The position numbers were made by a program, and so were the translations under genes. Shown here piece after piece: positions 1 to 64,000 of a stretch of DNA of 64,000 bases. Numbering within the stretch: the first letter of the stretch is position 1; the number at the start of each line of letters is the position of its first letter. Source of the stretch: Schizochytrium sp. TIO01 (lineage: Eukaryota; Sar; Bigyra; Thraustochytrida; Thraustochytriidae); assembly GCA_004764695.1 (NCBI GenBank), contig SMSO01000035.1, positions 2,168,001 to 2,232,000 on the forward strand. The letters are read 5' to 3'. Below the pieces are notes generated by a model. It did not search any database. It had not been told where the DNA came from and saw only the letters and a list, made by a program, of their open reading frames with translations.

Positions 1-1048
1 TCGCAGGCTGAAGATTACTATGGACCACATTTTGATCATGAAGATAACAGAGCCCCTTTGTGATACTACACAGAATTCTCTCTTTGTCGTCAAGACTTAG
101 AGTAGTATGTGTGTCACTCTGTTTCATTTGTGACAGTACATGAGCAAGAGACAAATCGCACTGATCCATGACCAAATGAAATTGGTTTTGGATTATGCAG
201 GTCCCGAGTAGGCATATTATATTATTGTGGAACAATCCACGACAACATTCGGCTTCGTTGATCAAAGCCTTTCTCTCAGCAAATTCAGACGATGCAGTTA
301 CTTTACGATATTTTTTTGTAGCAATTGGTATACTGACACCGTTATCATCACGAAGGATACCGAAGAGGACTGTTCCAAAACTTCCATTGTCACGAGTGGG
401 ATCTGGGGATTCTATTGAAACCGTTCCTTGCTCCAAGGTGGCGATTTCGGACTCATGAGTCCCTTGCAGCATAGAGGTAAACTCCTGAAGCGCCTGCTGC
501 TCTGTCTCTGTCCCGGCTTTTCCTTCGACAATATCTGCGAGGTCCATATCAGATTTATCCTTTATCATCAACAATAATGTGTCCGCTTGATCGTAGCCTT
601 GATCTTGGTAGTGCGTTATCATTTCTTCAAGGTGAAGCTGGTCTTCTTCGGCGTCGTTGAGGTCCATTTCTTCGATAGATATGGGAGGCACCGGGAACTC
701 AAAGCATACATGATGGACATGAGTCAAAGTCTGTAAGCGATGCTCCACATACAAGAGCGCTTGGTATGCTCGCTTGGCGTATATGAGCTGCAGAATCTTA
801 GCGGAGCTATTATCCGTAATTGGCTCAAAAACTCCACGAAGGAGAGAGACAGCGTTGCGTAGATTGGCCTCGACTATGAAAAAATTGATATCCTCGTTCT
901 GCGAGTACTCAAAAAACCCTGCAAGTTTGTTGAAGGCATTATGGAGGTGTGCAGCTCTTTGGCGGCAGGTGTTTGTATGCTCGAGAAGTGCGGCACCCTG
1001 ACATGCAAGTTTTTGCGAATAAAAGAAGTTTGCAGGTGGGTTGGGCAT
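1..1048 (-). CDS. Pseudokinase-like protein with helical N-terminal region, 3' part beyond the window
   Basis: An open frame runs from an ATG at 1048 to the left edge (349 codons, no stop); an in-frame TAA lies upstream at 1070-1072. Roughly residues 10-115 look all-helical. A linker rich in Asp, Glu and Gln follows to about residue 210. Then comes a kinase N-lobe: a glycine loop reading NGSFGTV, the ATP-binding lysine in IPIATKKYR, a helix-C glutamate in INEAECCRGL, a hinge around FHLVMDQCDLSL and helix E ending GLCYLHDQNVVH. The catalytic loop reads HSNLQP instead of HRDLKP, so the catalytic Asp is Asn and the following Lys is Gln. ATP binding may survive, but phosphotransfer is unlikely. 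The helical region plus pseudokinase order resembles MLKL-type proteins; that is an inference. The start is uncertain: an acceptor-like TGTCAG about 35 bases into the frame could mean a spliced 5' exon. The activation segment lies outside the window. Confidence 0.72.
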   Translation of the reverse strand, partial: MPNPPANFFYSQKLACQGAALLEHTNTCRQRAAHLHNAFNKLAGFFEYSQNEDINFFIVEANLRNAVSLLRGVFEPITDNSSAKILQLIYAKRAYQALLYVEHRLQTLTHVHHVCFEFPVPPISIEEMDLNDAEEDQLHLEEMITHYQDQGYDQADTLLLMIKDKSDMDLADIVEGKAGTETEQQALQEFTSMLQGTHESEIATLEQGTVSIESPDPTRDNGSFGTVLFGILRDDNGVSIPIATKKYRKVTASSEFAERKALINEAECCRGLFHNNIICLLGTCIIQNQFHLVMDQCDLSLAHVLSQMKQSDTHTTLSLDDKERILCSITKGLCYLHDQNVVHSNLQPA

Positions 1049-2752
1049 ATTCGAGTAGAGCACCGCTGATTATTGGTCTGCCGGCGTGTTTGCCCCGTTG
1101 CTGTAGATTGGCAGTTAAGGATGATAATAATAATATTAACTGACATATGATTTGCACGTGACTATGCCTTTTTACCCAATACGTAGAATGTCTCAGATGT
1201 TAAGCTGCTTGTAAGAGTCCAGGACTGACCTAGTAGCCCGTCATCCACGCTCTGCAACTACGTTCTGATTCTCCAGGCTCTCAGTTTTAGAAAAGTCTGT
1301 ACGTAGCCCTTTCCTTAATATTGTTTCAACAAAATAACAAATTAAAAAAAAAACGTTGGATATCTAGACAGTGATGATGACACTGGGATTGCGTTCGCCA
1401 TTGAAGGAGAAACTGAAGCACACGCCGTAAGGAGCCCTGAATCGGATTATAGGCCTTTCGCTTCCAGACGGTTGCAGCCCAGCAAGTTGCAAAATAACTT
1501 CCAAACCTACGGATCGCGGGAGAACTATGACGCACTCTTTCCAAAAGTTGGGACGGCCTAGCATTTTTAGTAACCATAGGTAGGTAGGGCACCTATATGT
1601 AGCATGATGGCACTCGTGTACCAGGATGATGAGGAAGCAAAGCTCGATTGGTATAGAGCCCACAGGCCGTTGAGAGTTAGACCCTATTTTCTATTACACG
1701 ATCACGTTAAGGAACCTTATTCAGCAAACCGAGTTCTGCAATTCGTGTCCTTAGTATGGAGAAACGATGAGGCATCTTTCATTTCAATCAAGGGTTTTAA
1801 GTTGTTTAATCGCGAGGGACGTATTCTACGCGCGTCATTTTATAGGTCACACCGCGCGAGTTAGCTATAATCCCACCATGTAGCCAAATACCGCTACACA
1901 AACTGGCTTGAAAATTTGTTCGACACATTCACGCATGCTCGCTCGGTAGTTACAAATGCTCCACTCACAGGGAGGCTAGAAGAATGCAGCTACGCTTGTT
2001 TAGAGCAAGGCTCGCTAACACCTCATTTTGATTTGATTGCAATTCAAAGGTCCTGGAATCTCTGCGCAAGACTCAGACGATTTTGCCTATAACCACACAA
2101 TTGTAAAATCATTTGATGTAAAGATTGAATTGTGTTCTCGTATGACCGGGGTCATATTGACATATTGAATTGTCATGAGGTCATCTTGCTGCGATGGCTT
2201 GCAACTTGAGAGCACAACATCATTCTCGTTCCTTTTTACGTAATCTACTCGCTAGTAAGAAGGAAAAAGATAAGCATTATTCATTTATTCAACTATTCAA
2301 CTATTCAACTAATTAGATTTGTCTTACCATGATTCATGCTCTTATTAATGGATACATTCGTATCTTCACAAGCTTGTGTAAAATATAAGCAGTTCCCCAA
2401 TGGGTTTGCAATATGTCTTTTAGTGGACAGAGAGGGTTTAGACTAACCTGTTTGAAGCACCAGCTTTGGTTAATTAAAAAATCAACATAATTAGAATCAT
2501 ATCATTGAAATACTTGTGGTTCTTCTATGTTACCTAGTTGCCTGAGTTGCATTCATTTGATTCCTTGATCAAACGACGGCTACTAAACTTCAGAGAACAG
2601 TTTACTCCCCGGTCAGATGATTTTCTTGAACTAAACTTTCTCTGTTGGCGGTGACTATACTTTTATATTATCAATACCGAGGGCTTACTCAAAAAGACTT
2701 AGTGTAGCTATGTTCTTTTCATTCAACATCTTCCATACATGGCAGTTCTTGT

Positions 2753-2783
<31 letters not shown>

Positions 2784-5225
2784 GACAATAAAAAGGCTTA
2801 ATTATTTACTGAGGTTAATTTCATAATATCACCGTTTACTATACTAAAATCAATACCAAGCGAGGCATTCCAATCAACTAGAGCTGCTGGGTGGATCATG
2901 AGTACTTGAAGGAGAGACGAAAGGTGAAGAAAGGTTTCGTATAGTTAAACTTTTAAAACAATATGAAGATTTAGGAGTGTACCGACTTTTGAAGAAATGA
3001 ACTCCAAGGAGGGTTATTTGATTTACATTTAGTCGATTTAGACAAATATATTCTGTGTATAACAAATGGTAAAAGACTACGTAAAGTCCATCTCCTCAAC
3101 TATTGTTTGGGAATCATCACACATTAAATTGAACGCTAAGGTATTTGAACCTTCAATTTCCATCACTTGTTTTGTCGCTTACATACATAGTTGGGCGCAC
3201 AGTTCTTGTCGTCAATTCTACAACCTAATCTTTGAATTCTAGCAAGGGTATATCAAAGGACCCTGGACATGTCTTACCAACATAATTCTTCGATTGATGA
3301 TCTCAAAAACTTGCCTGTACTACTTTCTCCAACTTTATATGTATATTGGTTAGAAATCACAGTTGAATTTCCCCAATTTGGAGGGTAAGAATCAACAGGA
3401 AAGTTTTTTATACCGGTTGATGCTGTTGAGACTCTCAGAGATCTTGATTTTGGCAACCAATTGAATTTTTTCGAAGACTCTTGCTCGTTTAATGAGCAAA
3501 GAGTATTGTTCAATCTACATTTTAGCCATAATATACTTATGCATCAGGTGCTTGATCTTCCTCAAGACAGATTGGATGGTACCCCTTCTTGATAAGGTTG
3601 TTAGTTATAAATAATCCTAGTTATCGTATACTTGATTCTAGATGAAGATGTGATTTGAACAATCATTTACTTCAAATATTTCAATTGTAAAACTATGACT
3701 AGATTCGTGGAGTATGGAAGGTTTTTGTTCTGCAAAGATCGACCGTCCTTTTCAGACTTCTGTTTCGAATTGGTACTGGCTATATTATGTCTACCAAGTT
3801 TAACGTAGGTTTGTACAATCAAGTGGTGGTGGTTAGCACTTAACCCAGGAAATAATATCATATTTGACTCTCAATATATCCGCATAGTATCAAGTTCACG
3901 TCTCTGTGAAAACTACTAACAAGGCTGACATTGTCGAAATTTGATGACATGCTAAACTACTCTGTTTTGATGAAGGAGATATCCAAATGGAAAACGGCCT
4001 CTTAAAGGTTGCATTAACCATTTCCTTGGTAAACAGATTTTAATGACTAATGAAGCCCCGTGATAGTTATATCATCAAAGGCTCATAAAGTATCTGTGCT
4101 CATATTTTGATTGATCTGCAAAAATAGCAGTAGCAAATCCAAATGAGAAAAGCCCCACCCTGATCAAACACGTAGTAGCCTAGTTGCTATTCACAGTCGT
4201 AGTAGTCCATGATATATGTAATCCACATGGAGGGCCTGGATGGGAATGGACTGGGGCAACCAGGACCACATGGTTAGCCAATTCCCACAGTGGAGAGTGT
4301 TTCGTCGGGCTTTCTCGGCTACCTAACAATACATTACTTAAAATTCTGCGCTGCGGGAATCGACCATCAATATTAGTTCTTATTTATAACTTCCAGGATT
4401 TGTTTATTTTAGGTACCTCACCTCCCACAGCTCCGTTCAATGTGGAACTGCTGAACACTTTAAGATCGTATATTCTCCCATTCTACCCTTCTGGAAAAGT
4501 TACTGAAAACAATAAGGGTAACCCAACAAAAATTTCCGGGGTAAGACAACGGCTTAAACAAGGAATTAATTCCCAGTAATCGTGTAATAGGTATTAATAC
4601 TCATTGCATAATCTCTTTTTCACGTCGCGAAGAATGGGAGAACCATACTAAGAAAGATCATTCGATGCTAAGTTAAGAGAAGCACATTCAAAAACATCAG
4701 CATAACTAAAGTTGATCAACTGTATAACTACTCTTCTTCTTATGCAAAGTTTTAGAAGTCAAATAGCTACCTAGCCTCTTCAAATAGTGAACAGAACGAA
4801 ATATGTACTGTATAAAGGGTAGTAGTAGGCTAGGTCCCCATTAAGCGAAACACATATATTCATTTTTATTAATTAAAAAAAAAACTTTTATCTGATAATA
4901 ACAATAATGAACAACGAATAAAAAACTTGCTTGCCTGCTTACTTGCGCTTTATTCTTTCTTTCTATTTTCGATTATACTGCACTACAGGATTATTATGGC
5001 GGGTAACAACCCAAGCCTAGCTCTACTGTTATTATGCGATTTGATCATTCAGTACTTTAATTATCATAAATATATATAATTTATTACCATACCATACCAT
5101 ATATTGTTGATAACAGAACTAAATAATAAAATTGAAATACATTCAGTTATGGAGTAGTACAGACAACCAACCACCTTCATTGATTTAGTGCTTTCTTTGA
5201 AAACCTTCTTCTAAGTTTAAATTAA
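1049..5225. other. Long AT-rich stretch without a recognisable gene
   Basis: No reading frame here shows a recognisable domain or a convincing ATG start. The longer frames (1364-1663 minus, 1604-1864 plus, 4184-4579 plus) are about 86-131 codons, mostly lack an ATG and look like chance openings. The part next to 1048 should hold the promoter and 5' leader of the pseudokinase gene, but no core promoter element stands out. A (CAG)10 tract is listed separately. Confidence 0.5.
2753..2782 (+). repeat. (CAG)10 trinucleotide microsatellite
   Basis: Ten perfect CAG units lie in otherwise AT-rich sequence. No surrounding open frame would make this a glutamine tract, so it appears to be non-coding. 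Confidence 0.95.
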
Positions 5226-5984
5226 AATGATTAAAAAATGTTATTTTAAAACATATTCTTTTAAAAAATCTGCAGAGGACTTTTGGACCAGTTTGGCTAC
5301 CGGCACAGATTTCTGTAGTGCGGCAATTTCGCAACCTCTACTATTCCCTACCGACCTGTCTAATTCCCCTCCCAAAGCAGAACAAGGGATCCCATGGGAT
5401 CGAAGATGTGATTGAATGGCAGTCAATGTACAAACAATTTACAAACAGGTGACTGAGCCGCCAATTTCTAGTTTCGTGTCGAGGATTTTGATGGTGTTTG
5501 ACGAATGGAATTCATTCAAAGCGGCCAAATCTGCGGCCGTTGCAGCTGAGCAGGGCCAGCCTGAAAACCTGCCACGAGATTACCTGCACAGGCTGTAACT
5601 GCTCACGCCGCAGCGAGTGAATTGCAAATCAGCGGTAGGCTGGCTCGCCCAACCTTGGACATCAGAGCTCGAAGGGATGCGCATTTTGACCGACCGCCTG
5701 AGCGGCAGATGAAATCGTGCGCGGCATTTCGAATTTGCCCCAGAAAGGCACCCATAAAGCTACTGCAGACCAAGCCAATTCGCGCGTCGCTATGGTGAAT
5801 TTGCAAGTTTATTTGCCTTCCCACGATTTGTATAACTTAAGAGCAGATTGATTTGAAATGACATTGGCTCGGGATGGACTAATCTGCGGTGCTCGCCTCT
5901 GCGGAGATCGACCTCAGCCAACGGAAGGGACCTCTCCACCGCCTTCACGCTAAGCTCTCTGATATCAGGAGACCTGAGGCCGCC
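5226..5984. other. GC-richer island without a confirmed gene
   Basis: Composition changes sharply from the AT-rich flank near 5.26 kb and stays richer in G and C to about 6.4 kb. Short open frames occur on both strands (for example 5416-5598 plus, with a true ATG and 60 codons) but none shows a domain. It could hold the 5' leader or upstream exons of the small ORF at 5985, or the remains of a decayed gene. Confidence 0.35.
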
Positions 5985-6398
5985 ATGGCGAAGCCGTTCG
6001 TTTTCTCTCTGAGCCTTAAAGGCGCTTGCACATCAGGCGCTCAAAATGGCGTTTGGTACCGATTCTGCCGTGCGTCAATATATGGCACAGCTCATCGAAG
6101 TCTGAAGACCGCTTCGAAAGCGGGAAAGCAGATGAAAGCAGCATCCTTTAAGGTCGAACTTGAACCAAACCGCACAGGTAATGCGACATCAAACCCATCT
6201 TCAATCTTGGACTCTTCGCACCGCCATTGGGTGAAGTCGCCCGGCTTTCGAGGAAATGTGACCACAGACGAAGCACTTGGAAAGTACGGGCCGGAGCCTT
6301 TCAGGCCGCAGGCTGAGGCGAATGATTACAACGCTTTTGTAAAATGGCAATACTTCGTCAACTTGGGAGAGATGAGCTGCAGTACTCTTGAACCTTGA
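5985..6398 (+). CDS. Small hypothetical ORF, faint glutathione-S-transferase-like tail
   Basis: The ATG at 5985 sits in a strong Kozak context (GCCGCCATGG) and opens a 137-codon frame ending in TGA. The product starts MAKPFVFSLSLKG and is basic overall. Near its C-terminus the stretch ALGKYGPEPFRPQ followed by YNAFVKWQYF recalls the linker and first C-terminal helix of glutathione S-transferases. The thioredoxin-fold half expected before it is not visible and the rest of the helical half is missing. It may be an isolated exon, a decayed GST copy or a chance frame. It lies in a GC-richer island far from other genes. Confidence 0.25.
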   Translation: MAKPFVFSLSLKGACTSGAQNGVWYRFCRASIYGTAHRSLKTASKAGKQMKAASFKVELEPNRTGNATSNPSSILDSSHRHWVKSPGFRGNVTTDEALGKYGPEPFRPQAEANDYNAFVKWQYFVNLGEMSCSTLEP

Positions 6399-6613
6399 AT
6401 TGGGATGTGTTCAAATTGCTTTTAATAACAGTATCTTTTCTCGAGTCGACCAAACAAACACAGACGCTTGAGGAGGCGACATATTCGAATGGGCGAGTTA
6501 GCCCCATATCTTTTGTTAGTGCTTGCAAGGCGGATAACCCTTTTCATCACCAAAAACAAAAACATATGGATATAAATTAAGAGAGAGTGGGGGAATAGAG
6601 AATATGCAAAAAC

Positions 6614-6887
6614 AAAATAAAATAAAATAAAATAAAATAAAATAAAATAAAATAAAATAAAATAAAATAAAATAAAATAAAATAAAATAAAATAAAATAA
6701 AATAAAATAAAATAAAATAAAATAAAATAAAATAAAATAAAATAAAATAAAATAAAATAAAATAAAATAAAATAAAATAAAATAAAATAAAATAAAATAA
6801 AATAAAATAAAATAAAATAAAATAAAATAAAATAAAATAAAATAAAATAAAATAAAATAAAATAAAATAAAATAAAATAAAATAAAT
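6614..6887 (+). repeat. (AAAAT)n pentanucleotide satellite, about 55 copies
   Basis: About 274 bases are an almost perfect tandem array of AAAAT/TAAAA, ending in a short AAAT variant before unique sequence resumes. It is the longest pure tandem array in the window. Such arrays are prone to slippage, so the copy number in the assembly may not be exact. Confidence 0.97.
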
Positions 6888-9680
6888 AAATTGGATGAGT
6901 AGGGTAAACTTAAGGTTTGTGTAAACAGATGTGTTGAAAGAGAGTTTAAAGAATAGTCCTTATATTTATTGATAGCTAGGTGGATAGGTGCCTAGTGCGA
7001 GGTTAAAGCTCGTTTCACCATAGCGTGCTGAATTCTAGTTTTAAATAACGGAAATAAGAAAGAATCTACTACTGCAGCAGCCTTGGGGTCAACGGCTCAT
7101 CTGAATCTCTGTAGGACCCACCATGGCGGTAACATTCAAGTCATGCAAAGTATTTGATATTTGATGGTAAAGCGACGGGAGCACTTGCATTGGCTTTATA
7201 CAGACTTGAAGGGCATTGTATGCAAGCCTATAACGCGCCTTGCGTATGTATGCTCAACATTGCAACTCGCTTTCCTTTGAAGTGCTTCCTCCGATGTCAT
7301 CACAAAAGAAAAGAAAAGAAAACAAAAGAACCCACCTCTGCCACCAGTCTTTCTTACTTTCTTACTTTCTTACCTTCCTTCAGAAACCTCTAGCTAGAAA
7401 AGAAAAAGAAAGCCAGGAGTGCCAGAGAATGCCGAAGTAACTACTACATATATGAGCACATTTTACTACAACTCTATCTATTATTGAATGTATTTCTTTC
7501 AAGGCTAACCTTTGGAGCAGCATGAAGAAGAAAAAGAAAAAAAGTTGTGTGAAGAGTTCTTCAAAAGTTATACCTACTTTACTTTTTTTTTCTTCTCAAA
7601 GTTTCAAAGTTTGGTTTAATTAAGAATAATAAATAATAATAATTATTATCATAGAAAGGGGCTTAAAACATTTATTGAGAGCATGCTTTGGGAGCTCGGC
7701 TGATATTCCTTGGGGCCACAGGCTACGCATCTTATATTATGAGTAAACACGATGGTAGGGTCATAGACTTATCTGCATCAATGATATGGCTCCGGTAAAA
7801 AGATCGAAGCTTTTCAGCATGAAGCTATGGGATGTCATGAGTTTGTTGTGTATCCCAAACCTTGACCTCGCAATTTTTGGGCTAAAGCTGCGAGACCTAA
7901 TTACTTCCAGAAAGAAGCCAAGTTGTGTTTCTCGCTTCTTTCAGTTTCAATTAGTATTAGTTACGGATTAGGTAGACTTATTCATGTATAGTATAGTACT
8001 ATTAGGTACAGTCGAAATAAAATTTCGCACTTTGAAAGAGAGTTTAAAGCATCTAGTACGTGATATTTTTATTTTAGATCTTTTATAAATAAAAACTCTC
8101 CCCAAATGATTTCTGGGTCGGTTTTTGAAGTGCTCCGCTTTTCTTTTTTTCTCTGTTTTGTTTACGAGGAAAAACGTCAGATTTATACTTTGTGGCTCAT
8201 TTTAAACTATCATCCTCAAAGTACGCACTGGCGCTGATACATAAATCCCAGAGTTTTAGAAAATTTAGTTTTCTTAACTATTGAAGAATAAATATAGCAT
8301 CATTTAAAGGGCGCCGTAGATGAGGGAGACGCATTTTGAAAGTATCTGGGTTTCGCAAAAAACACTAACTCGCCGAAAAGATGATGAGCTGCATATTTAA
8401 AATGGCGTAGAATGAAATCTCGTGTTTTAATTCAATGAAAATTATCTGTATTTAGTAGAGAAAAAGAGAACGTCGGAATGCAATATGTTGGGAAGAGAAA
8501 TGCGACATGCTGCACAGACAAAAACAACAAATAAAAAAACAGTGGTGCTCACATTAGAGTATTTCTTTCTTTCCCTACTTTCTCGCATTGTTTTTTAGTA
8601 AATATTGCATATTATAATTCTGAATCACTCCATCCGTCTCGTGCATTAGAGAACCCCATTTTGATTATTAGAATCTTAGTTCAACTCAAGCCATGGTACA
8701 AGAAGATCCTTGCACAATAAACTACTGTCCCCATTTACTTTGAAGTTGATTCATTGAAAAGTATCTAATCATTAAAAAGTACCTAACCAAGACGTAATAT
8801 GCCTTCTCCATAAATAAAGTTTGTGGAGAACACTAGTTAATAAAAAGGTTCCACTGGCAAGGATCTGGAATTGCGACCAGGTTCGATTTGATCATACAAT
8901 GTTAAACTCAACATCAAGTGCTTCCTTCTTGAAACTTTGGAAATAAGTGGATAGAAAAAGTAAATATAACATACAGCTCTCGAAGTGGCCGAAGTTGTTG
9001 GTATTCAAATTAAGAAATAAAATTAAAAAATGAATCAAGTTATGCACCATACATGTACTGGTTTGGTCCAGGCTTCAAGGCGTCTGCTTCATTTTACTCA
9101 CAACCATTTTACCTATAACTAAAGCATTACGATTTGTATATATACTTTTTAAACATTTGAAGACCGAATATCATCTTTAACTTCATAAATGAGTCCTTAA
9201 AAGCATGGTGGTGGGTTTATCATCCCAGGAATTGAGCATATATGTATGTATCAGTTGACGAGCTTCCTTATTGAATAAATTCTACAGTGAATTATCTTCT
9301 CTCGCTACCGCGACTCAGTTAGTGCTTGCTCTTTTTCTTTTGACGCTGCCCCATCTTTGCAAGTACTTCCACACAATCTAGCACTGTTGAAAGTATTGTG
9401 AACAAATTACCGTGCCTTCCGATGGCTGACACCACTTCATGGTGTAATTTACGATCTTCTGGGGTTGTGCTAAAACGTCTATGGGGACTGAGCAAAGAAC
9501 GCCCCGGAAAGAGTCCCGGTCTTCATTCTTTTTTACCTCTTAATTTTCATTCATGTGCTAGCTTTCCAAATAATAAACAGTTTGATGCTGCTATACAGCA
9601 TTATTATATTTTAAATTATTATTTTATGCTACATGAAAAGACTATCTAGGCCTTTACGGTACATAGCAGCAATCTTTTTA

Positions 9681-9703
9681 CTTTTCTTTTCTTTTCTTTT
9701 CTT
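9681..9703 (+). repeat. (CTTTT)n microsatellite
   Basis: Between four and five copies of CTTTT are followed by an A run. Non-coding. Confidence 0.85.
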
Positions 9704-9814
9704 AAAAAAATAAATAGAAGTACACTATGCCATAGTAACACATATAGATTTGTCTGATTTTAAACATGTATATGTATAAATAATAGTTCATAATAACTTC
9801 TCAGAGAAGCTCCA

Positions 9815-9850
9815 AACTGACAGACTGACAGACTGACTGACTGACAAACT
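9815..9850 (+). repeat. (ACTG)n-type imperfect microsatellite
   Basis: Nested units of ACTGACAG and GACT are repeated over about 36 bases. Non-coding. Confidence 0.8.
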
Positions 9851-10854
9851 GTGTTTTCCTCGGTCGTGATAATGTGTTTTTTTAGTTTTCAGGTCTTTTT
9901 AAAAGGCGGTTGATGATGTCAGCATCCATCAAGCGAGGCACTACACTATGCCATACGGTTCGAAGAGTCTTGCGGCAGCTAGTTTGACGAAAGGACTCAG
10001 CCACGGTCGTGTATCGCAACGGCCGACTTCGACTCTTGCCTCTCGTAAGATCCCGAGAAACCGGTGCGTGGTCGGTTTCCAAACCCTTGCTCAGAAAACC
10101 TGGAAACTAGCTCAACCAGACAGTTAGTTCTTTCTTTCTCTTTGGCCGATCTACCCACGGATGCTGCTGTAAAATTGGTGGAAATTTGCGTTGCGCAACA
10201 TTCAGGCCGGCGGAGTGAGACAGATTATGATAGGCGCGCACCAGAGCATGGCGCACCTTTTGCTCCTTAGTGATGATGCATGGATCAGCGTTTCCTAGCT
10301 AGGCTCGCTTCTCTAGCCCAAGGCGAAGTCGCCAATCACGCTTATTGTAGAACGAGCCATTCCGAGACCCTATCGGCTCCAAAGGAGCTTCAAGAAGGTG
10401 GCTCTCTAGCTGCAGTGATGTGCTTCAACGAGAAGAGGGAGGTATTGCGTTGTTATCCCCTCAGATGTCAAGTTCTAGGCTGTGAGACCCTCAGAGTCCC
10501 TTTTCGCAAAGTACATAACAGCGACCCCAACTTGAATGGCTTCAAATGTGCTCACTCACATTCTCTTTCTAGCAGGTTCTTGCGAAGCAACGCACCGACG
10601 AGCTAATACCTGCGTACTAGGTACTCCAAATCAAATATGTGTTCTAAACACTGGCAAGTCCGTCTGTCTGACGAAGGGGCACGTACGGCTCTGGAGCCCG
10701 GACCAACCAAAATACATATTACTACCTACGGCATGCCGATTCTACCCATTGTCTGAGTCTACCCATTCTCAGATTCTACCCATTCTCGCCAGGCCCAGCT
10801 TCCGGGTCCTCAAACTCGAGGAAGAGAGTGGCTGCCAAGACGCACCACCTGAGT

Positions 10855-10886
10855 AGGCAGGCAGGCAGGCAGGCAGGAGGCAGGCA
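10855..10886 (+). repeat. (GGCA)n tetranucleotide repeat
   Basis: About seven GGCA/AGGC units with one interruption. This is the first of three tetranucleotide arrays packed into about 350 bases. Confidence 0.9.
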
Positions 10887-11022
10887 AGTTTGTAGGCCAA
10901 AGTCAATCTCTTTCGTAATCGTGCGTGGATCGATCTCCGAGTTTGGCTGGGCCGTCAATCGGTGTGGCGACTGCCTCACACAGAATCTCACGCTTAAATG
11001 CGTGAATAAACAAATAAACATA

Positions 11023-11088
11023 TGAATGAATGAATGAATGAATGAGTGAATGAATGAATGAGTGAATGAATGAATGAATGAATGAATG
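11023..11088 (+). repeat. (GAAT)n tetranucleotide repeat
   Basis: About sixteen GAAT units with occasional GAGT variants. Second array of the local cluster. Confidence 0.93.
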
Positions 11089-11131
11089 CGTACACGCTCG
11101 CTTGCTATTGCGTGTCTCATAATCACGTTCA

Positions 11132-11144
11132 CCCAGCCAGCCAA

Positions 11145-11181
<37 letters not shown>

Positions 11182-11201
11182 TAGCCAGCCAGCCAGCCAG
11201 T
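11132..11201 (+). repeat. (CCAG)n tetranucleotide repeat
   Basis: About seventeen CCAG units with a few substitutions (CAAC, CTAG, TCAG). Third array of the local cluster. On the plus strand it would encode repeating PASQ, so frames that cross it are artefacts of the repeat. Confidence 0.93.
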
Positions 11202-12128
11202 CAGCTGACCAATCAGCTTTCTTGCTTGCTATGTGCTAGGCCTCTGAGTCTTCAAGTTCGAGTCTTCAAGGTGGATTGGTTGTTTGAGTGTTTGGCTGGC
11301 TAGTGAGGAACCACAGAAATATGCACATCTCCATGCACGAATTTTTGCATTTGCATTTCTCTTGTTTGCATATCTGAGGTCGCCTGTCAGTCTCGCTGTA
11401 ATTCTGGTTCCCTTGGGTGGAGGATGCCGATTTGGTGGTGGCGCCGGTGATGGCAGCGGCGAGGGCTGGGGCCAAGGAGGCTTTGTTTGCAGCTCAGGAA
11501 AGAGGAGGCGCTCTGGTTGATGTGTCAAATGTGCTACGAGTAGATTTCACCATAATTCTTCAGAAAAGTGTTAGGTAAATAGCTAGCTGTCTGGATAGTA
11601 GAATCTCTTCTCTTCACACGCACAGCATTTGCTGAGCCTACCGTTCCTAGGTACGTATAGCTAGCTATTTACATACCTACCTTCGAAGCAAAGAAGGAAG
11701 GTAGTTTGTATGAGTTTGTGTCCTCTCAATGACAGCACCTTCGACTACGTATAAAACTAAGTTCTTTGTTTACTCTTGAAGATGTGTCTGAAAGCGTCTG
11801 AGAGCATTCATTACATGCCCACATGAATGACGTAAAGCACCGAAAGTTCAAGGCGGTAATAGCAGTAAATGAGGGTTCTTTGTCTCGTACCGAAGGGGTG
11901 AATCTATGCTTCAACAGGCCTACTAACCGCGCTACTTGCTTGATAGGAAGGGTCACTGAGCAGACCTATCGTAGTCCCTATCTACCTACGTACAGTTCAA
12001 TTGTAATAATATTTCTCAAACCTCAATCATTATTTTCTCGTTTAAAAAACTAATAAAGATATATATATATATAAGAACGTTTTACTTTGACAAAAGACTC
12101 AGAATTGATTTATAATCCATTTTACTAG

Positions 12129-12151
12129 AAAAAAAAAAAAAAAAAAAAAAA
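12129..12151 (+). repeat. Poly(A) tract, about 23 A
   Basis: An uninterrupted A run in AT-rich non-coding DNA, shortly after an (AT)n tract at about 12059-12073. No retrotransposon sequence is visible in front of it, so it is not read as a retrocopy tail. Confidence 0.85.
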
Positions 12152-12532
12152 GTAATTCTTAATCAGGTAAATAAACAAATACACTACCATAGTAACCGTA
12201 TAAGCTAGTTCGTGGCTCTCTGAAGAAGTTCACAGAGCAGGTACCTAGAACCAGCGGTCGTCAATTCTTCCTCTTCAGAAGCTGCCTGGGTGCTTTCGCT
12301 CCTTCCTCCTGGGCAAAGATACTTACATTCTCTGCGTTAGGCTCGTCTCGCTTCAGCCAACGAAGCCGCCATCAACCACCGCACATTCAAGATGCGCTAG
12401 ATCGTTCGATTTCCGCACACATTGCTGTATTGCTTTAATTCTTCGTGCACCGACAGTCCAGAGAGCGCAACCAATGCCTCCGCGCAAGCTGACTTACCGC
12501 TGCTGATCATGATGAATTTGATTTTGATTTTG

Positions 12533-12619
12533 GTGTTGATGTTGATGTTGATGTTGATGTTGATGTTGATGTTGATGTTGATGTTGATGTCGATGTCGAT
12601 GTCGATGTGGATGTCGATG
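12533..12619 (+). repeat. (GTTGAT)n hexanucleotide repeat
   Basis: About fourteen units, first GTTGAT and then the variants GTCGAT and GTGGAT. The unit change along the array suggests older, diverged copies at its right side. Frames through it give alternating Met/Leu or Asn/Ile residues and are not treated as genes. Confidence 0.93.
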
Positions 12620-12941
12620 ATGTTTTTGTTGATAAGTCCAGCGATGTCTTCACCAGCCCCAGCCCCTCTCAAGGCGGACCGTGGCAATGGCCAACAGCGG
12701 CGATCTCGTGAACTGTGCGAATGGGCGAAGTGAACCCATTATGGACGTAGTAAGCTCTGGAGAAAAGAGAAGGTACTTAGTCAGGCACTTAGCTATCTAA
12801 GCCATCTGTCCATTGATCTCTCTCCCTCTCTTTCTCTCCTCTGTCTCCCTGTGCGTATGTGTTTTGGGTGTGTGTTTGTGTCTGTCTTCCATTGCAATTG
12901 GCGACCTCCGCTGTAAAGCTCTGCCCAAACACATGTGAAGC

Positions 12942-12942
12942 A

Positions 12943-12978
<36 letters not shown>
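12942..12978 (+). repeat. (AAGC)n tetranucleotide repeat
   Basis: About nine AAGC units within a GC-richer island. Non-coding. Confidence 0.93.
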
Positions 12979-14956
12979 TCTCTGGAAATCGAAGAGAGGC
13001 TTTCGCCACACCCGGCAGAGCGCCAGCTTCAAGCAGGCTTTGCCAGGAGGCTTTCGAAACCAGAAAAGCTGAATGAGTGGAATGACTGAATGGGCGATTG
13101 GAATGAGGTGAAATCAGACGAAATTAGATGAAATTAGATGAGATGAAAACTTAAGCAGAATGATTTCCATCAATTCGAAGGGGAACCCGCATGCTCAGCT
13201 TAGAGGGTCAGATATGAACTCCATGGTCGCCTGTCAGTTCGTTGCTGGCGAATGAAGGAACTTGAAGAGAATGAGGAAGAAGGGCGAAAGAAAGAGAGAG
13301 AAACAGAGAGAACGGCCATCGAAGTTGACACCCGTCGCAGTTCTGCCGACGAAAGAACCACTAACTTCGAGGCTACTTGGGAGGTCTGTCTTATGGGCGG
13401 TCTCTGTGAGCACCTGTGAGGCCTTCCCCTCTATTATTGTGGCGGTGGAGGCCAATCACTCGTTTGTCCTATACGTCTCCGTCTGTTTAGCGTGGATGAA
13501 CCTGAACGCGGCGCTTTGAATGTGCTGCTTTCTCATAGGCCTCTTCGCCCTCTTTTCCAGTTTTTTAATTGTTCTTGTTGAAAGTAAGATTTTTATTTTT
13601 TATTTAAACTTTATTATTTTAAATTAAATAAATAAATATAAATATATAATATAATATAATATGATGGAAAATGAAAAACACTTGTTCCCTGTAGGTGCGT
13701 CTATTCAGCTAAATAGTGAAGGGAAACGCGGTTTCCTTCCTCTCCCTCCTTTTCATTCCACTGAATGTTTGCTTCTTAGTTTAAATCCATCTCATTCTCG
13801 TCTTCGCTCTTCTTCTCCTGTCTTTTCTTTTCAAAGAAATGAATGTGAGTTTTTCAACAATAAGGAGTACGTTCTACTTCTCTGCTGTGAAAGGAAGAGG
13901 CGATGTCTTGGGTTTTTGCAGCTGTAAGCTCCTCAGGCTTGGCTTGCCATTTCCCATCTGATTGGAGATCTTTAGATTCGGGGCCCTTTGCGCACCCCTG
14001 TGCGGCTCGATCGCTCGCTCAGTCTCCGGCTTTTGACTCTTCTTCGGCCCGTTTTGGTTCTTCGAATATTGTATTCTGATCGGAGTCTTTTATTACTTCT
14101 GCAGAATAATCATGGTTTATTTATTTTATGATGATAATTTGTTTTTGATTAAAACAGATAATAAAAGGAGTATTTATAACTTCGCTCGCTCGATACACTA
14201 TATACTCATCAGTACGATATATGAAGACGCAAGTGAGATGTAGGACCGATGTATAAAAAGGGGAACAGCGAAACAATGAACCTTCAGAAAGCGAAGGATT
14301 GAGGGACCTTCTCGTTCTCTTCAGGGAAAGGAGGATCAGAAGAGCTGACCCTCTGTTTCTTGCCTCCCTTCTCTCTTTTCTGTCAAAGTTTTAATTCGGA
14401 GCCTAAGTATTTTTATTTTTATTTTTATTTAAATAAACTGTTTATTTGTTATTTATTTATTTTACTTTTAAAACTAAAGTAAAGTTTTAACTTTTATGTT
14501 TATTATTTCTCGCCACGCGCGAGGCGGAGCAAAGCCCAAACTCGGACGAGGCCGAGGCCGCTTCGGTTGGCGAAGCAACTCCGCGAAGGCTCGTGCTGCA
14601 GCACAGAGCGCTGGCGAACCTGCAAAGGACACAGCGCAGCAAAGAGCAGCGACCACAGCGACCAACTCTGCAGCTGCGTGCTGACTGGGCGCGGTGCTTG
14701 CGCTGGAAACGAGCAAAACGAGACTGCCGTGAGCGAGTGCGAAGACATCGTTGCTAGAAGTACATTACGCTAAACAATAAGAGGCAGAAGAGACTGGCCG
14801 AGTGACTGCGAAGAGGCGGCCATTGAGGACGACGACTTACCTAAGGCTCTGTCAGAGTGCCGGAGAGCGTAGAAAACGGGCGCCATAATTGGAGAACATT
14901 GCGCAGCAATTTTCTTGACGCGAGGAGAGCAAGTTTGACCTCGATTTTGGGGAGTG

Positions 14957-16156
14957 ATGGGAGCAGATTTCTCAAAATGTTGCGCTAACCACGCAGATGG
15001 CCAGGAGGTCCCATTTAAAATCGTCAGGAGACACGCTCGCCACGAGGAGGTGTGGATGGAGTCTGAGAGTAACAACTTAAGCAACCACAGCGCTAACAGC
15101 GCATATTCCCAACCATACAGGAGTCGAGAATGCACTCATGGAAGCAGCACCGCCAGCGAAAGTGAAAACCAAACTGCAGACATTCAAGAGATTGTGGATG
15201 TAAGCTCGCCATTTTTGCAGGCCAAATATACAAGCGAATCCATGCCACTTTCGCTACCCAGGTCTATTCCGCGTTCCTCGCCGGCAAATAACACTATCCA
15301 ACAGCGCCGCCGCACGATTTCTGGTGGAGTTCAGCCTGCTCCTGCATCGCCAACGTCAACAATAACCGCTGCGCTGCCTATCGCTTTTCCGCAAGCCCAA
15401 CAGCAGCAGCAGCAGCAGCAACAACAACAGCCCAACCCCTCACTGACTGACGCCCATCCATCTGTAAGGCGGTTGCGATCGCCACAACAATCCAACTTTC
15501 TCAGTCCAGGCTCATTTGACGATGGTATCGCTTCGCAAAAGGCCCAGCCAATGCAGGCCTATATCCAGCAACAAAAACAGCAACAGCTACAACACGCTGG
15601 ATTTATGCATCGCACTTCGGCCATGGTCAATTTGGCAGCAGTTGGAGCTAATCGCGAAGTTGCAAGCAGCGATTTTGGCACCATTGAGAGTGACGATGAA
15701 GCCGAAGATAGTGACAATCAACGCTTTCGCCAAGACTCCTTTATGTCTCGAGAATCATCGATTGGAGCTGGCTCCCTAGCTGATGAAGAGGACTTCAACG
15801 ATAACTTCGAACAAGAGCTTCAGCCTGTGCGTGTGTCGACCCCAGATCCTCATGGTGGTCACTTACGTTCTGTGCTTCTTGGGGAAGCCCCTGCATTGCC
15901 CCAATTACAGCTTCCAAAACCTGTGAAGAAACCCCTGGCCATGCACAAGCGTCGAAATAACGGCAGCCAACAATCTCTTCGCAGCAACGGTAGTCAGCAG
16001 CGCCGCAACAATCGCCACGCCGAGCCTGCTCCACAATCACAAAACACGTGGGACCTTATTGCAATTGAGTCTTCACCTACCAACAGCCGGCCAGGATTTC
16101 CCACCGAGGAAGTTCTGCGACGCAAGTGGGCGACTGCATCTTTGATGTGCAACTAG
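14957..16156 (+). CDS. Gln-rich disordered protein with N-myristoylation/palmitoylation signal
   Basis: The first true ATG is 14957; the codon before it is GTG. The 399-residue product begins MGADFSKCC. This is a textbook N-myristoylation signal (Gly2, Ser6, Lys7) followed by two cysteines suited to palmitoylation, so the protein probably attaches to the inner face of a membrane. The rest is low complexity: a Ser/Asn-rich part, an eleven-residue poly-Gln run (nucleotides about 15400-15430), a second Gln-rich patch, an acidic Ser/Asp segment around residues 240-285 and a basic Asn/Arg/Gln segment near residue 350. No enzymatic domain or transmembrane segment is seen. It could be a membrane-anchored scaffold or signalling adaptor, but no family was recognised. 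It is convergent with the dynein gene. The coding call rests on length, start and biased composition. Confidence 0.75.
   Translation: MGADFSKCCANHADGQEVPFKIVRRHARHEEVWMESESNNLSNHSANSAYSQPYRSRECTHGSSTASESENQTADIQEIVDVSSPFLQAKYTSESMPLSLPRSIPRSSPANNTIQQRRRTISGGVQPAPASPTSTITAALPIAFPQAQQQQQQQQQQQPNPSLTDAHPSVRRLRSPQQSNFLSPGSFDDGIASQKAQPMQAYIQQQKQQQLQHAGFMHRTSAMVNLAAVGANREVASSDFGTIESDDEAEDSDNQRFRQDSFMSRESSIGAGSLADEEDFNDNFEQELQPVRVSTPDPHGGHLRSVLLGEAPALPQLQLPKPVKKPLAMHKRRNNGSQQSLRSNGSQQRRNNRHAEPAPQSQNTWDLIAIESSPTNSRPGFPTEEVLRRKWATASLMCN
15400..15430 (+). repeat. In-frame CAG/CAA tract encoding poly-Gln
   Basis: Mostly CAG codons followed by three CAA codons and a final CAG give eleven consecutive glutamines in the gene that starts at 14957. 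The CAA interruptions are typical of tracts stabilised against slippage. Confidence 0.9.
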
Positions 16157-17285
16157 ACTTCCCCTTGTGGTCTCTGAGCAAGAAGAGAAACCTTGCAGCG
16201 GGAGTGGCGCGTGTGCCGTGATGATCTCGTTCGGTGTGAGTGATTGCTATTATATTCTCTACCCTTGACTTCAAAATGTTTTTGCGGCAACAATAGAAAG
16301 TCCTGGCAATTCATAGTTGAAATGCTTCGCCTGAATAGAATATAATGAAGGTCGTGTACACGACCTTCTAATCGTTTGACACACTCAATGACAAAATTTG
16401 CTGAGCACAGCATCATTTTGAACATTGCACTTTTTCTTTATATATTTCACCTTATATTAGCATCAAAAAGCATACAGCAGCAGGCAAGAGGGGAGACAAA
16501 TTTATGGAGTTGATTCTCTTTAAAACTCGTTACATTGAATCGAAGAGCGAACCGCTCGTTTGCGTGATATACGTTTGGGCGACATCGCAGCGAGCTTGCC
16601 TCACTCTTCTTGCAACGAGTATCCTCCGATCTCAACCTATATGTCTTTAGCTGTTGAATATGAAAATGAAAGCGAAAACCGATACGAATTGAGCTGAGAG
16701 CAGCATGTAACCTTGCTTTTGTGTGACTCAGCAAATGCGTTGCTGTTGAAAGAAAGCCAAATCATAGGTTTTTTCGTTTTCTTTTCCAAATATGGTCTTT
16801 TCTCGTATCGACATAGAGTGAAGGCCAATCGGGCTCTCTTTCGCATTGGCAATCTGATTATCGCCCTGCATGGTGGTGGGATCAAATACATGCCTGCATT
16901 TAAGGAAGAGAGACTGGAACTTGCTCCCGACTATTATTTTTTAAACTATTTATTTCAGTATTTGTGACAATCACTTCTTTATTCCTTATCAATTTATCTA
17001 TCTACCTTGAAATCTAAAACTGTTGAAGCCCTCTAAAATATGTTTTAAAAGTGCATCAACATGAATGTAATCCAGATAGATACTTGAAGAGACAGAATTA
17101 TAGTGCACCAAAGTTAATGCGTGTTTCTGACCAGTCATGTGAGTGAGCGAGTGACTGCTGGCTAGATCGAGTGATGAAGTTATCGTAAGTACGCATAAAA
17201 GAGAAGAAAACATCACTTCATACAACAAGTTGCAGAAAATACTTTAAACAGAAAAAAATGTCTTTTAGAGTGACGACACAATTGG
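16157..17285. other. Intergenic region between two convergent genes
   Basis: This holds the 3' flanks of the myristoylated protein gene and of the dynein gene. Only short frames without domains are present. A perfect inverted repeat, GGTCGTGTACACGACC, near 16351 could form a hairpin in either transcript. Confidence 0.6.
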
Positions 17286-20200
17286 CTAGTCATTCAGAGT
17301 ACAAAGCATCGCTACTCCTCTCCAAATCCAAAAGTCCGGTTCAGCCTCTGTGGGAAGATAGATTGGTAGAACAAAATTAGTGGACATTCCTGTTGTAGAG
17401 AGTGCGCCAGCTCGAGTGCTTGTTTTGTAGACTGGACAGGCGTACAATGCAGGATTGGGTTTAAAATTTTCAGTGGGTAGAAAGTGAATGGGTCTCATTG
17501 GCGAGTACATTTGCCCTGGACCTGCGTCTTGGATTGAATGCAACGACGCATCCCACCTGGCACCTTCCATGAAGAGGCCTGACACAATAACACCATTGTC
17601 CGGACGTTCATGGATGTCCTCCTCTTCACATTTGAAGACCGTAAAATCAAACGACAGTGAATTTACCGCAACCTTATGCTTGCGTGCATGGGTTTGCATA
17701 ATTCCTGTCATGAATCCTTGTGGGAAAAAGAACACTGGCAAAGGAAAAAAGACAGGCTCTCCATGTCTCAACCATTCACGAAGGAAGCTAACGCGAATTT
17801 TAAGGTCCTCATACCAGGACGACAGTGGGCGCAACGAAGGATAAGCCACCTGTGACCATAACGATGGTACTTCATTGTTCAAAAAACTGGTGTACATCTT
17901 GTCCAAATCACTCGACATGACAACGAATCCCTTGATTGCACGAACTAACTCGAGCATGGTAGACTTCATACGCTGCAGCAGGAGATTAAACTTAACAATT
18001 TCTTGTTGTAAAAATGTCGCCAGTGGATCATAGAGGCCAGTCTCTTCATTCAGTATGAATGTCTTTGCCCCTGCTTCAGTTTCAACATCCATTTCTTCAG
18101 GTAGATCATCCTGCATAACATTGGTGAGCGCCTGTACAACCTCATCTGGAGTTGCACCTGCGGCACCTCCAGTAGCCCGAGGTTCAATCGAAATTACTGC
18201 TCCCAACATGGAAAGACTTTCCTTAAGCTGGAAGGTCGTGTTTGCGTTATCATGCATACCGAACACCTCAGGGTCCTCAATATCTGGTAACTTGGACACG
18301 TATGATCTATATCCTGCCAAATCAGTATCAGCTGGTGCATAGTAACTTCCTGAACTGGAAAATTTATATTCGTCTTGAAGGATAGCAGTGGTGAAGAACC
18401 TACCCAAGATACTGAGCAGACACCGCCGGTCCCAATCATCAGTAACGCGACCACCGTAATTAATTTGCCCGGTCACATAGCGTAGAGCATCCCAAGGGAT
18501 TTCATCTTGTTCATTCAAGAACCTCGCAAGGCCCTGTGAGGAGCATTCAAGATCAGAATCGTCAAAATCATACCTAATATTCCATCCAAGAGGTCCGAAT
18601 TTGCGCCTTTCTTGGATGATACCATGAAAGAAGCATAGCCCAAAGAGTAGCTTACGAAAGTCACGCGGGCGAGCTGGGCAGCTGTCCAAAGCATCTTCTC
18701 TGAGAACAGTCTCAAAGGAGCGGAAGATATTGGCGCGAAGGCCCTTGGGTGGTTCATTTGTCAATTTAAGACCATTCTGTAAAACACTGACAGGAAAATA
18801 TGGAGCCGGAAAGGATGTGAGAAAAAGACGGAAATCGTGATGGATCATATTTCCACTGACTCTCAGAGAACTAGTCGCTCCAGCTCCTTGTGCATTTGCT
18901 GAAGCAATTACATCGCCCACAACATTCATCACGTCCCCTGTAGCCCCATCTGGAGCAGATGGGCCCCCATGCTGAGCGCTAGCCGGCTCATTAAAACCTA
19001 TGATGATTTCCTCTAGCTTTGGCATCCAAGATTTGGCTAAATGGCAATTTTGCAAGAGGACCCAGTCTCCCGCACGTGTTGCATTTGCAATCAAAGCCTC
19101 TGCTTTGGCACCTTGACCTTGCCCTAAAGAGATAACATGAAGTCGTTCAGTGTATCCACACTTGTCTGCAAACCGGAGAAGGATACTTGTTGGGTCAGCA
19201 CCTTGCGAAAGTACAAAAATACAAGGAGTCTTATGGTCCATATCTGCACTAATGTCCTCCATTGACGTACTTGGGCTCTGTACAAATGATGCGCCAAGCT
19301 CAGCACAGACGAAATTGCGAATGGAAAACACAGTCTTTTCCTCACGAAAGGATTTTACCAATATGAGCTTCTGAAAATTACTGAGACAAATCGTTCCATC
19401 GTCATCAGTCAAAGGATCTTCGTGCCCATCCTCTACATCGTTGGTTTCAGAATCCTCATCTGCGTTATGCTTAGCCGATGCACTTTCCATAGATCGCCCT
19501 CCGGAATGACCGGGTGGGCATACTGGTACAAAACCTTCCAAAGGTAACTTTTGGTCTTCAGGGTTTTCACTACTCGCCCAGGTTGCCCATTTATCATCCC
19601 AGTGCTCACAGATAAACGTGTGTAAACCTCCAAAGACTCGAGGATTCTCGTGGCTCAAAACTGCTATAGTCTGGTATGCAATCTGCGGAAACTTCTCTGG
19701 CAGTCCACCAGAAGGCTCCTGAGCAAGCTCTGGATGAGCACTTACAAGGGATGCTGGTCCTCGCAAAAAAAGTATCCATTCGAGATTTGAGATTGCCTCT
19801 GTTTCAAATCTCATAATTCTTACAGTTATCAGAAAAGCAAAGAGGAGCTTGTGCGTTTCAAAGAGACCTCGGCAAATGTTTTTAAAGACAAACTGATTCT
19901 GGTAGGTCATAATGTTAAGAAGACGCTCAGCTTGCTCTATGCTTGGCTCACTATCATCTATGCTGCGACAGAAGAGCTTCTGAAAGTATTCAAGACTATA
20001 AGCATACATAGAATCGATTTTCGCTAAATCTGCCACTGCAAAATACAGGATACTGCCGCGACGTGCAACTGCGCGATAGCTGTTGCGCATCATGTTGACC
20101 TCGTGATTTGTTTTCTCTGACTCTGTCACGCGCTCTGAAATAATAGCTGAGGTTGTCTTTGAGTCGGCAAGTGTGTTGATGAGCTCCTCATCATCCAGGA

Positions 20201-23200
20201 TATCACCTTTTGATTCAGACAACATCCGCAAAATTTTGCTTTCGATATCCTTCAGTTGTTTCTGATCAGATGCCATGCTCATTAGTAAACGATTTTTGCG
20301 ATCTTCGATATCAGGCTTTTCCTTTCGTACGACCATGCCCAAAAGTTGATCTTCCAAACCCTCCATAGTTACGGTGAAGTTGATAATAGTGACCTTGATA
20401 CATACCTCGGGGAGGTAGTGCGGGTTGGCCATTTTAGTAGTCATGAAGAACTTAAAGGATGCATCATAATCTACGTCAGAGTCACCAATGCGAATGAGAG
20501 TGCGTCCATTCTGTCGGAAGATTGCCTTTTGAAGGACAGGCTCTAAACCAGGGTCAATCTGCTCAGAAAGGTCTTCCACAAGAAGAGGGCGTCCATTACG
20601 TACAGCATTCTCTAACACTCGTAAGAGATCCTTGTCGGACATTTTCACACACTCAAGGCCCATTTTGGCCTCTTTCTGCTTGATCCAGCGATTAGCTTGC
20701 ATCTGAGGGTCAATCATCAAAGGCCATCGTTTGCCGTAAGTTGCAAGGAGCGCATTATTGGTGGAAACCTCATCTGTTGGAAGTCCACAAATCTGCCATT
20801 CGCGTACTAAAACAGGACTACCGATAGTTTCGACGAGATTGAATAATCCGCTGCAAGGAATTTTCATGTCCTGAACTTTCTTTTGCCACAATTCTACAAG
20901 ACCTTCCCTGTACGAACCCGTGAAAGCACCATAGTAAGAGACACAAGCTGCAGCTAGGAAAACATCGCCCACAAGTTCTTGGATTTGTGAATCAATGATC
21001 ACAACTGACTCGCGCCAGCGAACACCCTCGCTTGCAAGCCCACTGGTCAATTTTTCTGCTCGCTCAAGACGAGCCTTCGTTTGTTCTGCCTCATCAGCGA
21101 GTCTATTCTTTTCCGCTAGAGTGGCGTCACATGTGGCCTGAAGGGCATTTACCTTGTCAACAACAGCTTGCAATGCATTACGCTTCTCCACAAGTACTGA
21201 GTTCGCCTCGGCTAATGCATCATTCATTTCTTGCAATCGCTGCTTCTTAGGACCTACCTCCTTAGCAACAACTGAGTAAACATCCATTGCATGCACCCAC
21301 ATACACAGTGAAGTAGCAGCCTTGCTAACCTTCGCTACGTTATCCACAGCCATGATAGGATCATCTACATATTTCTTGAGTTTTTTCAATGTTGCTGCTG
21401 GAATATTATCCTTGTCAAATGTTTTAAGGTTGTCCATGAACTTGGTATCACTCATAACCTTCTTTGCTGTGTCCCAATCAGGTTTTTCGCCAAGTAACAC
21501 GTTCACAGCCTCCATAACTGTCTGTACTGCAGCAGGAGGCTTAATGAAGTTCTTGATCTCAGTGATATCTTTTTGTCAAGTGCATCAAGAGACTTGATTG
21601 CTGTATCTAAAGCTGGCATAGCTTTATCTAAATCGCGCTGTGCATCAGCTTGTACCTCAGCAACTTGCGTCGCTTTTGCGTTGACCTCTTCCTCCTCAGT
21701 GGCTACCTTCGCCTTGACTACACTTGCCTCAGCCTGTTCTTTGGCGACCTGTTTCAGTAACTTTTCAGCGTCCTGGCTCTTCACTTCGAGTACAGGCATA
21801 AGGTCATTCAGTTCCTTTTTCAGGTTTTGAACCATATCGTTTGTCTCCTCAAGTTTAATGATACCGTTGCTAAGACGGTCTCTTGATTCGGTCATCTCAC
21901 TTCGTTTGTCCTGAAGCATTGAAATGTACAGCTCAATTAAATCTAAGTAGGATTTGGGTGTTGTGTATACTGTACGGCCCAGTTCTTCATGGAAACGTGC
22001 AGCGCAAGTTGAGATAGAGGTGTGGACTACCGCACAAGCCGAAACAAGAGCCTCACGGCATTCTTCAGACGGCAGCTCGAGCTTTGAAAGAAACCGCTGA
22101 GCTACAGAATTTAATGCACTTTGTGGCCATTCCAGAAACCAATCAATTGTGCAGCAATTAATTAATGATGGAAACTGACGACACCACACACGAAGCGCAT
22201 TGCCCACAGGAGACATGCAAAGAACAATGTGTAGATTATCTCTAACACGATTGACGAAGACCTGTTTGCAATTATCTCTGCTTTCAGGGATTCCCATCCG
22301 TTTTACCACATCCCCCATATCTGCAACAATGCGATCCATCTCATCTTGTGGAAAAAGATTTGGTACTTCTCCCGAGTTCAAAATATTGTTGACATCTTCG
22401 AGGAAATCATCTACGATGATTTGAGAATCAGTAAATAAAAATCCCACTTTGCGCCCAGCTACACCAGCTGTAATCATCATCTTCTTGATGTCCTCACGAA
22501 ACTCAACGGGTCCATAACCCTTTGATATTTCAATCTGTACGCAACGCATGCCACACATAAACATTGCAAGTCGCGACAAGCTCTGCTTACCTGAACCGCC
22601 AACACCAACAAGCATTGCATTTCCTCTTTTCTGACGAAGAATGCGTGAAATACGAGAAATATGCTCCATGGCATCTTGAAAGAACACAAGGTTCATTTTG
22701 GATGGGAATGTAATGTTATAGTCATCAAGGGCATCTTCGAGAACTTTTGCAACCTGATTGAAGCTTTGTGCTTCCTCATATGGACGTGTATCAATGACTA
22801 TCTCACCTTCCTTAGCATCGTTTTCTGCATCGTTTTCGCTCTCATCATTCTCATCCGCGAATCCACGTAAGAAATCAACAAAAAGAAGCGGCGGCTTAAT
22901 TGCGGCCTTTGAAGCTGCACCAGTTGTTTCTGTCGTTCCAAAGACTTCTTCGTGAGTCCATTGAACTTTGAAATTTCTCCGCAAGAGCTCCAGAATTGCT
23001 TCAGTGAACCATGCTTTATCTTCGCTATTGATTAGGCGATCATGAAAAACGCGCATGCACTCATGCGCCCAAAGACGAATCATCGTATCAGGACCTGAAC
23101 ATCGTGGAGGTTGGACCATCAATATACCCTGGACAACTTTGCTCAAGTCCCGCAGGTTAAACGTATAATGGCTTTTACTGGGTGTAGGAAGCATTTCTTT

Positions 23201-26200
23201 ACACATTCGCTGATAAATGTCAATTGTGGACTGAATCACAGCATGAGTAAGGCTTCGAATTTCAGGTGCAAAACCATGTTGAAGGTAACCAGAAAGAATA
23301 CTGGAAAACATAATCATCATTGCATCATCCGCTGCGGGTGGCATGCACAAAACAGAAAAGTGTCTAACAAAGCGAGGTGTGACAATATTGCGTCCACCTC
23401 CAGGAGGTGCTGCAGCGACTGTGAGTACTGTGTCCTCAATTTCCTTGAAGAAGAGCTTTTCACGATCATAAAACCCGCCAAAATCAAGAAATTGGCGCAG
23501 AAGCTCGATAGGAGGTTGTGCTCCATACTCCTCCACTGTGGGCATGTTGACATCATCAACGCAGATTACGCAGGTTTGACCAGCAGGAGCACCTAGTAAA
23601 GTTTTACGCTTTTTCTCTAATTTTGACTCTATAGAAAGCTGAGTTACTTTCGAAGCAGTTTGTGCACTAAATCCAAGTAAGATTGGCATGACCGGTTTGC
23701 TTCTGACAATACCAAGACGCTGATTCCGCTGTTGTTCTTTTGCTGCAGCTGCAGCTGCAGCTGCAGCTTTGCTGTTTTCTCCATCTGCAGCCGCGGCTGG
23801 CTCGCTTTCTTGTCCAACCTCAGCAAGCTCACGCAGAAGGCTTTGAAGCAATACTGTCTTACCAGTACCTGTCACACCAGTCAGAAAACATGGTCGCTGA
23901 ATTGCAAGTAGCTTCTCTGCTAAGTACGAAAAACGCACAGTGTCTATTGTAGGAACGACAAGCTGAGAAAATGGTACTCGTGTGCTGTATGCAAATGCTG
24001 GTACAACTTCGTCCCATCTCCTTAACTCTTCTTCCCGAAAATCAACAAAGTAGTCAAAGACCTGACCTTTGGCCGAAAATCCAATCATTGACAGTGAGGC
24101 TCGTTCAAATGCAACTCGCGCCCACTCGTCAAATGATTCGCGGTTAGCTGCAGTGATGGGACCTCCCAAAGACCATGTCACAGCAAATGCAAAGAGCTTA
24201 TCAACAAGGCGAAGAATACGCTCTGTGAGCTTTTGCTGAGTGGCTTTATCATCTCCACTCCCACTATTGCTGGTTCGTTCCGAGTGCAGACTAGCCAACA
24301 ATTCAGAGGAACCAAAAAGAGCTTGAAATATTTTGCAGAAAGAAGCGGCTGCTTGCACACCAGAGGTGCTTATAGGTTCTGTACAGTGACGTCGAACAAA
24401 ATCTACACCTTCGTGAAAGACAGTCGTTACACAATGAGAAAGACGAGTGGAAATGGGTTCATGATAAGCGCCAAAAGGTTCTTTCATATCGCGCATTAGC
24501 CAAGTCTGAACATACGGAAGCCATCCGAGATCATCAGGGGTCATGTAAAGCACACCAAGGCGAGAGACAGTGGCAGGAGATGCCACTTCCAGATCTTGAA
24601 CCTCAAAAACACACTTCATCACAGCCTTAAGTTTGATTCGCTCGCCGTTTGCAAGACAGAGGGTCATATTATCATCAAGTACCGTGTTCATGTTTTCGAT
24701 CCAAAGTGCGTCAATCGGTCCGTCAAAAACAATCCATTTTGAGTCGCTAGTTTCACTTGCGACTTGTGCTCGCATAATTGAAGATGCAAGTCCATCTGTC
24801 CACTCCTGTGTAAGTTCGTTGAACTCACCATACAGTTCTCCCATTGTGATACACTTTGGGTTCAGGATGTTCTGATGAACAGTACGGTAAATGATTTTAT
24901 CGTCCGGCACTCCAGCTTCTTGTTGCATGATATAGAGCCGCGAAAGCGCATCTGCAAGTGTTTTATACGCAGTTGTTTTCCACCACCGGTTGGTCCAACG
25001 ATTGTAATTCCAAAACGCACATTCATTGTCTCATAGAGTTGAATTATTTTCCCAACAAATGATTCTACACATTGTAATGTATTGGAGGCGAGAACGGTTT
25101 CCACCATTTCGCGAAGATCGCCTGTATCTTGGTAAGGTACTGTGACACCAGGAAACAGATCTGCAAGAATACCAAAGAAAGAGGAACATCCTGGCGCAGG
25201 AATTTGGGGAGGTTTGAGTCTCGCATGGCACGAATCAGTACAACATCTTCGGAAAGATGCGGGTTTCCACGCTTTAAACCACCAGCCATGACCAAAACAG
25301 ATTTCACAGCTCGAAGTCCATAGTCATAATGACACTGCTGACTCAGCTGCTCGCTGCTGAGCATGTACATCTTTGTCATTTTACGGCTTAAAGTCTTCGC
25401 ATCGCTGAATCCTTCTGCAAAAAGCATAATCTCAGCAATTAAGGAATAGTCAGGCACCATCATCGCTACTGGCCTGAATAATACCTTCAGGTTATCTGGA
25501 AGCTCTGTACGACCTGCATAGCCAGGGTTCATGGTAATAATGACATGGTACTCCTTCAGCTCAATCTGCCGTCCCTCAAATGCAATTGCATTAAATCCAG
25601 CAAGTCGACCTTGCCGAAGAGTAAGTAGCTGCTGCGCAACTACCGACAAAACCTCAATATCAATGCGATTAAACTCGTCCAAACAAGTCCAACATCCTGC
25701 TTGAGCTAGGCCGCTAAAAAGTTTTGCCATCATTTTATAATCAATTTGATCTGAGCAATTATAGACAATGCATTGGATACCTAAAGCCTTTGCAAGATCC
25801 TTTGATGATTCTGTCTTTCCAGTTCCTGCAGGGCCACTAGGGGAACCACCTAACTTAAGCTGTAACGCACCTGTCAAGGTCATCCAGCAGCGATCTGTAA
25901 GTGGAGTGATTACAAGTCGGGATGTACACCCCTCATACTCATACGCGTATCGAATAACTGAATTTGACTGACGCACCACACAATCATCAATGTCTTCCTT
26001 TTGCCAGTAATATCGTAGCTGCTGCTGCCATGTAAAATTGTTGAGTGAATCAACGTTCTCGTCTCTCAAGGTTTCCACAATATCACGGGCATGCACATCT
26101 GTAGTGACCAGTGCTACAATGATTTTACGCTCCCGCTTGGTGAGGTCAGATCGAACAAGCATTGTAAGTTTGTCGAGCTCTTCAACGTTTCTATTATACC

Positions 26201-29200
26201 ATGCCTCTAGCGACCCAACGTCATCTTGATAAAAGCTATCCATGAAAGATGGTTCGGTCGCAGGAACCCCTCTCCCAGCACTACGAGAAGACATATTCCG
26301 GATAGTGGCTTCAGTACCCAGCACCCATGCAATTTGTGCAACTGTGGCAACGATTTGTCCAGGGTGAGACCGAACCCACTCAATTCGAGGCCGCTCAAAG
26401 AAATCTTCAAGGCCAACTTTCATGAGTTTATGTAGACTCGACTTCATATCCTTTTCAACTGCAGTGAGCCAATCTTCAACGTTACCACGTGCCTTGAGAT
26501 TCTTTCCAAGCTCGATGCGCTCGTCCTCAGGCGAAATCATTGCTTTGATGTCAATTGATTTGGGTTGGTCACCAAAGTCCAAAGCTACCAGTGCATCGAA
26601 GCATTTTCGAAGGTGCGGTTGAACTGCCTGTGGATCCTTAGTTTGGGCAAGAATTTCTAAAAGCTCATCATTGGATAGAAAGTAAAATCGCGCAAAAGCT
26701 GCACGCTTTGTCTCCAAGTAATCTTCTAGACTCTTTTGAATTTTTTCCAAGTTTGCGTTATGCTTTCGCAAAGTTTCGCGCAGGCCAGGACGTGTACAAC
26801 TCTTCATGCAGTTGGGATCATCCGCTGTACGCCTCATGTTCTCGCGGAACGAAGCATCAATTTTGGAGAAGAGCTTCGATTCTTGTGGCAACTGGCGTTG
26901 AATATCAGGTGCACTAAAAATTGACTCCAAGTACATCCAGTTCCGTTGGCACAAGAGCCACTCTTCAAAAGTCTCTTGGAATAAGACCAATTTGTTTCTC
27001 CAATCATCCACCTGGTCCTTAATTGGCTTGACGTACCGTGATCCAAGAATTGTGTTGATGGTAACCAAAGAGTCGTCAAGATCTACAATGACATCGTCCA
27101 CGCCACCGATGATCTTATCTTTCGTATCCTTGTACTGGAGAATAGTAAAATCTGCAGTTTTCCATTTCTCTGAAACTTTATGCAACATCTTTAAGAGCAC
27201 CTCTTCCTGCACTGCCTCGACTGCAATAGTCTCGATAACTTCACCGTGATCCATCGCCCGACGCTTGATAAGGTGGCCCAGCTTAAGGTCCTCGACGCCA
27301 TTGACTTGATACCCCAGAACCGTATGAATGATCTCCCAGTGTCTTTCTTGAAGAGCTGCGCAACGCAAAGCAGTAACGACTGGCATTGTTCGCTTGAAGT
27401 CAGAAACCTTATCGCGAAGGGATGGTGCGACTAAATTACCAGGAAGACCACGCTCTGCCTGTAGTGCCGTTTTCATATACTTTTCGACCTCTAGAAGAAT
27501 TCCAGCAGCATCCACTTCAGCGAAAACAGTATCACACCAAGATGAGGAGAGCTCACTCCACGAGCGTACCGCGCGCCACAACTTAAGCTTGACAGTGAGG
27601 TCCTGCTTAACCTCATCAAGTTCGTCATATGTAGATATAGGAACTCCAAGGGTTTTTTGGTAATGCGTAAATTTTTCCCGTTGTGCTTGGATACTAGTAA
27701 ACTGCTTTTCCGCATCTTCGAGATATTCAATCACGCTAGATGACTTTGCATCTGGATCAAAAACCATCACATTACTAAGTACCGTGCGTAGGTTGCCAAC
27801 TTTACTCTGCACACGGGGTATCTGTTCCTCTAGTTCCTTAGCAAATTTGATTGTATTTTCAGCCATAGTATCTTCGGAGCTTTGAATAGAGTTATGAAGA
27901 GCCTTGTTGGTTTCTTTCAGCATGTATATTGATGTATTGTCCTCTTCGTCCAAGGGCACTTGGTAATCTTTGCATAATTTGTAAAGCTTCACAGTAAATG
28001 TAAAGCTTCCATCGATACCCTCGATTGTCTCCGTGACCTCTTTAAGAAATGATAACTGTTCGACAAAACCATCCACCGAATATGCAGTTTGACTAAGAAT
28101 ATCATCTCGATGCCGCATGTCGCGAAGATTTTGTTGAGTTTTTGTACGTAAGACATGGGGAAATAGGGAACGGATTTGGTTGAAGCAACGCACAGGGCTG
28201 GGGATGAATCGAGATTTGAGGTTCTCTGCATCAACACGCACAATGCCAATTGTGCTGTGTGTGGGCATGGAGTCAAACATTGAGTGTTGCGCACTGTACT
28301 TACTAAGTAGGCTTTGAAATACCTCAAGTGGTTGAACAGAATAGGCCTCGAGGGTGAGTCCAGAAAGAAGCTCCTCATTTTGGACATATTCCTTTACGAA
28401 TGGTACAAAAACCTTGCAAAAGTTGGTTGCGTCGTCAAATGCGGTACGAAGACATTCACCAATATCATCGACCATTGACTGAAATTGAGCACCTTCTACA
28501 ATCATCATTTCTAGATCGAGGTGATCTCCCACTGCGTTTGATTCCTCCATGGAGGGTTGGGCATATAGTGCAAGGTCAGGGTGTGTTAACAGCCGTTCTG
28601 GACCTGTAACCACCTTGAGGGTATCGAAAATGATACTTTCTGTCTCTGTCCGGAACTCCTCTGCTGTTGGGTAAAACGAAACACTGGGTTCAGCAAGAAC
28701 ATCTCCTTCATCGTGAGCTTTTAACCGATCTGCAAGCTCTGGAAGTGGCACACTTGCATCCATATGCACAATGAAGATGGGCTGTGGCTCTCGTATCGCT
28801 GGGGTTGATAACTGTGACCCTCCGTTCAAGTTCGCAATTGGAACTTTGCTCCCTGCAAGAAGAGATTTTCTATGTCCATGGTTGTCACCAGTGATAGCTA
28901 CGTGCGCTCCTCCTGCTCGATTGTGATGATCTGCAGCATGGCGCGCCTTTTGTTTGTCAGAGATATGAGATAAGAAATCAGCCGTAGACGCAATGGCCAA
29001 GCTCAAAAACGTATCAATTACAAGAAAGTCAACGAGTCGAATGTATTTTGTAAGCTTGCGGCACTGCGTACGCATTGCTGCGCGCTCAGTAAATGTGATT
29101 GCCCGAACTTTTCGTCCACTCTCAGCAGCGGCTGCAGCTGCTGCAGCAGCCGCAGCTCTTTCTTCTGGAGTTGCACTTGCAGAGAATTGTCGTGCAAAAC

Positions 29201-30458
29201 CACTCTCTTCAAGAAAATGTCGAAGTGCAGCATCACAAGTGTTCATGACCAGATGACGCACATCAGTTGAGAAATGATCAAGTTGACTTCGTGCATGTTC
29301 TCTTTGATGCTCTTGAGCAGAGGTAAACTCTTGCAAAGTGTAAGTTTTAGCCGCTTCAATAACAAAGAGCTTCGACGAAGCAGCATTCACGCACATTCCT
29401 CGAAGCCTTAGAAGTGATGAACGCAACAACGAGTGTAAAATAAAGAGGTTCTCTGTTAGGCTGGCCTTTGCAGCATTAGTTTTCCGTGCACGCACATTGT
29501 GCTTCCACTCTTTAAATGATTTCCACATTCGATATTTATGGAAGAAACTGATCCGCGTAATTTGGGAAAACAAATAGTACTCACGTTCATACTGTTGCAT
29601 TGATACAAAATCAGTCCCTCCTCCAGGATGGTGTACGGTAACCCCATTTGCTGATACAATGTAAAAATCCTGAGCAGAAGCGCCCAAATCCCCTTTGGTT
29701 TTTGATAATGTCAGGTCATATGCAGTGCCCCCCGGCTTTTTCACAAAATATAAGAATGCACTTTCATCAACCAGAGCGGCGCACTGTGGATGTTCGGCAA
29801 TCATTCGTTCGGTAAAACTCTCATGGTTAGCTTTATATCGACGCTGTCGCGCAAGATCAGCTGTCAATTGAGCAACACTTTCTAACGTTGAATCTGTAGC
29901 CGACGGTGAAGATTGTGAGGAACAGAACTCCCGATGTTTCTCTTCATCTACTGTTCCTTCAATAATAGATCTTTGCACAGAAAGTTGTGGCACAACTGTT
30001 TGGGGTTTGCCTGCAGTGCTACGGCGTGGCGAGGCGGAGGGGTCTCGCAGGGTTCGATTACGGAAAGGGAAAACAGCATTTTTGGGTCCTGGCCCCGCCA
30101 AGACTGCTTGATTCATGCGAGCCTTTGAAGACCTCTCACGAGCAGGAGGGCGTGGCGAGAGCTCAGATGGGATATATTCTTGGTAGTGAGGGTGCTGATG
30201 CTGGTGTAGTGACGTTGCATCTTGCTGCAGCGCCGTAATTGCAGGGCTCCTCCCTGCACTTGCATACAGACGATTCTCTAATCTCTCACCCGGATGAGAT
30301 TGCTGTGCAATATTTTGTGCTATTTCTTCTGGTCTTGGGCTCTGCTTCACAGTACTTTGCTGTGAAGCTCCTCCAAAGACCTTTGCAGGCATTCGAAGTG
30401 CATCATCTTTCTTGCCAGTACCTTTCGAGCCAGTGCCTTTGTTGTGAGTGGTGTCCAT
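17286..30458 (-). CDS. Axonemal dynein heavy chain, inner-arm type, interrupted by three frameshifts
   Basis: This motor ATPase drives sliding of flagellar doublet microtubules. Three consecutive minus-strand frames (30458-25065, 24928-21503, 21515-17286), plus a short bridge near 24980-25180, join to about 4,390 residues, a normal length for the family. The N-terminal tail includes a poly-Ala run. AAA1 has GPAGTGKTE (about residue 1542) and Walker B CLDEFNRID. AAA2 has GPTGGGKTT, AAA3 GVTGTGKT with Walker B VICVDDVNMP, and AAA4 GVGGSGKQS. The stalk and microtubule-binding tip follow, then AAA5, AAA6 and the C-terminal domain ending STTGMSTNFV...CTLND. That ending and the single-head length point to the DNAH3/6/7/12 inner-arm group; the exact subtype is not certain. 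Each break is explained by one missing base in or beside a short homopolymer. No other stop or gap is seen, so sequencing error or very recent decay are the main options. No intron is needed. Confidence 0.93.
21570..21574 (-). other. Dynein frameshift 3 in the stalk region (A5 where A6 is expected)
   Basis: The coding strand reads GACAAAAAGATATCACTGAG. One more A turns DKKISLRSR into DKKDITEIKNFIKPPAAV, the conserved end of coiled coil 1 leading to the microtubule-binding tip, and joins the frame beginning MEAVNVLLGEKP. Confidence 0.9.
24976..24979 (-). other. Dynein frameshift 2 inside the AAA2 P-loop (A4 where A5 is expected)
   Basis: The coding strand reads GGTGGTGGAAAACAACTGCG. The Walker A motif breaks exactly after GPTGGGK. 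One more A gives GKTTAYKTLADALSRLYIMQ, as expected for AAA2 of dynein, and leads into the next long frame. Confidence 0.9.
25172..25185 (-). other. Dynein frameshift 1 (one base missing)
   Basis: On the coding strand the sequence reads CCTCTTTCTTTGG. The frame before it gives RQDVP and the family sequence resumes one base out of register as FFGILADLFPGV. Adding one base in this pyrimidine run restores continuity. The un-restored frame ends at 25065. Confidence 0.85.
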
Positions 30459-33400
30459 TGGAGGCTATTGTGATCTGGACAATATTCGTCTTCAATCCCC
30501 AAGGATGAGCCAAACCCAAGAGGCGACTGCTCAGCCTCTGTGAAGCCTGCAAAATATAAGGTTGCTCCAGCACCGTCTCTAACTCAAAGTCTACAGCCAC
30601 AGTCTCCAGCAGGGGCTTCCGTCTTCAATCTTGCTTTGGGTCACTGAGTTGACTCAAGCCTCTCGCCCAAGTCCACCAATCTGATCTACGCTACACACAG
30701 ACAAGTCCTTTTCAGACTCTCTGCGCGATGTTTTGTTGCCGCTGGTGCTGAAGTTGCTGGTACCTAGCCTAATAAGTCTCAAGTATTGTTAATATACACA
30801 CGAAGACACGAAGGCAAGCTCAATAGCCTTTCTGCTGAAGAGCAGATAGACAAATGGCTTTGAATGGCGCTTTAACACAACCTACTGTACCAAGTATTGC
30901 TGCCGCATATGATCACGTTGTACAGTAGCGCTAATAACCTGCGGTGGCAGCCTAGGTTTGTTTTCTTCCACAGCTTTCCGAAAAGTTATACTTCGAACGA
31001 GTTTACCTCGCAGCAGCGTATGGTCGCCCCTTCTGATTTCCCAAAAGCTTGAAATTAATTCCTTCGCACGCGCTTACGCTCCAAAGAAACCACGCATCAA
31101 ACAGTAAACATCTACACGCTCGCCTTCATCGTAGGCACACCCGCAATTCGCAATTCCTGCCAACGGTCACCTTGTTCCCTGTGTTACCACGGTCACCTGT
31201 GACAATAGGGGAACCCGCCCCCTTTCTTTCGTTGTAGGACTACTATTATACATCTACATGATACGCTTAGGAGGTGACATCAACTTTATTATAAAAATAT
31301 CCGACACAGTATAAAGATAGGGCCGAGTACATCATAGATTAATCGATGATGCTGCACTGGTAGTCTTAGTTTAGCAATAGAAGCAGGTGAATAGGAAGAC
31401 CTCCTTCAAAACAATGCTTCTTCTAAGTACAAACATAGCTACGCATCAGTACCTAACTCTTTCTATAAGAACTGCAAAAAATTTTGCTCATTTTCATTTC
31501 CTTTGTTCATTTGTTTGTTTGTTTGTTTGTTTGTTTGTTTATTTGTTTGTTTGTTTGTTTGTTTGACCTATGTTTGTTTTGGAAAATCCAAATCATGGCA
31601 TGTAGGAACACGAAGAAGTACCGGAACTTGCAGCCCTTTTCTTTCAAGTCAGCTTGAATAAGCCCAGCTTCGACGTTGCGACCACCCGCTGTCTCCTCCT
31701 CCTCAAGTTCTTACGAGAATGACGCCAACATTAGAATCGATCGACGTGATCCGCTTTTATATCCTATACTTTAGAATAGTATTGCTAGCAGCTATTTACA
31801 TAGTACTTTAAGTTTTCATTATATGTATATGTATATTTAAAAAAATCAATTGTAATTTAAAAATTGTTTTAATATCATATGATGTATGCAAATATGGTAC
31901 AAAGTTGTAGTAAATAAAGTAATAATTTAATTAATTAGTTAATTAATTAAATAAATAAAAAGAGTTGAGATCAATGCGTGGGAAGTCGTAGGAGGAGATT
32001 TCAGAGACTTCCCTCGGGTCCGCGATGCTTCGTGCCGAAGCGCGTTCTGTGATCCGTCGTTTCGCCGCATAACAAAGCTGAAGCTTCGTCGACCCTCTGT
32101 GCCCATTCTCGCAGTCATCGATGCCCACTTTCACAGAAGCCTGAGCCGAGTTCGAGGTTGAAGCAATTGATCGCTTCGCAGATATTGCAATTCGCAATAA
32201 ACAGCGGACAGAGAGCGGGTTGAGGATGACTGAGCAGAGATCGATTACTTTTGCCCAAGATGAAGATAGTTGATTTTAGGCACCTTCGTTTAGATTGTGC
32301 ATGTTTGCATCTGTAGAGGCTGCGCTCGAATGGACTTGTGGGCAGATGCATACGCCGCGGAGAAAGAGAATGTACAGGTATGTATGCCTACAAATTGCGA
32401 AGAATGAGGTCGGTCTTGATTGCGCAGGAGTCATTCCTTTTGCATTGGCCAGTTTATCTGTGCGGGTTGAAAGGCTAGGTACCTCTGGTTTTGTGTGTGA
32501 TGGTTTCCCCTCTCGATCGATCGAATGGGGGCAATGTGCTCACCTGATCACTGATGAATTGAAAATTGAGAGCTGCGATGGACCTGAGACATGGCATCCT
32601 CCAAGGCATCGGCAACTTGGGTGGCAGCGCCGATACAGATAGAATTTGTACAAGTCAGCAATCTTTGACAAAGAGAATACGATAAAACCGGGTTCAGATT
32701 CAGAAGCATAAATGCCAGAAGTACCACCTATATTCAAGTTGGATTCCTATAAAAAAGCTGCGGCTTCTTCGTTCGTTCGTGCACTGATTCCATTACCTGA
32801 AGTTCATACACGAATCTTCATGCGCCCTGATCTTGCTCAGATGAAGAACAGCCTGTCGGCCAAAGATGGCACTGGACAGTCTTGGAAATGCATGCCTGAA
32901 AGCAATTGAACTGATCTACAGCTCGAACTCACAACTTGAGGTTTATTTTGTATTTTTCTAGTGCAGCAATCAACACAGAAACGCTAAAGCTGAATTAAGA
33001 CGACAGTACCTACTGTAAAAGAGAGAGGTCCTAGCTCTTACAAGTTATAAATTGCACACACTGCCTACGCTCTACAGTTCAATATCGAGACCACGGACCT
33101 CCAGGGCGTAGACGCTCCACGGTTTCTGACGTGCAATCGGTCGGTCTCCTGGCTCGGAGAGGGCGTATTTGCGCGGCTTCTGATCCTTTTACTTGCGGTG
33201 TTTGTCAGACAAAACTCCCTTCGGTAAACTTGGATACGACTGCTACGTTAGTACGTAATGACTACGTACGAAGCCACCCATGAGAAGAGCGAGTCATTCG
33301 AATTGACCATTCAATATTGCTGGCGTAGTATTGGCATGCGGGTGACTGCACATGAGATGTAAATAGAAGTAAACTAACTGCACCGCACTTGATTCCGGCA

Positions 33401-33746
33401 GCATTCTCTTTCTAGGCTGATTGCCAAATATGGTGAAGAGGTGTAAGCATTTTGAGAAAATACTTTCGAAAGGAGTTCTTTATTGAAAACTCTTTTTTTA
33501 AAATTTAGTTTTAAAAATGAAAAGAAATAGAAAAAGAAAATACTAGGAATAAATAGTATGTTTGAGTAAGCCTAATTGCCTTTTAAATTTTGATTATATG
33601 TTTCATGTTTTTCTGAAAAGTTTCCTTTCTTTCTTTTGATTCATTATGGAAATCCGCTTACGCAAGCAAACGAGCAGAAGCAATCGAACACACAACAAAT
33701 CCTGATCTTGGTGGAGGATTCTAGCTCACCAAGCAATCACCTAACT
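30459..33746. other. Intergenic region between two divergent genes
   Basis: About 3.3 kb separate the dynein start (minus) from the MDR oxidoreductase start (plus), so promoters for both should lie at its two ends. Short frames such as 32301-32642 plus show no domain. A (GTTT)n array is listed separately, and an AT-rich block at about 31.79-31.97 kb includes TTAATTAATTAG-like sequence. No gene is supported. Confidence 0.5.
31511..31565 (+). repeat. (GTTT)n tetranucleotide repeat
   Basis: About fourteen GTTT units with one ATTT variant, in non-coding DNA. Confidence 0.93.
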
Positions 33747-34844
33747 ATGCTGTCAAGCGCCAAGTCGGTCTTGCGTAGCGTTTTGAAAGGCCAGCTTCAA
33801 CACAGTACCCGCACTATGAGCTCGATTACAGGATCTGCATCGCGTTTAGTGAAGTTCGATAAAGTGCCAGCAGAGGCAGTGGAGTTCACCGAAGATGCCG
33901 CCTGGGAATCTGTGTCCGAGGGCGACGATGATGTTCTCATCAAGGTTCTGGCTGCTGGAATCAATATGTCTGACGTAAAGCAAGTGACAGGCCTTATGCC
34001 TTTTGTCAAGACCCCCATCATCACCGGTCGCGACTACTGTGGCATTGTGGAGCAGGGCCCTGCAGACCTCCTCGGTAAGCACGTCTTCGGCACTGGAGGT
34101 TCTCTTGGCTACTTTCGTGACGGGACACACGCACAGTTTCTTCGTGTGCCTGCTTCGCATGTTGCCATCAAGCCTGAGAGTATTTCTGTGCTTGAAGCTG
34201 GCACACTTGGAGTCCCTTTCCTTACAGCACACCTCGCTGTAGTCGACTCTGGACGCATCCAAAGTGGCGAGGTCATCGCTATTACAGGGGCTCATGGGTT
34301 TGTAGGCCAGGCTGCTCTGATGATTGCCAAAGCAAAGGGCGCTACTACCATTGCTATGGTGCGCCGCGATGGTGACGCAAGTCTCCCTTACGCTGATCAT
34401 GTAATTAACGTGAGCGGCAAAACTGATGAGGAGCTCGTGAAACAGCTCCAGGAGCTCGGGCGCCCTGGTTACCTTGGTGTCGATGTCTTTGTGGATGTTG
34501 TTGGCGGTGATATGTGCTCACTCGGTCTCAGTGCCTTGGGTAGAAAGGGCCGCCTTGCCACGATGGCAGCACCGAACCCAGCTGCTGTCACTAGCTTTAA
34601 GACGTTTGAGTTTTACCGCAAGCAAGCAACCCTCTGTGGTATCAATACCCTCGCATCCACTGATGAAGAAGTTTCGCAGTGCATGCGAGACATTGCCAAG
34701 CTCTTTGACGAAGGCAAGCTTGAGCCCTTCCCTGTTTCTGACAAAACTTTCACTTTGGACAAGTATGCTGATGCTCTTGAGTTTGTGGGCAACGCTGGTA
34801 CGAAGGATCGTGTTGCTGTCACACCCTGGCCTGAACTTATCTAA
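33747..34844 (+). CDS. Zinc-free MDR oxidoreductase (quinone oxidoreductase-like), probably mitochondrial
   Basis: The first true ATG of the frame is 33747; the frame opens earlier, but only from a TTG. The 365-residue product starts MLSSAKSVLRSVLKGQLQHS, rich in Ser, Lys and Arg with no acidic residue, which fits a mitochondrial presequence. The body is a medium-chain dehydrogenase/reductase. It has a GroES-like half with TGRDYCGIVEQG and a Rossmann half with the nucleotide-binding motif ITGAHGFVGQA near residue 180, then FVDVVGGD. The cysteine and histidine ligands of zinc alcohol dehydrogenases are not seen, so it belongs with the NADPH-dependent quinone or enone reductases. The substrate cannot be told from sequence. 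No frameshift or intron is needed. The neighbours suggest no pathway link. Confidence 0.88.
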   Translation: MLSSAKSVLRSVLKGQLQHSTRTMSSITGSASRLVKFDKVPAEAVEFTEDAAWESVSEGDDDVLIKVLAAGINMSDVKQVTGLMPFVKTPIITGRDYCGIVEQGPADLLGKHVFGTGGSLGYFRDGTHAQFLRVPASHVAIKPESISVLEAGTLGVPFLTAHLAVVDSGRIQSGEVIAITGAHGFVGQAALMIAKAKGATTIAMVRRDGDASLPYADHVINVSGKTDEELVKQLQELGRPGYLGVDVFVDVVGGDMCSLGLSALGRKGRLATMAAPNPAAVTSFKTFEFYRKQATLCGINTLASTDEEVSQCMRDIAKLFDEGKLEPFPVSDKTFTLDKYADALEFVGNAGTKDRVAVTPWPELI

Positions 34845-35972
34845 ATGTGCGAGCATACGCGTATCCACGCACACACTATATCACTTACTACATCTTAGTC
34901 AAAACCGATTGAATCAAATCTTGTTACCTAATTTCAACTGCATTCATGAGTTTCCCAGTTCTTTTTAGATATTAACTTCTCCAATAAATGCGGAACCAGC
35001 TCGGCAAGACATACGATATGAAAGTCTCACTACGAAAGTTATTCGTGTTCGTGAAAGTTATCTCTAATTACAACTTCGTCCTGCATAGCGAATTTTCACT
35101 CTGGAAAAATATCTATGAGTTCGTCCTCCAGTCCATATCTTGACCCATGTTATGCCTTTCGTTTGAATTGCCTTGAAACAGAAATGCGACCCTCATTCAA
35201 TGAGACTCTGAACAAGTGCACCTCACTTGTTTATGCAATGCTATGCTAAACCATGAGTATCATTCGCACGTGCTGCAAATAAGAAAATCGACCGAGCACT
35301 CGTAGTTGAGGAGATGGGGTTGGTACCTATGGAGTAGATAATAGGCATGAGCCACACAATCCTAAGATTTAGATGGTGGTATGTATGTACGCCTTCGTCG
35401 TATACTAGTCCTGTTCGTTGTACTAGTAAACACGATAGATTCATGCCCCGTCATATGGCCAGATTCACAAACGCAATGGCTAACACTAAGATCCAGGGAT
35501 TTCGTGAACACCGATTTGCTCTCCCTCGTTATGCTAAAGTCACTTGTCAGAAGCTCTACTTCAACTCTTTGGATTCTGATTTTCCCGTACCCGCAAAGTA
35601 TTGCTAGTGTTAACACTAGCCAATTATTAATACCTCAGCTATTCGCATTCTTCCGTTGAAAACTGTTGAGAGCCCATTCGAACTCACTCGACTCACGATT
35701 TGCGGACCGCGCAGAAAAAACAATCTCTTGGGGAGCTTCAATAGATTCGAGCTCAGGGTCTCTTGAGGAGTTTCCTCGAATCAACGCAGCAACCTCGTCC
35801 TAGGGGCTTTGAAGTTCTCGTTGGAGTTTCTGACAGCGGCCTGGTACTGATCTGTCATTCAAGTGGCATGACGCGGTGCAGCATCTTTGAAAGTCACGGC
35901 ATTGGAGCTTGTGAAGATTCCATGCAAGGACTCAAAGTTGATAGCAGTCGAAGGCGACGAAGAAGAAGCAGT
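34845..35972. other. Intergenic region before the giant surface-protein gene
   Basis: This contains the 3' flank of the MDR gene and the probable promoter and leader of the giant gene. Two overlapping short frames (about 35347-35659 plus and 35362-35616 minus) lack domains. The giant reading frame is already open from 35745, but the first 228 bases hold a run of Arg codons just before the signal-peptide Met and are read here as leader. Confidence 0.55.
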
Positions 35973-38900
35973 ATGGCAACAGTAGCAACTCGAATGATGG
36001 CTTTGAAAACCCTCTGCATCGTCTTTGGACTGCTCAAATACGCTGGGCTGGCCACCGGAGAGACTAGCTTCTCAACACATGTACCTTATACAAATCCTTT
36101 TCAAGTCGAAGTTGGTGAGGAGATTTATATTTCAGATCTCTCCCTTCGGCGTCTTCAAGAAGCTAAACCATGGGAAGCACGCGTAAATGTATGGGCGAGC
36201 GTGGACCATGGCGACCTTTTGTTGAGGTGCCGAGATAACCTTGTACCCGTGGTTGGGTCATCAACCTTCACAAGTTTAGCACGATGGAATCACAGTCTGG
36301 CTATAAGTGGAAAGTTTGAGCATGTAAACCTCGCGCTCTCTTGCCTCTTCTATCGGGCAGCAGAAGACTTTGAAGGAAGTGATCCTATCTCTTTCAGGAT
36401 AAATTTTGGAGACACCCAGGAAAACTCCACAATTAACCTTCAAGTTGCTGCTCCAGCTGACTATGCAGATCGGCCGATATTTTCATTAGCTGTCTCGCGA
36501 ATTCACACTGGTGTTGTGGAGGACACAACCGAACCTTTTCAGTTTGGGGCGTTACTCGAGCCACGTATTAAGACTCCACTGGGCGGTCGAATGACTGTGG
36601 AAGCTATATCAATATCTGGTGGATCCCTTGTTGCTACTGGAGCAACTACTGGCTTGACAAGCATTGAAGCAGAACATGTGATCTCATCGTTAACTTATAC
36701 ACCTGCAAAAAACTATTTTGGTGAAGATGTTATTCAGGTGAACCTTACAAACGAGGCTTCTGGACTTCATAGCCTGCGTTTTGTAATCTTGCATGTCGAA
36801 CCAGAAAATGATCCTCCTGAAATCAATATTGATACCGAGCTGATCACATCAACTGCGTTACATTTTCGCGTAAATCAAGCAACTGTTGTTGGACGCTATC
36901 AAACCAGGGACCTGTTATCTATTGTGGATGTAGATTCATATCGTGGAGAGGAATTTCGTTTTGGTATTCGTGCACCACCCGAGGCAGTTCGATTCTCCTG
37001 GTTGAGTGGAGTCACTATAGACACAATTAATAATACTATGGGATCTGATGATACTGAAACTATCGTCCAAGGAAGGCTGGAGGCTCTCAACGCTCTTTTG
37101 CGAGGTCTCATACTCACTCCACCAAGTGGACCAACTTTGAGCATTTGGCTGTGGGCAGAAGATGGCTTGCATGCACGTTCAAACTTGCAAAAGCTGACAT
37201 TTCAAGTCGATGTTTCATCGCTAGATGTGTCATTGAGTTATGCATCTCATGCTCCGATGAGTTTTCACATGAATGAGGGGGAAACTTTAAGGTTGTCATC
37301 TCTGCAGATGGTGATTCAAACGCACAATAGCGAAGATTCAGTGCACATACAGATTAGTGCTACTCCAGGAACTGGTACTTTTGATCTTGTAGAAGGTGAA
37401 CAACTACCTTATTGGCTTCGACGCGAGGGACTACAGACTTCAAATATTTCATTACATGGTTCAATTGAAGACATCAACGAAGGCATACAACGGCTTCAGT
37501 TTGTAACAGCACTAGGATGGAATAGTGTAAAATTTACCTCCACAGCTACGATTGAAGTTATTGCGAAGATTGAAGAAGAGACTCCGAGAAGCTCTCTCTT
37601 TGCGCAAGTCTTTGTCATGCCTTCAATCGACCCACCGTCTCTAGATTTTTTGTTTCTGCCCATCAATCAAAACATATCCACGTCTTTGCAGCTTGACGGG
37701 GCGCCTATGCAAATTCCTCTTCAATGCAAATTTTCGATTGCAGGTGTATCTCATGCTGAAGCTGTTTTGACAATACCTGTTGAAGCATGCGCGAATATTG
37801 AATTAGCTACGTTTCCTACAGGCTTATATCAGACATACAGGAGCGATGTAGAGATGAAAATCCTTATAATTCAGGGTGATCTAGAGCGTGTCAAGGATGC
37901 ATTGACAAAGCTAATCATTGTTCCTATGCGCTTGGATGAATGTGATGCAATGAATTCTGGCTCTGCTGAATCATTTTTTGACCTTCAAGGGTATGTGAGA
38001 CAGGGTGAACACGTCTCAGATGTGCTTCACCTTCGCGTTCGGATGAGCCCACCTTCACTGCGCATTTTTTTGGTGTCTACGTCTTCTATATTGTCTGTCT
38101 CGTCTAGCACGGCTCCCAATATGGACAATGCAAGCCTCACACTTTCTCCAAATGTTCTCCAGCTACAGACATACCCCGAAGATCCTGACCCTGTTGTCTT
38201 GCGTCAGCAGCAATACACGCTTTGGTTGCAAGCCCGTCTCGGGGAACTTACTACATCTCGGACACCAACTGATGTTGTAACTATTTCAAGCGACAATGGT
38301 AGGTCTCTTGTGATAAAGACATCAAGTTTTGCGACTCTTCAAGCAGTTCTCGCGAACACTCTTTACACTCCTTATGCTGACGTTTCGGGCCTAGAGGAGA
38401 TTCTGGCAGAGTTGCACATTGTGAAGAATGGCGAAGCTTCCAGCCGGCGAGTTAGTGAAGCCTACATTCCTGTGAAAGTTGATGCAGATGAGGATACAAT
38501 TCGCCTATCGTGGGTTCCGGTCTCAAATGAGCTTGTCGAGCTGAGTCGGATAGACCAGGGATGGAACATGCTCGCAAGTCTACAAGGTCTTTCACTCTCA
38601 ACTCGGCGCCCCCTCTCTGATCGCATCACGATGCGCTTTGAGCCACTCAGCAGTCGGTATGAAGTTAAATATGCCGGTTTTCGCATTGTGCCGAGTGCCA
38701 GGCACGGGCTTGCGCAAAATCCCAATACTCATGCTGTACATGGTACTCTTGAGGATGTTGTTTTTGCACTTGAAGAGAACTTGTTGATGGCAAACGTCTC
38801 AATAGCAAGTAGCAAACTTCCTCTTAGAATGTCATTCTCATTAACGTTAATCGTGTCAGAGTTTGATTCAGAGGAAAATGTCATTGCATCTCTTCCTTTG

Positions 38901-41900
38901 ATTTTTAGTAATGTTGACCTGCCACCGGGACACAAGCGGCTATTACCTATTACAATTCTTCTGGATGGTTTTGCAGAACCATTTGCAAATCTGATTGCTA
39001 ACCCACTCCGCATGGATGCTGAGGAAGGTACACAGGTGAGCCTACAACTGCCTTTGCTTCATGTACAAGCGTGGGACGAATCGCAGGCAGGCCATTTAAG
39101 ACTTCAAGCACTTTATGGCAGCTTATTGATTGAAGAGCAAGAGGGTAGTATGCCTCAGAATACCCTGGACAAATTCGAGACTGTTTCTTCGCTAAATGCT
39201 TGGTTGGCTCAAGGCCTTTACTATTTTCCACCAAGTCCAGATTTTGAAGGAGAAGATATTATTGATTTGGCAATATCAGGAAAAGACGGGAAGAACCTCT
39301 ATACAACGAGAATTCCTGTCTTTGTTGGAAGCTTTGTGCTGGGGGTCTCTCCTGAATTATCGCAACGAGCAGATACTGCAAAGCTCACGAAAAGTCAAGA
39401 TATCATTCAAATAACATATGACGCAAACAGTCAGGCAGATTCTTTCCCTGTATTCCAGTTAGCTGGTTTAAAAATCACTGAGGGAACTGTCAGGACGACT
39501 TATGAGATTAAGATTGAGGTATCTGAAGGAAGTGTTAGCTTCCCTTATAAAGCTGGCCTAGCAATTGATCAAAGTGGTCTTTTCTTGCGGGGCTATCGAG
39601 ATAAACTCAATGATGCGTTGGAAAGAGCTCAATACTGGCCGGATCTGAGTCTTGCAAGTGAAGACATCAAAATATTTATTGAGCTAACTCGAGTTGCGGC
39701 ACACTCGAGCATGCATAACAGTGTTGACCTTGCTGTGGCTGCGAAAATACCTCCTTCTACGCGTTTCTCCAATAATCCAGCATTCTTGGAATGGAGTCTC
39801 CTAGGAACCTTTCAACGAAAGGATGAAACCACATCATATCTACGAGGAATGGAAGGTTCAACTCTTTCATTCACAGATCTTGGCTGGGAGTATGTAACAA
39901 CTGCTGAAAGTGAATTCAACGTGATCGAATTGTACATTGTAGCCTCCCAAGGCAGGGTTCAAGTACGGGGTGAAGTCGACTCGAGCATTCATCGTGCCAT
40001 CCCCTCAGGCTCCATTGCAGGTACACTTCAATATCAACAGGTAGCTCGTGACGTTCAGTCTCTTTTGGCTCAAATTGAAATTGTACTTCCCAACCAATGG
40101 AACAGTGAAACATCAGGCAGCCCCTGCTTATTAACTGTTACTTTGGCCGAGTCGTCGCAAAATATCCGTAGCCAGCCGCTGGTAATTCCAATTCACGTCA
40201 TACCAACGCCTTCTGAACCTCAGCTTTCAGGAAACCTTGCTCTAAACGCCAACTCGAAAATTGTATCAGCTAAAAACCTGCGTCTAGAAGGATGGAAGGG
40301 ATATACAGTGGGTCAGCTTCTAGATTTATCTTTCAATGTCACGGGAGGAGATCTCCAGGCGCCCACAAAGACATCTTACTTGGCAATACCGGACCTACGG
40401 TTGCTCCATTCTAATCTTCAGGCAATTCGTATTCTTGTGTCCGGGTTGAATCAAGATATACTTTTGAATGTTTTAATTACAGATCATGACGATGGATCCT
40501 TAATTTGCCAGAATAGCTTCACGTTTTCACAAGTGCAGGCTACAGCACAAGCAGTCATAAGGGTCTATGATCGAGCCCTTTATGTTCCAAAGTCTCAGCA
40601 AACGAAGTTGCAAAACGTAACTTTAATGTTTGAGAGTGAAATGCCATCTATTGTTTTGGCGCTTCATCTGGAGGTGTATCAGGGAGAACTATCGTTCAAT
40701 GCATCAAATAATGCACATACTCGCTGTGAACAAAGAAAGAATGACCGTTTGCTTCGTTGTGTTGGAAGCTCAGAGGCCATTGTATCATTCCTTGAAAGTG
40801 AAGTTTATTACTATCCAAAGAACAACTTCCATGGCATTGATACCCTTATGATATCTGTGTATACTACTTCATTTCATGGTGCGGAAGATGGGCGTGTTCT
40901 TACAGAGGCAAATATTCCTCTACTTGTGGAAAATAGTGTCTCTTCACCCAAGCTTGACTTTCCGCCTTTAATAGAGGAAATCAATGACGTGTACCTGGAC
41001 TCAGCGTTCCGTAACGGAAAAGAGCCCTTGATTCCAATTCCCGTTCATCTTGAAGATCTTAGTGGCCAATCACCATTTGTTCGAATAAGGCTTCGCCAAG
41101 AAGGAGATAATTTACGAGGCAAATGGGAAATTAACCATTTAGCGTATCAAGCGTTGATAACAGTAGCGGATGATACAAGCGAATCGCCCGAAGCACGGTA
41201 CCTCATGCTGGAGGGTTCATTCAGAAAAATTCAGAAGGTATTAGGTTCATATCTAGTGTATCGCTTAGATACTCCTATGAATACTGGAGCTCAATCGGCA
41301 ACGTTATTTGTTGACGCGTGGTTCCATTCAGAAAGTGTTGATCCTTTGCCAAGTTTAACTGCACAACAAGCTCTGTCTATTTCTTCTCTGCAGGATCTAT
41401 ACAAAGATCGTAGTGGGTGTTTTGTAGGCTTTTCGTTGGGATGCCAGGGGCTTTGGCGTCAAGGTCAGCCAAAACTCAATGAGACAGGAATTTCATTTGC
41501 TTGGTCTTCATGGTTTACACAGCCCAAGCGGTCTACTGCTGAAATTTCTGTTGCAGTCAGTGGGGAAGGTGCCATAAAAATCGTAGTTCCAGATGAACTT
41601 CTTGAAGTTTCGTCAGTTAAATGGACGCTTGACTCCAGCGGTACCACCTTGCAACTCACTGCTGCGAGCCTAGCACTTGCCGAGCAATGGGTGCAGTTAC
41701 TGACTCTCTCTCAGAATGATCCATTATCGTACATCGTTGAGCGTCCGCAGCTTTCCATTTCTGCGCGACTTGCAGCAGAATTATCGACCAATCCGACTAT
41801 TGCAACATGCTATCTACCACCTATTGCAATGAAAGAAGAAAGTGGATTTTCAGTGTCGATTGAGTCTGAAGGTCTTTATATAGGCTCTAGTGATGTCCAA

Positions 41901-44900
41901 GCGGTTCTTCCACAGATTGCTGTATCCACGACTGGAAGCAGAGTGGTATCCGGCTTCACTCCCGTTCTTGCTTTTTTACAGGGTCCGGAGAACATGCGAG
42001 TTGTGATCCACCCAGCTGATGTCGCACGCTTAGGACTTGTTGTGTCACGTTCCAGCGAGCTTGGTAGTATTACATTGCAAGCAAGCACACTGTGGGCTTT
42101 GAATGAAGCATTAGGCAGCTGTGTGATACAACGCAGATCAAGTGTACCCTGGAATGGAACAGCTCAGGTTTCGTTGACTCTAGATTATATGCATGTTTTT
42201 GATAACATTCTTACAGTTACAGTAGAGCCAATATCGTTGGTATTTTGGGAGACAACAGGGCAGCCCGGAGTACTGAACCTTCCAACGCTCGCATCTGATT
42301 CACGGGTTTCTTACAGACTGCACCAAGGGCAGCAGATTAAATTTGAGGGTTTATCCATTGCCTCGGGGTTTTATTTGCCAGATTCATCCCTCAGGTCGAT
42401 TCTAGTACAGACATCGTCATCACATGGATTATGGTTGCAAGATGCAGAAGGAATTCTTCAAGGGGCTGTAAAAGGAGGGACATCAGCATCTGAGGACTCA
42501 ATTCTAATTATTTTGGAGCCCTCCAGTAAGAATGACAGCAGTACTGTTTTCGAAAGCCAGCTCTTAAATATGACTTGTGATATAGATTTTGAAACTCACA
42601 TAATCAGTACTAGTGATGCAGTTTCATCAGATAATCTAAGTGGGACCTTCCAGGTAACTTGGAATGGTCAGGTTACGCAGCAATTGAACCACAATATTTC
42701 TAGTGATGAAATGTCAACAGCCTTACAAGCGCTCACCGGATCTGATTATCTTCTAGTATCGCGTGAGGCGAACTCAGACTCTCTTGCTGGAGAGAGTTTC
42801 ATATGGTCAGTCACTTTTGCTGATGCTCTTAGTGGCCCAACAGGTCTTGAATTTGGTATTCTTGATGCTATCTTTTCAAGCTCTTCAGTTGAAGTTCAGG
42901 CGCAGCAAATTCAGTCAATGAATGTACTAGGAGGTTCCTTTCGGCTGAATATTTTTGATCAGACTACTGATCTTATCCCATACGATGTCACTCCTGAAGA
43001 CCTACAGGACGCTATTTCAAATATAGCTCCATGTTTACTATTTAATGGAGTTTCTGTCACCCTTGCAGACTCTATCACTTGGAACCAGCGTATCTTTCGT
43101 ATACAATTCAATATACTTGGTCATTTCCCTTTATTAGGTGCAGATATTGCAAGTCTCGAAGGCGATGGCGCAGCAATCTCTGTTGCACGGGAGCAAGTTG
43201 GCTCCGATAGACCTTGGGCTCTGTTTCAGCTTGTGCATAATGGAATGAGCTCCTCACTCCTAAGTTCCCGAAGCGGTATGATTGAGTTCGCCCAAGCCCT
43301 TGAACAAATCGGTTTGACTGATTATGTGATCACTCAAAGTGGTCATCCAGATGGGGATATGTTCAATGGGTTTGTGTGGTCCGTGCGGTCTGCAAGTGCA
43401 ATAAACTTAGAGATCCGTACACTGGCTTCTTCGGACAAAGATTTGTGGATTACCTCTACAACAAAATCAATAGAGCTTCAAGCTCGAAATGATAGGTCTA
43501 TGAATTTACTCCTGAGTGCGCTTCGTCTTTGCCCAGATGGTTACCGGGTGCCTGGCCGTTCTTCTCTTTCATTTTCAGTTGTCAAAGATCCACGACCAAC
43601 CATTAGTGGCCAATCTGGGGAGCTTCTAATCGATCTCTTTGCAAATACCACAGGCAGCCTAGTAGGAAGTAAAGCTTCATGTAGTCTACAAGATTTGGAT
43701 GATTTAATAAGTGTGGAGGGACTGTTTCCTACATTTGGCAATCTTCTCGAACATCAAATGCTACGGCTTACATGCGCGCCACAACAAAAGCAGTATCACC
43801 TCAGAATCACAAGCTCTCTTGGTCACTTGTATGTCCCAGGGCATTTGAGAGTTGCTGTTATTGAAGGGAAGGCTGCAATTGTATCTCCCACTACTCCTGC
43901 ATTTCAAACTTCTGGTGCTGCAAATCTTACCATGCTAGGTTCGCCAGCTATGCTTGAAGAAGCTCTACAACAAGTTGGGTACTCGATCTCGAACAAAGAG
44001 TCAGTAAATTTTGCCCAAGCTACGCCTCAAGTAACACACTTACAACTTTCTACTCAGCGAAGTGCTACAGCAAATGCTAACAATCCATCTGTTTATGTGC
44101 TACAAACGATCTGCACTTCAGGCATAGTTTCTGGGACATTTAACCTGCAAGTGAGCATCGAGATCTTAGATACTCAGAAGAGGGTACAAGGCCTTGTCAG
44201 CGTCATGACAGCAACACTAGACAGTCAGGCAAGTGAGGAGGATGTAGCTTCAGCACTTCTTAACCTTACGGAATGGCCAGAGGGAGAGACTGTAGAGGTT
44301 AAACGCGCAAGTGAAGCCAACGCACAGCTGACTTGGACGTGGGAGATTACAGTCGTTCACACAGCCGCAGCAAATGGGCGTATTACAAATATTGAGACCA
44401 AAAACGAGTCGTTTGTGTCCTCCAATCTCCAAGTGCAGCCTTCAGCAATTATTTGGGGTATGCCTTCAACTATGACTTCAGAAGTCACTGTATCCTGCCT
44501 TGGAGGGCGTATAGAGTTCAATGCAGTCGCTACAGCAGAAGAAGTTCAACTTGCATTCCCATTTATGGTAGTGGTGACAGGGGGATTGGGATCTTTCTTC
44601 ATTCGCCGCGACATTCTTGGTGCAAGTTTGCCTGAGCTGAGCTGCAGTAGTGACGATTCTTCCATCATTATTCATGAGACGATCTATTCAGAAAGCCGCC
44701 CTCTATGCCGTGACACAATTCATTTTGAAATATCTGATCCTCACAGTGGAAATATTCTTCTGATCAGACAAATTTCAGTTGACAGTATAGCGAGTGTAAG
44801 TGAGCTGACTGAAGCTTATCTGGGTGTATTTTCTCTCTTTCCACTTTTGCACCTACGAGACGATGGAAATTATACAGCTGTACAATTATCTGGGTTCATA

Positions 44901-47900
44901 TTGGAGTCGTCTACAAAGGATAACTTTCCTGTGCCACTGTTTTGCGAAATAGAGTCTGCGGCCAATGCTGAAGTATATTTTTTATCTCCAAGTGGAGATA
45001 AACTTCAGACGCTAACAGCAACATCCTTTGCCACTGCGAAGGCTTCTGTAGGTAAAGAACTTTGGTATAACCCCGCTTCTTTATCTGGTGAATCAGATAC
45101 TGTTACACTTCGTTGTAAACTCGAATTAAACTCGAATGGAGAACTTGCCTACCAGGAAGCCTTTGTGGACCTATTCGTTAGCCACGATTTCGTTTCATTT
45201 TGGATTGTAAATGCTCCTGATTCATTGTCGCTTCAGCCAGGAGATTTATGGAGCTTTGCAGACCAAATAAGTGTTAACACCTCCTCCACAGAAGCAGTAG
45301 AACTTACAATTCAAGCACAGTATGGGTCAATTGCAGGGAGCGAAGTAATTGCAGCTTTATCGACAACTATGCAAGGGTTGCGTCGATTGCGTTTTTCGTT
45401 AGCCGCGGATCGCAGTAGAATTGACCTTTATGGATTCGGCACTGACATAAATTTTGCTTTGAAGGAGCTTAGCTACTTCGCAGCTCGCAAAGGTGAGACC
45501 AACTCAGACATTATTGAAATTATTCTTGATGGGATGCTTCAAGCTGTTATTCGTGTGAATATCCATCCTCAAAATGGTATACTTCTAAACGCGGATTGTG
45601 AATTCTCGAATGGATGTATAGTTTCCCTTGAAGAGGATACAACAGCATGGGTCGCTTCAGTAAGTGGTCTTTATGTCAATGAGGATGCAATCTCACAATG
45701 TGGTGATATCCCTCTTTCATTCCAAGCTGTCTCAACTCGTGGAGCTCTATTTTCGGGATATATTTCAGATATCGAGCAAGGCGGAAGTACAGGAATGGGA
45801 GTTCTTTCATGGAGCGCCGATTCCACCAAAACCAGCATCCGTGCTGGCTTAGATGCCCTCTTGTATACTCCCAAAGAAGATTGGAACGGGCAAGATCTAA
45901 TCTCTATCATATATACTTGCGGTACGCAAAGGTCTCGACTGGACATAACTGTGATGGTGAAACCAGTCGAAGATTTACTCTCACTTGAAACCAAATTGAC
46001 GTCGCAAATCAATATTGGGAATGCCGATACCAAGGTAGGATATTTTACGGTTGTCGACCCTGACCAGATTGGCCACACGTGTGATATGAACATCAAAATG
46101 TCTGCTACAGTTCTATACGGTACCATAGGTATTGAGGATATCAATGGATGCGCATCAGGTGGTGGAGATGCAATGCTTAAAGCAACAAATCAATCTCTTC
46201 AACTTCGTGGATGTGCGACTCGACTCAATGCAGCACTTCATACTTTATTCTATAAGGGACCAAAGGTGCCTCCCATTGATCTGCAGGATGTTTTAACCGT
46301 GACAGTTGAGCGGGTAACAGCTGATGCGAGACCCGCGATGTCCTCAGTAACAGCAAGTATCGTTTTGAAGCTACCAATTACTACTGCAGAGCGATTCCCT
46401 AGTCTGGAGCGACGTGTACTGTCTACTATCGATGACTTTCTACCAAGGTCAACAGTCGAAGCGGCTCTTGGGAGCGAATTGAAAATTGCTGAGTACTTAA
46501 TTGTGAAAGGGGCACTCCTACCACAAAGTAAAGAAGTAGCAGCGGGTGCACTACTTACTATATCCACCAAAGTTGGAACCCTGAGAGTAAATGCTGATAG
46601 ACTTTCACGAGGCCGCTCAGTTAGAATTGCTCTAGTCTCGGATACCCAGATCACCCTTCAGGTCAGTGCAGAGCTTGAAGCTTTTCAGGCTGCTCTTGCT
46701 GCGGTGTCGTATCTTGCTATTCCCTCCGCGCAATCTTTACATAAATGGTTGCCCCGCGAAAAGCATTGGGATGTAGTTACGCTAAGTGTTCGTCCCATAA
46801 TACATTCAGCACATAGTGACCTGAATGACATGTATTCGGTTTCTGTCCCTATCAAGCTTTGGGTTCCCCAAGAACTAATTTTACCAGATTTTCGTATCTT
46901 CGGAAAAGGTTTTGACAGTGAAAGAGGAACCATTGCCCAAGGAGAAAGCTTTGAGATAGCGATTGCTCAAATTGATTCTTTGGAGAAACTCGCCAACCTC
47001 CTCGATGTGAGTGCCGAGGATGTTGAGCTAAGAATAGTCAACCAACCTGCCGTGGGTCACTTCGAGATCTTAGCACAAGCTTGCTACTTTATTAGGTGCG
47101 AGTTATCAAGTGACCAAACTGAGGTTGTCTTGCGTGGGTCTTTTCAGCATATCTTTGAATACTTGCTACCTGAAAATGGATACCTAAAGTTTGTTGCTCC
47201 GACCTCTGGGGCGCTAGGAACTATATCAGTTCTCGCCACGCTCCTGCATATTAGTTCAGAGCTGTACAAGCAAAGCACCTTTCAACTTGACATGATTCAG
47301 ACAAATTTCCACGAGTCGTGCATTCTTGACAGCCTTGAGCTTTATACAGACACATGGCTACAAACAATAGCTCTTGAGAAGCCAGCAGGCATCGGGATAG
47401 TGCTTCAAAACAGAGTAGAGCTCAGTCGTGACGCAGTAGTTACTGCCTCACTGGAGGTTATCAAGGGAAAGGCAGCACTGATTCCTCCGTCTGACATTGG
47501 TTCTGATGTGGAAACACAGTGGTCTAGTTCTGAAATGGTGGTTTTCCGTAGCACTCCAACAAGAGTTAGCGAAATCCTTCGACTTACCCAGATTTTTGCA
47601 GGAAACAATCAAGAGAGGAATGACTCAGAAGATCTCCTCTTCGCCGAACTTCGCGTGAAAATTTCAGCCACAAATTGCTCGCGTTCTCTCGTGCAAGGTA
47701 CTCTTTTCTATTTTGAGGGAAAGTTTGCTAATATAGCATCCACAAATGACACTCTGAGCGTTAGCTTGAATGCACCTGGAGAAGACGTCCTCGTGTATTC
47801 GCAGGAAGCATTTCTTCTCAATTCTTATGTGTCTCTAGAAAGCTTGGGTCGCGATTATCAAACAAAAGATTTTCCATATGTGGTTAAAATATCGAGTTCA

Positions 47901-50900
47901 GCAAACCGTGGCAGATTTCATATCAACGGAATATGTGGCGATGCTGTGGGGGCTGTTTCACAAGCACATGAGATACGTCTAGCAGCCAAACAATCAGAAC
48001 TGCTTATTGCTTGCTTTCAGAAAGTACAATATGTTGCCCCTTTAATAGAGGGTATAGACATCATCTCAATCACAGACGGTCTCCATAACGTGACTCTACC
48101 TGTTTTAGTACTACCTTCAAGAACACCATACATTATTGAATCGCGAAGTACACATTCTATGGCTGAAATAGAAGAGGAACATCTCGATAGCTTAGACTTT
48201 AGCAGTATATTTGGATCACTCTCCTTGTATACCGATGGAAGTATATTGATCGGCGAAAAGTCTTTATATTTAGACATTCATCCTGATCGCAAGGGCGCTA
48301 GAATCTTCTGGAGTTCCGAAAAGTCACCCAAAGAGTACGCCGTGGAGGTAAGCACCATTCCAGAGACTAATATTCTGCGTGTAAGAGGCAGTCTTCAAGA
48401 TATTGAAAATGTCATACAAACGCAAGGCCTGATCTTTTATTCCAAACCCAAAGAGACATGGTGTGGTAAAGACAGAGTACGCATGAGTATAGATGGAATA
48501 CCAGTTCAAATGTTTGCACTAGACATTGTCTGTCACGGTCCAGAATACTTACCAAGATGGAATTACAGTGATTCCCTTGAATCCTTGTATGGAGCTGAAG
48601 GTGTATTTCTGAATCTTAGCAATGCCAAGCTATCCGTAGTCGACCGAGCGTCTGAGACCCATGGCTGTGATTCTGAGGCTTGGATGGTTCGCGTAACTGT
48701 AACTGCAAGCATCCCTGGCTCCGTGGAAGATATTGCGTTCACCCTTTGGAACCATACGCCCGGGGTGTTTACGTCTTTTGGTCGACGGGTAGAATTAATC
48801 GGGTGTTATGAGAACGTGAACGTTGCAATTGGGCAGCTACGATATAAGCCGCCAGTTGGATTTGCTGGGGAAATGATTCTGCAATTTGGTGTAGGTAGAA
48901 TATCCTCTCTAGATGCTGACCAGGGAACCTACAGCGTCAGAGTGCAAGTGCAAGCAAGTGATAATGGACCTCGTATCTTGTACTTCCCACCTAACTATGC
49001 CTTAAGGGTCCAAGAAGGAGAGAGCATTATGATCGGGAACCTTGTCATTCGAGATACCAATGCCGAACGCAGAGATCGAGATGCGTATATTCTTACAGTT
49101 TATTTTTCAGCAGGCACTCTTCAGATTGGTCCCGACGAAGGACTAAATCTTATCACAAATTATGAAAAGAATTCTATTCAACTACGTGGATTGATCACAG
49201 ATATCAACCATGTTCTCCGAGATATAGTCTACATTGCGCCTTTACAGTACTCTGATGAAGTTCGAATTGAGGCAGTCGTATCTGATAGTATTGGTCATTC
49301 TTCACGTGTATTAACTGAAGTTCTAGTGGAAGGAGCAGAAGCAACACTTTCCTTCATTGAAGGCAATCGTACTCTTATTGCGGGAAATAACTACTTATCC
49401 CACCCTCTGCTTGTAACAAAACCTGAATCTGATATCAGCTTGGAGAATGTGTACTCTCTGTCTCAAGATTTGGGCACCACGACTTTTGCAGAGTTGAAAA
49501 TCACAGCTTCTGCAGGTGGAGCTATCCCAGAAATTCAGCAGATCTCTATTCGGAGGTCTACCTTTCTAGATGTACAAGTTGTGCGAGTCACGGCCACGCT
49601 GGGTGCAATCTCTGCGCCAGCAACCTTCGTTCTTTCTTATGATGGCGAGTCTACCACGGCAATTGACCGCATGGCACTTGATGCTGCGTCAAAAGAGATT
49701 GGCGATTCTTTGGGTGAGTCAATAGAGTCCAAATTAACGGCACTTAGTACTGTTGATCGAGTAGAGGTTTCTAGAATACAATACGGCGATTATGATAGTC
49801 GCGAGTGGGTAATCACTTTTTTTCGACAAGAGCCTGGGCCGTTGCTAATCTTAGAATCTGAGAATGATCCCGGCAATGCAGTCGAAATATCTATAGAGCG
49901 TTTGGAAAGCAGCGATGAGATGGTACTCTCAGGGAGTTTTGTCCTTTCTTATGCAGGCCGAACAACTGTACCTCTCTTGTTCTCTGCGCATGCAGCAGAA
50001 CTCGAACGTGCTCTATCTCACATCCCGATTATTGATCTTGTAAAAGTCAACTCCATCTTTCCCAGCAACGACGACGAGGTCTTTGCGGCATGGGAGGTGA
50101 CATTTATCCGACCCGGAGGAGATATACCTTTGCTGAAGAGTCGAATTCTGAATTCAAGTGTGGCAGGCACATCAGTCAAAATGGAAGTCATAGAAGTTCA
50201 AAAAGGTTTTGGTCTTGCACCAGTACAACGAGTCACTACGAAAGCAGAACATAAGAACCAGGTCATAGCTCTTCGCACTACTGCAACTTCAGGACCCTTA
50301 GCAGGAACGTTCCAGTTGTCTCTAGACCTCACGAGTCTTGGTGGGCAGAAAGCAGTATCAACAACAATTGACCACGCAGCTGTGGCCTCTATAAGTGAGG
50401 AGATTGTTCATGCATCACATGGGGCTCGTCCAGGTGAAAGCTTAGAGTCAATTCTGAACAATATGCTACGCAATGCTGCGCGAGGCGTAGAGAACTCGAT
50501 CCGAGAATTTCATTACGCGCAAATGTTCGTTACAGTATCGCGAACAGATCAAATATGTGACTATACATGCCAACTACATCAATCAGACTATAGTGCTCCT
50601 CTATGCTCTGTAAATGCGACATGCGATATGTGCATTGGGAAATGTGCAGATGGCATGGTGAAACGCTGTTATGATGACGATGAATGTGAATCTGGAATAT
50701 GCGAATTCGGGCACGGGGAGTGCCTTTCTACAGGAGAGAAATGCAATGCCCACTCTGATTGCATCGGAACTGGTGTATGTTCAACTTTTGACTGTCGAGC
50801 AAATGTAGAAGGTGGATACACCTGGATCATTGAGTTTCACAATGCACCTGCAAATCTGCCAATGCTCGAAATATCATCCAGCAAATTATACGCAGATGAG

Positions 50901-53900
50901 TCTCCAGATGTATTCATAGGTCTTTTGCAATCTCGTAAGAATGCACCAGAGTTCATAGTCCCAGCGAATTCGATTTCTGGTTTTCTTTTGTTTGATGGAA
51001 CTGCTATTGAATATGCTACGAACATGGCATTAAGCAATTCGAGACTTCTCGTCATTGAAAAACTTCCAGATTTAGAGACTGGTATTGAGCTCTACTTAAT
51101 TGATTTGGGCCGTCAAGACCTAGGCCTCGAATTTCCAGTCAGTGTTAGTGGTATAAACCTGGAGGGTGATGGTGTTAGCTTGGAAACATCTATGGTATAT
51201 TCTGTGCCCCGGTTGCGTAACTCGGTTGAAACTCCAGTCCTCCTGAAACATGGGCCGTCTGGAGCAAGTGTACTTGAAGAGCTTTCATCGAATTCATTAC
51301 GAGTTCAAGGTACCATACGCGAATTAAATGCATTTTTAAAACAACCGAATGGCATTCGCTTGCAATCAAGTTTGAATTGGTATGGACAAGTTGTAGTAAC
51401 ATTTGATGCAGTTGCTCTAGGTAGCACAACTTCTCCCGTGACCAAGAAGGTGCTTGTAAACTTACTGTCACCTACACCTGTGTTGGGTTTTCGTCTAGAA
51501 CGTACAATTAGTGTTTTGCGAGAGGATCTAGTCAGCCGTGTGTTTACTTTAATGCCAGCATTTTCTAGTTCTGAGATTAACTCTGAGAGTATTCAATTTT
51601 CGCTCACAGGAGATGATGAGCTTCCTGTGTCACTGCAGGTCACGACGACAAACAAGCATAGAATATGGATCGACCCAGTCAATAGGCTTCTCCATAGAAG
51701 TGTTTCATCTTCTGAAGCGTCCCCCCAGTGGTCAAAAAATAATCAAGCCAACATCGTATTCAACGGCACACTGAGCGAAGTACGCGTGGCACTGCAGAAT
51801 CTTCGTTTTCAACCACAAGCCCTCGGTATTGCAGAGTTAGCACTCCAGCTAAAGGTTGATGAGCGCTGTTGGTCGAATATGGCAGTTTCATTGCCAAAAC
51901 CAATTACACGCTTGATTCAAATTCAAGTAAAGCCGATCGATACACCATTGGATTTCGTAAATCATACACGGAGTCGCACAGTAAATATCGAGGAAGGCGA
52001 AACGAAACTGCTGCTTCAAGGTCTTGCTTTGATTCACCCTGAAGCAAACGATTTGATTGTTGTCTCTCTCGAAGTTCAACGTGGTCTTCTAGAAATTCAA
52101 CTCGACTCATCTTCGTGGACTACCGGCAGCATCATTCAATTAAGTGAGGATAAGAAGAGCTTGTACATAGAGTCTTCGCGAAGTTCTTTCAATGACCAAA
52201 TATTTCCACACGTGTTTTATAAATCGCGCCATGAACACTACACTGGGGTTGATGCCGGTGTATTGACTGCCACAAACAAGGCTACGCGACGCTCCGTAAG
52301 CATCACTTTGCTGATGAATATTAGCTCAACCCTCGACAACTTACAAGTTCGTGTGAAAAGCCCTCATGTTCCATTAGATATCAACGAAGATGAACCTTTG
52401 CCTTTGTTTGATGTTTTCACGATTGAAGATGTCGACATAAGAGAGGAGAATGAGTACCAAAATGGAAATATCACTCTTATACTCGAAACACAAGCACTCC
52501 ACGTCGATCTCCAACAGGCTATTCATACATCTGCTGAGGATGGATTAATTACAGGCTATTTCAAGGTATCCATAGACTTGCGAGCTTGGGGAGGCTCCCT
52601 CGTTGTTTCTGATCGCATCTCAGTCGACGCAGTTGCCAGTATCACAGAAGAACGAACAACATACACGCCAGGGACAGACCGAGGGGAGTCTATGGAGTCC
52701 AAGGTCAACAAGATGCTTTCCTTCGCACAACTTAACTCGACACTTGTTGACCCCATAACTGTATCGGTCACAAGGTCGAATATCGTCTGCAATTATGGGT
52801 GCAAATCCATACCAACTACCTACGATGAAACTAATCTAGAGTGTTCCCAGAATTCTCATTGCGATCTGTGCGTAGGATACTGTGACTCAGGCTCCGTATA
52901 TCGCTGTTCCTCCGATGATGAATGCGCAGGGTCCTGTGTTTTTAGTTCTGGTGAATGCCTTTCTGATGGTTCTCCATGTACCAACCAGAATGCGTGTAGA
53001 AAAACAGGTATTTGTGAACAATCAAACTGTACTGAGAGCCTTGTAGGGGGGCTGACATGGATTGTTACTTTCCATAAAGCACCGTGGGATTTCCCACTTC
53101 TGGATGTTTCCGAGGTTGCTCTATCCGGTGCAACAAATGCACGTGTCGACAATGACATTATTCCAGCTAGGAGTCCAGCTCTTGCTGTTCAGCCACCGAA
53201 CGAATTGGGTGGTTCGTTTCATGTAAATGGTCACGAGCTTCCTTTTAATGCTAGCGCAACAGAAGTTCATGAGGTATTTGAAAAACTCAGAAATGAACTA
53301 CTTTTGAGGAATAGCACGTTCCATGGTCCAGAGGCTAGGAAAATTCCGATTGACATGGGCCCTCTTGAGGTTTCACGATCAAGCCCGTCGCTAGAGCACG
53401 GTTATATATGGAGTATTCAAATGTCTATCGTTGCTTTGCGTTTTGCTTCTGCTTTATTTGTTGATGGCGCACAACTTTTAGGCACTGGCGCTCAGGTATC
53501 AATCAATGTACATCCCGACATAGATGTATCTTCATATCCAACAGCTTTATTGCAATTGAAGAGCTCACACGGGGTTATGGGGTATCCTAGTACTGGTTTA
53601 TCAGGTAGTTTCAGGGAAATAGAAATGACTTTACTTGATTCTCGTTCGATTGGCCCCTTTTTATCACAGCTATATTTCTTCCCAGATCAAAATTGGAATT
53701 CGAACTCAAACAAAGCTTTCGCAGCAATTACCCTGGGAGTAAGCAAACTAAATGATACCGAAATGAGTTTGGTATCTGCAACGCAGTATATCTGCGTTCA
53801 ACCTGTCAACGATGCACCAGTGCTGATCATCCCAGGTGCAATTCTAGATCCTGCTAATTTAACCGATGATCAACAGTCTGGTCGAATTAAATCTATCACG

Positions 53901-56900
53901 CCTTTTGAGGTTCGTGAAGGCACCTTAACGTCGTTTCATGGCGTGTCTATTCGTGATGTGGATGCAGGTAAGAATATGCTTCAAGTAGAGATTTTAGCAG
54001 TCAATGGGTCTGTATCTCTTGGAGCAGATGTGGCGTTGGAAGTTCTAGATATAAACGCATCTCGACTTACTATGCTCGGAAGTCTCAGCGCTATTAATTA
54101 TGCACTTGAGCAACTTCAATTTCAGAGCTCCAATATGTATGGCAAAGGAGGCAATTCTTCAATTTTCTTGAGGGCTTTAGATGTTGGTCACAATGGCCAA
54201 ATCCATACTGTTGGAGATGATCTAAGTGATTCTGTCACAATACCTATTCGAGTCTCTCCAAATGACGCTCCACCTGTTTTGGAGCTTCCTGAAGACGCTA
54301 ATGCTTGGTATAGTGTTGAAGATGAGGGAATGGTGCTGCCCGGAGTTCACATTGACTTCCTTAACTATGACCCATCAGACGAAATTACCTTCATTGCATC
54401 TGCTGCTTTTGGTAGTATTAATACTCCTTTGACGTTTGATCATGTATCGATTCAATCTAATAGTACTTCAGGAGACCTGCGTGTAGGCGGCACGGTTGCT
54501 GCAGTGAATACAGTTCTCAAGGCACTTTTGTATGAACCAGAATCCAATTTTAATTCAAAGGATTATGGAGGACCCGACTCATTACAATTTACTGTTTCGA
54601 GCAATAGAGGAGATGTTGTACAGCAAACAGCATCAATATATATTGATGCAGTTAATGATCCTCCTTTTATATTTGTTCCAGAGGCAACAGTTACGTACGA
54701 TGGAGTGGGGCGTAATACGACAGTTGCAACTCCCATCTTGGAAACAAATGAAGACGTTCCATTCATTCTTCCCAATGTACAAATTCATGACGCAGATGGC
54801 GCCTTAGAGGTTATCCATGTGACGTTCATGTGTACGTATTGTGCTTTTTCACTTATGGATGCAATGGCATCTTCAAGCATTGAAGTTCACAAGGGCGCGC
54901 ATAACCTAACGTTGCACGGGCAACTCTCGAGAGTCAATGCTGCTTTAGGTGGGCATCTTGGTACTGGACTTATATTTACACCTCTGCGAGACTGGTTTGG
55001 TACAGACACCATCTGGATCTACACAGAAGATGAATTCGGCAGCTCCGATAGTGTATCTCAGACTGTGATTGTGCACTCAGTTAATGATGCCCCAATCTGG
55101 GTCTTACCTGACCCATTGAGTCTTCAGGTAGATGAAGACGGGGCAATAGCGCTATCTCCTGTAAGAGTACTTGATCAAGATGCAAGTTTGGATGACCCAG
55201 TCTTGGTCTTTATTGAGCCCGCATACGGCAGTGTCTCTGTCCGTCGCGAATCGCCTACACGACGTATAACATTGAATAACACTCTACGCCTTGTAAACGC
55301 AGACTTAGCTACCTTGATGTATTTTCCTGCTACACAAACTCATTCAATGGACGATGCAGTTGAAGGTGAAACAATAACTTTCATAGCTGATGACCTCGGG
55401 AACAGAGGTTTGGGAGGAACTCAAGTTACGGAAAATTCTATAGCAATTGACAACATTGTACCATGGTCTGATCGTCCACGACTCTTGGTGCCAGGTGCAG
55501 TTTTTGCAAATTCAACCACATGTCAAGAGAGCACGCGAATTTCTTTGCCACGTCGTGTGGAAGATAACTCGTTATTTGACATCTGTGGGACTATCATTGA
55601 TGTAATACCTTTGGTTGGTTTGGAGGATGAAGACCTTTGGGTGGAAGGTGTACAAGTTGAAGACAAGGACTATGACATCTCACTCTCGCCTCGTCGTTTG
55701 GCAGTCCACCTTTATGTGACATCGGGAGTAATTCAAGTGAGACCACATGGTGCTTTAGATATAATGTATGAGAACAACGGCCGAGCAATTCGACTGCAGG
55801 GTTCTCCATCAGAAATCAATGATATTCTTTCGGCAATCCTTTATAAGCCCGATAAACATTGGTTTGGTCAAGATCATCTCAGCATAACCGTTGAGGATTC
55901 AAGTTACAGAGAAGTTGCTGTCAAGGGAGGTGTTTCTCTTCGTGATCAGCAGAGTGTGCCTCTTTTTATTACTCCGGTTCAAGACGTACCACAGTTCACT
56001 GGCAGTCTATTGAAGCGGTTTGGAGGCGCTGCAACGTTGACCTCTCTCGAAGATACTCCGTTACTTCTTGCCGGACCTCACCAGGGCTTGTCAGTAGAGC
56101 ACCCTGACGGAGAATCATGGGAAATTGTCTTTATTGCGGTTGCTCAGCACGGAAGTTTTTCTTTAGACCCAAAAGGAGTTGCAGAAGTGCAATACATCGC
56201 AGAGCTTACCCGTGCACCTGGATCAGCAACGAAGAAAGAGATCGATGTTTTTGCATTTCAGGCGAGCGTCGGGACTGTAAAAGAGGCAATTAGTCACATT
56301 GTATACATTCCAGAATTGAACTGGCATGGTATTGACGATATTACAATGTTGGTTGCAAATTCAGGAGACCTATTGCTAAATCAGAGTAGTTCAATGGATC
56401 CATTTCTTGCATTTGTATCTGAACAGATTCATCAGGCAACAGGACATAATGGTGTTGACGTGATCGAAGAACGATATTCTTCTGCTACGTTCCATGTTGA
56501 TGTTTACTCTATCAATGATAGTCCAACAATCAGCTTGCTGTCAGGATATGATGGCACTTGGCTAAGCCATGAAGATGAAAGTGTCCTTTTAGAAGGTTTG
56601 ATGGTTGATGATGCAGACAATGATACCTTGACTGTCAAAATTAGTGTAGATCATGGAGTCGTGGAGATTTATGACCTTGGCATTATCGCCAATCAGCTCT
56701 TTGTTGAGGCTAGCAAGGACTCTTACTCATTGCAACTGCGCGGACCTATGTCAGATATTCAGTCTGTATTTGGACTTTCTCCATTTGTTGCTTATATACC
56801 TGACTCTAATTGGAATGGTGTTGATACCTTAAGCGTTGTGGTTATTGATGATTCTGGGAATACAGTGTCTTGGACAGGACAAATTGTTGTAAGTTCTGTA

Positions 56901-59564
56901 AATGATCCTCCAGAGATTGTACCAACTCGGCCTTTAGGTGCTTCAAGCGTTTTTCATGCCAAAGAGGGTGAAATGGTTCACCTTGCAGGGCCAGCACGTC
57001 TTCAGGGTTCTCCTGGGGCTTCGGTACCAGAATATGTGTTAGAACCGACAGCTGGAATCTGGCGATCCTTAGTTGTACGACCAGGTCGTACGGCCGCTGA
57101 TGATCCATCTTGGAGGTATAGTCTTGCTAGTAATGCAAGCGAGCCTCAGGACCTGATTATAATCGATGACATGATGATTTTATTCAGCGCAGAAGATACT
57201 GAGCATGGCCGAGAGCTTTGGCGCTCTGATGGACTAGCAGATGATGGCTTTGCATCAACCAACTTGGTTAAAGATTTGCGTCCTGGTGAGGACGACTCTG
57301 ATCTAGGCGACTTTCATTTACATGATGATGGCCTTGTTTACTTTGCAGCCAATGGAAAAGATTGGACTTGGAGATTAGAAACTGATTCCTGCAACGGATT
57401 TCGCAATTCTTATGAGGGAATCTGGCTCGCCGTATCTGAAAGCACAGTATTCGACAAGTACGGAAGCTATGACTGCCCTACAGGGTATCACTGGGCTTCA
57501 ACAGATGAACTTGCAGCTGTTGTGGGGCCTGCCACAGAGCGAACTCGCCTCCGATCTGGCGAACTAGGAGATTACTATGCGTCAGAGTGTGGCTGGAACT
57601 TTACGACCTGGGAGGGTGCAGAACGACTTCGCTTCATGCTGGCAGACTCCTATTTGACATCAGTTTTCTTGGACGCAAGGCAGGAAGCTGGTTCACCTGG
57701 TCAGATTGCACCAGAAGTGATTCTTGGTGAAAGTCTCAAAGAGAGCAGCTTTGCTGGCATTATCTGCATGGCAAATGGAGACGATGGGTCACCCTGCATG
57801 AGATCTCAGGGGTGTTTCAAGGATGCTGGCAAAGAGCTTTGGGTAACAGACGGAAGCGCAGATGGAACTAAGCGTGTGTTGGACATTTATCCCGGCCCTG
57901 ACAGCTCAGATCCAGGTTATATAACTTCTTTCGATGGTTCAATTTTCTTTTCTGCTCGAAGTGAAACATATGGCCGTGAACTTTGGCGATCAGATGGCAC
58001 TGTATCGGGAACAAGGATGGTGTCAGATATTAACTTAGGCATAGCTTCGTCTAGTCCACAATATCTAACTGTGACTGCTGATGGCTCAGCACTTTTCTTC
58101 TCTGCTGAAGATGCCTGGCATGGATCTGAGCTTTGGGTTTCCGATGGAGTAGCAAGTTTTACAGGGGCAAGGCCGACTATTGATCGCCTTTCAGGCTCAG
58201 AATATTCTGCTACAGGAACGCATATTGTCTTAGATATTCGTATAGGTGACCAAGTGGGCAGTGAACCCTCAGAGCTTGTTGCTTTAATCGAAAACTACAT
58301 TGCCTTTGTTGCCAATGATGGTGTTAATGGGCGCCAGATATGGTTATCCGATGGTTCTGAACTTGGAACAGGACGCTTAACTTCTATCCGTAGCAGTGAT
58401 CCTGAAAATGGTTGCAACCCGAAGAACTTGATTGTGTACAATAAGCAACTATACTTCACTGCTGAGGATGGAATACACGGACGTGAGCTATGGCGAGTGG
58501 GAGACTCTTCTGAAGGATGGACAGCAGAGCGTTCAGATGGGACCCAGTTTTCCATAGGCACAGGGGACTCTGTTGGCGCCAAGATGGTAGCAGATCTGAA
58601 ACCTGGTAGCGCTGGCTCGGAGCCAAGTCATCTTTATGTTTACTCACCCACAGGCACCATGAATTCTTCGTTGGAAGGTGTCCCATTGCTTGTTTTTGAT
58701 GCAATGGATGCGCTGTGGATTGTCAACGGAATCGATACAGGGACTCCTTATCGTGCTTTTGAAACAACAGCAAAGGATCTTCGATTTACTGATGCTGACT
58801 ACGTCGAACTTCATGGTGCGCTCTATTTTGCAGCTCGCCCACCCCAGGATATCGTCATGCCTCGAAGTGGTATGGCCCCTCGCTCGGACAATCAGCCGTT
58901 CTATCTTCGAGACGTTGATGGCAACACGGAAGATGTATATAAGTTGTCAATGCAAGCAAGCCTTGGTACCTTAAACTTTCAAGACGGAGCTATTGCATCT
59001 GCCGGTGTAAGTGGAACTTTAGAGTTCCTAAATGAGCAACTACGGGGTTTGTACTATCAGAATTCTGATGGTAAAAATGGCGCCGACATCCTTATAGTGT
59101 CATTGGAAGATGCCGACGGCGCAACAACAACTGAGACGTTTGATATTGATGTTTCACCAGCAAATACAGTACCTTCCATTTCTCTCTCCAAGTCCCAACA
59201 TACAATATCACTAAGTGGTGAAGATATAGTCCCTTTACACATCAGTGTCACATTAGCTGACGAAGAGGAAATTTTAGATGCCACTTTAGAAGTAAGCGTT
59301 CTATCGAGCGCAGGCCAAGTATTGCTTGAACCTCTTAATGGCATAACATTTAAAGGAAAAGGCGAACACAGCATAACGGTTCAGTCCAACAAGAGCCTGC
59401 TGAATCAGGTTTTGAGTGAAATGCACTACAAGATTGATCGACATGTGACCAGCACAGCTCCCTTTTCGGCAACAGTCATACTCACTGTTCGTGATTTAGT
59501 CAGTGCTGGATCTGGAGTGCCAAGAGAAAGTTCTGCAACAATTTTGCTCAATTTTATCGAGTGA
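35973..59564 (+). CDS. Giant secreted/surface protein with cadherin-like repeats and ELWxxDGT block
   Basis: A single frame with no intron encodes about 7,863 residues from the ATG at 35973. The start is chosen because MATVATRMMALK is followed by the hydrophobic stretch TLCIVFGLLKYAGLATG, a good signal peptide. Earlier ATGs at 35868 and 35922 and a later one at 35994 are possible. At least twenty diverged repeats of about 90-120 residues share the pattern G-(x)n-N-x2-L-x2-L-x-Y-x-P then F-x-G-x-D, often with VNDAP or VNDPP linkers. They resemble cadherin/Ig-like repeats of bacterial and stramenopile surface proteins. Two Cys-rich modules lie near 50.5 and 52.8 kb and six ELWxxDGT-type units at 57.2-58.5 kb, followed by a last repeat. 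No C-terminal membrane span is seen, so it is likely secreted or wall-bound. An adhesion or cell-coat role is inferred. It converges on MCM2. Confidence 0.9.
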   Translation: MATVATRMMALKTLCIVFGLLKYAGLATGETSFSTHVPYTNPFQVEVGEEIYISDLSLRRLQEAKPWEARVNVWASVDHGDLLLRCRDNLVPVVGSSTFTSLARWNHSLAISGKFEHVNLALSCLFYRAAEDFEGSDPISFRINFGDTQENSTINLQVAAPADYADRPIFSLAVSRIHTGVVEDTTEPFQFGALLEPRIKTPLGGRMTVEAISISGGSLVATGATTGLTSIEAEHVISSLTYTPAKNYFGEDVIQVNLTNEASGLHSLRFVILHVEPENDPPEINIDTELITSTALHFRVNQATVVGRYQTRDLLSIVDVDSYRGEEFRFGIRAPPEAVRFSWLSGVTIDTINNTMGSDDTETIVQGRLEALNALLRGLILTPPSGPTLSIWLWAEDGLHARSNLQKLTFQVDVSSLDVSLSYASHAPMSFHMNEGETLRLSSLQMVIQTHNSEDSVHIQISATPGTGTFDLVEGEQLPYWLRREGLQTSNISLHGSIEDINEGIQRLQFVTALGWNSVKFTSTATIEVIAKIEEETPRSSLFAQVFVMPSIDPPSLDFLFLPINQNISTSLQLDGAPMQIPLQCKFSIAGVSHAEAVLTIPVEACANIELATFPTGLYQTYRSDVEMKILIIQGDLERVKDALTKLIIVPMRLDECDAMNSGSAESFFDLQGYVRQGEHVSDVLHLRVRMSPPSLRIFLVSTSSILSVSSSTAPNMDNASLTLSPNVLQLQTYPEDPDPVVLRQQQYTLWLQARLGELTTSRTPTDVVTISSDNGRSLVIKTSSFATLQAVLANTLYTPYADVSGLEEILAELHIVKNGEASSRRVSEAYIPVKVDADEDTIRLSWVPVSNELVELSRIDQGWNMLASLQGLSLSTRRPLSDRITMRFEPLSSRYEVKYAGFRIVPSARHGLAQNPNTHAVHGTLEDVVFALEENLLMANVSIASSKLPLRMSFSLTLIVSEFDSEENVIASLPLIFSNVDLPPGHKRLLPITILLDGFAEPFANLIANPLRMDAEEGTQVSLQLPLLHVQAWDESQAGHLRLQALYGSLLIEEQEGSMPQNTLDKFETVSSLNAWLAQGLYYFPPSPDFEGEDIIDLAISGKDGKNLYTTRIPVFVGSFVLGVSPELSQRADTAKLTKSQDIIQITYDANSQADSFPVFQLAGLKITEGTVRTTYEIKIEVSEGSVSFPYKAGLAIDQSGLFLRGYRDKLNDALERAQYWPDLSLASEDIKIFIELTRVAAHSSMHNSVDLAVAAKIPPSTRFSNNPAFLEWSLLGTFQRKDETTSYLRGMEGSTLSFTDLGWEYVTTAESEFNVIELYIVASQGRVQVRGEVDSSIHRAIPSGSIAGTLQYQQVARDVQSLLAQIEIVLPNQWNSETSGSPCLLTVTLAESSQNIRSQPLVIPIHVIPTPSEPQLSGNLALNANSKIVSAKNLRLEGWKGYTVGQLLDLSFNVTGGDLQAPTKTSYLAIPDLRLLHSNLQAIRILVSGLNQDILLNVLITDHDDGSLICQNSFTFSQVQATAQAVIRVYDRALYVPKSQQTKLQNVTLMFESEMPSIVLALHLEVYQGELSFNASNNAHTRCEQRKNDRLLRCVGSSEAIVSFLESEVYYYPKNNFHGIDTLMISVYTTSFHGAEDGRVLTEANIPLLVENSVSSPKLDFPPLIEEINDVYLDSAFRNGKEPLIPIPVHLEDLSGQSPFVRIRLRQEGDNLRGKWEINHLAYQALITVADDTSESPEARYLMLEGSFRKIQKVLGSYLVYRLDTPMNTGAQSATLFVDAWFHSESVDPLPSLTAQQALSISSLQDLYKDRSGCFVGFSLGCQGLWRQGQPKLNETGISFAWSSWFTQPKRSTAEISVAVSGEGAIKIVVPDELLEVSSVKWTLDSSGTTLQLTAASLALAEQWVQLLTLSQNDPLSYIVERPQLSISARLAAELSTNPTIATCYLPPIAMKEESGFSVSIESEGLYIGSSDVQAVLPQIAVSTTGSRVVSGFTPVLAFLQGPENMRVVIHPADVARLGLVVSRSSELGSITLQASTLWALNEALGSCVIQRRSSVPWNGTAQVSLTLDYMHVFDNILTVTVEPISLVFWETTGQPGVLNLPTLASDSRVSYRLHQGQQIKFEGLSIASGFYLPDSSLRSILVQTSSSHGLWLQDAEGILQGAVKGGTSASEDSILIILEPSSKNDSSTVFESQLLNMTCDIDFETHIISTSDAVSSDNLSGTFQVTWNGQVTQQLNHNISSDEMSTALQALTGSDYLLVSREANSDSLAGESFIWSVTFADALSGPTGLEFGILDAIFSSSSVEVQAQQIQSMNVLGGSFRLNIFDQTTDLIPYDVTPEDLQDAISNIAPCLLFNGVSVTLADSITWNQRIFRIQFNILGHFPLLGADIASLEGDGAAISVAREQVGSDRPWALFQLVHNGMSSSLLSSRSGMIEFAQALEQIGLTDYVITQSGHPDGDMFNGFVWSVRSASAINLEIRTLASSDKDLWITSTTKSIELQARNDRSMNLLLSALRLCPDGYRVPGRSSLSFSVVKDPRPTISGQSGELLIDLFANTTGSLVGSKASCSLQDLDDLISVEGLFPTFGNLLEHQMLRLTCAPQQKQYHLRITSSLGHLYVPGHLRVAVIEGKAAIVSPTTPAFQTSGAANLTMLGSPAMLEEALQQVGYSISNKESVNFAQATPQVTHLQLSTQRSATANANNPSVYVLQTICTSGIVSGTFNLQVSIEILDTQKRVQGLVSVMTATLDSQASEEDVASALLNLTEWPEGETVEVKRASEANAQLTWTWEITVVHTAAANGRITNIETKNESFVSSNLQVQPSAIIWGMPSTMTSEVTVSCLGGRIEFNAVATAEEVQLAFPFMVVVTGGLGSFFIRRDILGASLPELSCSSDDSSIIIHETIYSESRPLCRDTIHFEISDPHSGNILLIRQISVDSIASVSELTEAYLGVFSLFPLLHLRDDGNYTAVQLSGFILESSTKDNFPVPLFCEIESAANAEVYFLSPSGDKLQTLTATSFATAKASVGKELWYNPASLSGESDTVTLRCKLELNSNGELAYQEAFVDLFVSHDFVSFWIVNAPDSLSLQPGDLWSFADQISVNTSSTEAVELTIQAQYGSIAGSEVIAALSTTMQGLRRLRFSLAADRSRIDLYGFGTDINFALKELSYFAARKGETNSDIIEIILDGMLQAVIRVNIHPQNGILLNADCEFSNGCIVSLEEDTTAWVASVSGLYVNEDAISQCGDIPLSFQAVSTRGALFSGYISDIEQGGSTGMGVLSWSADSTKTSIRAGLDALLYTPKEDWNGQDLISIIYTCGTQRSRLDITVMVKPVEDLLSLETKLTSQINIGNADTKVGYFTVVDPDQIGHTCDMNIKMSATVLYGTIGIEDINGCASGGGDAMLKATNQSLQLRGCATRLNAALHTLFYKGPKVPPIDLQDVLTVTVERVTADARPAMSSVTASIVLKLPITTAERFPSLERRVLSTIDDFLPRSTVEAALGSELKIAEYLIVKGALLPQSKEVAAGALLTISTKVGTLRVNADRLSRGRSVRIALVSDTQITLQVSAELEAFQAALAAVSYLAIPSAQSLHKWLPREKHWDVVTLSVRPIIHSAHSDLNDMYSVSVPIKLWVPQELILPDFRIFGKGFDSERGTIAQGESFEIAIAQIDSLEKLANLLDVSAEDVELRIVNQPAVGHFEILAQACYFIRCELSSDQTEVVLRGSFQHIFEYLLPENGYLKFVAPTSGALGTISVLATLLHISSELYKQSTFQLDMIQTNFHESCILDSLELYTDTWLQTIALEKPAGIGIVLQNRVELSRDAVVTASLEVIKGKAALIPPSDIGSDVETQWSSSEMVVFRSTPTRVSEILRLTQIFAGNNQERNDSEDLLFAELRVKISATNCSRSLVQGTLFYFEGKFANIASTNDTLSVSLNAPGEDVLVYSQEAFLLNSYVSLESLGRDYQTKDFPYVVKISSSANRGRFHINGICGDAVGAVSQAHEIRLAAKQSELLIACFQKVQYVAPLIEGIDIISITDGLHNVTLPVLVLPSRTPYIIESRSTHSMAEIEEEHLDSLDFSSIFGSLSLYTDGSILIGEKSLYLDIHPDRKGARIFWSSEKSPKEYAVEVSTIPETNILRVRGSLQDIENVIQTQGLIFYSKPKETWCGKDRVRMSIDGIPVQMFALDIVCHGPEYLPRWNYSDSLESLYGAEGVFLNLSNAKLSVVDRASETHGCDSEAWMVRVTVTASIPGSVEDIAFTLWNHTPGVFTSFGRRVELIGCYENVNVAIGQLRYKPPVGFAGEMILQFGVGRISSLDADQGTYSVRVQVQASDNGPRILYFPPNYALRVQEGESIMIGNLVIRDTNAERRDRDAYILTVYFSAGTLQIGPDEGLNLITNYEKNSIQLRGLITDINHVLRDIVYIAPLQYSDEVRIEAVVSDSIGHSSRVLTEVLVEGAEATLSFIEGNRTLIAGNNYLSHPLLVTKPESDISLENVYSLSQDLGTTTFAELKITASAGGAIPEIQQISIRRSTFLDVQVVRVTATLGAISAPATFVLSYDGESTTAIDRMALDAASKEIGDSLGESIESKLTALSTVDRVEVSRIQYGDYDSREWVITFFRQEPGPLLILESENDPGNAVEISIERLESSDEMVLSGSFVLSYAGRTTVPLLFSAHAAELERALSHIPIIDLVKVNSIFPSNDDEVFAAWEVTFIRPGGDIPLLKSRILNSSVAGTSVKMEVIEVQKGFGLAPVQRVTTKAEHKNQVIALRTTATSGPLAGTFQLSLDLTSLGGQKAVSTTIDHAAVASISEEIVHASHGARPGESLESILNNMLRNAARGVENSIREFHYAQMFVTVSRTDQICDYTCQLHQSDYSAPLCSVNATCDMCIGKCADGMVKRCYDDDECESGICEFGHGECLSTGEKCNAHSDCIGTGVCSTFDCRANVEGGYTWIIEFHNAPANLPMLEISSSKLYADESPDVFIGLLQSRKNAPEFIVPANSISGFLLFDGTAIEYATNMALSNSRLLVIEKLPDLETGIELYLIDLGRQDLGLEFPVSVSGINLEGDGVSLETSMVYSVPRLRNSVETPVLLKHGPSGASVLEELSSNSLRVQGTIRELNAFLKQPNGIRLQSSLNWYGQVVVTFDAVALGSTTSPVTKKVLVNLLSPTPVLGFRLERTISVLREDLVSRVFTLMPAFSSSEINSESIQFSLTGDDELPVSLQVTTTNKHRIWIDPVNRLLHRSVSSSEASPQWSKNNQANIVFNGTLSEVRVALQNLRFQPQALGIAELALQLKVDERCWSNMAVSLPKPITRLIQIQVKPIDTPLDFVNHTRSRTVNIEEGETKLLLQGLALIHPEANDLIVVSLEVQRGLLEIQLDSSSWTTGSIIQLSEDKKSLYIESSRSSFNDQIFPHVFYKSRHEHYTGVDAGVLTATNKATRRSVSITLLMNISSTLDNLQVRVKSPHVPLDINEDEPLPLFDVFTIEDVDIREENEYQNGNITLILETQALHVDLQQAIHTSAEDGLITGYFKVSIDLRAWGGSLVVSDRISVDAVASITEERTTYTPGTDRGESMESKVNKMLSFAQLNSTLVDPITVSVTRSNIVCNYGCKSIPTTYDETNLECSQNSHCDLCVGYCDSGSVYRCSSDDECAGSCVFSSGECLSDGSPCTNQNACRKTGICEQSNCTESLVGGLTWIVTFHKAPWDFPLLDVSEVALSGATNARVDNDIIPARSPALAVQPPNELGGSFHVNGHELPFNASATEVHEVFEKLRNELLLRNSTFHGPEARKIPIDMGPLEVSRSSPSLEHGYIWSIQMSIVALRFASALFVDGAQLLGTGAQVSINVHPDIDVSSYPTALLQLKSSHGVMGYPSTGLSGSFREIEMTLLDSRSIGPFLSQLYFFPDQNWNSNSNKAFAAITLGVSKLNDTEMSLVSATQYICVQPVNDAPVLIIPGAILDPANLTDDQQSGRIKSITPFEVREGTLTSFHGVSIRDVDAGKNMLQVEILAVNGSVSLGADVALEVLDINASRLTMLGSLSAINYALEQLQFQSSNMYGKGGNSSIFLRALDVGHNGQIHTVGDDLSDSVTIPIRVSPNDAPPVLELPEDANAWYSVEDEGMVLPGVHIDFLNYDPSDEITFIASAAFGSINTPLTFDHVSIQSNSTSGDLRVGGTVAAVNTVLKALLYEPESNFNSKDYGGPDSLQFTVSSNRGDVVQQTASIYIDAVNDPPFIFVPEATVTYDGVGRNTTVATPILETNEDVPFILPNVQIHDADGALEVIHVTFMCTYCAFSLMDAMASSSIEVHKGAHNLTLHGQLSRVNAALGGHLGTGLIFTPLRDWFGTDTIWIYTEDEFGSSDSVSQTVIVHSVNDAPIWVLPDPLSLQVDEDGAIALSPVRVLDQDASLDDPVLVFIEPAYGSVSVRRESPTRRITLNNTLRLVNADLATLMYFPATQTHSMDDAVEGETITFIADDLGNRGLGGTQVTENSIAIDNIVPWSDRPRLLVPGAVFANSTTCQESTRISLPRRVEDNSLFDICGTIIDVIPLVGLEDEDLWVEGVQVEDKDYDISLSPRRLAVHLYVTSGVIQVRPHGALDIMYENNGRAIRLQGSPSEINDILSAILYKPDKHWFGQDHLSITVEDSSYREVAVKGGVSLRDQQSVPLFITPVQDVPQFTGSLLKRFGGAATLTSLEDTPLLLAGPHQGLSVEHPDGESWEIVFIAVAQHGSFSLDPKGVAEVQYIAELTRAPGSATKKEIDVFAFQASVGTVKEAISHIVYIPELNWHGIDDITMLVANSGDLLLNQSSSMDPFLAFVSEQIHQATGHNGVDVIEERYSSATFHVDVYSINDSPTISLLSGYDGTWLSHEDESVLLEGLMVDDADNDTLTVKISVDHGVVEIYDLGIIANQLFVEASKDSYSLQLRGPMSDIQSVFGLSPFVAYIPDSNWNGVDTLSVVVIDDSGNTVSWTGQIVVSSVNDPPEIVPTRPLGASSVFHAKEGEMVHLAGPARLQGSPGASVPEYVLEPTAGIWRSLVVRPGRTAADDPSWRYSLASNASEPQDLIIIDDMMILFSAEDTEHGRELWRSDGLADDGFASTNLVKDLRPGEDDSDLGDFHLHDDGLVYFAANGKDWTWRLETDSCNGFRNSYEGIWLAVSESTVFDKYGSYDCPTGYHWASTDELAAVVGPATERTRLRSGELGDYYASECGWNFTTWEGAERLRFMLADSYLTSVFLDARQEAGSPGQIAPEVILGESLKESSFAGIICMANGDDGSPCMRSQGCFKDAGKELWVTDGSADGTKRVLDIYPGPDSSDPGYITSFDGSIFFSARSETYGRELWRSDGTVSGTRMVSDINLGIASSSPQYLTVTADGSALFFSAEDAWHGSELWVSDGVASFTGARPTIDRLSGSEYSATGTHIVLDIRIGDQVGSEPSELVALIENYIAFVANDGVNGRQIWLSDGSELGTGRLTSIRSSDPENGCNPKNLIVYNKQLYFTAEDGIHGRELWRVGDSSEGWTAERSDGTQFSIGTGDSVGAKMVADLKPGSAGSEPSHLYVYSPTGTMNSSLEGVPLLVFDAMDALWIVNGIDTGTPYRAFETTAKDLRFTDADYVELHGALYFAARPPQDIVMPRSGMAPRSDNQPFYLRDVDGNTEDVYKLSMQASLGTLNFQDGAIASAGVSGTLEFLNEQLRGLYYQNSDGKNGADILIVSLEDADGATTTETFDIDVSPANTVPSISLSKSQHTISLSGEDIVPLHISVTLADEEEILDATLEVSVLSSAGQVLLEPLNGITFKGKGEHSITVQSNKSLLNQVLSEMHYKIDRHVTSTAPFSATVILTVRDLVSAGSGVPRESSATILLNFIE
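50263..50884 (+). repeat. Cys-rich module, copy 1, inside the giant protein
   Basis: The segment opens with GTFQLSLDLTSLGGQK, passes through RPGESLESILNNML, then a Cys-rich part (CDYTC, CDMCIGKC, CYDDDECESGICEFGHGEC, CSTFDC) and closes with GGYTWIIEFHNAPANLPMLE. Copy 2 has the same order, so this is an internal duplication. Confidence 0.85.
52498..53120 (+). repeat. Cys-rich module, copy 2, inside the giant protein
   Basis: The segment opens with GYFKVSIDLRAWGGS, passes through DRGESMESKVNKML, then Cys-rich elements (CNYGC, CDLCVGYC, CSSDDECAGSCVFSSGEC, CEQSNC) and closes with GGLTWIVTFHKAPWDFPLLD. The cysteine spacing matches copy 1 closely while the other residues have diverged. Confidence 0.85.
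57180..58510 (+). repeat. ELWxxDGT repeat block in the giant protein
   Basis: Six units read RELWRSDG, KELWVTDGSADGT, RELWRSDGTVSGT, SELWVSDG, RQIWLSDGSELGT and RELWRVGD. They alternate with GxxxFxA/S-type strands such as GSIFFSARSETYG, a pattern expected for a beta-propeller-like fold. Between units 1 and 2 lies an insert of about 170 residues with several Cys and Trp (DCPTGYHWAST, ECGWNFTTW, FAGIICMA) that is not itself part of the repeat. Confidence 0.85.
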
Positions 59565-59840
59565 GTGAAAACTTCTGACGTTGAGATAGGAAAAATACAA
59601 AGCAAATTAACAGTTCAACAGCTACATCTGTTGGAATACTTTCATTGTGTGAATATATATATATATATATAATAAGTGAGATTTTAATTACAAACTCCAT
59701 TTTGCATGTTGCTTAATCTTTTCTCACAAGCAAAATTATACCATAACATGGTATTCACCTTACCTTTTAAAGAAGTATCAATTACATGTGTATTTAAAAA
59801 TCCTGGCTATATATTTTAACGGGGTCATTAAGGGTTTTAA
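59565..59840. other. Short intergenic region between convergent stop codons
   Basis: Only 276 bases separate the giant gene's TGA from the MCM2 stop on the other strand. It is AT-rich and includes an (AT)n run at about 59652-59671. It must hold both 3' ends, so the transcripts may overlap. Confidence 0.7.
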
Positions 59841-62800
59841 TTAAGTATGGATGAGGTCTTTGACAATAACTCGAGTTTGCCTATCTGGACGAGCTGGATT
59901 CTCTACAGAACGTAGCTGGAACTCACGTTGCGCAAACTCATCACACTTATAAAAGTGCGTGAGATCATGGATACCTAACTCTCGGGCTCTACGCTCAAAT
60001 TCACTGACGTGGACTTGAGCCGAGATCTGTTCAGGTGTCATAAAGTGCTGCTGCGTGCGGAACATTTCTTCGAGCAGATATATGAGAAGTTCGTTGTGAT
60101 CTTTGTTTTGTGTAATGTATTTTTGGAAGGAGCGACGGAGTTGACGCATAACGGAGAACTTCTGAGCACCAATGAAACTATCTAACATGACCTGGATGGC
60201 ACGGTCTAGATCATCATCACGTACATACTCTCGTAACTGCATACGGGCAAATGACTCGGCAATTCGTAGAATAGACTCCATATGACGCACGGCAATGGGG
60301 ATACCACCGCTATTCATTGATTCTGCACGAAGCTCTGCGTAGAGGTTTTCGATCTTGTTTACATCAATTCGCTCAAGTTGAGGCTTGAGTGTCCGTGCAT
60401 AAAGAATGTACTTCCGCAAGAGGTCCTGATCGATGGTAGATCCATTAGTAAGGCTGTCGCACCAATTAGCAAAAGTATTGATGTTGCGACCGGCCAATGG
60501 ATCTTCAACACCCTGATCAGCGCCATACTGGTCCTCCATATCAAGACGCCTCTGCTGGAGCTGGCGGGCCTCTTCTGGGGAAAGACAACCCTCGGGGTGT
60601 GACTTGACATGGGAGCCAACAACGAATTTTGCAAGGCGCTCGTCAGCTAGTGGGTCAATCTGATCTTGAAGCACACACAAAATATCAAAACGTTGAATGA
60701 TGGGATCAGTCAAGGCAACTTGTTCGCTAAAGCTTTTCTGCGGATCATAACGGCCACCGATTGGGTTGGCAGCCGCAACTACAGAGCAACGCGCTTGCAG
60801 AGTCGTCACAATTCCAGCCTTGGAAATTGAGATACTCTGTTGTTCCATGGCCTCATGAATCGAGGTTCGGTCTTGGTCGTTCATTTTATCAAACTCATCA
60901 ATAAGGCAAACTCCACGATCTGCCAACACGAGTGCGCCGCCTTCAAGAACCCATTCTTTAGAAATGGGGTCCTTCTGCACTGCTGCAGTCAGACCTACTG
61001 CAGAAGCACCTTTTCCTGTTGTGTAAACTGCACGAGGAGCAGTTTTCTCAACGTATTTTAAGCATTGTGATTTAGCTGTTCCAGGATCACCCATAAGTAG
61101 GACATTGATATCTCCACGAATACGGTGTTTGTTTTTCACATTAAGCTCACGGCCACCAAACATAGCTAGTGCTAATGCTGTTTTCACTTCCTTGTGTCCA
61201 TAGATTGATGGGGCAATAGATTGAATGATACGCTCGACTACCTGGGGGTCTTTTGAGATGCGATGGAAGCGTGCACGATCTTCATCTGTAATGAGAACTG
61301 AGCTAGCGAGATCTTCAGTTTTACGAATGTGATTGGCTTCTAGCACTGTGGCAAACACAGGGAAACCTTGCTGAGCGTTTAAGTATTTGTTGGAGACCTC
61401 ATGTTTGTAAATACCTGTCACCTCAATTTCCTCACCAGGACGCGCCGAGTCAACGAGGTCAGCGTAAAGGTTCACCGTTTTGTATCGCGGAACGCGACCA
61501 GGAGGTACTGTGCCTGGAGACTCCTGCAAGAGAATATGCTGATAATTCTGGTAAATGGAAGCCTCCTCATCAAGTTCGAGACGCTGAGGCTGTTCTCCAT
61601 CACAGTCAGCGCAGGTCATTTGGGGTGGCTTGTCACCTGGCTCCAAATGAACCGGGCCGACGCTTGCATTGCAGGTAGGACAATGATAGAACACCTTGCT
61701 AAGCATGGGCTTTACTTGGCTGCGGCGTGTTACAATTCCAGAAACGCGAACGAGCGCATTAAGATGAATTGTCCGTAGATCGCGCAGAGCATCGGCGAGT
61801 GGAAGATCAACAATACGCACGTAAACTTCATCATGAATCTCGCCATAATTTGAAAATTGTTCGTACACCACTTTGTTTGCTACTGCGTTAAGCAATGGCA
61901 ATACACCGGCGGGGTGATCGGCCAACCAAATTGCCAAAGTCGGCTTAGACTTACTCAAGTGCATATACGAGACCAATAAAGACTGAGTGTTACGCATGCA
62001 CATGTCGCTAATTCGCTCTTCGTAGACAGGTTTGCCATCTTCAGTCTCTGAAAAGTTACGAAGAAAGTCCTCGAATCGGCGCTTAACCTCATTTTGCACA
62101 GCTTCATTCTCAACAAATTCAGTAAGTGGAACAAGAAAGTTCTGCAAGTCGACAGGGGCAGTATCAACCTCTTCTTCTTGAGAATCTCCAGGGCCTGTTT
62201 CTCCATCTGCAGCAGCATACTCATAAGCCTCGCGCCTAGCTCGCGCACGGCGTCGGGCAACATCGTCTTCGTCTTCTTCGGAGTCGGAGTCATCCTGCAG
62301 CATTCCAGGAAGACGAACCTGGCGTCCTTCTTCTTCGCGATCGCGTTCTGCAAGTTCTGCTTCTGCACGTTGCCGAGCAGCGAAACTCATGCGACCGTAA
62401 TCGTTTTCATCAAGCAATGTTGTGTCATACCTATCGAGCTCTGCAATGGCACGGTAGTCTTTTTCCTCCGTATCTTCAAGGTTCTCGCCTTCGTCATCCT
62501 CCTCCTCTAATCCTGGGGCAAGACCATCCTCTTCGTCAGAGTCATCCATGACAGCAGCAGCATTTCGACGCGGTGGCGCTGCATCGCCATTTTCTTCATC
62601 ATTGCCAAATGTTCGACGCACCGCAGCTCCGGCATCATAGGCCGCATCAAACACTTCGTCACCGAGGTCCCTAGGTTGCCGAGCTCTGCCTGCATTATTT
62701 GCAACGCCAGATTTATCACTGTCGACGCTGCCATCGCTGTCATCGCTATCATCACTTGCAGCGCGGTTTCGCCTTAAACGCTTACGAGGCCGCGCGAGTT

Positions 62801-63271
62801 CTCGGCTTTCCAAGCCTTCACGCTGTTGTGTAAAATAAAAGGTATGAATGTGGCATTGATCAGACGAAAGTGAACAGGTTTATGATCAAGCATTGTGTAG
62901 AAAGTGTGAGGGTACAACAAACCCAGATAATCAATGTGAACAAATAGCAAGTTAATCAAAGTCAGTCAAAGTCAAAGGTTTGGTTTTTAACAAGTATCAG
63001 CACAAGGATGGTGCTTCATTTTAAACACAAGTTAGCGCGCGAACGGTCAAACAAACAAACGAACGAGCACAATCAACTAAGTTCGTGGTCGAGTCTTTCC
63101 TGATAGGGCCTAATTCACTAATATTCTCAGTCGCATTGCAGTCGTAAGGGGGGTCTCAGGTGTCGTTGCTTATTGGTTTGTGCGCTTGCTTCAGTGTCTT
63201 CCACGTACATCTTCATTCTCCGAATCGTCGTCATTTTCGCTACGGCGACGAGCTCCACCTTCCTGCGACAT
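59841..63271 (-). CDS. MCM2: MCM2, subunit of the MCM2-7 replicative helicase (two exons)
   Basis: MCM2 is part of the ring helicase that unwinds DNA at replication forks in the nucleus. The main exon 59841-62822 encodes 993 residues but has no ATG between its upstream in-frame TAA and the conserved part. A first exon at 63209-63271 reads MSQEGGARRRSENDDDSENED. It ends at a GTACGT donor and joins in phase 0 to REGLESRELARPRKRLRR after the acceptor TTTTACACAACAG, giving 1,014 residues. The N-terminus is acidic and Ser-rich, as usual for MCM2. A zinc finger (CPTC...CADC), Walker A GDPGTAKS, Walker B CLIDEFDKM and arginine finger RFD follow. The arginine finger reads IIQRFD where MCM proteins usually have SRFD. 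No frameshift is seen. Confidence 0.95.
62823..63208 (-). other. Intron 1 of MCM2 (386 bases, GT-AG)
   Basis: The donor is GAT|GTACGT and the acceptor is CCTTTTATTTTACACAACAG|CGT with a clear pyrimidine tract. Phase is 0. It is the only intron in the window that can be placed with confidence. Its interior has GTTCGCGCGC on the minus strand, near 63036. Confidence 0.85.
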
Positions 63272-63780
63272 CTTGGGGCTCCGTTGGTGGTCGCCAGCTT
63301 GCTCGGCACGACCCAATCGCTGACCAGCACGTTTACAAACTGCTGATTGATTGATCGTTGAGTGAATGTTAGCTTGCTCTCTAAGTATTTTTTAGACTTT
63401 GATTGTCAACTGTAGAATTGACAACCTAACCACCGGAGACTTGCACAACACATTTTACTGCGGTTACACGTAACCGTATCATGTATTGGGACGTTTCATC
63501 TATTTGCGAAAAACAGGGTTTTGATTCTTGTTAGGGGAGGACTTGAAAAGGAGAAGGCATATGGAAATTAAGGTCACTATTATACGTTTATGAGGTAGTA
63601 CAAACTAAGCACATTCTTATCTGTTGACAAGGATTTCGCAGTATTTCAGAGTCCCATGGTACCCCATTCATAAGCAAAGGCTTAGAATACGAGGGTCATC
63701 CACAAGCAAACAAATGATTTTGCTTGCTCGTGAGCTTACAAGCCTTAAACGAAAAGGAAGCTAGTATGAGCGCAGAAAGT
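63272..63780. other. Intergenic region, probable MCM2 promoter
   Basis: About 510 bases lie between the MCM2 start and the stop codon of the next gene on the same strand. It should hold the 3' flank of the upstream gene and the MCM2 promoter. No core element or coding frame is evident. Confidence 0.55.
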
Positions 63781-64000
63781 CTAAGGGCGAGATTCTGCAA
63801 GCCGATTAAGAATAATGTCAGCGGTAGTAAATGCATGTCCATGCGACCATGCAGAAGTAGTGATTTGATGGCCAAACGCCATTGCTAGGCAGCGAATCAG
63901 CATATCACTGGATAAAGAACCCCAAGGATGCTGGTCTGATTTGCTTGCTTTTATGATTCCAAGGCATCTTCGGCATTGCTGGACAGCTTTTGACTGCAGA
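63781..64000 (-). CDS. Unrecognised protein, C-terminal 72 residues (5' part beyond the window)
   Basis: A minus-strand frame open from the right edge ends at a TAG (63783-63781). It encodes a largely helical tail with QQCRRCLGIIKASK, DMLIRCLAMAFGHQ and ADIILNRLAESRP. Its amphipathic, low-repeat composition looks like real coding sequence compared with the surrounding intergenic DNA. No family was recognised. Its TAG lies 510 bases upstream of the MCM2 start, in tandem. Confidence 0.5.
   Translation of the reverse strand, partial: LQSKAVQQCRRCLGIIKASKSDQHPWGSLSSDMLIRCLAMAFGHQITTSAWSHGHAFTTADIILNRLAESRP

Follow-up and report, generated by a model that had tools for sequence, protein, structure and literature searches.

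The gene at the very start of the analysed stretch of Schizochytrium sp. TIO01 DNA (the window: 64,000 nucleotides, G000:C34:2168001-2232000) belongs to a multicopy family of large proteins. Judging from sequence, these appear to combine three parts: a helical bundle of the cell-death type, a kinase (dead in some members), and armadillo (ARM) repeats, which in several copies vary on one face. The family looks like a home-grown system of recognition and self-destruct receptors, with a putative cell-killing role.

The window gene and its paralogs

The gene lies on the minus strand, in a frame that is open from 1069 to 2, where the first ATG is found at 1048. Only a part of the gene falls in the window (Table 1); the entire gene spans G000:C34:2165137-2169048 (-) of a 64.06-Mb genome in 37 contigs and encodes 1303 aa with no internal stops. 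The order of domains in the protein is helical N-terminal domain, linker, pseudokinase and ARM repeats. The last of these lie beyond the window, where about 15 repeats follow the kinase (Pfam ARM_LRRK2, E 1e-32; Arm, E 2.1e-12). The first-pass annotation had read the window as an all-helical region ahead of a pseudokinase, in an MLKL-like architecture. The all-helical region is borne out, since the three peptides quoted for it, at residues 24-42, 60-74 and 93-108, lie in a domain that is conserved in 12 unbroken frames and helical in a low-confidence model. A reading as MLKL only is too narrow, because the C-terminal ARM repeats make the protein more than an MLKL.

Table 1. Features of the gene in the window (positions are those of the window).
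Feature	Position	Strand	Basis
5' portion of the gene, coding for residues 1-349 of the 1303; the rest, up to G000:C34:2165137, lies beyond the window	1..1048	-	Open frame
N-terminal helical domain, residues 1-116, MLKL four-helix-bundle-like	701..1048	-	Conserved in 12 unbroken paralog frames; low-confidence single-sequence model; MLKL profile match
Cys28, invariant, near the start of helix 2	965..967	-	Paralog alignment
Linker, residues 117-204, mostly helical, at the position of the MLKL brace	437..700	-	Profile alignment and low-confidence model
DAEED motif, residues 132-136, opposite DADED of human MLKL	641..655	-	Profile alignment
Pseudokinase portion in the window, residues 205-349 (Pfam from 221)	2..436	-	Pfam; RIPK1 is the best PDB sequence match
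HSN, residues 343-345, replacing HRD; catalytic Asp lost	14..22	-	Motif reading

The full-length protein matches the protein kinase family PF07714 at residues 221-478 (Pfam, E 7.5e-37), with the kinase fold directly after the brace-like linker. Its motifs read HSNLQPAN, with HSN for HRD, and NFG for DFG. Because these replace HRD and DFG, catalysis should be lost, and the window copy is by its motifs a pseudokinase, in agreement with the annotation. The same motif reading finds intact kinase motifs in L014, L012 (5863-9795) and L022, so that candidates for paralogs with an active kinase, which the annotation had suggested looking for, are present; the motifs are altered or degenerate in the window copy, L016, L024 and others. 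In PDB, a paralog with active motifs best matches an EGFR entry, followed by RIPK1 and, after it, STK24 and others, which leaves the kinase group ambiguous, and the NCBIfam matches reflect mostly general kinase similarity.

Within its own genome, the window protein has 36 matches. The N-terminal domain, the linker and the kinase are unbroken in at least 12 frames, and further copies are broken pieces. The presence of the N-terminal domain in 12 unbroken frames, with identities to the window copy down to 18%, indicates a conserved domain and not a chance stretch; L22, C28 and E60 are invariant in 13 aligned rows. Family copies are clustered on contig C30 (178-243 kb and 741-754 kb) and contig C33 (2448-2470 kb). 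L010 (G000:C30:176000-185999) holds two copies in which the frame is broken near residue 88, and the unbroken L011 gene is very similar by eye; together, L010 and L011 present a run of three family genes of very similar appearance. Frames with a common AKRRPQLSND stretch adjoin family genes in two clusters (L011:5732-6277 and L018:7420-9999 (+)) and are possibly a common mobile or companion gene.

Single-protein searches of the genome with three members detected the N-terminal domain outside the family in none of the candidates scored, except for one match at E 0.39. A single-protein scan of viral contigs yielded 11 pattern stretches, none of them confirmed, and one of genome contigs yielded 63 stretches, again with none confirmed; the two collections consist of viruses and prokaryotes, so that these results have no bearing on other eukaryotes.

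It should be noted that the remainder of the window contains several long frames that were recognized by eye. A single frame of 7939 aa (35745-59564, +) appears to encode a giant protein of extracellular type, with repeats like those of cadherins or CSPG, three adjoining long frames (17286-30464, -) read as one dynein heavy chain, and a further frame looks MCM2-like; the dynein and MCM2-like frames mark the DNA as eukaryotic. RNA families and tRNAs were sought in the window, and none was found.

Similarity of the N-terminal domain to the MLKL bundle

The N-terminal domain is probably a distant MLKL-type bundle, a statement of kinship and not of family membership. Three profiles of the family were compared with MLKL: A1 (13 rows, residues 1-119), A2 (12 rows, residues 1-204, from an alignment built before any MLKL comparison) and A3 (9 rows, residues 1-119). 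Against all PDB sequences, MLKL accounts for the top 6 of 10 matches of A2 (E 0.0056-0.057), in an alignment that is co-linear over the four-helix bundle into the start of the brace and places DAEED on DADED. With A1, five MLKL sequences (E 0.73-1.3) rank behind six other rows, in co-linear alignments that cover almost the full length, and MLKL is absent from the matches listed for A3. In hhalign comparisons with residues 1-183 of human MLKL, A2 gave a P value of 8.1e-4 with a probability of only 24.5, and A1 a P value of 0.062 with a probability of 0.9.

The A2 score against the same human sequence, 15.0 bits, was reached by none of 2000 shuffles (1906 reported, best 11.3), none of 236 overlapping chunks of the dynein and MCM frames of the window (best 7.1), and none of 300 column permutations (best 6.7), and the reversed profile scored -4.8. 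Omission of single rows gave 10.9-16.1 bits, with one of the 12 values (10.9) below the best shuffle. By subset of rows, the seven close paralogs scored 6.1 bits and the five distant ones 10.2; by columns, the bundle alone scored 12.2 bits and the linker/brace alone 5.4. Extension of the profile into the brace thus raised the score from 12.2 to 15.0 bits and improved the E value from 0.73 to 0.0056. A1 and A3 scored 11.6 and 8.5 bits, a narrow margin over the best of 1000 shuffles each (11.5 and 7.9), and exceeded all 236 dynein/MCM chunks (best 4.9 and 4.4) and 200 permutations (best 7.4 and 6.9).

Pfam MLKL_N matches two of the 12 members in A2 (best E 0.0091) and one of 13 in the shorter set, in all cases under the curated cut-off (for example, 13.6 bits against a cut-off of 27), and a scan of the genome with MLKL_N gave no matches. 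In two Pfam scans, the window N-terminal domain alone had no match at E <= 10, and in a third it had one at chance level (YxiF, 0.099); its one match in PDB has an E value of 2.1. No RPW8 or HeLo families are listed in the Pfam scans of the window and the members, in which HMMER filters drop weak matches. Mt_ATP-synt_B and LYRM2-like, each of which matches three of 13 members in the shorter set (best E 0.014 and 0.031, in a similar register where two members are displayed), were provisionally set aside: in the longer set, LYRM2-like matches one of 12 and Mt_ATP-synt_B is not listed, and neither would explain the order of domains.

Within residues 1-116, a low-confidence single-sequence model predicts helices at 6-23, 28-46, 54-74 and 81-116; a model of 204 residues merges the first two. 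Both consist of helices only and, with pLDDT values of 49.8 and 49.9, are too poor for a fold comparison. The net charge of the bundle is +1 in the window copy and -6 to +4 in 13 family rows, versus +9 in residues 1-123 of human MLKL. Because the match depends on the alignment, stays below every cut-off, is accompanied by a near-neutral charge and has no usable fold model beside it, it is counted as probable only. The MLKL-like architecture that had been proposed is supported in part, by the A2 match, its hhalign P value, its controls and the two MLKL_N matches; the dependence on alignment, the sub-threshold scores and the charge count against it.

The main alternative, which we regard as unlikely, is that the bundle is a helical adaptor or docking module of the plant MCAfunc/ARO/PUB kind, which would hold a partner or the kinase in place; the proteins would then serve as ARM-based kinase scaffolds and take no part in cell death. 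DUF7792, an N-terminal domain of plant ARM proteins, matches one member (L012:4655-5008, E 0.033) in a register near that of MLKL_N, and the missing positive charge of the bundle would suit a docking role. Plant MCAfunc domains may themselves be kin to MLKL. Clades fused to ARM repeats and kinase-like proteins are described among plant MCAfunc-domain proteins in the available portion of PMC8049495, a portion in which MLKL is unmentioned. Nevertheless, the top PDB match is MLKL, with the caveat that PDB may lack such plant domains, and a pure scaffold would not predict the diversification of one ARM face.

It is distinctly improbable that the N-terminal region is some other helical bundle, or a coiled coil, with no kinship to MLKL and matching it by composition and helix periodicity: the alignment dependence, the unreached cut-offs, the poor models and the weak matches to other helical families (two in three of 13 members; ATP-synt_DE, equal to MLKL_N with two of 12 in the longer set; DHC_N2 in one member at E 0.008, slightly better than MLKL_N; none shown over its cut-off) would fit such a bundle, but MLKL scored above all shuffles, permutations and dynein/MCM chunks, narrowly so for the A1 and A3 shuffles, the brace extension lifted the score, and MLKL had been proposed from the sequence before any search.

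Variation in the ARM repeat arrays

The arrays match the ARM repeats of Vac8 and LRRK2, and in many paralogs the repeats within an array are nearly alike. Mean amino acid identity between repeats is 0.85 in L011, 0.82 in L012 5863 and L015 203, and 0.81 in L023. Some paralogs carry repeats that are more than 85% identical over at least 100 aa, as in L011, which has three identical repeats of 44 aa each at 870, 1093 and 1182. The array of the window copy is not homogenised: the mean is 0.40, the best pair reaches 0.59, and the nearest repeat lies within the gene for none of 11. One family member has a frame of 3031 aa (L023:320-9412, -) with 54 ARM repeats detected, of which 35 of 36 ungapped ones have their nearest repeat in the same gene. 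L015:203-2521 (-) is a second homogenised array, of 17 repeats, in a separate frame directly after a family gene.

Repeats were scanned in 20 frames, and pN/pS was calculated for nine arrays with mean identities of 0.62-0.85. This selection omits the low-identity arrays (L009, which is the window gene, L016, L020, L022 and L024), those with few ungapped repeats (L014 and L021 with two each, L025 with six, L018 with eight), and both L010 frames, which are copies very like L011. The nine most variable of the 44 positions, set in three arrays and in agreement with the mean over all nine, are 2, 27, 30, 31, 34, 37, 38, 41 and 43. Those from 27 to 41 form one face of one helix, with conserved neighbours, in separate arrays. 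This is the long third helix of the repeat, which in ARM proteins faces the concave groove. For positions 26-42, a stretch picked after the nine-array profile had been viewed, the helical moment of diversity has a permutation p of 4.5e-4 in the three defining arrays and of 9.5e-4 in the remaining six; because the test arrays include neighbours of the training arrays (L012 5863, L015 203 and L017 490), this hold-out is not fully independent.

Over all pairs in the six held-out arrays, pN/pS is 1.00 at the nine sites, and so not above 1, versus 0.40 elsewhere. Close pairs, which are non-independent, are scored at the same sites that defined the variability and take no account of recombination, give higher values: at up to 15 nt (646 pairs), pN/pS is 2.28 (1.17-2.94) at the seven face sites versus 0.86 (0.52-1.00) elsewhere, and 2.65 (1.25-3.55) at the nine sites versus 0.65 (0.39-0.77) elsewhere. 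At up to 10 nt (351 pairs), the values are 3.21 (0.99-4.80) for seven sites and 3.55 (1.12-5.48) for nine, and at up to 6 nt (130 pairs) they are 3.85 and 3.66, with intervals that extend below 1.

The variation might instead have arisen as constraint relaxed and gene conversion acted among the members of a multigene family in decay, and not from selection on binding, and the broken copies, the held-out pooled value and the interval for the closest pairs are in line with this. We consider that explanation quite unlikely, as relaxed constraint is at odds with variation on the same helical face in separate arrays, with the conservation of neighbouring positions, and with close-pair values above 1.

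Proposed mechanism and known systems

Our tentative reading, which falls a little short of an even chance, is that of a diversifying receptor family in which recognition by the ARM groove is coupled to an MLKL-like bundle gated by the kinase or pseudokinase. The members would be lineage-expanded, probably intracellular receptors with three working parts. The C-terminal ARM superhelix, with repeats homogenised in many members and one face of the long helix diversified, would bind variable partners of pathogen, virus or non-self origin. The central kinase, whose motifs are intact in some paralogs and lost in others such as the window copy, would act as the switch. The third part, the bundle with its brace-like linker, would be distantly related to the four-helix bundle of MLKL, a homology that the profile matches support; released or oligomerised on activation, it would act on membranes, with death or arrest of the cell as the outcome. 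The window copy, as a pseudokinase member with an old, diverged array, could be an effector or helper for hypervariable sensors with an active kinase.

More doubtful is the wider proposition that a lineage outside animals, plants and fungi possesses its own repertoire of recognition and death, made up of one-chain receptors whose hypervariable ARM groove would sense non-self and whose kinase or pseudokinase would set off the MLKL-like bundle, and in which active-kinase members trigger pseudokinase members such as that of the window. By scan, the genome contains few NLR-type domains (at least two NB-ARC and at least seven NACHT matches), and for this reason one may speculate that the family fills an NLR-type role. 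If the proposal is true, MLKL-type bundles fused to kinases are not confined to animals, plants and fungi (taken alone, the bundle has a broader distribution, as one paper already counts bacterial Bell domains among HeLo relatives), ARM repeats become a further scaffold for recognition that diversifies rapidly, beside WD, ANK and TPR, and the family offers a candidate system of intracellular immunity or allorecognition, open to genetic tests, in a microbial eukaryote.

Several known systems share parts of this design. LRRK2 likewise has ARM repeats (the ARM_LRRK2 match at E 1e-32) and a kinase in one chain. In LRRK2 the kinase comes after the ARM repeats, whereas here it precedes them, and LRR or ROC-COR matches were absent at E <= 0.01. 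Plant MCAfunc/ARO/PUB proteins also join an N-terminal domain to ARM repeats, according to the accessible part of PMC8049495, and are linked to one member by the weak DUF7792 match; unlike them, the present family has a kinase between bundle and ARM repeats, and several of its arrays are hypervariable on one face.

The fungal NLRs with repeats of high internal conservation (HiC), such as the het-d/het-e proteins of Podospora, resemble the family in their homogenised repeats with variable positions on the presumed binding face and in forming a multigene family with broken copies (PMC4986451 and PMC1805685, in the parts available). Dyrka et al. (PMC4986451) report that the repeats of fungal NLRs are conserved and carry selected sites on their concave face, and Paoletti et al. 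(PMC1805685) describe the same pattern in het-d/het-e WD repeats, again in the available parts. The differences are that the repeats here are ARM and not WD, ANK or TPR, and that a kinase takes the place of NACHT/NB-ARC, of which Pfam finds none at E <= 0.01 in the full-length L009, L022 and L021 proteins.

MLKL of animals, together with plant MLKLs and fungal HELL-kinase proteins, shares the order of bundle, linker and kinase or pseudokinase, the co-linear profile match over the four-helix bundle and the start of the brace, and, for the window copy, the pseudokinase. Unlike MLKL, the family has a long ARM array after the kinase, a bundle that is not positively charged, several paralogs that keep catalytic motifs, and at least 12 unbroken copies. 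The fusion of bundle and kinase is already known, as HELL domains fused to kinases or pseudokinases are reported for fungi in the part of a review that we drew on (PMC12881547), and MLKL homologs for fungi and plants in the excerpted part of PMC11476962. A limited search of open-licence papers gave, among the matches listed, no account of a bundle-kinase-ARM family. What did not appear among the papers listed is the ARM extension with its hypervariable face.
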